From Candidatus Methanophagaceae archaeon GoMg1 (GTDB taxonomy: Archaea; Halobacteriota; Syntropharchaeia; Alkanophagales; Methanospirareceae): a stretch of 45,421 bases of DNA. The stretch is taken from the NCBI GenBank assembly GCA_013180605.1, contig QBUL01000183.1:1-45421 (forward strand), given 5' to 3'. Below the pieces are notes generated by a model. The model searched no databases. It worked only from the letters and a program-made list of their open reading frames with translations, and was not told where the DNA came from. Shown piece by piece: positions 1 to 45,421 of the stretch; position 1 is the stretch's first letter, and each line of letters opens with the position of its first letter. The translations under genes were made by a program, and so were the position numbers.

Positions 1-89
1 TGTTACTGGAATTGTCGGTTAGATTTTTAGTGCACCAAATCTATACTGGTCCCAATAAATTACTATTCCTCTCGTTTTATGATTCCTTC

Positions 90-1178
90 TTAAGTCTCTA
101 TCTCCCCCAACCAACACACCGGGTCCTCAGCCAAATAATCACCCGAAGTGGCATACGCCCTTGACCTGCACCCACCACATATTTGCTTGTATTTGCAAGT
201 TGCACACTGCCCTTTCACTTTTCTCGCCCGCAACGCCTTAAACATCTCAGAATCCCTGACAATGTCCAAAAAACCGTCCTCCCTTATATTGCCCGCTTTT
301 GCTGGCAGATATGCACATGGAGTTACGTCACCATTAGGAAATATGTGAAATCGAGTGATACCCGCCGTGCAGCCGGTGAATTCGATCCCATCCCCACGGT
401 CCACAAGTTCATTGTCCAGCAGATAAGCCCAATACTGCGGATTGCATATCGGTTTAAGCCATACATTTACGTCCTTTTGCTTTATCGTCACATCTTCAAA
501 GAACTTCATGTTCTCTGCCGTGGATAAACAAGCATCGGAAATCTGCTTTCCTCGACCCACAGCAATCAAATAAATAAGATAGATTCGCCACAGACTCAAA
601 TCGTCTGCAAGCTTGATTATTTTTGGTAGCTCACCGTAATTATCTCTCGTGACCATCGTGAAAAGTTGAGTTGCAAGCCCTACATCTCCACATGCTTTCA
701 TCCCTCGCAGCACGTCTTCAAAAGCGCCATTAACTCCCCGGAGGTCATCATGCGCGTTTCCTATCCCATCAATGCTCATCGCGGCACGTTCCAAACCCGC
801 TTTCTTTAACTTTTCCGCAACTTCCTTCGTTATCAGTGTCCCGTTCGTCGCCATCACAACCTGCATGTCGAAAGATGATGCATATTCGATGAGGTCATAG
901 ATGTCGTCACGCAGCAAAGGCTCGCCACCCGTGAATGCGAACTTGACGTGTCCAAGTTTAGCTGCTTCTTCGATGATACCAAATCCCTCTTCTGTCGTAA
1001 GCTCCTCTCCACTCACTTCGGCAATCGAGCAGTGTTTACACCTCAGGTTACATCTCTTCGTGACTGCCCACACGACCTCGCCGGGCAAATAACTGAAACA
1101 GCCCGTACCAACCGCATCGTTTGCAAATGTTTCGTCTTTATGCTTCTCTATCCAGTTTCTTAATTCTCCTGCTGACAT
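90..1178 (-). CDS. Radical SAM/SPASM domain protein (AhbD/NirJ/PqqE-like group)
   Basis: CNLRCKHC radical SAM motif, TGGEPLLR, C-terminal SPASM-type cysteines CATCKYKQICGGC. Confidence 0.85.
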   Translation of the reverse strand: MSAGELRNWIEKHKDETFANDAVGTGCFSYLPGEVVWAVTKRCNLRCKHCSIAEVSGEELTTEEGFGIIEEAAKLGHVKFAFTGGEPLLRDDIYDLIEYASSFDMQVVMATNGTLITKEVAEKLKKAGLERAAMSIDGIGNAHDDLRGVNGAFEDVLRGMKACGDVGLATQLFTMVTRDNYGELPKIIKLADDLSLWRIYLIYLIAVGRGKQISDACLSTAENMKFFEDVTIKQKDVNVWLKPICNPQYWAYLLDNELVDRGDGIEFTGCTAGITRFHIFPNGDVTPCAYLPAKAGNIREDGFLDIVRDSEMFKALRARKVKGQCATCKYKQICGGCRSRAYATSGDYLAEDPVCWLGEIET

Positions 1179-1277
1179 TTTTAATCCGTATCTATATCCA
1201 TATCCTCATCCCTGCCCTTAATTTGTTAGCTATGTTTTACTCTGGTTCTCTCTAATATGTATATATACTCATTTATG

Positions 1278-1308
1278 TTCATATCCAATAGTGGATAGAA
1301 CATATCAC
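1278..1308. promoter_or_regulatory. Shared palindromic operator, copy 1, upstream of the radical SAM gene
   Basis: TTCATATCCAATAGTGGATAGAACATATCAC next to a TATA-like run (GTATATATAC on the + strand, ~1258-1270); matches copies at 9548 and 12060. Confidence 0.65.
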
Positions 1309-1332
1309 AAAGAAACAGAAATATGAATATGT

Positions 1333-2142
1333 TTAAGGAAAAAGGATGTCTAAGGGCGGTTTAGCAAAAAATCCTGCTCGTTCCGCCATCCTGTAGAGTT
1401 TATCGTGCGCTTTTACAACTTCTTCGGGCATTTCATACGTGTATTTATTCACGTACATCAGTGCGAATTTCTTGACCAGCTCCTTATCCGCACCTCTTGA
1501 ATATTTCATTGCATACTGCATCGCTTCTTCTACATTGTCCAGCGCATACTGAATGCTTTCTCGCATAAGCACAAGAAATTCACGTTGCATCCCTTCGGGA
1601 ATATCCCGTTTTATGGCGTTAATGCCAAGAGGCAAAGGCAGCCTCGTTTTCTCATGCCACCACCCCCACAAGTCAAGTATTTTTACAAGACCGTGCTGTG
1701 CGTAGGTTATCTGACCTTCGTGGATTACCACTCCTGCATCCACGTCCCCTCGCTTCACCGCGGGGATAATCTCATCAAATCGCATTTCAACCGGCTGGAA
1801 GTCATCAACTGCCAGCTTTAACAGCAGGTTCGCAGTGGTGTATTTCCCGGGCACGGCAATACTTTTCCTTTCCGGATCCATTTCCCTGTTCGCAACAACT
1901 ACCGGACCATATCCGTCCCCTACACTTGCACCGGCAGACAAAATCCGATACTGCGAATGGAGAAAAGCATAAGCGTGGGCTGAGAGCGCTGTGACGTCTA
2001 ACTCGCCTCTAAAAGCTCTTTTGTTCAGCTTTTCGATGTCTTCAACTACTTGTTTTATTTCAAAATTGGCGGTGATTTTACCGCTTAGCAGTCCATAGAA
2101 CATGAATGCGTCATCTGCATCTGGTGTGTGTGCTATAATCAT
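1333..2142 (-). CDS. mqnD: 1,4-dihydroxy-6-naphthoate synthase (MqnD family)
   Basis: MIIAHTPDADDAFMFYGLLSG N-terminus and periplasmic-binding-like fold typical of MqnD; other mqn genes are in the window. Confidence 0.8.
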   Translation of the reverse strand: MIIAHTPDADDAFMFYGLLSGKITANFEIKQVVEDIEKLNKRAFRGELDVTALSAHAYAFLHSQYRILSAGASVGDGYGPVVVANREMDPERKSIAVPGKYTTANLLLKLAVDDFQPVEMRFDEIIPAVKRGDVDAGVVIHEGQITYAQHGLVKILDLWGWWHEKTRLPLPLGINAIKRDIPEGMQREFLVLMRESIQYALDNVEEAMQYAMKYSRGADKELVKKFALMYVNKYTYEMPEEVVKAHDKLYRMAERAGFFAKPPLDILFP

Positions 2143-2373
2143 GGTTTAGTAATATTGAGCAAGAATATAAAAAGGTTCTGAAAAGTTTTAAATATTAAAA
2201 ATTCTGATGTTGAAATAGGCTGAGCATAATGAGGAATAAGCTTCTGCCAAAGGGAGGGGTGTACGAAGTAAATTTTGGATATCATTCTAAAATGGGTGGA
2301 TATACGACACTGATGTGTGATATACCGAAGTTTTAAGGTGCGAGTTCTCTCCGCTTTAGTCAACCTTTTAATT

Positions 2374-2445
2374 TATATAAACCTTTGCTTTTTGTTCGGA
2401 AAATCCGAACGTTTTCGGTAGTTTTATCAGGGGTTTGAACGATAC
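2374..2445 (+). promoter_or_regulatory. Duplicated promoter/operator block, copy 1
   Basis: tatataaacctttgctttttGTTCGGAaaaTCCGAACgttttcggtagttttatcaggggtttgaacgatac; differs from 3939-4010 at one of 72 positions; palindrome at 2394-2410. Confidence 0.8.
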
Positions 2446-2501
2446 GATTAGTGAGTGCCGAGGAGGGGCGCGATGATAGAAGTACCCAAAAAATTTAGGG
2501 G

Positions 2502-3467
2502 GTGAAATGGAAAAAAATGGAATTAACAGTGAAGAAGAAAGGGTTTGCGGTTTTGTTTGTAGGTGTGCTGATATTGAGCAGTACGATAGGGGTAGTAAAT
2601 GCATATGATTCACCGATAGAAACTTGGACAAAGAAAGACTCTGCCCGTGCACATACAGGATATGAGTGGATTAACGCATATACCGCCAGCTCGGTGGGAT
2701 ATTTCGGAGCTCCTTGGAACCCCGTGAGAGAAGCTTATGAATATAACTTTAGAATAACTGGGGTTGGAGAGACAAGAGACGATGATGGAAATCCAGAAGA
2801 GCTTTGTAGAATTCAGGCTGTACAAATTAAAGAGACCGTTAATAAGGGGCATCAAGCGATATGGACAAGCACGGATAAACGTTACATAGGAGCATGGCCA
2901 CACAGTGGTACGAATGCGGACTATTACGATGCAGCTTATGCAGTTGCTTCCCTTGCGATAAGTGCAATAAACTCTTATGCCGGCTTTGCGTTGTCCGCCA
3001 TCAGTTTCGTAGCAGCACTCTTAAGTGCTTGCGATGACAAACAAGATGGAGAAACAGTGTGGCGCGAATGGGATTATTCCCCCGACCAGACAGATGTTGG
3101 TCACTGGTTCTGGTGGCTTCATGATGTAGACCCGAATCAGGAAGTTGAGTTTACTGTAGATGATTATTTGTTTGGACCGGGATACGAAATGGTAGCTGTT
3201 GGATGGACATTCGTTTGTACTACTCCAGGCCCTCCGGGAAAAATGTCAGCGGCTGAGATGGAGAAGTATGGTATAGAGAAGATCCCCCTAAACGAACTCA
3301 AAAAACGTGCTGATGAGCTCCATATAGCACCTGAAACAGTTGAAGAACTATTGAAACATGGAGAGCCGCTATATTACGCTCACAACTTGCCTGTTGTAGC
3401 AATTCCACATCAACCCGAACCGCCAGTCTTCTTTCCTAAAATAGTTGAAAAATTAGGCGAAAAATAA
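2502..3467 (+). CDS. Secreted protein of unknown function with N-terminal signal peptide
   Basis: KKK + hydrophobic segment GFAVLFVGVLILSSTIGVVNAYD; start may be GTG 2502 or ATG 2517. Confidence 0.7.
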   Translation: MKWKKMELTVKKKGFAVLFVGVLILSSTIGVVNAYDSPIETWTKKDSARAHTGYEWINAYTASSVGYFGAPWNPVREAYEYNFRITGVGETRDDDGNPEELCRIQAVQIKETVNKGHQAIWTSTDKRYIGAWPHSGTNADYYDAAYAVASLAISAINSYAGFALSAISFVAALLSACDDKQDGETVWREWDYSPDQTDVGHWFWWLHDVDPNQEVEFTVDDYLFGPGYEMVAVGWTFVCTTPGPPGKMSAAEMEKYGIEKIPLNELKKRADELHIAPETVEELLKHGEPLYYAHNLPVVAIPHQPEPPVFFPKIVEKLGEK

Positions 3468-3518
3468 AACAATGTTCAAGGGACAAAAACATCCAAAAAT
3501 TTTTCTTTTTTTTCTTTT

Positions 3519-3905
3519 TTATATCGCAGTCACACTTTTGCTTATCTTTTCGATCCAGTCTAGTGTAGTTTGATTCTTCTCTTCTTTTATAAACTTCACT
3601 GTCTCATTGTTTAAATCTATGCCGATTCTGTATATTTTTCCTCCTATTGAAGGGAATAATTCTACGTAAGTTTCGTTCCATATTATTCCAGATGGTACAG
3701 AAACCGGTTTTCCGCCAGCCAATTCCTGCACTCTCTCATCTTTTAAAGCTATTTCTCTCGCCTTTTGTCCCCAATCTATTCTTTCTACTTCAGGCGTATT
3801 GTTAGTCTCTTGTGTGTGATTTAGCAGCTTTACTCCAAGCATGCTTGTGCCAATTATACCAATAATAATCAATATCGCTATGAAATAGAAAGTTCTGGTA
3901 CTCAT
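3519..3905 (-). CDS. Small single-TM anchored protein, PepSY-like C-terminal region possible
   Basis: N-terminal TM TFYFIAILIIIGIIGTSMLGV then a soluble domain; codes on the strand opposite its neighbours. Confidence 0.55.
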   Translation of the reverse strand: MSTRTFYFIAILIIIGIIGTSMLGVKLLNHTQETNNTPEVERIDWGQKAREIALKDERVQELAGGKPVSVPSGIIWNETYVELFPSIGGKIYRIGIDLNNETVKFIKEEKNQTTLDWIEKISKSVTAI

Positions 3906-3938
3906 TTTTCACTTCTTTAAACTGATAGTGTGAGCGGA

Positions 3939-4010
3939 TATATAAACCTTTGCTTTTTGTTCGGAAAATCCGAACGTTTTCGATAGTTTTATCAGGGGTT
4001 TGAACGATAC
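3939..4010 (+). promoter_or_regulatory. Duplicated promoter/operator block, copy 2
   Basis: 71/72 identity to 2374-2445; palindrome GTTCGGAAAATCCGAAC at 3959-3975. Confidence 0.8.
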
Positions 4011-4050
4011 TATCCTTAAGTGAGCGGCGATAAGCGGCGCTATATAAATG

Positions 4051-4070
4051 CCTAAAAATTTTAGGAGGTG
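4051..4070 (+). promoter_or_regulatory. Perfect inverted repeat overlapping a Shine-Dalgarno-like sequence
   Basis: CCTAAAAATTTTAGG (4051-4065) overlaps AGGAGGTG (4063-4070); related imperfect copy CCCAAAAAATTTAGGGGGTG upstream of 2502. Confidence 0.5.
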
Positions 4071-4083
4071 AAATAAAAAAGAG

Positions 4084-5285
4084 ATGAAAATGAAACAAAT
4101 GTATAAAAATTTAAAAGCTATTGTCCCAGTTGTCCTTGTATCCGTTTTGGTACTGCTGGGGGCGTTTGCAGTTGTGAATGCTCAAGGACAAGACGACGGT
4201 ACAAACCCTGCGAAAGGACTATTGTTTGATGCACAAGTATATGCATCAAATATGAATGTTAGTGTTGACGAAGCTATCCTCCGATTCCAACTTCAAGACA
4301 TTGCAGGGGACTTGGATGCGGAACTGACCACAAATGAGACAGAAACCTTTGCTGGACTTTGGATTGAGCACACTCCGGAATTCCGCGTTGTTGTGCAGTT
4401 TACTCGCGATGGTGAGGAGACAATGAAACCATATCTGAAAAAGTACCCAGAGTTTGCCGACATTGTTGAAGTGCGCAACACTGCAAAAGTGTCTTTAGCT
4501 GACCTCCAAAGGGCTCAAGCCATGGCTATATCTTCTGCCCGTGCTTTAGATATACCTGTAGAGTCAGACATCAATGTATTTAATAACAGTGTTGAGTTGT
4601 ATATGACTAAATCTGATAGGAGCCGATTCGATGACGCTTTGCAAAGAAATGAGATACAATTACCTGATAAAGTTAGAGTGATTACGGTTGAAGCTGAAGC
4701 AATGGGAATACTCGAAGCCGACATTTATGGTGGTCTCCCATTGAGTACCTGCACAAGTGGTTTTTCGGTAAAGGAAGGTATCACTAAAGGCATCACAACA
4801 GCCGGTCACTGCTCAAATACCAAGTCATACAACGGTAACAATCTACCATTTCAGAGCGAAAACTGGGCGGGTAGCTATGATATTCAGTGGCACACTGCAC
4901 CAGGGTACACTGTGACGAATAAAATACGATGGTGGAGTGATGTACCACACGTGACATCACCGCGACGAAAAGTCGAAGTAGCCAAGCAATTGGTAATTAT
5001 GTTTGCAAGTATGGTAAGACCAGCCATTATACATGTGGTTACATCAGTTCTAAGAACTTCAAGCCAACCGTTCCAAACGCTGAAGCGACTTATATTCGGG
5101 TTGACAACACAGCCGGCTATGATGATCTTTCTTCTGGTGGAGATAGCGGCGGTCCCTGGTTCTTAAGTAACACTGCGTATGGAACACATCACGGCGCACC
5201 TACTGCTGATCCAAATGATGCCGTCTATATGGCAGTCAACTATGTAGAGTCCGGACTTGGCGTCAGTGTGATGACATCCCCGTAA
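4084..5285 (+). pseudogene. Streptogrisin/alpha-lytic-type S1 serine protease preproprotein, frameshifted near 4942
   Basis: Signal peptide, long prodomain, TAGHC and SYDIQW in frame 1; after one frame change DITATKSRSSQAIGNYVCKYGKTSHYTCGYISS...SSGGDSGGPWF...MTSP* continues to the TAA at 5283-5285. One inserted base in 'gatgtacc' (gat ggt acc) restores DGTTRDITATK. Confidence 0.85.
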
Positions 5286-5326
5286 TTTAGTAGAAAAAAC
5301 AAGAGAAACAATAATTAAAACACAGT

Positions 5327-5355
5327 GAGAGGTATATTCTCTCCTTTTTATTTTT
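5327..5355 (+). terminator. Hairpin plus T-tract terminator-like element
   Basis: GAGAGgtataTTCTCTC followed by T-rich sequence just 3' of the protease. Confidence 0.5.
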
Positions 5356-5384
5356 TATTATTAAAATAGTATTAAAAATTCAAA

Positions 5385-5831
5385 ATGAATCTAAAATTAA
5401 AAGTATTGATGATTGAAATAATTATGTTGTCAATATTGGTTAGTGGATGCGTTGAAAAACCACCGCAAAATGGTGACTCTGTCAATACTTCATCGTCTGC
5501 TCCTTTTTTTCCAGTGCAAAAGGATCCAAACCCTACCACTTACATGGATGCCCTATTAGTTGGTGAATTAGTACTAGAAGATGGTTGTCTCCGCGTGGAT
5601 GATCATTTGCTTGTATGGCCACATGGTTTTTCAGTAAGCATTGAAGATGGAGTAATCCTGATCATTGATGACAACGGTCAACCTATAATGCGTGTTGGAG
5701 ATAAAATCAAACTTGGCGGAGGTGGCGGTGAAATGCCCCATGAACATATAGCAAAATATTCTGCAGAGTTGCCGAGTGATCGTTGTTCAGGACCTTACTG
5801 GATTGTCGGAGAGGTGATAACAAGTGATTAA
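5385..5831 (+). CDS. Putative lipoprotein of unknown function
   Basis: N-terminal hydrophobic segment with lipobox LVSGC. Confidence 0.65.
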   Translation: MNLKLKVLMIEIIMLSILVSGCVEKPPQNGDSVNTSSSAPFFPVQKDPNPTTYMDALLVGELVLEDGCLRVDDHLLVWPHGFSVSIEDGVILIIDDNGQPIMRVGDKIKLGGGGGEMPHEHIAKYSAELPSDRCSGPYWIVGEVITSD

Positions 5832-5837
5832 AAGCCA

Positions 5838-5870
5838 GGGAGAGGTATGTTCCTCTCTCTTTTAATTTTT
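5838..5870 (+). terminator. Hairpin plus T-tract terminator-like element
   Basis: GGGAGAGGtatgttCCTCTCTC followed by TTTTAATTTTTATTTT; similar to 5327-5355. Confidence 0.5.
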
Positions 5871-5935
5871 ATTTTAAAATCCCAACAAAAGGGCTATTAA
5901 TAAAAATATAAAATGGAAGGATAAATTTATTCAAC

Positions 5936-6430
5936 ATGAAAGATGAAATAGCACTTGATAAGAAAACTCTTGGCGTTCTATCATCAGATACGAGAGCAAA
6001 TATCCTCAAAAGTCTTGATATAAGGCGTATGACGGTAAGTGAGCTATCAAGAAGGTTAAATCTTCCTAAATCCACGATTCACGAAAACTTGGACAGATTG
6101 ATTGATACGGATTTGGTGAAGAAGAACGATAATGGGAACAAATGGATATACTACGAGCCAACAGAAAAAGGAAGAAGGCTGCTTCATCCATGTGAAATGA
6201 CAAAGATAATAATCCTTCTTTCTTCCGCGGCACTCAGCTTTGTTGGAGGGATTATTGAGATGTATTGGTTTATCAAAAGCACTTTTCCAGAATCAAAAGA
6301 AGAAGAAGAGATTGTGTCTCTCTACGAACCAGAGTATTTAATCTTCGGCGTGATTTTGCTCTCGCTTGGCGTTCTATTTTTGTATTTGGCTTTCCGCATG
6401 CGAAAGGTTAAAAAGGAAACGAGGAAGTAA
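5936..6430 (+). CDS. Winged-HTH (ArsR/MarR-type) regulator with two C-terminal TM helices
   Basis: LGVLSSDTRANILKSLDIRRMTVSELSRRLNLPKSTIHENLDRLIDTDLVKK, then two hydrophobic segments. Confidence 0.8.
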   Translation: MKDEIALDKKTLGVLSSDTRANILKSLDIRRMTVSELSRRLNLPKSTIHENLDRLIDTDLVKKNDNGNKWIYYEPTEKGRRLLHPCEMTKIIILLSSAALSFVGGIIEMYWFIKSTFPESKEEEEIVSLYEPEYLIFGVILLSLGVLFLYLAFRMRKVKKETRK

Positions 6431-6577
6431 ATTCAATCAAAAGAGCAGAAGCAGATGAAAGTAAAGGTTTACAATGCGATAAAGGAAGGTGGATTTGTTT
6501 TTAGGACTGTCACGACAAAAGTCACTTCGCAAACACGCACACTGTCATATAACATTCCTACCATCATCCGATTATCA

Positions 6578-7678
6578 TCACAAAACCTCATACCCCGTAT
6601 TCCTCTGTGCTACCGGTCTACCAACCGATTTCACCGCTTTAACAATATCCTCCACCTTCGCAGGTTTGTACTCCTTCCCCGCCGCAGTTACCACATTCTC
6701 CTCAAGTATCGTACCCCCGAAATCATTCGCACCGAAAAACAGCGCCAGTTTATCCACCTCAAAATCCTGCGTGAGCCACGAAGCCTGAATGTTCTTTACG
6801 GAATGCAGAACAATCCGTGCAATCGCTAACACCTGCAAATATCGCGTTGCCGATACCGGCTCCTTTATAATGTCGTATAGCTCCGTGTTCTTCGGTTGAA
6901 ACGTCCACGGTATAAAAGCAGTAAACCCTTTCGTTTTGTTCTGCAAATCGCGTATCCTGAAAAGATGTTCAACGATGTCTTCGTTGTGTTCAATATGCCC
7001 AAACATCATTGTTGCCGTTGTTTTCATTCCCATTCCGTGTGCGGTCTCCATTACTTCAATCCAACCGTCAGCGCTGACCTTATTTGGGCTGATAACATTT
7101 CGTACTCTATCGCTCAGTATCTCCGCACCGCCGCCCGGCAGAGAATCAAGCCCCGCTTCCCTCAGCCGTTCCAGCGTTTCTCGTATGCTTAGCCCTTCGT
7201 TCCGCGCAATGAAATATATCTCTGGTGGCGATAGGCTGTGAAGCTGTACGCCAGGGAATTTGCGTTTTATCGTGGAAAACAAATCCTCAAACCATTCAAT
7301 ACGGATTTCCGGCGTCAGTCCACCTTGAATGAGGATTTGCGTCCCGCCTACATCAACCGTTTCCTTAACCTTCCTCAATATCTCTTCCTTGCTCAAAATA
7401 TAGCTTTCTTCTTCGCTTTTAGCGTAAAAGGCGCAGAATTTGCATCTCGATACGCACCGGTTCGTGTAGCTTATGTTTCTATCAACAACGAATGTCACAA
7501 GCTCTCCACACTTCGTTCTCCTTATTTCATCTGCTATTCCGCCAATAACAGGTAAAGGCAGTTCAAATAGATGCAACGCCTCTTTAAAACTCAAATCCGC
7601 ACCTGCATGGTTCTTTTCCACATAATCCTTACATTCAAAGTAATCCGTATTCATAGCACTTCTCCTCGAACAGTTCAA
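6578..7678 (-). CDS. mqnC: Cyclic dehypoxanthinyl futalosine synthase (MqnC) family radical SAM enzyme
   Basis: CVSRCKFCAFY radical SAM motif, PGGGAEILSDRVR, AIARIVLHSVKNIQASW; next to MqnA and MqnE. Confidence 0.8.
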   Translation of the reverse strand: MNCSRRSAMNTDYFECKDYVEKNHAGADLSFKEALHLFELPLPVIGGIADEIRRTKCGELVTFVVDRNISYTNRCVSRCKFCAFYAKSEEESYILSKEEILRKVKETVDVGGTQILIQGGLTPEIRIEWFEDLFSTIKRKFPGVQLHSLSPPEIYFIARNEGLSIRETLERLREAGLDSLPGGGAEILSDRVRNVISPNKVSADGWIEVMETAHGMGMKTTATMMFGHIEHNEDIVEHLFRIRDLQNKTKGFTAFIPWTFQPKNTELYDIIKEPVSATRYLQVLAIARIVLHSVKNIQASWLTQDFEVDKLALFFGANDFGGTILEENVVTAAGKEYKPAKVEDIVKAVKSVGRPVAQRNTGYEVL

Positions 7679-8435
7679 GCCCTCTCCTCTCTTTCGCGCC
7701 TATCTGATACGTGAGCGTGTTGAAATACTCGCGGAGGAACTTCACGGGCATCCCGAACTTCTTCGCCGCTTCCGCCACAACTACTTCGGCATTCCTCTTT
7801 CCCCACGCGATTGATTCCATAACTTCCTTGTTCACCTCACTCATATCCCGCTCTTTCCTTGATACGGCAATTCCAAAAACCATCGGATAGCCCGTTAAGT
7901 CATGCCACTCCTCGCCTAAGTCCATAACAACTCTGTACTTCATCCTCGCCTTGATTGCTTCGTCACCAATAACGAGTGCATACGTGCTGTGCTTGAGTAA
8001 TTCGCTTGCTTTACTTTCATCCACGAGCACAATCCGGTTTTTCTTTTTCCGCCCCCTCACCTTTTCCCGCAAAATAATCTTGAGTAGATTGAGCGATGTT
8101 AGTGTTTGATTTGTTACTGCAATACCTCCGTTATCCTCGTCGTATGCTTTAAATTCTTTGCTAAAGCTTTCTTTTCTAAAGAAATGTTTAACGACAACAA
8201 CACTTAATACTCTGCTTTTCGAGGCGATGCAGAACTCATAGCTTCTTAATTTATCCTTGTTTTTGATATAATAGAACGAAGGCACGGGAGCGAAATCTAC
8301 TTCTCCTTTTTCAAACATTTCTACAAGCTTTCTTGGTGACCCTTCGGTCGGCCTCTCGCCTCTCTGCTCAAGCCAGTAATAGGGTAAGAAGTTATTCACG
8401 AACCCGAATTTGCCTATCTTTATCGTTGTGTTCAT
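7635..8435 (-). CDS. mqnA: Chorismate dehydratase (MqnA) family
   Basis: IGKFGFVNNFLPYYWLE... VDFAPVPSFYYIKN; operonic with mqnE and mqnC. Confidence 0.8.
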   Translation of the reverse strand: MNTTIKIGKFGFVNNFLPYYWLEQRGERPTEGSPRKLVEMFEKGEVDFAPVPSFYYIKNKDKLRSYEFCIASKSRVLSVVVVKHFFRKESFSKEFKAYDEDNGGIAVTNQTLTSLNLLKIILREKVRGRKKKNRIVLVDESKASELLKHSTYALVIGDEAIKARMKYRVVMDLGEEWHDLTGYPMVFGIAVSRKERDMSEVNKEVMESIAWGKRNAEVVVAEAAKKFGMPVKFLREYFNTLTYQIGAKERRGLELFEEKCYEYGLL

Positions 8436-8440
8436 GTTAC

Positions 8441-9487
8441 TTACGAATACACCTTCAGGATATTGTAAAATGTATCTCGTTCCGCCGGTATCTTGTTAGC
8501 GCCATTCACAATGCTCAGAACCTTTTTTGTCGTAAGCATAAGCGGTGTTTTAGCTCCTGCTGCATGTGTAATCCTTTCCTCCATAAGTGTTCCGTCTAAA
8601 TCATTCGCACCGTAATTCAAAGCGACTTGAGCAAGTTTCTCGCCGAGTGCAACCCAGTAAGCCCTTATGCTCTTAAAATTCCGCAGAACTATTCTTGAAA
8701 CCGCAATCGTTTTGAGGACATCCATAGGATCCGTTTTTTCTTCTACAAGCCCCAACGCATTGAGTTCAGTGTTTTCAGGATAGAAAAGAAGAGGGATAAA
8801 GGAGACAAAGCCACCTGTCTGTTCCTGTAACTTCCAGAGCTTGTATAAATGAGCAGCGCGGTGTTCTGGCTTTTCAATATGCCCAAAGAGCATCGTGGCA
8901 TTGCTCTTTATTCCAAGGCGATGTGCAATCGCCATTATCCGAAGCCATTCATCCGCTTTTATTTTGTTCGGGCAGATGACTTTTCGTATCTCATTAGCCA
9001 GAATCTCCGCTCCACCGCCGGGCATTGCTTGCAGTCCCGCATCTTGCAGCCTTGATAGTACTTCCTCAACGCTCATTCCCTCAACCTGCGCGATGAAGTG
9101 AATTTCAGTGGCTGTCAACGCTTTGATGATAACGTGTGGGTATCTCTTCTTTATCTGCCCGAAAATCTGCTCGAAGTATTCTATGCCTATCTCAGGATTG
9201 AGTGAACCGACAATATGAAGCTCAGTAGCACCTATTTTTACTGCAGCCGCAACCTTCTCAAGCACCACCTCAATGCTCATAAAATAGGCATCGCTATCCG
9301 CAGCATCACGGTAAAAGGCGCAAAGGGGGCATTTTGAGACGCATATATTCGTGTAGTTTATATGCCTGTTAATGACGAACGTGACGATATTTCCATTCGC
9401 CCGATTGATGTAATCTGCAAACGTTCCGAGCTCATGTGTGTCCCGTTTAAAAAGCTCTTCAATCCTTTCTGGTGTCCATTCATCCAT
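8441..9487 (-). CDS. mqnE: Aminofutalosine synthase (MqnE) family radical SAM enzyme
   Basis: CVSKCPLCAFYRD, MPGGGAEILANEIRKVICPNK. The ORF track begins at 9586, but the TATA-like element near 9525-9535 favours the ATG at 9487. Confidence 0.8.
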   Translation of the reverse strand: MDEWTPERIEELFKRDTHELGTFADYINRANGNIVTFVINRHINYTNICVSKCPLCAFYRDAADSDAYFMSIEVVLEKVAAAVKIGATELHIVGSLNPEIGIEYFEQIFGQIKKRYPHVIIKALTATEIHFIAQVEGMSVEEVLSRLQDAGLQAMPGGGAEILANEIRKVICPNKIKADEWLRIMAIAHRLGIKSNATMLFGHIEKPEHRAAHLYKLWKLQEQTGGFVSFIPLLFYPENTELNALGLVEEKTDPMDVLKTIAVSRIVLRNFKSIRAYWVALGEKLAQVALNYGANDLDGTLMEERITHAAGAKTPLMLTTKKVLSIVNGANKIPAERDTFYNILKVYS

Positions 9488-9547
9488 TTTCGACGTTTTC
9501 GATAATTTACTTCTTTTATTCCACTTGTATATACCTACCCCTTTATG

Positions 9548-9579
9548 TTCATATTCAATAATGAATATGACATAATCAC
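9548..9579. promoter_or_regulatory. Shared palindromic operator, copy 2, upstream of mqnE
   Basis: TTCATATTCAATAATGAATATGACATAATCAC; TCATATTCA/TGAATATGA are perfect 9-bp arms. Confidence 0.7.
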
Positions 9580-9601
9580 GGTTCAATCTAAACTGAATAT
9601 A

Positions 9602-10357
9602 TTATATATACACCCACCTGCACACTTTCTTCTCTATTTTCTCAATCACGATATACAATCCGAATCCAAGCAAAGCCATTGATACCATCGTGGCATACAA
9701 ATCAGGATAATTCGCCCGGCTCCATGAATCCATAATCAGGTATCCCAATCCTTTTCTCGTTGCAAACGACTCCACGAAGAACAGTACCGCTATTGAAGTC
9801 CCCACGCTTATTCGCATTGCTGTAAGAATTTTCGGAACGCAGGCAGGAAAAATCACGTGCTTATATATGTCTCGTCTACTCGCACTTAGGGAAAGCATTG
9901 AATACACATAATTTATGCTTAAATTCCTCGATGCATCCCTCGTAGTTACGAGAATCTGGAAGAAAACGATTATGGCTATCAGTATTATTTTTGATAAATC
10001 ACCAATACCAAAGAGCAGAATGATTAGAGGAAGTAAAACGATATGAGGAATTGGATAGAGCAAATATACAAAGGGAGCGACAAATTTGTCCACTCCCTCT
10101 TCGTGGCTCACTAAACCGATAGGAACTGCTAGAGAGGAAGCCAATGCAACCCCATAAAACACTCGTAGCGCACTGATTGACAAATGCGATATTAAACTAC
10201 CATCTGCCAGCCCCGCTATAAAAGCAGAAAACACGGCTAAAGGTGTTGGCAGAGCTATCGAATCCAGGATGCGTGCCAGCAGATACCATATCGCCAGTAT
10301 AAAAAATCCCGTAATTAAATAGCTCCTGTATCTATGCTCTGTCTCACCTCTCGGCAT
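9602..10357 (-). CDS. ABC transporter permease (SsuC/TauC type)
   Basis: Multiple TM segments; order SBP-ATPase-permease in one operon. Confidence 0.85.
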   Translation of the reverse strand: MPRGETEHRYRSYLITGFFILAIWYLLARILDSIALPTPLAVFSAFIAGLADGSLISHLSISALRVFYGVALASSLAVPIGLVSHEEGVDKFVAPFVYLLYPIPHIVLLPLIILLFGIGDLSKIILIAIIVFFQILVTTRDASRNLSINYVYSMLSLSASRRDIYKHVIFPACVPKILTAMRISVGTSIAVLFFVESFATRKGLGYLIMDSWSRANYPDLYATMVSMALLGFGLYIVIEKIEKKVCRWVYI

Positions 10358-11055
10358 TTATCGAAAAACACCTCCTTTGTTCTGTAATTTAAATCACCCA
10401 TCTCGGCATTATCTATCGCCCTTATTACGGTTCCCGGTCTTGAAGAAAGCACGATTATTCTTCTTCCAAGGAATACCGCCTCTTCTATGCTGTGCGTAAC
10501 GAGCAGCATGGTCATCCTTTTTTCCTTCCATAGCCGCAGCAGAAAATTCTGCAGGTTCTCCCTCGTTAATGCGTCTAAAGAAGATAAAGGTTCATCCATG
10601 AGCAAAATCTTTGGATTCAAAGCCAATGCCCTTGCAAATGCCACTCTTTGCTGCATACCACGCGAAATCTGGTTTGGATACCGATTTTCAAATCCTTTTA
10701 ATCCGAGTTCGCTTAGAAGACTCGTAACGATTTCCTTTCGTTCTTTTCTATTTAAACCACGCAATTCCAAACCCAAAGAAGCATTTTCATACACGGTCTT
10801 CCAGGGAAACAAGCCATAATTCTGAAACACCAGTGCTACTTCCTTTGACGGTGATGACATGTCCTTCCCAACAATTACTGCTTTCCCCTCCGTTGGCTTC
10901 AGAATTCCTGTTAAAATAAGCAAAAGCGTGGTCTTTCCGCATCCCGAAGGCCCTATAATCGAACAACTTTCTCCACTGCGAATATCAAAATTAACATCGC
11001 GTAACGCTTCTGTTCCGTCAGGATATCGCTTGGTTATGTCTTTCGCTTTGATCAT
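10315..11055 (-). CDS. ABC transporter ATP-binding protein (SsuB/TauB type)
   Basis: Walker A GPSGCGKTT, signature ISRGMQQRVAFARAL, Walker B ILLMDEPLSSLD. Confidence 0.92.
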   Translation of the reverse strand: MIKAKDITKRYPDGTEALRDVNFDIRSGESCSIIGPSGCGKTTLLLILTGILKPTEGKAVIVGKDMSSPSKEVALVFQNYGLFPWKTVYENASLGLELRGLNRKERKEIVTSLLSELGLKGFENRYPNQISRGMQQRVAFARALALNPKILLMDEPLSSLDALTRENLQNFLLRLWKEKRMTMLLVTHSIEEAVFLGRRIIVLSSRPGTVIRAIDNAEMGDLNYRTKEVFFDKCREVRQSIDTGAI

Positions 11056-12014
11056 GCACGTTCATTAATTACATCTTCGTATGAAATGTCCTTCTGCACC
11101 AGATTCTTGTTTCGCATCCAGTTGAGAACTTCTGCGAAACTATCTCTTGGATATGGCTGAGGCTTCATGTAGGTTACCATCTTGTAACTACTGGCTATCT
11201 CTTTTGGAATCTTTGCAACTTCTATGAGTAGTTCTCGATAATTTTCCGGGTTGGTATTTATTCTCTCTACTGCTTCGCTATAAGCATCCAGGAATTTATA
11301 TACGCATGATGGATGCTCTTTTATGAAATCGCCTCTGAAAGCGATCACCGTTTGACTCACCGTTTCATCGAGCATTGCATCCGAGATAATCAGTTTAGCA
11401 CCTTTATGGATTGCGTAACTCGCTAGTGGTTCGGGAAGCGTGGCAGCCTCCACCTCATCGGCAAGCAGCATCTGCATCCTTATTGGAACTTTTTTAACTT
11501 CTATCTTCTTCACGTTTACATCACCCAATAAAGCATCCGTTATCCACTCTATAATCGTATTACGAGAAATTGCGATTTCTTTTCCTTCTAAATCCGCTAA
11601 AGTGTTCACGTTCGAGTTGGGACTGGCAAGAATAGCAAAGCGCATCTTTTCCGGTGTCTCTTGCAGTTCGAGACTGACGGCCCTGACATCATAGCCCGCA
11701 TTTCGTAACACCATTATCCCCACCGGGTCGCTCTCACAGGCGTCTATTTCGCAGGCATTTAAAGCACTGTCGCGCTCCATAGCGCTATGGAAAGGCACAA
11801 CTTCCACATCTAACCCGCGATTTGCGAAAATCCCTTCTCTCGCCGCTACGTAGTAAGGTAAAGTAGCCTCGTCTGGCATAACCCCTATCTTTATCCCTAT
11901 TTTTTCTTCTCCCAATTCCCCCTTTCCTTCCGGCGATAGATAAAAATACACTGCACAGCCTGCAACGGCAATTAACACTATTGCTATCGAAGCAATTACT
12001 TTTTTATTTGGCAT
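11052..12014 (-). CDS. ABC transporter substrate-binding protein (NMT1/SsuA-like)
   Basis: N-terminal TM/lipobox-like segment IAIVLIAVAGCAVYFY; IKIGVMPDEATLPYYVAAREGIFANRGLDVEVVPF. Confidence 0.85.
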   Translation of the reverse strand: MPNKKVIASIAIVLIAVAGCAVYFYLSPEGKGELGEEKIGIKIGVMPDEATLPYYVAAREGIFANRGLDVEVVPFHSAMERDSALNACEIDACESDPVGIMVLRNAGYDVRAVSLELQETPEKMRFAILASPNSNVNTLADLEGKEIAISRNTIIEWITDALLGDVNVKKIEVKKVPIRMQMLLADEVEAATLPEPLASYAIHKGAKLIISDAMLDETVSQTVIAFRGDFIKEHPSCVYKFLDAYSEAVERINTNPENYRELLIEVAKIPKEIASSYKMVTYMKPQPYPRDSFAEVLNWMRNKNLVQKDISYEDVINERA

Positions 12015-12059
12015 GTTCCTAGATTTTCTATTCGACGTATAAATACATACCCTTTTATT

Positions 12060-12090
12060 TTCATATCCAACAATGAATATAACATATCAC
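12060..12090. promoter_or_regulatory. Shared palindromic operator, copy 3, between the SBP gene and the regulator
   Basis: TTCATATCCAACAATGAATATAACATATCAC ends 4 nt before the regulator ATG (12095). Confidence 0.7.
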
Positions 12091-12094
12091 AAAA

Positions 12095-12712
12095 ATGCCG
12101 AAATACGAATATATCGGAGCAATTCTCGAATACCTGCTCAAAAAAGGGCAGTCCAGCAAATATGCCATCTCAAAGGGCACGGCAATACCGTATTCAACCG
12201 TTCTACGGAAGCTTCCTGAGATGGATGCGGCATATATAATCCAGCAGGTTGCTGAAGGTAAACGAGGCGCTGAGATTTACATGATAACACCCAAAGGGGC
12301 GCTTCTCGCATACTTCGGCGGGCACGTGAGGACACCTGAGCTCTTCGTTGCGTTGCCTGCTATTATGAAGCATGTGCGTGTTTCATTGGCGGAATTACCT
12401 GCTGTCAGCAATCCATTGGATTTCATCCTTGCGGAACTCCCATTCAAACTCTCACGATTGGAGGACCTGAAAGCGGAGGAAGCGGTAAGCATCCTGGGTA
12501 TGATTCTCATCTGGCGACACGACGAATGGTATCACGAAATAGGGAAAGAAGAACTCAAGCGACTCTTGTTCTGGAAGGAGAACTATCAAATCCTGAGGCT
12601 TCTCATCGCGGGTTCCGTCAACACGCTCAGGAAAATGAGCGAACAGGCGATGAGATTGAGCGAGCTGGCTGATAAGTTCCTTTCAGAAATAGAGGAGTTG
12701 CGGGAGCGTTAA
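12095..12712 (+). CDS. PadR/MarR-like winged-HTH transcriptional regulator
   Basis: YEYIGAILEYLLKKGQSSKYAISKGTAIPYSTVLRKLPEMDAAYIIQQV plus a helical C-terminal domain. Confidence 0.7.
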   Translation: MPKYEYIGAILEYLLKKGQSSKYAISKGTAIPYSTVLRKLPEMDAAYIIQQVAEGKRGAEIYMITPKGALLAYFGGHVRTPELFVALPAIMKHVRVSLAELPAVSNPLDFILAELPFKLSRLEDLKAEEAVSILGMILIWRHDEWYHEIGKEELKRLLFWKENYQILRLLIAGSVNTLRKMSEQAMRLSELADKFLSEIEELRER

Positions 12713-12750
12713 TTTCCTGTCGTATATAATGTATACCTTCCTTCTATTTA

Positions 12751-12851
12751 AGACACAGATTTACACGGATTTTTTCTTTTATTGGGCGGGAGGGAATATT
12801 TTTAACGGCGTTGATCTTTTCATCTGTGTCAATCTGCGTTAATCGGTGTCT
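12751..12851. repeat. Imperfect inverted dispersed-type repeat
   Basis: AGACACAGATTTACACGGATT ... CATCTGTGTCAATCTGCGTTAATCGGTGTCT, intergenic upstream of cdhA. Confidence 0.5.
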
Positions 12852-12957
12852 ATAATGATCACTTGTGAAAGAAAGTTTAACCGAACAAAATAGCAAAACT
12901 TAAATAGGCTATCTTTAAAATAAAGAGAATACGGGAATAAAATTTGAAAAGGGGAAG

Positions 12958-15348
12958 ATGGAAGAAATAAAAAAAGGCGGAATATTTACCATCCCTGAGT
13001 TGCAAAACGTGCGGATAAACATAGGCGAGATAATTGAGGAGGAAGAGGAATGGGAGCCAATGGGCCCGCATCCGATGCCGCGGATAGCTACGCTTCGAGA
13101 CTGGGACTTCAAGCTTTTGAACAGATACAAGCCCTTTTACGCACCGCTATGCGACATGTGCTGTCTTTGCACGTACGGTAAATGTGACCTCACGGGGAAT
13201 AAAAAAGGTGCATGCGGAATAAGAATGGACGCACAGCAAGGAAGGATTGTCCTTCTTGCCTGTTTAATAGGCTGTAGTGCGCATTGTGCACACGGAAGGC
13301 ATCTTTTGCACGACATGATAAACAAGTTTGGGCGTGACGTGCCGATAGATTTCGGACCTAAGGTAAATATAGAAGCGCCCTTAACAAGATTGGTATGCGG
13401 TATAAAACCGAAGACGATAGGCGATTACGACAAAGTACTCAGTTACGTTGAAGAGCAGATAGTTCAACTGGCAGACGCACTTCACACCGGTCAGGAGGGG
13501 TCATATCTGGACTTCGAGTCGAAAACGTTGCACATGGGTATGCTTGATTCGTTGAGCAAGGAAGCCGCGGATATTATTCAGATTGCGTGTTATGGCATGC
13601 CCACGAGCTTTGCGGGCGATGGACCTGACGTTCCGCTGGTGGACGTAGGAATAGGAACAGTTGACACGAACAAACCGGTTATTATTGTTATAGGGCATAA
13701 CGTACCGCCGGCTGCCGATATAGGCGTCTACTTGATAGAAAACGGACTTGACGATAAGGTAGAACTCGGTGGCATCTGCTGCACCTCTATTGACACCACG
13801 CGAGTGTACAATAAAGCAAAGGTAGTATCCGCACTTGGCCGGCAACTGCGTGTGCTGCGTGCAGGCATTGCGGACGTCGTAGTGATAGACGAGCAGTGCA
13901 TCCGTGCGGACGTATTAGAACTTTGCCAGCACACTCAGTCGCCTATGATCGCAACGAACGACAAGGCAATGCACGGGCTGGAGAATAGAACGGACGACAA
14001 AACGGACAAAATAGTGGATGATTTGGTGAGTGGGCGAGTCCCCGGAGTCATAATACTCGAGCCTGACCAGGTGGGCGAGGTTGCTGTGAGGACTGCGCTG
14101 CAAGTGGATAAGAAGCGAAAAGCGTTAAGCTTCATTCTCAGCGATGCCGAGTTCACGCGTTACGTTAACGACTGTATCCAGTGTGGTAGCTGCACACTTG
14201 CATGTCCTAACGGGCTTCGTATTGGCGAGGCGAATAAAAGTGCCGCAGCGGGAAACGTGAAACCGCTTGCCGACTTGTTCGACATCTGCGTCGGCTGTGG
14301 CAGATGTGAGCAGGTATGTAAGAAACACATCCCGATTGTGGACGTGGTAACAAAAGCAGCGTATCCGCAGGTAAAAGAAGAGAAGGGAAAGATGCGAGTA
14401 GGGAGGGGACCCGTATGGGACAGTGAGATAAGAGAGGTGGGTGCCCCCCTTGTTTTAGGTACTATTCCGGGTATTATCGCACCGATAGGCTGTGGAAATT
14501 ATCCCAATGGTACAAAAGAGGTGCAGCTTATCGTGAAGGAGTTTGCAGAGCGGAATTATATCGTTACGCTGACGGGCTGCATGGCGATTGATTGTGCGCT
14601 CTGGAAGGACGAAGAAGGGAAAACGGTGTATGAGCAGCATCATGGCAGGTTCGATGCCGGTGGCGTGCTGAACATAGGCTCGTGCGTCTCCAATGCGCAC
14701 ATACACGGTGCAGCGATAAAAGTAGCGAGTATATTCGCCGGGCGACCGCTGCGTGGCAATTATGAGGAAATAGCGGATTACATCTTAAGCCGCGTAGGTG
14801 CGTGTGGCGTCGCGTGGGGCGCGATGTCGCAGAAGGCGGCTTCTATCGCTACGGGCTTCAACAGACTGGGAGTTCCCGCAGTGGTGGGTCCTCATGGTGT
14901 GAAATACCGGAGGGCGTTCCTGAGTCGTCCGGACATAAAAGAAGATTGGACGCTGATAGACGCTACTGATGGTTCGAAGGTTTATGTGGAGCCGGGACCG
15001 CAGGATTTACTCGTGGCTTGTGAAACGGTGGAGGAGGCGCTGCCGATGATGGCAAAGCTCTGCATCCGGCCTTCGGATACTGACCGTGGACGGTCTATAA
15101 AACTGACGCATTACATAGACCTCAACCAGAAGTATCTCAACGCGTATCCACCTGATTGGCATCTGTTCGTGAGGGCTGCGAGCGACCTGCCCATTGCTAC
15201 GCGGAACGAGTTACTGAAGAAGCTGGAAGACGAACAAAGCTGGGAGATAGACTGGAAGACGAAGAAGATAGTAGAAGGTCCGATAAGGGCATACAACCCG
15301 TCGTTTAATCCGACGAATTTAGAAAGGCTGATAAGGAGGAAGAAATGA
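12958..15348 (+). CDS. cdhA: CO dehydrogenase/acetyl-CoA synthase (ACDS) alpha subunit
   Basis: Cys-rich MCCLCTYGKCDLTGNKKGACGIRM, ferredoxin motifs CIQCGSCTLACP and CVGCGRCEQVCK, 796 aa. Confidence 0.95.
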   Translation: MEEIKKGGIFTIPELQNVRINIGEIIEEEEEWEPMGPHPMPRIATLRDWDFKLLNRYKPFYAPLCDMCCLCTYGKCDLTGNKKGACGIRMDAQQGRIVLLACLIGCSAHCAHGRHLLHDMINKFGRDVPIDFGPKVNIEAPLTRLVCGIKPKTIGDYDKVLSYVEEQIVQLADALHTGQEGSYLDFESKTLHMGMLDSLSKEAADIIQIACYGMPTSFAGDGPDVPLVDVGIGTVDTNKPVIIVIGHNVPPAADIGVYLIENGLDDKVELGGICCTSIDTTRVYNKAKVVSALGRQLRVLRAGIADVVVIDEQCIRADVLELCQHTQSPMIATNDKAMHGLENRTDDKTDKIVDDLVSGRVPGVIILEPDQVGEVAVRTALQVDKKRKALSFILSDAEFTRYVNDCIQCGSCTLACPNGLRIGEANKSAAAGNVKPLADLFDICVGCGRCEQVCKKHIPIVDVVTKAAYPQVKEEKGKMRVGRGPVWDSEIREVGAPLVLGTIPGIIAPIGCGNYPNGTKEVQLIVKEFAERNYIVTLTGCMAIDCALWKDEEGKTVYEQHHGRFDAGGVLNIGSCVSNAHIHGAAIKVASIFAGRPLRGNYEEIADYILSRVGACGVAWGAMSQKAASIATGFNRLGVPAVVGPHGVKYRRAFLSRPDIKEDWTLIDATDGSKVYVEPGPQDLLVACETVEEALPMMAKLCIRPSDTDRGRSIKLTHYIDLNQKYLNAYPPDWHLFVRAASDLPIATRNELLKKLEDEQSWEIDWKTKKIVEGPIRAYNPSFNPTNLERLIRRKK

Positions 15349-15358
15349 TGGGCGGTGA

Positions 15359-15931
15359 TTGTATAGTTATGAAGATGCGGGAGGAGGTAAGATGGTAATG
15401 GAAATACCATTTGACGTGGCGAATATAGCGGGTCCTGAAACAGGAGGGATAGCACCGCCGGAAGTGATAGGGAGTTATATCACAAGTGCAAAGAAGCCTC
15501 TGCTCGTTGTTGGCTCGGAGCTACTGTGGGACGATTTTTTTATAGAGATAGCAATAGAAATAGGCAAAAAGGGGATACCTATTGCTGCAACGGGACACAG
15601 CATAAAAGGATTCGTAGAAAAGGAGTACACGGAGAACGTGACTTATTACAACCTGCATGAACTCACCAATTGTTTACGCGACCCGAACTGGAAAGGTCTG
15701 GATGGCGGTGGGAATTACGATTTCGTGATATTTTATGGCATCCTCTATTATTACGCATCGCAGATGCTGTCGTGCATAAAGAATTTCGCAACTGATCCGT
15801 TGATGCGTGCGGTTTCTATTGACCGGTATTATCATCCAAATGCGCGGATGAGTTTTACGAACATATCGCCGAGGATGGAAGAGGAATATAAGGATATGCT
15901 GCGGAAGTTGGTGGTAAGTATAAAGAGGTAG
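15359..15931 (+). CDS. cdhB: ACDS epsilon subunit
   Basis: Immediately 3' of cdhA; IGSYITSAKKPLLVVGSELL; TPP-binding-like fold size. Confidence 0.85.
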   Translation: MYSYEDAGGGKMVMEIPFDVANIAGPETGGIAPPEVIGSYITSAKKPLLVVGSELLWDDFFIEIAIEIGKKGIPIAATGHSIKGFVEKEYTENVTYYNLHELTNCLRDPNWKGLDGGGNYDFVIFYGILYYYASQMLSCIKNFATDPLMRAVSIDRYYHPNARMSFTNISPRMEEEYKDMLRKLVVSIKR

Positions 15932-15945
15932 GGTAGGGATTCAGA

Positions 15946-17061
15946 ATGGTAAAACATAAGGGAAACATAACGGATTTGGAACGGGAAGTGATATATAACG
16001 GATTGTGCTGCTACTGCGGGTCTTGTGGTGCGTTTTGTAAAGAATACATAACCTACGAGAACGAGATACCGGTAACGAAGAAGAAATGCCATGAGATATA
16101 CGGTGCTTGCTACGATTTCTGCCCACGTACGTTCTTTGCTCCCTTTGAGGTAGAGAGAGCGGTATTTGGCGAGCTAAGAACCGATAATCTGTTGGGGTAC
16201 TACCAGGGCGACATAATAACCGCGAGAGCGACTGATGAAGCGGTAAGAGAGCACGCACAGGACGGTGGCGTTGTATCTGCATTGCTTGTGAACTTGCTTG
16301 AGCAGGGCGAGATAGACGCCGCGGTGGTCTCGAAGACGGCAGAAAATTGGAAACCCGAACCTTTCGTGGCGACAAAAAAGGAGGATGTATTAGCTACGGC
16401 TGGCTCGAAATACACGCAGTGCCCTTCGGTATCGGGCGTTGGTGACGCTCTTGAGCAGGGTTATAAAAACGTTGCACTTGTTGGGCTGCCGTGTCACATA
16501 CAGGGAATGCGCAAGGTACAAATGTCGACGGGATTTGACGTCGGTGCGGACCGCGTGAAGTTACTGATCGGGCTGATGTGCTCCGAAACTTTTGACATGT
16601 CCTCACTCGAAAATAAGCTCGTGGAGCTGGGCACGAGCATAGAAGACGTTGAGAAATTCAACATAAAAAAGGGCCGTTTTATCGTTCATACGAAGGCGGG
16701 GAAAGAGATAAAGACGCCGATAAAGCTAATGCGTGACTGCATGCGCGAAGCGTGCGGCTATTGCTATGATTTCGCAGCGGAGTTCGCTGACCTCTCGGTT
16801 GGTTCGATAGGTTCCGAGTTCGGATGGTCAACCGTGATAACGAGAAGCAAAGCAGGTGTGGAAATAGTGAAGAAAGCGGAAGCTGCGGGCGCGATAGAAA
16901 CGAAGAAGCTTTCGAAAGAACAGGTAAAAGAAGTGCGGAAGCTAGCATCATTTAAGAAGCGGGGGAACTTGAAGAATATCTACGATAAGTGTGAGCCCGT
17001 CGAAATACTGAATATGGAAGTAGAGCTCGAGATGCTGGAGCAGTTCTTGGACGTGGAATGA
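15946..17061 (+). CDS. Coenzyme F420 hydrogenase/dehydrogenase beta subunit (FrhB-like)
   Basis: CCYCGSCGAFCKEYI, ATAGSKYTQCPSVSGV, VGLPCHIQGMRK, CREACGYCYDFAAEFADLSVGSIGS. Confidence 0.9.
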   Translation: MVKHKGNITDLEREVIYNGLCCYCGSCGAFCKEYITYENEIPVTKKKCHEIYGACYDFCPRTFFAPFEVERAVFGELRTDNLLGYYQGDIITARATDEAVREHAQDGGVVSALLVNLLEQGEIDAAVVSKTAENWKPEPFVATKKEDVLATAGSKYTQCPSVSGVGDALEQGYKNVALVGLPCHIQGMRKVQMSTGFDVGADRVKLLIGLMCSETFDMSSLENKLVELGTSIEDVEKFNIKKGRFIVHTKAGKEIKTPIKLMRDCMREACGYCYDFAAEFADLSVGSIGSEFGWSTVITRSKAGVEIVKKAEAAGAIETKKLSKEQVKEVRKLASFKKRGNLKNIYDKCEPVEILNMEVELEMLEQFLDVE

Positions 17062-17092
17062 ACGATTAAATCGTATAAAGTTCAGGTTTTAG

Positions 17093-17404
17093 ATGATTCC
17101 GTTAGTTGAGCATTGCCCTCTACTGGGAGATAAACACCCCTATATATCATTGGGTGATTTCCCAACTCCGGTAGAGAAGCTTGATCGATTAAGTGGGGAT
17201 ATATGCTTAAATCATCTTTATATAAAACTGGACGACGTGAGTGGCAGGGTCTATGGAGGAAAACAAGATATTTTGAAGAAGAGGTGCAGTCCTTGGACAG
17301 ATGTTCTTAAAATGTCTAATGTCAACGAAAAAAGGAATCTTCTGAGTAAACTTCGTTTTTCAAATCCACAAAAATCTTTAGCGAAAGCTGATCTAAAAAG
17401 TTAA
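17093..17404 (+). pseudogene. N-terminal fragment of a D-cysteine desulfhydrase/ACC-deaminase-like PLP enzyme
   Basis: IPLVEHCPLLGDKHPYISLGDFPTPVEKLDRL...LYIKLDDVSGRVYGG then loss of similarity and early stop. Confidence 0.65.
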
Positions 17405-17491
17405 AGTAGTCATTTAAGCAATTATTTCTCCTTTTCTTTATGAATTCAGGTTATATTTAAGTTTCGATTTGTACCACTTTTCAAATCCCGA

Positions 17492-17695
17492 TCAAAACTT
17501 TGCTGTGACAGTTTCAATTTCCCCCTCCTTTTCCATAATCCGAAGCTGAGTTACTTGTGGGATAGTTATTTCAGCCGCACCATCAGAATTAATTTTCTCA
17601 TACAGTATTCTAACCATGTTTTCATCTATTTTATTAAGAAAACGGAAAGATGATGTTGCAAGATAAGTTTGATTGACTTCAAAAGCAATCCACAT
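17492..17695 (-). CDS. Small ORF overlapping the 3' end of the OLD-family gene (separate gene or frameshifted C-terminus)
   Basis: MWIAFEVNQTYLATSSFRFLNKIDENMVRILYEKINSDGAAEITIPQVTQ..., overlaps 17626-17695. Confidence 0.4.
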   Translation of the reverse strand: MWIAFEVNQTYLATSSFRFLNKIDENMVRILYEKINSDGAAEITIPQVTQLRIMEKEGEIETVTAKF

Positions 17696-19785
17696 TTGCG
17701 ACCCAAACTTTCGGATGCAGCACCCGTGGTATTTGAACCTGCGATAGTGCCTGTTGCACCCATAGAAATTTTTTCTAAAAAACTTACATCCGATTTAAAC
17801 GACCGTCGATATTTCCCTTTCTTCTGAGCTTCTTTAATAATTTCTTGAATGACTTGTGGATTTTTGACAGCATCCTTCTTTCTGGTTAGACATAAGCGTT
17901 TACAGCACGCCTCTAAAGTATCATCATACAACTGATCGCCAATCTCCGTGCGTAATGTATCGCTGAGAGTCCGTTTGAAGCAAGCAAACTGCTCCGTCAC
18001 ATTCTCTGGCCAGTCTTCGATTGGTTGGTCAAAGAGTCTTAATAATCTATGATTATCTTCCGGTTTGGCATTCTTACCTTCATAATCACTGTCCCATATC
18101 ACGTATACTGGGATTTGCAATTTGCTGAAAATTGCTGTTGGTCTGTCCAAGTTGTTTTTGCTCATACAGGGAATAACTGAAATACCCCTGCTCTCCAAAT
18201 CATACTCCATTGCTGTAGCTACTCCGAGTATTGCAGCGCGGTCCTCTTCTCCTTCCACTAAGACAGCAACATCAGCGAAGAACCCCTCGTTCATCCAAGG
18301 GGTCATAAGCGTTTGAAGATGGGGTTCTAAGGTTTTACCAGTGTAGGTTCCCTCTGGTTTTCCGTCGGTTTTTTCAATGATTTTTGCCACTTCATCAAGG
18401 GTCGTGTAAATCCCTTTAGTTTGCTTTGGCTTGTTGTTTTCTTCCCTGACTTTATGGAGTACTCGTATTTTGTCGAATCGCTTTATGTCCACGAACAGTG
18501 GAGAATGTGTGCTGTGGATGATCTGCGTGCAGTTTGCTACCCCTTTTATGCTTCCCATTGCGAGTTTCAGAAGGATTTTTGATAGATGACGTTGTCTATT
18601 AGGATGCTGGTAAAGTTCTGGCTCCTCTATTCCCATAATGAGATTTGGTACTTTAAGCGAGGGTTGCTCTTTGGGAACTTCATCCATCTCGTTTTCCTTA
18701 TCATCCATGTCCTCCTGTACAGGTACCTGTGCAACAGCAAGGTGCTGAAGCATAGTTAGGATAAAAGCACGTTGTAGGCCATGCCCGGTGCGTTCCACGG
18801 ATGAAGGGTATTCGTCTTCTACAAGTTTAATATCAGCCATAGGCGTCGGAATTTCAATAACAGCTCCGGTTAACCAAGTTAACTTAACTCCCGCATCTGG
18901 CACATACGTTTTGAGTGTATCACTCAGATCCTGCTCTAATGTTTGCAATTCCGCAAGCTTAGTCGGGTCCACTATCTGTTCGTATTGCTTTTGAGTCCCT
19001 TCCTGCAACTCTATTATTTCCTTCCGTTGTGCAAGAACGCTACGCACAACCAAATCCATAATCTCTGTTAAAGGTGTGCCTTTTCCTTCTGCAGCGTCTT
19101 CAGATGCATCACGAACAGCTGGGATGGGAATAAATCGTGTAAAACGCTCAAGATGAGCCTCTCCAACTTCCTTAAATCCGAAAAACTGACCTTCATCCCG
19201 CCGACGCAAGCATTGGTCAGGATGAGATTCTTCCCACGCCTGTAATGCTTTCTCGGCATCATCTTTATTTGTATATTCAGACAAATCAGAATATTTGTCT
19301 TCACGTAATTTATTATACTCTCTTCTCAGGTTAGCCCCCGTTGCTGATCGAAAAGAGTCGAATTCAGGATTTTGAAGACTGGTACCATAATATTTTTGGT
19401 TTCCTTTGCTTTGAGGCCATTTCATCTCTTTTTCGACTGTTAGTTTTCCGCCCTCCACGTATTTCTGGAAAAGCTTCTTTTCATCTTTTGTCAAATCAGT
19501 GAATGTAATTGTAATTATAATGTCTTGTGAGGTGTCTCTATCATAAAAATCGTCCTCAGTATACCTCGCACTTGAAGTATAGAACATGTCTAAAGCCCGT
19601 AAGAATGATGACTTACCAGAACCATTTGGCCCAATTAGTGCTGTCAGTTGTTCGCAGGGCAGCGTTTCATCACGGATACAACGGAAGTTTTGAACACGAA
19701 TTGAGTTGATTAACATTGTTTTACCTCTTAACAGATTTTTGATATGGTGGTGAAAGTATGAACCATGGGAAGATGCGCTCATCAA
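17626..19785 (-). CDS. OLD-family ATP-dependent nuclease (AAA ATPase + TOPRIM)
   Basis: ALIGPNGSGKSSFLRAL Walker A, GIEEPELYQHPNRQRHLSKIL, TOPRIM-like VLVEGEEDRAAILG and WDSDYEG. The first ~23 codons of the track ORF may be untranslated (MLINSIRVQNFRC is a likely start). Confidence 0.88.
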   Translation of the reverse strand: MMSASSHGSYFHHHIKNLLRGKTMLINSIRVQNFRCIRDETLPCEQLTALIGPNGSGKSSFLRALDMFYTSSARYTEDDFYDRDTSQDIIITITFTDLTKDEKKLFQKYVEGGKLTVEKEMKWPQSKGNQKYYGTSLQNPEFDSFRSATGANLRREYNKLREDKYSDLSEYTNKDDAEKALQAWEESHPDQCLRRRDEGQFFGFKEVGEAHLERFTRFIPIPAVRDASEDAAEGKGTPLTEIMDLVVRSVLAQRKEIIELQEGTQKQYEQIVDPTKLAELQTLEQDLSDTLKTYVPDAGVKLTWLTGAVIEIPTPMADIKLVEDEYPSSVERTGHGLQRAFILTMLQHLAVAQVPVQEDMDDKENEMDEVPKEQPSLKVPNLIMGIEEPELYQHPNRQRHLSKILLKLAMGSIKGVANCTQIIHSTHSPLFVDIKRFDKIRVLHKVREENNKPKQTKGIYTTLDEVAKIIEKTDGKPEGTYTGKTLEPHLQTLMTPWMNEGFFADVAVLVEGEEDRAAILGVATAMEYDLESRGISVIPCMSKNNLDRPTAIFSKLQIPVYVIWDSDYEGKNAKPEDNHRLLRLFDQPIEDWPENVTEQFACFKRTLSDTLRTEIGDQLYDDTLEACCKRLCLTRKKDAVKNPQVIQEIIKEAQKKGKYRRSFKSDVSFLEKISMGATGTIAGSNTTGAASESLGRKCGLLLKSIKLILQHHLSVFLIK

Positions 19786-20221
19786 CGCATTGTATATTGA
19801 TTCTTGAGTAATCTGGTGTATAATTCCATGATAATTTGCAATATTCCCTGCTCATCTTTTTAAATCCCTCCCGCCCTATTCACCTTCCATATCCTTATTA
19901 TGATGGATCATTATAAATATAACGCTAAAAATATATGCAACCAAAAATATTCTCCTCGTTTTCAAGCTCAATCCAAAAGAATTTAAGACACAATTAAATA
20001 CACCCCGATTAAAATCGTAACGACAGCAAATCCTTTGATGATAACTCCTTTTCTCTCTACGCTTTCCTTTAGCGACTCCGGATAAAAAATGCCGAGCATT
20101 ATGGAAAAATTGCATTCTTTCCGAGTTCAGTGAGAGAATAAGACGTTTTACCACTCTTTATACAACCTTTAAGATAGTTACTTTTAAGGGGAAATATAAT
20201 AATTAGATAAAGGAGATTGAA

Positions 20222-20989
20222 ATGATGAAGGCTGCTGTTGCACAAGTCAAGCTTTATGAAGATATGGAAGCCAATTTAATAACCATTTCTAAATATATCT
20301 CATTGGCATCGAAAGAGGATATAGACCTATTGTGCTTTCCTGAATGCAATATCACTGGCTATATGCGTGATTTTACTAAAGTTAATCAGAATAAAGTAAT
20401 GGACACGTTGGATATTATTCAAAAACAGGTGACACACAATTCCGTGAACGTTATTGTGGGAGCACCTTATTTTGAACGTAAGAAGCGTTTTAATAGCGCA
20501 ATAGTCCTGTTAACAAATGGAAGGAGACATATTTATCACAAGATTAATCTCACTTCCTCGGATGAAGCTTATTTTAAAAGGGGTAAAGAACCTTTAATTT
20601 TTCAGGTAGGTAATGTTAAGTTTGGAGTTCTAATCTGCAGGGATCAAAACGATCCGATGCTTGCATAGGAATATAAATCACTGGGGGCGGATGCCATCTT
20701 CATCTTATCGGCACATTTTTATGAGCCAATCGAAGCGATACGAAAACTAAACAAAAATAGAGCTTTGCCAATTGCGAGAGCGGTTGAAAACAACCTATTT
20801 GTGCTTAAAGCCAATGCCGTTGGCTCAATTAATGAGAAAATTAGTTTAGGTGGAAGCTTGATTATAGACCTGGAAGGTTTTGTCGTCCGTGAAGGAAATA
20901 ATATAACCGAAATGGTTTTAAGCTATGAACTATCAAAAGGAGATGAACAACACGAGAACGATTTTATATTTCATAATCTGTCTCTTTAA
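20222..20989 (+). pseudogene. Carbon-nitrogen hydrolase (nitrilase/amidase superfamily) with in-frame TAG at 20666-20668
   Basis: E (FPECN), K (YHKINL) and C (LICRDQ) active-site motifs before the TAG; reading continues in the same frame EYKSLGADAIFILSAHFYEP... to 20989. Confidence 0.8.
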
Positions 20990-21410
20990 CCTTCCTCATC
21001 ACTATCTCAACGGTATAATTTTGGATTGGGAACTCAAACAGAAGTTTATTATTTATAAACCCTGTTAAACTCTCTTCGCTATCAAATAGACCGATTGCGT
21101 TAATCGAGAACTGTCCCGTGGTTTGATATATCTTGATAAACTCATCCAGCCCTGCCAATTTAGGTAAAATGCTCCTCATCGCTTTGGGTTCTACCTCCAG
21201 ATTGAATATTGCAAGAAGCTTCTTACCAAATTTCCTGGGATTTAGCAATATTGTATAACTCTTAATATAACCTTCCTTCTCCAGCTTCTCAAGCCTGTAT
21301 CGCACGCCATTTTCACTCAAACCGACCTCTTTTGCAATCTTAGATATGGGAGTCCTTACATCCTGTTGAAGTATCTCAAGTATCTTATTATCTATTTTAC
21401 TCACCATCAT
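20964..21410 (-). CDS. Lrp/AsnC family transcriptional regulator
   Basis: MVSKIDNKILEILQQDVRTPISKIAKEVGLSENGVRYRLEKLEKEGYIKSYT. Confidence 0.9.
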   Translation of the reverse strand: MMVSKIDNKILEILQQDVRTPISKIAKEVGLSENGVRYRLEKLEKEGYIKSYTILLNPRKFGKKLLAIFNLEVEPKAMRSILPKLAGLDEFIKIYQTTGQFSINAIGLFDSEESLTGFINNKLLFEFPIQNYTVEIVMRKVKETDYEI

Positions 21411-21451
21411 TTATATATAATGGAGCCACTTATTTAAAGCTTCCAAATATT

Positions 21452-21506
21452 CCGAATCTTCAGAAAAAACGTGTTTTATCCTAATATTCCTCAAATAACC
21501 TATTTA
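21452..21506 (+). promoter_or_regulatory. Shared upstream element, copy 1 (methyltransferase gene)
   Basis: CCGAATCTTCAGAAAA and TTCCTCAAATAACCTATTTA within a 55-bp block, same spacing as 24935-24989. Confidence 0.65.
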
Positions 21507-21514
21507 GCACGGTA

Positions 21515-22540
21515 ATGATTTTAAAGGGATTGATGGAAGAGAAAAAAGATAAAGTGTATAAACGTGATGCGATAAGCTATTACGACCAGCCGATGAGGAG
21601 TTCTCGATATGATCCGGTAAAGGTCCGCTGGGAAGACAAGATATGCCAGGATCATTATCGTGTGATGGTCAACCGGCTGGTAGAACGCGGAGAGAAGTTA
21701 AGAATCCTCGATTTTGGATGTGGCATCGGGTATGGGTATCATCTCTTATCGAATATACTTGATGAGGATGCACCGGTCGAGGAAGATGGTTGTAAGCTAC
21801 TGGATAAAGATGACATTGAACATTATGTGGGTCTCGATATAAACCACGACCTGCTGGAGATTGCGAATGATAGATATAATAGTGATGAGAAAGTGGCGAC
21901 CCGCCAGTGCGATTTTCTGCACGATGAATACCCTGAGAGAGCATTCAATATCTATTTCTCTTCTGGCGTTCCATTCTCGCATTTCAATGACGATGATTTC
22001 AGCTCGCTCCTTGAGAAGATATTCAAGCACATAAAAAACTTTGGGCAGTCTGCATTTCTCGTGGTGGACGTCTTGGGCAGGTACTCAATAGAATGGCAAT
22101 CTCGCTGGGCTGACCCGTCATGGCACGTCTATAATATGTCGTTCTTCAGTGACGGGAAGGTAAACGAGCAGGTGTACATGAAGTTCTGGGGAGAAGAATT
22201 GAACGATTTTGTGATAGACGCTGCACAAGAAGCCGGTGTTAAAGCAGAACTCTTCGATGCGTTCGACCGTTCTGTCTTCATCGGCAGGCACATAGATACG
22301 AGCAGCTTTAATCCAAACCTGAAGAAGATGAGGACGATGGTGAACGGATTATTTTACCCACTCGAGCGGGCTCCTTTACCGGATATGTTTATGGACTACA
22401 CGTATGAGGGTGCTCCCGAAGATGTTAGCGCATATTACGAGCGGATAACCTATTACTGGAACTATGCACTTATGACCGCATGTAACTATCTTGTGCGAAA
22501 TACAGGTTTAAAAATAAAAAAAAAGATAAGATATTTATAG
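21515..22540 (+). CDS. Class I SAM-dependent methyltransferase
   Basis: LRILDFGCGIGYGYHLL and later Rossmann motifs. Confidence 0.75.
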   Translation: MILKGLMEEKKDKVYKRDAISYYDQPMRSSRYDPVKVRWEDKICQDHYRVMVNRLVERGEKLRILDFGCGIGYGYHLLSNILDEDAPVEEDGCKLLDKDDIEHYVGLDINHDLLEIANDRYNSDEKVATRQCDFLHDEYPERAFNIYFSSGVPFSHFNDDDFSSLLEKIFKHIKNFGQSAFLVVDVLGRYSIEWQSRWADPSWHVYNMSFFSDGKVNEQVYMKFWGEELNDFVIDAAQEAGVKAELFDAFDRSVFIGRHIDTSSFNPNLKKMRTMVNGLFYPLERAPLPDMFMDYTYEGAPEDVSAYYERITYYWNYALMTACNYLVRNTGLKIKKKIRYL

Positions 22541-22573
22541 GGCGTCGTTAATTGAAATTAAGGAAGTTAAAAA

Positions 22574-23788
22574 ATGGTTAAACAGATTGAGGAATTGGCA
22601 ACATCGGTGCGAAATCCTTTCATGCTACTCAGCTTCCTTAGCTTGGCATTACTTGGGCTATTTATATACGTGCTAAATCAGCAAGCGAATCTGCCGTCTT
22701 CCCTGAGGCTAATGATTCTGGGTTTTGTAGGAGTTCTTTTTTCCATATGTGTCGCAGCATTCCTGATCCTATTGTTCCGCAATCCGACCCGGTTGTTCAT
22801 GCAGGATATCTCCGATCTGAAACAAGAACAGGGGCGTATGACACAGATAACATCCGAGGTGGGCGAGCGGTTGAGTACTGCAGAACAAGCGCTACTTCCG
22901 ATCATAGGCGGGCACAATCCTCACAGCTTCGATAGGCTGCGGGCTGGTCAGCTCGTGATCGGGTCGAAGCAGTTCCTTGAGCAGATCATCCTTGGGGACA
23001 TTCTGGCGGATTGGGTGGAATTACAGTTGTCATCGGTAAAATGTGAACGGCTTATCCCAAATGGCGGGACACTAAAAAACTTCGCCGATCTTAAGAATGG
23101 CTGGATCGACGGTTACATCGAATACACTGGGACTGGATGTATGCTCCTCCAGATTGATCCCAGAGGGCGCTCCCTTGAGCAGGTGGTCGCCGAGTTAGAC
23201 GCCGAGTCGCGGAAACGCTTTAATATAGCCTGGTTGAGTCCGCTCGGTCTTCACAACGACTACAAGATTGTCGTGCGCACAGACTCGGCGAAGGCATTGC
23301 GTATAGAGAGCATTCCCAATCTTGGCCGAGCAGCAGGGCGCCTCACATTCTGCAGCGACCTTGAGTCCATCAATCGCCAAGATGGCTTGGTCGGCCTGCG
23401 GCGTAAGTATGGAATTCACTTTAGCCAGGTAAAAGTGGTTGGATTTGAAGAGCGCTATGACCTGTTAGAAGCTGGTGAAGCAGATGTTACATTTGGATTT
23501 GAAACCGACCCAGAGCTGGACAATCCGAACCTGACCATTCTGAAAGATCCTGATATGTTCTTTCCTAACTACTATGCTGTCCCTGTGTTCCGAGTGGAGG
23601 CATTAGAGGCGGTAGAAAATTTGGAACAGGCACTACGCCGCTTGGGCAATCGGATATCTAACGAGGCAATAGTGGAGATGATTGCTACTCACAGAAGTAG
23701 AGGGACTGATCAAGCAATCGCCTTCGAGTTAGCCAGCAAATTCGTCCGGAAGTTGGCAGAGCCGGGCCATGGCTACAACTTCGTTTAA
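22574..23788 (+). CDS. Membrane-anchored OpuAC/ProX-like glycine-betaine-type substrate-binding domain protein
   Basis: Two N-terminal TM helices, coiled-coil-like segment, then LVIGSKQFLEQIILGDILADWVE...GWIDGYIEYTGTG. Confidence 0.75.
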   Translation: MVKQIEELATSVRNPFMLLSFLSLALLGLFIYVLNQQANLPSSLRLMILGFVGVLFSICVAAFLILLFRNPTRLFMQDISDLKQEQGRMTQITSEVGERLSTAEQALLPIIGGHNPHSFDRLRAGQLVIGSKQFLEQIILGDILADWVELQLSSVKCERLIPNGGTLKNFADLKNGWIDGYIEYTGTGCMLLQIDPRGRSLEQVVAELDAESRKRFNIAWLSPLGLHNDYKIVVRTDSAKALRIESIPNLGRAAGRLTFCSDLESINRQDGLVGLRRKYGIHFSQVKVVGFEERYDLLEAGEADVTFGFETDPELDNPNLTILKDPDMFFPNYYAVPVFRVEALEAVENLEQALRRLGNRISNEAIVEMIATHRSRGTDQAIAFELASKFVRKLAEPGHGYNFV

Positions 23789-23822
23789 CTATTAACTGCT
23801 TCAGTAACTAACATTTTTAAAT

Positions 23823-24065
23823 ATGCTGGCTCCAAGTTGGTTTGAAGTTGATGAGGCGTATGCCATTCCAGAATCGTTAAAGAGCGATCTGGAGCATATC
23901 GGGCTGCTCATCAAGGATAAAGAGGCATACGAGCACACCGACGACTTCAGGGCAGACGTTTTTGAGCCTTCTATGGGTTATCTTCTGCGCAACATCGAAC
24001 GCGATTGTTCAGAGGGTTTGGGGGCTACACACACGCTCATATCAATCTTTGAGGTGATACCATGA
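23823..24065 (+). CDS. Small protein of unknown function
   Basis: 80-aa ORF whose stop overlaps the next start (ATGA). Confidence 0.5.
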   Translation: MLAPSWFEVDEAYAIPESLKSDLEHIGLLIKDKEAYEHTDDFRADVFEPSMGYLLRNIERDCSEGLGATHTLISIFEVIP

Positions 24066-24931
24066 GCCTGAACTTGAACTTCCTGACCGAGCGGGGTTAT
24101 CTACCGCCAGATCAGTTGAATGATCGAGACTGGATAGATATAACATTGAGCAGTGAGGATGTAAGGGCTATAACGTCACATATATTCAGCATATCTAAAG
24201 ATATAAACCCGATCCAATTTTTATCCCTCGAAGACCGGCGAATTATGTTGTACTTTTACTGCGACCAAGATATCGATTATTCGTGGTTTAGCAGAAGACT
24301 GGAGGAAAGAGAAGAGTTTGCTGATAGATACAGAGCAAACTGCACAAACTACGGTATATTAGTCGCAAAGAGGAACATCCACAAAGGGAATGCGCTCAAG
24401 CAATTCGCTTCGATGGTCGATGTTCCAATAAATAGGATTGCAAAGTTCGGTGATCAGGGGCAGAAAGGAGGGAACGACCACGAACTTCTCGCATATCCTG
24501 GAAGTTTCTCGGTCTATCGCGCAGATGAAGCCAATAGCAATACCTTTAACAGTCATGAATTATTCAATATATCAAATGCTGCTGGAACTCTTTGGGTGCT
24601 GGAGCGATTGAACTTTGTATCATCTGATAATTCAAGAATTAAGGCATCGATGGATATGCCTTTCATTCAGTTTAAAGCGACTTATCAGGCAGCAGCCTTT
24701 GATATGGACGGGACGCTCCTATCCGCTGGGCAGTCCAGACCTTCAGATGATATGTACAGGATGCTGGCATCGTTGCTTGAGAATGGAATACCAATCGTAA
24801 TTATAACCGCGAGAAACGCAGAAGAAATGGACCGTATGTTTTTGCGTGGATTCAGGAGATACTTTGATGAGATACCAAAAAATCTCTTCCTCTTCTTGTG
24901 CAATGGTGCTGCGCTTCTAAACAGTCATTAA
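24062..24931 (+). CDS. HAD-superfamily phosphatase-like protein with permuted motif order
   Basis: C-terminal HAD motifs (HKGNALKQF...AKFGDQGQKGGNDHELL) precede the N-terminal motifs (FDMDGTLLS...IVIITARN...FLCNGAALL). Confidence 0.7.
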   Translation: MSLNLNFLTERGYLPPDQLNDRDWIDITLSSEDVRAITSHIFSISKDINPIQFLSLEDRRIMLYFYCDQDIDYSWFSRRLEEREEFADRYRANCTNYGILVAKRNIHKGNALKQFASMVDVPINRIAKFGDQGQKGGNDHELLAYPGSFSVYRADEANSNTFNSHELFNISNAAGTLWVLERLNFVSSDNSRIKASMDMPFIQFKATYQAAAFDMDGTLLSAGQSRPSDDMYRMLASLLENGIPIVIITARNAEEMDRMFLRGFRRYFDEIPKNLFLFLCNGAALLNSH

Positions 24932-24934
24932 TCG

Positions 24935-24989
24935 CCGAATCTTCAGAAAATCACATTATTATCTTATTTTTCCTCAAATAACCTATTTA
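24935..24989 (+). promoter_or_regulatory. Shared upstream element, copy 2 (asnB)
   Basis: CCGAATCTTCAGAAAA and TTCCTCAAATAACCTATTTA with the same 55-bp span as 21452-21506. Confidence 0.65.
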
Positions 24990-25017
24990 AGGGTGGATAA
25001 GAAATGAATTATTATTT

Positions 25018-26610
25018 ATGTGCTCGATATGCGGCTATTTTTCTGATGAAAAAGTGCCGACACGTATCGTTACCGATATGCTCCAAAAGACAGAGCATAG
25101 AGGTCCTGATGCGCATGGATTGTATGTGGATGGGGAGATTCAAGCGAGTAGCGAGATAAGCAATTTGGAAAGCAGTGAAAAGGCAAGAGCATGTCTTGGG
25201 CATTCAAGGCTGAGCGTCGTTGGAGGCGACGATGCGATACAGCCATTCCGGTCTTGTGATGGCTCTTTATCGCTGGTACTCAATGGCGAGATATATAATT
25301 ATCACGAATTGCAGGGACTATTGAGTAAAGAGCATGCAATAGAAGATGAGGATAACGGTAGCGAGGTTCTATTGCACCTGATAGGGGAAATCTACGATGG
25401 CGATTTGCTGAGAACCGTGCAGTCGGTCGTAAAGATGCTAAACGGCATGTATGCCTTCGCAGTTACAGATGGCGATGAGGTCGTAATCACAAGGGACCCG
25501 GTCGGTATAAAGCCGATATATTATGTAGAAGAGGATGGGAGTGTCTATTTCTGCTCTGAGAAGAAGGGGCTTTATGATATTGAAGGTAAAATCAAAAGTA
25601 TACCACCCGGAAAGATATTGAGGGCAAATAAAGATGGGATATCTATGCATCAAGGTGTGAGAATCGAGCGACCACAGATAGATATTATGGATTTCGATGA
25701 AGCAGTGACTTTGTATAAGAGTGCATTAACTGACACAGTGGAGAGTATGTTGAGGGGATTGAGCATGGATAAGGTCGGGATGATATCCTCTGGCGGTGTG
25801 GATTCGGTATTGATAGCAAAGCTCATATCGGATTTCGGGTGGGATTTAAGATGCTATTGTGTTGGCAAAAAAGACTCTGAGGATGTAAAGAACGCGGAAA
25901 AGGTAGCTAATGATTTGGGATTGAATTTAAGCGTGATTCATATTGATGAGCGAAAAGTGGAGACGATACTGCCAGAGATTATCGAATCTACCGAGATGGA
26001 GTGTCTCCTTCAGGTAGAGGTCGCAGTACCAATGTATCTTGCAGCGAAGGCTGCATCAGAAGACGGAATAAAAGTAATGTTCACGGGACAAGGTGCGGAT
26101 GAGTTATTTGCAGGTTACTGGTGGTATAAGGACATTGTAAACGAGGACGGGTTCTTGAAACTTCACAACAAGTTATGGGAAGACATTGACTTAGCCTATG
26201 ACGATACGCTTGAAAGGGAAGATAAAGTTACAATGGCAAATTCCATTGAGTTACGGGTTCCATACCTGGATAGAAATGTTGTACAATGTGCAATGAGAAT
26301 TTCTCCACGACTTAAGATAAGGAATAGCAAGGATTCGACCAGGAAATGGGTTCACAGGAATGTAGCAGCGAGGGTTGGTGTGCCTGAGTACACAGCGTAT
26401 CGTGAGAAGGATATGGCGCAATCAGGATCGGGTGTGCATGATATAGTAAAAAAGGTTGCAGAGGAATACTTTGAAGGGAAAAAGGTTGATGATGTCGAGA
26501 ACGCTGATAAGGGTTCGAACTATCGATATTTGGATGAGGATTATGGAACGCCAGAGATGCGGGCATATATGCATGAGATAGCAGAGGATAACCAATGCCT
26601 TGAGGGATGA
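25018..26610 (+). CDS. asnB: Asparagine synthase (glutamine-hydrolysing) family
   Basis: MCSICGYFSD with Cys2 nucleophile, LNGEIYNYHEL, SSGGVDSVLIA ATP-PPi motif. Confidence 0.9.
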   Translation: MCSICGYFSDEKVPTRIVTDMLQKTEHRGPDAHGLYVDGEIQASSEISNLESSEKARACLGHSRLSVVGGDDAIQPFRSCDGSLSLVLNGEIYNYHELQGLLSKEHAIEDEDNGSEVLLHLIGEIYDGDLLRTVQSVVKMLNGMYAFAVTDGDEVVITRDPVGIKPIYYVEEDGSVYFCSEKKGLYDIEGKIKSIPPGKILRANKDGISMHQGVRIERPQIDIMDFDEAVTLYKSALTDTVESMLRGLSMDKVGMISSGGVDSVLIAKLISDFGWDLRCYCVGKKDSEDVKNAEKVANDLGLNLSVIHIDERKVETILPEIIESTEMECLLQVEVAVPMYLAAKAASEDGIKVMFTGQGADELFAGYWWYKDIVNEDGFLKLHNKLWEDIDLAYDDTLEREDKVTMANSIELRVPYLDRNVVQCAMRISPRLKIRNSKDSTRKWVHRNVAARVGVPEYTAYREKDMAQSGSGVHDIVKKVAEEYFEGKKVDDVENADKGSNYRYLDEDYGTPEMRAYMHEIAEDNQCLEG

Positions 26611-26659
26611 CAAAGATGAGGAAGGGGGTTTTGGTAAAGCATGAAAGATTGGAAAAAGT

Positions 26660-27070
26660 TCATGCACTGAAAACCAGAAGCCCTATGCCCAGATACCTTT
26701 TCGGGGACAGATTCTCACCAAGGAATAAAGAGGATAAAAGGAGGACGAAAAGAGGCGATATGTAAAATAGTGGTGTTACTCTTGATACTTCTTCTATCAG
26801 AAGTGCTTTATTGTAAAGAACGAAAAGTAAACCCAAAATCATTCCGATTACGAAAATCATGAGATAAAACGAGAGATAGAGATAATTCTGTAAGTGGAAA
26901 TTGGAAGAAGAGAAAATAAAAAGAACCGAAACGGCAGGTATCAGAGTGACTGTTAGGAAAATCTGATAGGAAAAAGCATCTTTGATATGGTGTGTCAGAA
27001 CGAACTTGTCCACTATCACTACCACAGCCCATAGGGTTGAAGCCAAAAAAGCGAGGATAAACCATTGCAT
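26660..27070 (-). pseudogene. Truncated EamA/DMT-family transporter (N-terminal half only)
   Basis: Four or five TM helices, LFLGENLSPKRYLGIGLLVFSA; only one EamA repeat. Confidence 0.55.
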
Positions 27071-27125
27071 ATGAATATCTATGTGATGCCCTAAGAATAA
27101 TAAGATAGTGAGGGAGTATTTTTAT

Positions 27126-27404
27126 TCATAGCATTCTCGGGCTTTTGAAATACCCTTTCTCTTTCTTGGGTGCATTCCGCAACACTTCCGACTGGCTTAA
27201 TGCCTCCTTCGGTTCGTCTTTCCTTACCACGTCTTTTATGCCAATTACGTTATATGTGGGCTCTACATCTTCAGTGTCTAATTCATCCAGCACGGCGAAA
27301 TAATCTAATATCGAGCTCAACTGCTTCTCAAATAGTTCCTTCTCCGCTTCACTCAACTCTATCCTTGCCAACCATCCTATATGCTCTATCTCCTCTTTTC
27401 GTAG
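27126..27404 (-). CDS. gatC: Asp/Glu-tRNA amidotransferase subunit GatC
   Basis: MLRKEEIEHIGWLARIELSEAEKELFEKQLSSILDYFAVLDELDTEDVEPTYNV...RKDEP; track ORF upstream extension (to 27506) does not look GatC-like. Confidence 0.85.
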   Translation of the reverse strand, partial: LRKEEIEHIGWLARIELSEAEKELFEKQLSSILDYFAVLDELDTEDVEPTYNVIGIKDVVRKDEPKEALSQSEVLRNAPKKEKGYFKSPRML

Positions 27405-27597
27405 CATAACTCTTTTTTGCTCCGCAAAAACCTTTACTAAAAATACACGTTTCTTTGGTATAAAAGTACTTTGTATTTTCATGCCAAAGGTTGTTGGCAG
27501 TAACAATTAAATTGCAATTGATAAATCTATTGCTTTAGAGGCTACATTTCTCGATTTTTAACTAACCAATCTCCCCTTTTTGGTGCAAGCCTAAACA

Positions 27598-29571
27598 TTA
27601 ACGCCTCCTTTCTTTGTTTTTTCCCTTTACCCTCTCGGACAACTTCTTGCTGAATATCTTACGATAAAATGTAAATTCCCTATTTAGTGAATCAACATTA
27701 TTATTCTTAGTCCTAAATCCATGTGATTCCCCCTCATATTCAACATACTCATATTCAATTCCTCTTTCTTTGAGTGCATGGGCTACTTCTCTTGAACAAT
27801 CTGGTGTAACAATTTTATCATCACTCCCCTGAAAAATAATCATTGGGGCTTTTAATCGGTCTAAATGGTACATAGGAGAACGATCTTTATATTCTTTCTC
27901 TCCTTCAGGAAGTTTTGTGCCAATTAAATTGTCAATATAGTGTGATTCAAACTTATGAGTATGTTCCACTAAGGTAATAAGATTGCCAATGCCAAAATAA
28001 CTTGCTCCAACTTTAAAAATATCTGGATACATGGTCATAACTCGCTGTACCATATACCCACCTGCACTTCCTCCTCTAACCGCAACCTTAGATCCATCTA
28101 CTTTTCCTTCTTTTATTACGTATCTCACAGCATCTGCCACGTCTTCCGCATCAATCACCCCCCATAGGGAAAGCAATGCATCTCTATATTCTCGCCCATA
28201 GCCTGTACTTCCACGGTAGTCTACATCTATTACCGCGAACCCCGCAGATGTCCAGAATTGGATGATGAATGAAAAGGAGCCACGTGTGCTGGCTGTGGGA
28301 CCGCCATGTGCCAACACCAACAGGGGAGGATTATCATCTTCTGGAGCTGCATATCTGCTATTCTTAGGCATGTAAAGAAAACCATGAGATTGCTTTTCAT
28401 CCTTTTTGGAATAGGTAATGAACTCAGGCATGGATATATCACCTCTTTTCATTTCAATACTCGAACTTCTTTTTAAAACGTCCAAGTTTTTAGAATCCAT
28501 ATCTAGAGAGTATATGGCTGCCGCCTTCTTATTGCTTGCACCAATAAAGAATACTCTATCCTCGTCATCGGTTCTTATATTACTACACTTGGATAAATCA
28601 CTTTCAACTAAAGATAGCGATTTCTTTTTAGGGTCAATTACTACGAGATAATCAACTCCATCTTTAACCTTTTTCGCTATTATTCTGTTATCAGAGAGGA
28701 AATCATAATTATTCTGCCCGAATACCCAATGAGGCGCACCAAATTCTGCCTGCTCCGAAGTGATTCTCTCTATTTTATCCGTATAACAATACAGATTCCA
28801 CCAATTCTCAGATGAAGAACCTACCGCTTTGTCCATAACAAAGCAGAGTTTGTTTTCTCTATCAAATCGCGGGAAGCAGATAGAAATATCTCTTCCACCA
28901 GCAACCTTTTTTACATCATGCAGCGCATTCTTTTCAGATGTTCCTATCATTAATTCTGTACTATCCCAAGGCATATAGGGGTGATTCCACTGGAGCCAGG
29001 CAACTTTATCCCCTGTTGGTGAGAAGATGGGGTCAGCATAAAAGTCGTAACCTTTTGCGATGATACTCGGTTCAGATATACCATCTGAGTTTAGATTTAA
29101 AACCGCTAAGAAATTCGCGTTCTCTTTATTATTATATTCTTTTTCATATACGAATAGAAGCTTTTTCCCATCGGGACTTACCGTTAGAGAGGCATATTTA
29201 CCCAATGATCCATCCTCATTCTTCAAAGGAGTAAGTGGTTGTGCTTTAGAAGAATCCTCCAACTGCATGTAAATACGCTGATCCTGGAAATTAACAAAAT
29301 AAATGATATTATTAAAGACCGTGTATGCCCCACCACCATATTCATGGACTCTAGTCCTCACATTGAACTCAGAAGGAGTAATATCCCTTTGCTTCCCTGT
29401 TTCATCTCTCTGAACAACAACATATCTGCCTTTTTCGGCTGGTCTCATCTCAAGCCAATACGCCTTTTTACCTTCTAGCTGTATCTCACTCAATCCTATA
29501 ACATCAGAGAAAACATCTTCAGCAGAAATTGCGGGTTCCCACTGTGTAAACGGTGTTTTTTTGCTCTTCAC
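27598..29571 (-). CDS. S9 family prolyl oligopeptidase / acylaminoacyl-peptidase
   Basis: TPFTQWEPAISAEDV start, RGGSAGGYM catalytic Ser, QGSDDKIV and ESHGF; proposed GTG start at 29571 because upstream codons look like afpA remnant. Confidence 0.85.
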   Translation of the reverse strand: MKSKKTPFTQWEPAISAEDVFSDVIGLSEIQLEGKKAYWLEMRPAEKGRYVVVQRDETGKQRDITPSEFNVRTRVHEYGGGAYTVFNNIIYFVNFQDQRIYMQLEDSSKAQPLTPLKNEDGSLGKYASLTVSPDGKKLLFVYEKEYNNKENANFLAVLNLNSDGISEPSIIAKGYDFYADPIFSPTGDKVAWLQWNHPYMPWDSTELMIGTSEKNALHDVKKVAGGRDISICFPRFDRENKLCFVMDKAVGSSSENWWNLYCYTDKIERITSEQAEFGAPHWVFGQNNYDFLSDNRIIAKKVKDGVDYLVVIDPKKKSLSLVESDLSKCSNIRTDDEDRVFFIGASNKKAAAIYSLDMDSKNLDVLKRSSSIEMKRGDISMPEFITYSKKDEKQSHGFLYMPKNSRYAAPEDDNPPLLVLAHGGPTASTRGSFSFIIQFWTSAGFAVIDVDYRGSTGYGREYRDALLSLWGVIDAEDVADAVRYVIKEGKVDGSKVAVRGGSAGGYMVQRVMTMYPDIFKVGASYFGIGNLITLVEHTHKFESHYIDNLIGTKLPEGEKEYKDRSPMYHLDRLKAPMIIFQGSDDKIVTPDCSREVAHALKERGIEYEYVEYEGESHGFRTKNNNVDSLNREFTFYRKIFSKKLSERVKGKNKERRR

Positions 29572-29905
29572 TACATCTTCTATCTCCCCCACTCGACTTA
29601 AAACTGTGATACCACGCATTCTTCGCAACTTCTCCACGTCCTCTTTCCGGATTCGTAACTTCAGGTCACTGCCGTTGGGCAGTTTTCCCTGATAAAAAAG
29701 GAGCGTTTGGTCCTAATTCTGGACTTACCTTTGGAAATTGCTCTTTAACTTCTTTCAAGAGCTTGTAGAACTTTAAAACCGCCTTTCCCTCCCTGGAGAG
29801 GTAAACATGAACCTCTAAGTTGTACTTATTTGTGAGTTCCTCCATGAGACTCACGCACTCGGTTAACTTATCCCCGGAGCCTGTAATCCCCCATGCTATC
29901 CTCAT
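29572..29905 (-). pseudogene. Archaeoflavoprotein AfpA-like gene with internal deletion
   Basis: N-terminus MRIAWGITGSGDKLTECVSLMEEL...GPNAPFLSGK and, in another frame, C-terminus GKLPNGSDLKLRIRKEDVEKLRRMRGITVLSRVGEIEDV; middle absent; joint near 29680-29695. Confidence 0.65.
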
Positions 29906-30354
29906 ATTTATACTGTGATTATTCAATTTATTGTGATATAAATCATAAATCTTTTTCGCATCTTCCACACAACTAACCCATCGAAATAGAGCGTATCCAC
30001 GAGAAAAGAAACTTTGGTCTTATTTTCACCCTTTATTTTTATGTTCAGTCCATACGTTTCTACGCTATGCATGTGCCACCTTTTTATTTATTGCGCTTGC
30101 ACATATAAGATAATCGGGTGAAATGCAGCAAAAATAAAACCAGGGAAGCAATCAAAAAAAAATAGTAAGGGTATCCAAAGATCATGAGATAAATAAAAAT
30201 AAACATTCCGCCGTATATACCTGAAAATGAGATAGCAGAAGTGATTTTGATTATCAAGAAAAGACCGGATAGTTTTAAGCAGAAAATCCGCGAGCTAAAA
30301 GAAGCGATGAGTTTTGACTACTTTATCTCCAGAGACCTTCCTAAGCTTTGGTAC

Positions 30355-30480
30355 TAACACCCACCTCAAATGTTGTCAGGAGGGTTTTTCTCTCTTCCTT
30401 TAACGGGAATTCCTCCAGATAAAGTTCTGTAGCTTCTTTAAGATTAATATTTAAATCTTTCAACGCATCTTCCCCTTTGA
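30355..30480 (-). pseudogene. HicB-like antitoxin C-terminal remnant
   Basis: Reverse-strand reading EDALKDLNINLKEATELYLEEFPLKEERKTLLTTFEVGV*; no intact upstream ORF. Confidence 0.4.
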
Positions 30481-30626
30481 CCTTTTTTTCATCCCTCGTT
30501 TATATCCCTTCAAACCCCCTATACAAACCCCATTCCTTTGCAATATCTATTGCTTCACGGTATTCACTCATTTTTAGCCCCATGTTAAGTTCTTTATACC
30601 TATACGCTTTATACACAGGTCTAAAT

Positions 30627-31499
30627 CTATAATTTTTCAGTAGGTTCAGTAGGTTCTGCCATGCTCAAATACAATCTGCTCCACCATATAACGGTTAAGG
30701 GAGAAATAATAATAACTGAGAGTATCGCGCTTAGTACCCATCCGATATATTCTATAAAGCCAAAAGACATAGAGACCATATTTGCTGCAAAAACAATAAG
30801 CCATAGCAATAAGACAGCGACTTTGTTACGCATAAACATCTTAAATCCTGTTTTAATACCTCTTATTGCTCCTAAATCGCCTATAACAACGGCATATCTT
30901 GGAAGTGCAAATATGATACTGATAATCAGGATGTAAAGAAACATAGCCAAAAAACCCAGTCCAAATACTGCAAATGTCGTAAACATTTCCACACGCGGGA
31001 ACCCTGAAAAGGCACTTAGTTTTGGAAGAATATATAAAATGCTTGGGACCAGAAAAACAATACCAACAGAAGATATCAAACCAAGGATAATGTCAGTGAA
31101 GAACAGACTTAGGAACTTCCTTTTTCCATATTCCATCATGTGAGAGAAGTTGGTGCGTCCGGTTTCTGTCGCCTCTTTCGCCATGCCGATAGCCCCAGCC
31201 CAGAAAAATGCGTTTATCAACATGCACAAAATTATAGTGATGATAATGGCGATTATAATTATGCCCATGCTTTGAATGATTTGAGGCAGAAGCTGAAGAA
31301 TAAGTCCAGGCGATGGTTCAGCGGATTTGGTAATGTAAGATAGCAAAGAAGGAATTATCGCCAGTATGGTAGCACCTATGATTATAATTGCCACTATGTG
31401 TGTTAGTATCGCACTAAACACAAAAGGAAGACAAATAGTCAAATTATTTTTCCATGTGTCGAACCCCTTTCCCATTACACTGCCAGTGTCTTCTACCAT
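30627..31499 (-). CDS. Polytopic membrane protein (DUF7847/DUF975-like)
   Basis: GKGFDTWKNNLTICLPFVFSAIL and about six hydrophobic segments. Confidence 0.6.
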   Translation of the reverse strand: MVEDTGSVMGKGFDTWKNNLTICLPFVFSAILTHIVAIIIIGATILAIIPSLLSYITKSAEPSPGLILQLLPQIIQSMGIIIIAIIITIILCMLINAFFWAGAIGMAKEATETGRTNFSHMMEYGKRKFLSLFFTDIILGLISSVGIVFLVPSILYILPKLSAFSGFPRVEMFTTFAVFGLGFLAMFLYILIISIIFALPRYAVVIGDLGAIRGIKTGFKMFMRNKVAVLLLWLIVFAANMVSMSFGFIEYIGWVLSAILSVIIISPLTVIWWSRLYLSMAEPTEPTEKL

Positions 31500-31570
31500 G
31501 TTATTATCTACCAGAAATCTTTAGAGTATTTAAAAGAAGCTTTATGATTTCAAGTTCAAGATACAATTTT

Positions 31571-32557
31571 TTAGATGCTGCTTACTTTTGTGTAGATACC
31601 TTTCTCCGTAATCACCGCCGCTATCAACTCAAAAGGGGTGAAGTCAAATGCAGGATTGTAAACCTTCACATTAAGCGGAGCAATTTGCTTTCCACCAAAA
31701 AATATCAACTCCTCGGGGCTCCGTTCCTCTATCTCAACCTCCTTGTAACTCCTCTTCATGTCGAAACTGGAAAGAGGAGCGGCAACGTAAAAAGGTATGT
31801 TGTGCTCTTTCGCTACTACTGCGTGCATATAAGTCCCTATTTTGTTTATTACTCCCTCCTTAACCACGCGGTCGGCTCCTACTATTACCTTATCCACTTT
31901 ACCTTCTCGCATCACGGCGGCACTCATGCTATCGGTGATTAACGTAACCGGGATTTTGTCTTGGAGCAGTTCCCAAGCAGTTATTCTCGAACCCTGATTC
32001 AACGGTCTTGTCTCGCACGCTATTACTTCTATTCTTTTGCCTTTTTCTATCGCAGTTCTTATTACGCCCAGTGCAGTGCCCCAGTCAACACAAGCTAAAC
32101 GACCGGCATTGCAATGCGTCAATACGACATCGCCATCTTCCAGAAGCTCACTTCCATAATCCCCTATCTTTTTGTTCACCGCAACGTCTTCGTCGGCTAT
32201 TCTTTGCGCCTCTTCCAGCGCATACGTCTTCATCTCTTGCGTAGTCGTTCCAAGCAGTGCAGCGTTTAACGCTCTGTCGACGCCATAGGAGAGGTTGACC
32301 GCAGTAGGTCTCGCGTTTCTTAGTTTGTCAACTTCATCTTCTATATCTTTCTTACTGTTCCCGCGTATGCATGCTAAAACAACGCCGAACGCACCTGCAG
32401 CGCCCAGTGCGGGTGCACCCCGCACCTTTAATCGCTGTATTGCATCTATCAGCTGCTCTAATGTCTTGCACTCCAATATCTTGTATTCTGCGGGCAGTAA
32501 CGTCTGGTCTATTAGTTTTACCGAATCTTTTTCCTCATTCCAGTCTATTGTTCTCAT
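31571..32557 (-). CDS. mtnA: S-methyl-5-thioribose-1-phosphate isomerase (MtnA/eIF2B-like)
   Basis: MRTIDWNEEKDSVKLIDQTLLPAEY, LKVRGAPALGAAGAFGV, THCNAGRLACVDWGTALG, VGADRVVKEGVINKIGTY. Confidence 0.92.
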   Translation of the reverse strand: MRTIDWNEEKDSVKLIDQTLLPAEYKILECKTLEQLIDAIQRLKVRGAPALGAAGAFGVVLACIRGNSKKDIEDEVDKLRNARPTAVNLSYGVDRALNAALLGTTTQEMKTYALEEAQRIADEDVAVNKKIGDYGSELLEDGDVVLTHCNAGRLACVDWGTALGVIRTAIEKGKRIEVIACETRPLNQGSRITAWELLQDKIPVTLITDSMSAAVMREGKVDKVIVGADRVVKEGVINKIGTYMHAVVAKEHNIPFYVAAPLSSFDMKRSYKEVEIEERSPEELIFFGGKQIAPLNVKVYNPAFDFTPFELIAAVITEKGIYTKVSSI

Positions 32558-32910
32558 TTTTTACTTCAGAGATAATTCAGTTCCAGCGTATTCTGAAGGA
32601 CAATTCTTTTTTGCTCTTCATAGCTCCACGTCATTGAAGCTCTAACCACCCAGTCGATTCCAAGGCATCTACGGTTATATTTTAAATTTAAAGGCATTGG
32701 TAGTGAAAGCATCTATAAAATGAAAGTGAGAAGATTACACTGTTTCAAGCGGAAGTTATTTTTGAACCTAACACTTTTTACTTTTTTGTACTGCAACGAT
32801 TGATAATATGTAATTCATGATTTAAACTTTATTCCATTTAAATCATATCCGCAAATGCACTAACTTCTTTATCCTCGTCTTGCCGCGTTATATGCTATTA
32901 TGTTCTTGTT

Positions 32911-33330
32911 TTACATATCTTCCCGTAACAGTGCTCGGAAGCCTGCCTGTTGAAAATGCTCGTCTGTCGTTAAGGCATCCGTTAATCCATGGTCTTCCAT
33001 TACAATAAATGAAATACAGTCAGTCAATCCCCATTCTTTATCCTCTCGGCTCCGGTAAAAGTCTATTGCACGATGCACCAGTGTACGATCTACTGAAATG
33101 ACATTGACATTAGGGGTGGCGTAACAGCTATTGACGAAGGCAACAGCAGTAGACCGATTTGAACGTGCCAGTGCATTGCCTATTTCAAGTAATATCGCTT
33201 CTGTTATCCACACCTCGTGAGCAACACGCACCGAAGGAAGTAGTGCTTTGGCTTGCTCGTGATAGACATCGTTTGGATTGAGTAATGCCAGCACATATGC
33301 AGTATCGAGAAAAAAACGAGTGCCATTCAT
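32911..33330 (-). CDS. PIN-domain toxin (VapC-like)
   Basis: FFLDTAYVLALLNPNDVYHEQA...DRTLVHRAIDFYRSREDKEWGLTDCISFIVM; likely start ATG 33330, overlapping the antitoxin ORF end. Confidence 0.8.
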   Translation of the reverse strand: MNGTRFFLDTAYVLALLNPNDVYHEQAKALLPSVRVAHEVWITEAILLEIGNALARSNRSTAVAFVNSCYATPNVNVISVDRTLVHRAIDFYRSREDKEWGLTDCISFIVMEDHGLTDALTTDEHFQQAGFRALLREDM

Positions 33331-33334
33331 ATTT

Positions 33335-33583
33335 TTATTTTTGTCCCTTTCCATGCCTGCGTGGTGTGCCATATAAATAATGGTCATGCTCTTCTGACCA
33401 ATCTTTTGGTCCCTCAACCGTTCCAGAGAACTCGCTAAGTACATCCCAAAGGCTCTGCTTACCTGTTTCTTCTTTACGCTCGATGGTTACAAGATAACGA
33501 ACATTTGGTTCCAAATTAGCCGCATTCTCGGGTTTCAGTACTTTACCATCAAAAACGGCATGCAATGTCTTTGTCCCCGTCAT
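33335..33583 (-). CDS. DUF104-type antitoxin
   Basis: LHAVFDGKVLKPENAANLEPNVRYLVTIE; directly 5' of the PIN gene. Confidence 0.75.
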   Translation of the reverse strand: MTGTKTLHAVFDGKVLKPENAANLEPNVRYLVTIERKEETGKQSLWDVLSEFSGTVEGPKDWSEEHDHYLYGTPRRHGKGQK

Positions 33584-33686
33584 TTTGTTCCTCCACTTCT
33601 GATGTATATCTTTTTATACATATAATATAATATTTACCTGTAAAAATGTAATCATCTTCTTGTTACAGAATTGCCGAAAAAGCTAC

Positions 33687-34868
33687 TTATCTGTTTATTG
33701 ATTTTTTCGATTTCTCATTTGGGAACCTGTTACCATTTCTGGATAAATACACAACCAATGGGAAAAGGGTATTTGTTGAATTCAAATCCTCTGTTGAATC
33801 AATAAATGCATGCTTTGGTAGGATGGCAATGAGGTAACTGAGAATCTTCTCGAGCTTCGCCCATCCATCTTTTAATTCACTCGCAGGTGTTTTGTGGATG
33901 GTCTCGAAGAGCCCTCCACAATTCCTACGAGACATCTTACCAGAAATCCGAGATCAAAGTAAAAATGCGTTCCTTCGAGTTCTTTTATTTTCACTTTAAT
34001 TACCCGCCTTGCATGGGGCCATTTCCCTGTCATGTGTGTGAGTGCGAGTTCGGCATCGGTGAGTTTTGTGCCCAAACTGTTAACGCGATCAAAAACATCT
34101 ATCGCATCGTCAATAGATGCATCTGGTGGCACGTATTGTACCGGATATCCCTTCTCTAATATATTTTTCAGCTTAGTAAGGTTGTCGTTGTATTGCTGGG
34201 CAAGTCCGAGAGGATCCCCACCTTCGGGCGATCCTTGCTTTGCAATCTCGAAGACATTGATTGGATTATCTGGGTTGAAGCAATTTATAACTTCCACCCA
34301 TAGAGGGTTATTTGCCATCAAGAGGGGTTGGTAGTACAGAAATTCACCCGTTTCAAGGGCACAATCGAAAAAACCAGTTATTTATCAACGCGGAGATCGC
34401 AGAGGGCGCAGAGTTTAAGTGTGTTCCAAACTCCGCTTGGTTTTTCTAATGTCTCTGCGTTCTCTGCGCCCTCTGCGGTAAAATTAGGGGGTATAGTGAT
34501 TTCACTAGAAAAATCGATTGTGCCGTTTCAAGATTGAAATAGAGGTGCCTTGGATCGTGTTTAATGTCCCTTTCTACATAATACGGTGGGATTTCATTTT
34601 GAGTGAAAAGATAGAGGGTTGTTAGCCTTTGCTGACCGTCAAGAATTACCGCCTTTGACCCTAACTTCTCCCGATCCACCGCGAGATTCTTTATTTCGGG
34701 CGGATTTTCAGTTTTCCAGAAAAGAAGGCTACCAGTAGGATATTTGCGAACAAGCGAGACCATCAACTGCTTTGACTGTTCAAGCGTCCAGACAAATTCC
34801 CTTTGAAACTCTGGAAGAACGATGTCCTTCTTTTTTATGTCCGCCATTAATTCACCAATACTATTCAT
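33687..34868 (-). pseudogene. DUF262 (GmrSD-type) gene, disrupted by a MITE-like insertion and a frameshift
   Basis: IGELMADIKKKDIVLPEFQREFVW...ILDGQQRLTTLYLF in one piece, MANNPLWVEVINCFNP...FDRVNSLGTKLTDAELALTHM in the second, KTPASELKDGWAKLEKIL in a third frame. Confidence 0.8.
34358..34524. mobile_element. 167-bp MITE-like element with 11-bp TIRs and 8-bp TSD
   Basis: TIRs GGCACAATCGA (34358-34368) / TCGATTGTGCC (34514-34524); TSD GTTTCAAG at 34350-34357 and 34525-34532; internal inverted repeat CGCAGAGGGCGCAGAG / CTCTGCGCCCTCTGCG. Confidence 0.8.
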
Positions 34869-34913
34869 TTTGTTTTTCCTCCATGCATGAATCTATGTTC
34901 GATGTTAAATATA

Positions 34914-35216
34914 TTAAAACTTTCCAGACACAGGATTACCTGGCGGAGCATCCCGCACTACAAACTTCACTTCGTAGTACTTCAACTGGATATTGTCGTT
35001 AACAGAAACTGCGTAATCGAGCCATTTTGCTTTGCCGTCAAACTCGTTCACAACTATTATCCCTCTGACGCTCTCACCGTTCTTTGCTAAATTTCGTTTA
35101 ATCCAGCCCATGTATCGTTGAATCTGACCTACAACTTTGTCGCTCTCTTTTCCCTTCTTTGTTTCAATCACGACAAAATCTCTATTCCTATCAAATCTCT
35201 TACACGCATCTTTTCT
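34914..35216 (-). pseudogene. C-terminal fragment of a predicted endonuclease-like protein (DUF91/NucS-like)
   Basis: RFDRNRDFVVIETKKGKESDKVVGQIQRYMGWIKRNLAKNGESVRGIIVVNEFD; N-terminal part absent. Confidence 0.5.
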
Positions 35217-35219
35217 AAA

Positions 35220-35714
35220 TCACCCGAATACAGCGTCAACATCTTTTATCTTCGTGTTATCTTTCTTCTCAATCGCTGTTATAATCTCCCTGACTTCTTC
35301 TTTCGACTGCAAACCGGATTCCCGTAATGACCTGAGTATGGAATATATTCCTATTGTTTCAACGCCATTCTCTTCGGCAAATCGTAACGCAGCAGCATCT
35401 ATCGAAGAGAATATGTATCTCCTATGCCTGCAAATGCTTATTGCTTCCAACTCTCCTTTTCCCAACGTTCTCTTTTCTATCAGCAATTTTTGATATTCCA
35501 CACTTTCTTCTTTCGATGGATATAGCACCTCAAAATATCTGAATATATCCCGTGGAAATGTATATCCGTAGTCCAGTGAAACTGTTAGCTCTTCATAAAT
35601 CTCCGGTGTTATTACAATGCGATGCTTTGAGAACAATCTTTTTAGCAATTCCAATCGCTTGATCTTTGCGAATGCACTTGCCATGTCTGCATCCAGAATG
35701 ATTACCCTATCCAA
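35220..35714 (-). CDS. PIN-like domain toxin
   Basis: VIILDADMASAFAKIKRLELLKRLF...TPEIYEEL...LGKGELEAISI...SSIDAAALRFAEENG; start overlaps the antitoxin stop. Confidence 0.7.
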   Translation of the reverse strand: MDRVIILDADMASAFAKIKRLELLKRLFSKHRIVITPEIYEELTVSLDYGYTFPRDIFRYFEVLYPSKEESVEYQKLLIEKRTLGKGELEAISICRHRRYIFSSIDAAALRFAEENGVETIGIYSILRSLRESGLQSKEEVREIITAIEKKDNTKIKDVDAVFG

Positions 35715-36015
35715 TGATTAACTCAACCCCTTTCTTGATTTTATCCTCTGAAGGTGCTTTAACAATCCTTTTTATCCCTCTCTGCTCTAAAATATTTTTG
35801 AATCCTTCTGTGGACATGCCAGCAATTTCCGCCGCCCTGCTCAATGATATTTTCTCTTCTTTATACAATTCTATCGCCATCTCTGTTTTTAGCGCTGGTC
35901 GTACCTCCAACATCGTCCTGAATGCCTCATCCAGCAACTTCTCTTTGTCTTTGTAATACCCTGCACGTATGAGACTATTTATGCCTTCTTTTATCACGTC
36001 TATGTCCATTGACAT
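35707..36015 (-). CDS. UPF0175-family antitoxin
   Basis: AIELYKEEKISLSRAAEIAGMSTEGFKNILEQRGI. Confidence 0.75.
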   Translation of the reverse strand: MSMDIDVIKEGINSLIRAGYYKDKEKLLDEAFRTMLEVRPALKTEMAIELYKEEKISLSRAAEIAGMSTEGFKNILEQRGIKRIVKAPSEDKIKKGVELIIG

Positions 36016-36236
36016 GTTATATCACCTCTTTTGTGATTTTTAAAACATATGCTCCTTTTTATATCTTTTGAATACACTATAATTATTGGTTTATTTAAAC
36101 TTTTACATTCCACTGATTATTTCAATTTCATCTTCGCGAAGGGGATTTCTAGCTTTTGGATTTGGGAATACATTTCTCATAAATTCATCATGTCACCTTT
36201 CATTCAGATTGTTCGTATTTAAATCTAAAGATTCTT

Positions 36237-36380
36237 TTCTATTACCTCTTCCTCTGTCAGCCCATACAAACCATACACCAGCCGGTCAATCTGCACATCA
36301 ACAATATTTATCTACATCTCATAAAGCTCTTTATCGCGGTCCATTCTCGCATCGTGATAATTCTTTTGGAGTTCGAGCAT
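36237..36380 (-). repeat. RM-tail repeat copy A (3' coding fragment of a type IIG/Eco57I-like R-M protein)
   Basis: Reverse strand: MDRDKELYEM*INIVDVQIDRLVYGLYGLTEEEVIEKNL*; contains an internal TAG. Confidence 0.75.
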
Positions 36381-36407
36381 TCGTATGCATAACGTCTTCA
36401 ACAACCT

Positions 36408-37322
36408 TCAAACTCTATATATTGCCAGTGGAATAATACCAATTGAAGGATATGACACAGAAAATTTCAGTCCAGTAGTTACCATAAGTTTTAGTATATA
36501 TTCCATAATATTCTCCATATCAAGCATATTATATCCCTCCTTTAGTTGTGGTTTTTCTACATTAATCCCCTTTTCGTCAGGGATCGTAGATATTTGCCCA
36601 ACAATAGTCCACTTTTGATTTGGTTCTGTACCGTATTGAAATAATAATGTTTCCCGGTCATATTGCAGGTAGTTTTTATTAAGTCTGCCTAAAAGATAGG
36701 GCGCAGAATCAGTGCCTACCGGATATATTTTTAAGCTAATGATACCTTTGTACATTGTCTCCATGAATTTTGATATTGGATTTATAGTACTATCCCAATC
36801 CCGAGCACCCATCTCTTTTAGCGTTTCTCTTTTTTTCTGTTTCCTTTTATCTTTGGTTAAACTCATCGAAGTCAATTCAGCAACCGTCTCCGGAAGTCCT
36901 TTAACCATTTTGAATGCATTGTCTAAATATTCATAGTCGAATATTTTAACATTTGCTGTGATTTTAATAAATTCGGACTCTTTTAAGCCCTTTCTTACAA
37001 TACCCTCAACCCAATTTTTTTCATCAAACTTTTCGTTCAATACACTAAGTTTTTTCAAATCATTCAGTCTATCTTCAAATAATACGTAAATATAATGTTG
37101 TAGGCTTTTTGTTTCTGTTTTTTCTTGGCGAAACAGTGAACCACCTTCAAGTCCGCCGCTTATCAAAAAAGGCATACCCCCCTTAATTTTTCCTTTAATA
37201 TCTTGTTCCTTTCCATTTTTTGAATCTATGGTCTCAGGAATGCCCTCGAAAAGTTGCGAAGTAAAAGATCGAACACGATCTATATCGAGGTATATAAAAT
37301 CTTTCAAATCCATCGTTATCAC
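36408..37322 (-). CDS. DUF6414-family-like protein
   Basis: MDLKDFIYLDIDRVRSFTSQLFEGIPETI N-terminus. Confidence 0.55.
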   Translation of the reverse strand: MITMDLKDFIYLDIDRVRSFTSQLFEGIPETIDSKNGKEQDIKGKIKGGMPFLISGGLEGGSLFRQEKTETKSLQHYIYVLFEDRLNDLKKLSVLNEKFDEKNWVEGIVRKGLKESEFIKITANVKIFDYEYLDNAFKMVKGLPETVAELTSMSLTKDKRKQKKRETLKEMGARDWDSTINPISKFMETMYKGIISLKIYPVGTDSAPYLLGRLNKNYLQYDRETLLFQYGTEPNQKWTIVGQISTIPDEKGINVEKPQLKEGYNMLDMENIMEYILKLMVTTGLKFSVSYPSIGIIPLAIYRV

Positions 37323-37364
37323 CTTTTAGTTAGATTGTTGTATCTATATTTAAAGATTCCTTTT

Positions 37365-37563
37365 TCCCACATTCACCTCTTCCTCCGTCAGCCCATAAAA
37401 ATCATAAACCCGCCTATCAATCTGTGTATTAACGATTTTTATCTGTCGTTCATAAAGCTCTTTATCGCGGTCCATATTCGCATCGTAGTATTTCTTCTGC
37501 AGTTCGAGCATGTTATCTACCAAAGCCACAAGTTTATCGTGCTGCCTTTTTCTGTTGAATTGG
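37365..37563 (-). repeat. RM-tail repeat copy B
   Basis: Reverse strand: QHDKLVALVDNMLELQKKYYDANMDRDKELYERQIKIVNTQIDRRVYDFYGLTEEEVNVGKRNL*. Confidence 0.8.
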
Positions 37564-37589
37564 AGAAGTCTATGTTTATAACCCCTGAT

Positions 37590-38774
37590 TTATTTATTGT
37601 ACATCTCATCTATTAATTCTTTTCGCTGGTAGTCGTTATCCACCCCAAAAGACCATAAAAATTCGTTGAACAAGTCCTTGACTATCTCATCAAAACGTTC
37701 TGATAACTCACGCACAGTTACTTTTCTCTCAAGTGTTATAGAATCATCAAAGTTTGAGCTACCTAAAGACTGCTCAATATCATCAGACCACTTTATTGAA
37801 CTGGGATTTGTTAAAAACCATCCTCTTGTTCCTTCCAAAGACAAACTAATCAATATTAAGCCCCGATACCCTACTCCTTTATAAAAATTTAGAGAGAATC
37901 TGAGCACACATTCCACCAGCTCCGAAACTTTAGATAAATACACATTTTTTTCGTTGTGACTTTCCCATAAGCTTTGTTTGCTGAAAATTAGACCGAATAG
38001 ATTTATTTCGGTGTGATTTAGAACCGATTCGTAAACAGAATCACAGATAATGCACTCATGAGCTGTTTTATACGGACCTGTTAGCATAAAATTACAATTA
38101 GAATATGAGACTTTAGATTTATCTGCTATGTCACTTAATTTTTCGAGAACAACCAACGGCGCGTGAGGAAATACAGGAATTACAGAAACACTTTGGAATG
38201 CGTTAAAATTCTTTTTTGTTGGTTGATTATTAAATCGTTCTTCTGCTCTCCTCAAAAGTCTTTCTCGATTTTCAACCGCTTTTTTTCGTCTATTCATCAA
38301 CCATTCAATTTCTTCAAAGGGTGCTCGTTGAGGTTCGCTTTGGCTATCCACACGCACATAGATTCCGGTTGTACGTTCCACAGTGTGCGGTGTTTCATCG
38401 CTCTCTTGCACCCTGATGACCACTACTGCTTTTTCAAGGTTATCACCAAATCTACAAACCTTAGTTTCTGGAAAAACTGGAGGATAAATATTTTTCAATG
38501 CGATTGAAGTTACTTTTTCATTTAAGCCCTTTACATAATCTCTTCCAGCTATTGGTAATTTTGGTTTTCTGTCCTTTTCACCTACGCCCACCAGAATAAT
38601 GCCACCATGAGTGTTGGCAAAAGCAGAGATTTCTTTTGCTATCTGTTTCTTCTCATCCTTACTAGAAAAATCCTTTTTATATTCTACTCTTCTATTTTCT
38701 TCAATCTGTTCGTCACAAAATGCTTTCACATCTTCAAATTCAATCTCGTTTATTGGTTTAACAAATATACTCAT
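37590..38774 (-). CDS. AlbA_2/Schlafen-type putative DNA-binding domain protein
   Basis: EENRRVEYKKDFSSKDEKKQIAKEISAFANTHGGIILVGVGE. Confidence 0.8.
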   Translation of the reverse strand: MSIFVKPINEIEFEDVKAFCDEQIEENRRVEYKKDFSSKDEKKQIAKEISAFANTHGGIILVGVGEKDRKPKLPIAGRDYVKGLNEKVTSIALKNIYPPVFPETKVCRFGDNLEKAVVVIRVQESDETPHTVERTTGIYVRVDSQSEPQRAPFEEIEWLMNRRKKAVENRERLLRRAEERFNNQPTKKNFNAFQSVSVIPVFPHAPLVVLEKLSDIADKSKVSYSNCNFMLTGPYKTAHECIICDSVYESVLNHTEINLFGLIFSKQSLWESHNEKNVYLSKVSELVECVLRFSLNFYKGVGYRGLILISLSLEGTRGWFLTNPSSIKWSDDIEQSLGSSNFDDSITLERKVTVRELSERFDEIVKDLFNEFLWSFGVDNDYQRKELIDEMYNK

Positions 38775-38776
38775 TT

Positions 38777-38830
38777 TTCTTCCACCACCTTCATCTTCAC
38801 CTCTTCCGAGAGTACATACAAATTATAAGC
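38777..38830 (-). repeat. RM-tail repeat copy C (partial)
   Basis: Reverse strand: AYNLYVLSEEVKMKVVEEK*; its TGA overlaps the ATG of the 38774 gene (ATGA). Confidence 0.65.
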
Positions 38831-38965
38831 AGACCATTCCCTTAAAAAGTTTATGTTTACAATCCATACAATACGACCAAATAGTAACTTCCTCAGGGAT
38901 TGAGCAATGTAAAAAAAAAAAATCGAAAAGCATTTATACTCTGAAACTTAGGTTTAGATTGGAAA

Positions 38966-39106
38966 ATGGAATATAAGTGTGGTGAAAAACCCGGAAAAGG
39001 CAGATACATTTGTACCAATTGTGGAGAGGATTTGCATCTCGATGACGATACAGACGCATTACCGCCATGTCGCAGTTGCAACAAATGTGTATTCACGAAG
39101 GTATAA
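38966..39106 (+). CDS. 46-aa zinc-ribbon protein
   Basis: MEYKCGEKPGKGRYICTNCGEDLHLDDDTDALPPCRSCNKCVFTKV*; not in the supplied ORF track. Confidence 0.7.
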   Translation: MEYKCGEKPGKGRYICTNCGEDLHLDDDTDALPPCRSCNKCVFTKV

Positions 39107-39164
39107 GCATAATGCCATAATGTAGGAGGTGTGATCATAGATACTGTGTTGGCATAACATAGCT

Positions 39165-39387
39165 TATGCTCTCTCTATTATTTTTATCTCCCCCTCCGTC
39201 AGCCCATACAAATCATAAACCAGCCGGTCAATCTGCGTATCAACAATCTTTATCTGCCGTTCGTAAAGCTCTTTATCCCGCTCCATTCTCGCCTCCTGAT
39301 GTTTCTTCTGCAGTTCGAGCATGCTATCCACCAAAGCTACGAGTTTATCGTGCTGCGCCTTTTCTGTAGGGTTAATAGCATTAATTC
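39165..39387 (-). repeat. RM-tail repeat copy D (longest)
   Basis: Reverse strand: INAINPTEKAQHDKLVALVDSMLELQKKHQEARMERDKELYERQIKIVDTQIDRLVYDLYGLTEGEIKIIERA*. Confidence 0.85.
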
Positions 39388-41228
39388 CCCCATGTTATCA
39401 TGTCTTTTTCATATTCACTTTTTATCTGATCAAGTTTACTAAAACTATTTATCACATCGTTTAACGCAATTTCAACATCAGAATCTTTTTTCTTAGAGAT
39501 ATCCATCAGTCTTCTAAAAGAAATCAATTGTTTGTTAATTTCTACATAGATTTGTTTATTTTCTTCATTTAAATCCTTTTCAGCGATTTTTTTAATTTTA
39601 TCGAATACTTTGATAATAAAAAGTACTGAATCTTTATAGATTGCATCCTCTCCAATTTTGCCGATCGAACCCCGTCCTAATGTTCCCAAATCATTAAGAA
39701 TAAAACTATCAAGTGATTTTTTCTGTGCTAATTGAATTAAAATATCTGAAAATGTAATTAAGGGGATATTAGAATATCTAGCTTTTTTCTCTAATGCTTT
39801 ATCCATCGCGAAAAAATGAGGTCTAACGGTTCCTTTTCTATACAATCCCTCCTTTACACATTTTAAAATTAATTCTTTAACATAATAATAACACCATCGA
39901 ATGATCAAGGTTTTTTGTCGGTCACCCAAATTCATATCTATTACAACTGATGCAATATTCTCCAATACAAACAAACCAGTATTAACAACTTCGCTCTTCT
40001 GTAGCTCAATAGCAGTTTCTGTGAGGTTTGAAACCATTCGGATGTAGCTATCACTTACCTCTTGCCATTGTAAATCTTTATTGGTATCATGTTGTACCTT
40101 TTTATCATCCATTGCAGATAGTAACCAGATTTCATCTTCAAGCGGTATATTTTTTTCAAGATGCTCTTTCATAATTCGCTCAATGGTATGCAATCCACGC
40201 GGACTGACATTAATTAAATCACTTTTCATCATTTCTTCGTTAATCTCAATCAATGCATCATTTAACTCAATTACTACATACCAAGGTAGTTTGTTTTCAG
40301 CACAAAAAGAATGAATCCCTTCAATTGCTTCTAGTATTGCATGCAACATCACTTCCTGACGGGACTTTATAGCTTGACTTGCAGTATTTTTTATAATACT
40401 CAGAAAGACATTTATTGTTTCTCGTGATTTATCATAGTTCTCAACATTTTTCAGTACCGTAAGCATTTTTTTTGTGGATTCGGCAAGTATAAAGCGTGGT
40501 ATTATTTGATCATCGTCCTTCAATGATCGGATCGCGACCTCTCTTAAAATATAAATAGGATTTTTCTCGATAGGAGGAGTGACCACATCATAATCACCAT
40601 CACCATAATCAAGAACCGGAGTGAGCATTAAATGATTCTGAAGACGGAATAAAACAATTTCTTCGTCATCGATTCTTTCGACTAGGTCTTCAATTCTTTT
40701 CTTGGATTGAGTAGAACTAATAATTTTCTGCGAATATGGAAATAGGATAAGAAGAGAACCCACAAACAAAAGAAGTGAAAAATATATAAGATCAACGTCT
40801 CGCGAGCTCAATGGATCTGATAAAGATACAAGGGTTAAAACAGATACGATAATCGTAAAAATATATATAAAAAATAACTCTTTCAAATGCTTATCCTGAA
40901 AGAAACTTTTAAAAGCATATGTGGAATATATTTTTCTTAAAATTTCAAAAGCAACAAGCATGATGGCAATAATAATCCCTAATATTGCAGCAAGAGAGCC
41001 GATTATCGTAGAAAGAACGATAATTCCCGCCGAAACATTTCTTATTTCTAAAACATTGGGTAAGAAAGTGGGTAATTGTGGTGTATATATCCATATTGCC
41101 AAAAAGACAGCTGTAATTCCTACTATTTCGTATGTTACTCTCTCTTTTAAAATCTTTTGTAGCATTGTTTTAGATGTCCTAAATGCTCTTTTACATTTGT
41201 AGTATCTCGAATTACTTTTACTCCTCAT
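39381..41228 (-). CDS. Multi-TM membrane protein with large cytoplasmic region (DUF2254-like)
   Basis: Four N-terminal TM segments, soluble helical C-terminal region. Confidence 0.5.
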   Translation of the reverse strand: MRSKSNSRYYKCKRAFRTSKTMLQKILKERVTYEIVGITAVFLAIWIYTPQLPTFLPNVLEIRNVSAGIIVLSTIIGSLAAILGIIIAIMLVAFEILRKIYSTYAFKSFFQDKHLKELFFIYIFTIIVSVLTLVSLSDPLSSRDVDLIYFSLLLFVGSLLILFPYSQKIISSTQSKKRIEDLVERIDDEEIVLFRLQNHLMLTPVLDYGDGDYDVVTPPIEKNPIYILREVAIRSLKDDDQIIPRFILAESTKKMLTVLKNVENYDKSRETINVFLSIIKNTASQAIKSRQEVMLHAILEAIEGIHSFCAENKLPWYVVIELNDALIEINEEMMKSDLINVSPRGLHTIERIMKEHLEKNIPLEDEIWLLSAMDDKKVQHDTNKDLQWQEVSDSYIRMVSNLTETAIELQKSEVVNTGLFVLENIASVVIDMNLGDRQKTLIIRWCYYYVKELILKCVKEGLYRKGTVRPHFFAMDKALEKKARYSNIPLITFSDILIQLAQKKSLDSFILNDLGTLGRGSIGKIGEDAIYKDSVLFIIKVFDKIKKIAEKDLNEENKQIYVEINKQLISFRRLMDISKKKDSDVEIALNDVINSFSKLDQIKSEYEKDMITWGN

Positions 41229-41410
41229 CCCTGCCCACTATCCTCCACCACCTTCATCTCCTCCTCCGTCAGCCCGTACAACTCATAAACCTGCCTGTCA
41301 ATCTGCGTATCAACAATCCTTATCTGTCGTTCATAAAGTTCTTTATCGCGCTCCTTTTTCCTAACTTCTTCCGGACATTCCTCCATCATCTCATCTATGA
41401 TCCTCTTATT
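41226..41410 (-). repeat. RM-tail repeat copy E
   Basis: Reverse strand: KEENKRIIDEMMEECPEEVRKKERDKELYERQIRIVDTQIDRQVYELYGLTEEEMKVVEDSGQG*; TGA overlaps the ATG of the 41228 gene. Confidence 0.85.
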
Positions 41411-41418
41411 CTCCTCTT

Positions 41419-42711
41419 TTATATTAAGCCAAACATCTTTAAAATCGCTAAGAGGACCATCACGAAGGTAAGCCCAAATATCCCTTTTGTTAACCTTTTG
41501 ACATCTTTTTGAAGTCCAACATTGGCGTATGCAGTTACTGAATCCACAAGATCGTTTGTGTATCTCAGTCCTATACTTTGTTTTTCATCTAATTCCCTGA
41601 GCTTTTTGTCACATCTCTCTATTTGATACTCAGCACTCAAATACACCTCTTTGAAGAAGGAAGAAACAGTTTGAGTGTCTTTCCATTTCACGTGCGCTAC
41701 ATCATTAAGATGATTTAATTCTTTCTGCTCCTGCAAGCGTGGCTTATGTTCTTCTAACAGGTCTCCTGATGCGTCTAATTCATCCTTCACTTGTGACGAG
41801 AACTCAAAGAATTCCATTTTTTCATCTATCAAATTGTTATATTGATTCATCAATTCGTTAAGGCTGCTCGGATTCTGTGTCAGCACTTCTATACTCTCAC
41901 TTCTTTTGAATTCACGTAGTTGCGACCTAGATTTGTTGATTTTGTTTTCCCACTCATTTAATTGTTTAATTCTGAAGAAGGAACAATGAAAAGGTTTAAT
42001 CAAAGCTAGCAAAGTATCCAAACCGTCAAGCATGATTGGAGCTATTAAATCTGGAGCATTTTTAAATCCAATTATTGTAAATTCTGTGTAACTGCTAAAA
42101 ACTACCTGTGGAGAGACCAGAGACATACCGGTCCAAGACATTTGGTTTGGGATAAATTTAATTGCATTTAGGGGGTAGGAATTTTTATCTAACCAATCTT
42201 CCAGTTTCTCATCGGCAACAATAGGATGTGCCCATGACTCAATCCCTTTGAATCTAAGCACTTCATCGAGATGTGCAATCCATAGAATGATACCTTTGTG
42301 CCACTCACTCGTATCTGTTGAAAACATCCCGATGAGGTGGGGTGTTATGTAATGCCCAATCTCCTCTTGCGCCTTCTCTAAAAAGTTCTGCCCATCACTT
42401 GGCGTTTTTTTATGTAAATTTTCAATAACCTCTTCTTTTAATTCCCCATAACAAGTTACATCATAAATATGGCGATGCTGTTGAATTACATATATATTTA
42501 TCGACTCAAAGCAATCGGGAATTGGAAATTTGGGATTGATAATACCCCCATATTTTTCTATAACATATGCAGTGCCGCCACCTAATCTTTGAGGTGCCAT
42601 TTTTGGGGGTGATTTTCCTTCGAATAATATTTTCAGTTTATCATCCAAACTTGGTTTCTGCTTCGAATCAACGAAATCTACCAAAGCAATACCAAGGCTT
42701 TTTATTTTCAT
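41419..42711 (-). CDS. Unknown protein with coiled-coil-like region and C-terminal TM helix
   Basis: 430 aa; KDVKRLTKGIFGLTFVMVLLAILKMFGLI at the C-terminus; no family recognised. Confidence 0.6.
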   Translation of the reverse strand: MKIKSLGIALVDFVDSKQKPSLDDKLKILFEGKSPPKMAPQRLGGGTAYVIEKYGGIINPKFPIPDCFESINIYVIQQHRHIYDVTCYGELKEEVIENLHKKTPSDGQNFLEKAQEEIGHYITPHLIGMFSTDTSEWHKGIILWIAHLDEVLRFKGIESWAHPIVADEKLEDWLDKNSYPLNAIKFIPNQMSWTGMSLVSPQVVFSSYTEFTIIGFKNAPDLIAPIMLDGLDTLLALIKPFHCSFFRIKQLNEWENKINKSRSQLREFKRSESIEVLTQNPSSLNELMNQYNNLIDEKMEFFEFSSQVKDELDASGDLLEEHKPRLQEQKELNHLNDVAHVKWKDTQTVSSFFKEVYLSAEYQIERCDKKLRELDEKQSIGLRYTNDLVDSVTAYANVGLQKDVKRLTKGIFGLTFVMVLLAILKMFGLI

Positions 42712-42845
42712 CTCTCCATTCCTTCAATAACTTTTATTTCTTCATCGCTCAGCCAGTACAAATCATAAACCAGCCTGTCAATCTGCGCATCAACAATCTT
42801 TATCTGCCGTTCATAAAGCTCTTTATCGCGGTCCATTCTCGCCCG
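42709..42845 (-). repeat. RM-tail repeat copy F
   Basis: Reverse strand: RARMDRDKELYERQIKIVDAQIDRLVYDLYWLSDEEIKVIEGMER*; TGA overlaps the ATG of the 42711 gene. Confidence 0.85.
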
Positions 42846-42848
42846 TGA

Positions 42849-43415
42849 TTATTTCCCTTTTATTCCACTCAGCACTCTATTATAAACCTTTTCGGATATC
42901 CAAACCTTTTTGTTTCTCAAATCATCCAAAGACTTTTTCAAATCTTTTATTAAGCCGTTTTCATACGCCTCTGCTAAAATCCCAACAGTTCCAATAACCT
43001 CTAATCCTCGAGACTTTGCTATATCCCTTGCAATAGATTCATCTATTAAGACCAACTCGGCATTTAACTCCAATGCCAGGATTATTGCCTCTGCTTCTCC
43101 CTTTTCCAACTCTATGGTCAATGATTCCACAGCAAGCGTATTCTTAACCTCTTTAGTTATGAACCAATCGGATTCTTTCACTTCGGTGGAACCGGGTTTA
43201 CCTTCACCTTTTACAACAACTTGCTCATATACTTCATTTGGTATGTAAATTTGCATAAACTGCTTGAGTAAATCTAACTTGCCAATTCTTGCTAAAGCAA
43301 TTAGTGGTCCCGCATTTGAAACTATAATCATATTATCTTTGCTTAATTCGTCGCAAGGTTTTGACATCCTCTTCCAAGTCTTCCACGGTATAATGCAAGG
43401 GAATTCTCCTCTCAC
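42849..43415 (-). CDS. PIN-domain (DUF3368-like) toxin
   Basis: MIIVSNAGPLIALARIGKLDLLKQFMQIYIPNEVYEQVV...LEKGEAEAIILALELNAELVLIDESIARDIAKSRGLEVIGTVGIL; real start probably within the first 30 codons. Confidence 0.85.
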   Translation of the reverse strand: MRGEFPCIIPWKTWKRMSKPCDELSKDNMIIVSNAGPLIALARIGKLDLLKQFMQIYIPNEVYEQVVVKGEGKPGSTEVKESDWFITKEVKNTLAVESLTIELEKGEAEAIILALELNAELVLIDESIARDIAKSRGLEVIGTVGILAEAYENGLIKDLKKSLDDLRNKKVWISEKVYNRVLSGIKGK

Positions 43416-43596
43416 CCAGCAAATCCATCATCTCATTCCTTGAAACTTCCGCTATTTCCGATGCCTTGCCTATGGAAACCAACCCCTCCCTAAACAGCTC
43501 TATTGCTATCGCACGCTTTAAAAACGCATCTAATTCGCTTTCTCTGACTTTACAAATCGTGATTATTTCGTGAGGCAGTTTCAATTTCGTTTCCAT
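43333..43596 (-). CDS. UPF0175-family antitoxin
   Basis: AIAIELFREGLVSIGKASEIAEVSRNEMMDLLGERRIPLHY. Confidence 0.8.
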   Translation of the reverse strand: METKLKLPHEIITICKVRESELDAFLKRAIAIELFREGLVSIGKASEIAEVSRNEMMDLLGERRIPLHYTVEDLEEDVKTLRRIKQR

Positions 43597-43693
43597 TTTA
43601 TCATACTCATAAACCTATTCTTCCTTTGAATATAAAAACTTTTCTATCCTATTTTTTCTCTCCAATAGTTTTGTAAGTAATAGGAGTAAAAAA

Positions 43694-43940
43694 ATGGAGA
43701 ACCGGTTTACTGCCGTATTTCAAAAGACGGACAAATGGTGGATAGCCTTTGTTGAGGAGTTGCCAGGTGCAAATACGCAAGGAGAAACAATTGATGAAGC
43801 TCGTGAAAATCTCAAGGAGGCTGTTGAACTGATACTGAAATCCAGTGAAAGGCAAGACATCCACAGTGCCTCGACACGTCGAAATTGACGATGCTCTGGC
43901 AAAGAAAATTTGTAAGGATTTAGGGATTCCAAAAGTTTGA
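43694..43940 (+). pseudogene. hicB/hicA fusion remnant
   Basis: HicB N-terminus MENRFTAVFQKTDKWWIAFVEELPGANTQGETIDEARENLKEAVELIL then, in another frame, HicA-like C-terminus GKTSTVPRHVEIDDALAKKICKDLGIPKV*. Confidence 0.65.
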
Positions 43941-43960
43941 GGATTCTTCCAAAAACATTT

Positions 43961-44224
43961 TTAATTTAGTTCCTTTTTTCCTTCGCATAAATAGATGGTC
44001 TTTTCGCGTTGATTTGACATCCCAAATACATCTGCTCGTAAGCTGGTTTTCCCTCGCTTCAGAGATAACTCACTTCCAGCATATTCTGAAAGACAATTCT
44101 TTTGCGTCTTCAAAAATGTTTCCACTGCGGGATACAGGTCTTTCTCGTGCATCTTCTCTAAATCAACCATCTCCTTCTTTTTGCCTCCTTTTTTCTCCTT
44201 TTCCTCATTGATGCTGTGAATCAC
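43961..44224 (-). pseudogene. Truncated N-terminal fragment of a predicted nuclease-like family
   Basis: MHEKDLYPAVETFLKTQKNCLSEYAGSELSLKRGKTSLRADVFGMSNQREKTIYLCEGKKELN; paralogous to 44537-44728. Confidence 0.5.
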
Positions 44225-44294
44225 ACCTTAAATCTCATCAGCTTTCCTTAACACTTCTTCGATTAGTTTATAGTCCAAATAGTATCATAAACGA

Positions 44295-44522
44295 TCATAT
44301 TTTGCCAAGTTCCTCTTGTAAATCCTCCACGGTGATGTCTGTGTAGCTGACCTCCCTTTTTCCCAATTCGTAGAGGAAATCCCAGAGAGTTAACTGTGCA
44401 GTATCCGAAGCTTGTTTCAATGTCATCTTCCCCTCTCTGTAAAGCTCTGCAGCTAAAGCTATCCTCGCCTCGTCTTCATTAACATCTCCAACCAATGGAA
44501 CTTCCAGTATTTTTACCGCCAT
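44295..44522 (-). CDS. UPF0175-family antitoxin
   Basis: RIALAAELYREGKMTLKQASDTAQLTLWDFLYELGKREVSYTD; no PIN partner recognised downstream. Confidence 0.75.
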   Translation of the reverse strand: MAVKILEVPLVGDVNEDEARIALAAELYREGKMTLKQASDTAQLTLWDFLYELGKREVSYTDITVEDLQEELGKI

Positions 44523-44536
44523 GTCTATCTATAAAT

Positions 44537-44728
44537 CTATTCTTCCTTTGAATATAAAAACTTTCTTTTTGACATATCGAACACATCTGCTCTGAGGCTG
44601 TTTTTTCCTCTCTTCAGTGATAATTTCGTGCCAACGTATTCGGCAATGCAATTCTTTTGGAGCTTCAAGAAATTTTCCGCTGCGGGATACAGTTCCTTTT
44701 CGTGCATTATAATTATCACATCTTTCAA
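44537..44728 (-). pseudogene. Second truncated fragment of the same nuclease-like family
   Basis: MHEKELYPAAENFLKLQKNCIAEYVGTKLSLKRGKNSLRADVFDMS then divergence. Confidence 0.5.
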
Positions 44729-44746
44729 TGCATGTATTTATCTATA

Positions 44747-45406
44747 TTAACAATTAGACTTCAAATTAACTATCAAGTAAGCATAATATGCCTGAATCCA
44801 ATCAGCAAAATGCTCTGGGCTAACCCCTGTTTCCTCAAACTGGTTGAAATACTCTTTAGCACACTGATATTGTCCAACGGCAAAAGCATAATAAGCAATT
44901 CGAATAAAGCATTCTGCTTCAACCGGATGACCTTTAAATCGTTCCAATTCCTTTATGGCTTGCTGAACCGATTGCCATACAATTTCGTTTTTCTTTTGAA
45001 ATATCGCCTCATCACTGATATTAAGTCCCGCGATCAAAGCTTCCAAATAATTTTCATTTTTTAACAGTGTATCTTTCAAATCGTTTAATCTCTGAAGTAC
45101 CCGCTCAAAATCATAATTTCTCCTATCAATCTTTTGTACAGCGGCTAATTCCTTCAACCAATAGCACTTTTCGCTGACACAATATTCCGGCAAAGATAAA
45201 AGATAATCTCCAATCTCGCTTTCCATTCCTCTAAGTATGTAAGAAACTCTTCCATAAAAAGGTAAAAAAGGGTCCAAAACATTCATCTCTTTCAGCCGTT
45301 CTAAAACAAAATGAATCTCCTTCAAAGTTCGATAACGCTCTGTGAGATCTAACAGGAGATATTTATCTAATTGATGCTCTATGTGGGCAACATAACTGGG
45401 TTTCAA
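44747..45406 (-). CDS. Helical (TPR-like) protein of unknown function, near window edge
   Basis: 219-aa ORF; helical repeat-like composition; the true start may lie beyond the window. Confidence 0.45.
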   Translation of the reverse strand: MKPSYVAHIEHQLDKYLLLDLTERYRTLKEIHFVLERLKEMNVLDPFLPFYGRVSYILRGMESEIGDYLLSLPEYCVSEKCYWLKELAAVQKIDRRNYDFERVLQRLNDLKDTLLKNENYLEALIAGLNISDEAIFQKKNEIVWQSVQQAIKELERFKGHPVEAECFIRIAYYAFAVGQYQCAKEYFNQFEETGVSPEHFADWIQAYYAYLIVNLKSNC

Positions 45407-45421
45407 TAACTGTGAATTCCA

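Follow-up and report, generated by a model that had tools for sequence, protein, structure and literature searches.

Accessory-gene cassettes punctuated by copies of a type IIG restriction–modification gene end in ANME-1 archaea, probably reassorted by homologous recombination

The DNA analyzed here (the window) is a single contig of 45,421 bases (C157). At approximately 36.2–42.9 kb its minus strand carries five strong copies of one sequence of approximately 190 nt, identified by a repeat search and a DNA profile (nhmmer E = 3e-34 to 5e-61), which are interleaved with accessory genes and whose translation is the C-terminus of a type IIG restriction–modification (R-M) enzyme. We refer to these copies as tails and to the accessory genes as cargo. 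In the order in which the minus strand is read, the features are:

43333 to 43596, minus strand: ORF, cargo, UPF0175-like antitoxin partner of the PIN protein (family name from the earlier note only)
42849 to 43415, minus strand: cargo, PIN/DUF3368 toxin-like protein (PF11848; PADLOC PDC-S70)
42726 to 42850, minus strand: orphan R-M tail A, 5′-truncated at model position 71 (nhmmer 3.4e-34), with a gene–tail junction identical to that of L057
41419 to 42711, minus strand: cargo, 430-aa coiled-coil protein with a C-terminal hydrophobic segment
41244 to 41360, minus strand: orphan R-M tail B, starting at model position 82 (nhmmer 7e-34)
39381 to 41228, minus strand: cargo, DUF2254-like membrane protein, 615 aa (PF10011)
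39179 to 39370, minus strand: orphan R-M tail D, almost full length (nhmmer 5e-61)
38966 to 39106, plus strand: cargo, zinc-ribbon protein on the strand opposite to the array (PF07295)
38781 to 38828, minus strand: tail C, a 48-nt remnant of the tail 3′ end before the AlbA_2 gene (local alignment; comparison with L126)
37590 to 38774, minus strand: cargo, Schlafen AlbA_2 protein, 394 aa (PF04326, 7e-22)
37367 to 37554, minus strand: orphan R-M tail E, almost full length (nhmmer 9e-54)
36408 to 37322, minus strand: cargo, DUF6414 protein, 304 aa (PF19952, 7e-29)
36242 to 36381, minus strand: orphan R-M tail F, from model position 49, with one in-frame TAG (nhmmer 1.8e-39)

An earlier note, made from the sequence alone, had counted six same-strand tail copies. 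Five are clear, all on the minus strand, but the sixth (tail C) preserves only the last 48 nt of the tail; this remnant has a local alignment score of 46 against a shuffle maximum of 28, and a complete tail occupies its exact position, before the same AlbA_2 gene, in a Methanosarcinaceae locus (L126). Pfam bore out the DUF3368/PIN, DUF2254, SLFN_AlbA_2, DUF6414, and zinc-ribbon identities that the note had assigned, and the coiled-coil/TM protein that it had called unknown matches no Pfam family. The zinc-ribbon gene is on the plus strand as described; it is, however, not a separate unit but part of the AlbA_2 cassette, lying within a block common to L087, L076, and L084. The cassette before tail A consists of the PIN/DUF3368 gene and the UPF0175-like ORF, the latter inside the block shared with L057, and tail F, whose gene–tail junction is as in L082, is the end of the array. 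The claim that tail 3′ ends consistently abut the next gene holds only in part, as they range from 4 nt inside that gene to a few hundred nt before it. Our search of the window for an R-M body found none, consistent with the note's reading that no R-M catalytic domain is present, and 1.8 kb of contig remains on the upstream side of the shared PIN cassette block. Upstream of the array (43609–44707), a gene fragment (HEKDLYPAVE...LRADVFG) occurs twice in diverged form, together with a 34-nt repeat (97%); the fragments are of the same family as 258–272 aa cassette genes in L078.

The assignment of the tails to a type IIG enzyme is supported by full-length relatives in the same genome that carry HSDR_N, N6_Mtase/Eco57I, MmeI_Mtase, and TaqI_C domains and match the PADLOC model REase_MTase_IIG (9e-192). 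A 958-aa R-M protein with nuclease, methyltransferase, and TaqI_C specificity domains is encoded on contig C103, where its gene precedes a HEPN/ApeA-like gene with a tail and then a pair of genes with a further tail; contig C60 of this genome contains two more orphan tails. These domains (HSDR_N, N6_Mtase/Eco57I/MmeI_Mtase, and TaqI_C) and this PADLOC match are those of the R-M protein of L019 (3142–6018). The head gene meets the type IIG criterion of fused nuclease, N6-methyltransferase, and target-recognition domains, and no close sequence relative of the enzyme was found in the PDB. Over 22 full-length ANME-1 R-M enzymes, amino acid identity is 86% in the N-terminal 560 residues, 25% in the specificity region, and 78% in the last 66 residues, which constitute the tail. 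Third-position identity at identical residues is 0.69 for the N-terminus, 0.43 for the specificity region, and 0.78 for the tail. Judged from these values, the tail DNA is more conserved than its protein conservation predicts, as would be expected of a frequently exchanged homology arm; we are cautious on this point, given that a DNA-level constraint would look similar. In L022 (contig C21, 1–5694) an N-terminal R-M part (5197–5694, plus strand) and a C-terminal R-M half (3826–5208, minus strand) are arranged head to head; either part of the type IIG gene is inverted, which might switch its specificity, or the assembly is broken where the contig ends. In L095 (3269–5406), L057 (4632–5837), and L067 (2795–5787; all three oriented so that tails read on the plus strand) the R-M gene is split into a methyltransferase ORF and a specificity/tail ORF, representing natural split enzymes or frameshifts.

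Tail matches are present in 51 of 149 related genomes, many of which contain a full-length gene and then downstream orphan tails; most of the genomes examined are draft MAGs. Over 46 fetched loci, the DNA profile identified 37 R-M tails and 59 orphan tails. In ANME-1, which are methane-oxidizing archaea, the layout is a full-length IIG gene followed by (gene(s)–tail)n, found downstream only and on the same strand, with a tail as the last element. A downstream same-strand copy of the gene's own 3′ end accompanies 20 of 28 R-M genes versus 5 of 171 other genes at the same loci. Tail length ranges from 48 to approximately 225 nt (about 80–225 bp for the copy that ends a cassette), and the 5′ ends vary between cassette families, each cargo family having its own truncation point; the tails appear never to extend into the specificity domain. 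A search at E ≤ 1e-4 through the 191 kb of array DNA detected no remnant of an R-M body (best chance match 0.11); it does recover the R-M loci. Within one genus, and behind the same upstream genes, L019 carries an array and L062 has no orphan tail; their flanks and R-M N-termini are 92–95% identical, and the genes downstream differ in L062. In L080, L062, and L068, R-M genes without an immediate cassette have related minus-strand genes (402–550 aa) 37 nt downstream, possibly a shared array-free flank. Many assemblies made independently of one another, among them a single-cell genome (L136), contain such arrays. The possibility that intact R-M genes had been lost here only by misassembly is not upheld, as the same arrays and junctions recur in these assemblies and no R-M body fragment remains. 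We rejected misassembly as the origin of the arrays given the independent assemblies and a 4.74-Mb single contig (L218). We also rejected a viral carrier (a single viral contig has a full-length gene and no orphan tail) and a plasmid carrier (PLSDB has no match to the Chloroflexota tail).

For every window cassette, another genus has a counterpart behind an R-M gene that matches it over the whole stretch between tails, or almost so, with homology ending there; this answers in the affirmative the earlier note's question of whether full-length R-M genes elsewhere are followed by the same accessory genes. The PIN cassette is 94% identical in DNA to that of L057 (93.8% between window 42720–43656 and L057 5825–6762, where the copy sits behind an R-M tail), and the cassette of the 430-aa protein is homologous from tail to tail to the first cassette behind the R-M gene in L092, L093, and L095 (89–90%; 89% for L092). 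The DUF2254 cassette (39188–41360) is 84% identical, tail to tail, to L085 4522–6656, directly after the R-M gene; the AlbA_2 cassette is 91% identical to a copy in L087 that follows the R-M gene; and the DUF6414 cassette is 91% identical, tail to tail, to L082 4592–5890, directly behind the R-M gene. The copies are clearly homologous on alignment, inter-genome homology stops in the tails, and a cassette directly behind the R-M gene in one genus lies deep in an array in another; hence neither unrelated copies nor a fixed gene order, either of which would have refuted the exchange between copies proposed at the outset, is found.

Between genera, gene–tail junctions agree almost to the nucleotide even where the neighbors differ. 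The DUF6414 joint agrees base for base between the window and L082, and closely matching joints are found for PIN (window and L057), DUF2254 (window and L085), HicA (L020, L078, L084, and L094), a Sir2-like gene (L077, L082, L086, and L089), and AbiE (L063, L081, L083, and L091), so that the junctions of DUF6414, HicBA, Sir2-like, DUF2254, PIN, and AbiE cargo are kept from one genus to another. On the upstream side of the cargo the joints agree as well, the candidate start offset from the tail stop being identical between window tail 0 and the R-M genes of L092 and L093, between window tail 3 and the L082 R-M gene, and between window tail 2 and the L076 R-M gene. The 43 segments that cassettes share between loci have 86 ends, of which 46 fall within a tail at both loci, compared with 7.4 on average and 16 at most in 2000 jittered sets; this test demonstrates bounding by tails and not the positions of crossovers, because homologous segments with tails at both ends tend to end there. 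The arrays thereby fulfill the integron criterion of interchangeable gene-plus-site units in a single orientation. Similar stretches of approximately 25 nt precede an equally truncated tail behind different cargo (DUF6414, a 362-aa protein, and an antisense 259-aa gene) in L082 (5728–5755), L077 (11680–11730), L080 (12686–12849; these three in oriented coordinates), and the window (36381–36408), as if cargo had been replaced to the left of an existing tail, which a crossover inside the tail alone does not explain.

Tail identity in ANME-1 is 0.839 within arrays and 0.835 between genomes, and the tail of the array's own R-M gene is the closest to an orphan in only 3 of 42 cases; by this measure the ANME-1 tails form one pool. 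At a syntenic locus, L092 and L093 are 87% identical in the N-terminal half of the R-M gene, unalignable in the specificity domain, and 95% identical from the tail through the array, a pattern that we interpret as marking an exchange. Tails that share only a left or only a right neighbor show a small position-dependent identity gradient in the predicted direction. The Mantel correlation between the R-M N-terminus and the tail (r = 0.35) does not mark the tail as a special site of recombination, given that it is not below that between the two halves of the N-terminus, which is also weak (r = 0.37).

The cargo is mostly defense or toxin–antitoxin in nature, although many of the 57 representative proteins surveyed with Pfam and PADLOC, a few of them from long inter-tail intervals, received no assignment from either. 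Matches include Gabija GajA/GajB, Mrr, GmrSD, TIR, Sir2 (PDC-S65), Schlafen AlbA_2, HicA/HicB, AbiEii, PemK, NucS, PIN (PDC-S70), and ApeA. In the AbiE cassettes the genes are antisense and the tail is still sense, indicating that tail orientation is independent of expression.

A genome scan and searches with each locus's own tail identified the R-M/tail layout also in Chloroflexota/Anaerolineales, Armatimonadetes, Acetothermia, Nitrospirae, Argoarchaeum, and Methanosarcinaceae; bacterial arrays use their own, different tail sequences. In L169 the R-M gene is followed by a RhuM gene and then a tail 89% identical to its own R-M tail, L156 has an ApeA gene flanked by tails, and in L218 a DUF2726 gene lies between the R-M gene and a tail. 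Restricting the count to the 19 loci outside ANME-1 that include about 5 kb on the upstream side, we find downstream same-strand copies at 9 (one of them, L145, a weak 35-nt match) and upstream or opposite-strand copies at none; no prevalence can be read from some other bacterial loci, which were fetched for showing orphans. ANME-1-like tails with 76–87% identity are present on contigs in L101, L106, L111, L113, and L134, whose MAGs are labeled Babeliaceae, Bacteriovorax, Stahlbacteria, and Thermoplasmatota; these contigs are probably misbinned, and otherwise reflect transfer.

Taken as sequence comparisons, these data require movement of tail-bounded units between arrays, and we consider it probable that the locus is a recombinase-free array whose cassettes are reshuffled through homologous recombination within the R-M tail, and that the window contains a headless stretch of it. 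We observe the architecture, its recurrence, junctions conserved to near base level, and mosaic reassortment bounded by tails, and we find neither R-M body remnants in the array DNA nor tyrosine recombinases on the array contigs of 12 genomes; the earlier proposal, in which a homologous boundary recurs and cassettes are arrayed on it, is in this sense supported, and the enzymatic mechanism remains inference. Arrays of this kind are common among ANME-1 archaea, and several bacterial groups have them too. Given that gene-plus-tail units are reshuffled in other genomes, the tail seems to serve as a site of exchange without a dedicated recombinase. Such arrays are headed by a type IIG R-M gene, and each cassette comprises one or a few accessory genes plus a copy of the conserved 3′ coding end of the R-M gene. 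Because the same tail block bounds every cassette on both sides, single or double crossovers between tails could insert, delete, or exchange cassettes, and because each tail crossover would rebuild an intact R-M 3′ end, the R-M gene would never be broken. The tail may double as the right-hand homology arm in exchange of the R-M specificity domain, which would explain why it is conserved in DNA and shared across the population, and homologous recombination between tails, which calls for no additional components to account for the movement of units, would also explain their constant orientation even with antisense (AbiE) cargo. We infer that the work is done by the host's general homologous recombination, including RecA/RadA dependence; no recombination event has been observed directly, exchange being shown by comparison of genomes. 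A weakness of homologous recombination as the explanation is that ANME-1 tails are approximately 84% identical, below the ideal for RecA/RadA. Homologous recombination alone also does not explain why 5′ tail ends differ between cassette families, so a separate founding step is needed; we infer that a new gene is first joined to a tail by an illegitimate event, for which insertion with long target duplication is a candidate.

An integron-like alternative, in which a recombinase encoded elsewhere recognizes tail DNA and inserts or excises cassettes site specifically, is improbable in our judgment. The fixed orientation, the repeated block 3′ of each cargo as with attC, and the high synonymous conservation of the tail would all fit it; however, array contigs in 12 genomes have no tyrosine recombinase match (PF00589, the only family sought), the tail length is far from constant, the tail consensus fold lacks attC-like structure and covariation (a compensatory double change in 1 of 33 pairs), and the bacterial arrays do not share a tail sequence. 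We give a similarly slim chance to stepwise insertion alone, in which each new gene enters directly behind the R-M gene and duplicates its 3′ end without later exchange. This would account for the variable tail length and the downstream-only position, and R-M insertions are reported to produce target duplications that are long and of variable length (PMC3031569, citing Nobusato et al. 2000); in the sparse bacterial and other archaeal sample, moreover, the own R-M tail is the best match for the orphan in 19 of 22 cases, a count biased by the matches having been found with the own tail. In ANME-1, stepwise insertion without exchange is already disfavored, since gene–tail junctions recur across genera with different neighbors and the own R-M tail is not the closest; outside ANME-1, the RhuM cassettes of L169 and L226 have the same joint position, suggesting one gene–tail junction at two non-orthologous R-M genes. 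Nor does tail degeneracy increase steadily along arrays, and we rejected strictly ordered insertion with distance-dependent tail decay given that only some arrays are monotonic.

A lesser chance still attaches to the tails being kept for a function of their own, as a leader coupling translation of the next gene or as a short peptide mimicking the C-terminus of the R-M enzyme as a subunit. Several tails have a stop that overlaps the next gene's start by 4 nt, and differences of orphan tails from the consensus are concentrated at third codon positions, yet 20 of 59 orphan tails contain an in-frame stop or frameshift, many are truncated, and the orientation is unchanged before antisense cargo; R-M alleles show nearly the same coding-like pattern, which is expected of copies renewed by recombination. 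That the tails are leftovers of tandem R-M genes, each with an accessory gene, is the least probable reading, since, even though each window cassette does occur directly behind some full-length R-M gene, tails appear always to stop short of the specificity domain and the absence of body remnants from the 191 kb rules out tandem decay.

If recombination in the tails is the mechanism, cells could collect, reorder, and trade antiviral genes behind an R-M gene by ordinary homologous recombination, and one crossover could change both the restriction specificity and the defense gene expressed behind the R-M gene. This bears on the open question of how defense genes come to cluster in islands and are traded when no mobile element is obvious. 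The edges of each unit are marked by a short R-M piece, so cassettes can be separated by computer and exchange counted in populations, and cargo, several families of which have no known domain, can be discovered by position alone. The arrays of ANME-1, other archaea, and Chloroflexota suggest that a cassette platform requires no more than a hypervariable domain followed by a gene end whose DNA is conserved. On the broader hypothesis that archaea and bacteria generally use the type IIG 3′ end as a cassette site without an integrase, with exchange coupled to the R-M specificity domain, we consider the evidence evenly poised.

We found no earlier description of such R-M-tail arrays in the literature, considering open papers only. 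They resemble integron cassette arrays, including sedentary chromosomal integrons, in their small same-oriented units with a repeated site after each gene, their defense and toxin–antitoxin cargo, and the reassortment of units between genomes. Unlike in integrons, the repeat is the end of a protein-coding gene and the array is headed by a type IIG R-M gene, without a nearby integron integrase (PF00589, 12 genomes) or attC-like structure. In polymorphic-toxin arrays, orphan CdiA-CT/Rhs modules that have been displaced carry a stretch of the main gene that allows exchange by homologous recombination, and R-M-tail arrays similarly carry a main-gene stretch in each unit. The shared block of CdiA-CT/Rhs precedes the toxin end that is swapped into the main protein, whereas here the block is the 3′ end of the main gene, the cargo consists of separate ORFs, and the tails include no part of the specificity domain. 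Long variable direct duplications are reported to accompany R-M insertions (Nobusato et al. 2000, cited in PMC3031569) and are similar to the long, variable direct duplications at R-M genes found here, making such insertion a possible founding step; here, however, the R-M gene is the target, its end is duplicated recurrently, and the units are later reshuffled. Immigration control regions are described as hotspots of defense and R-M genes between fixed flanking genes (e.g., PMC10059834), and like these and other defense islands our arrays gather variable defense genes around an R-M gene; in contrast to such regions, a repeated R-M tail punctuates every unit.
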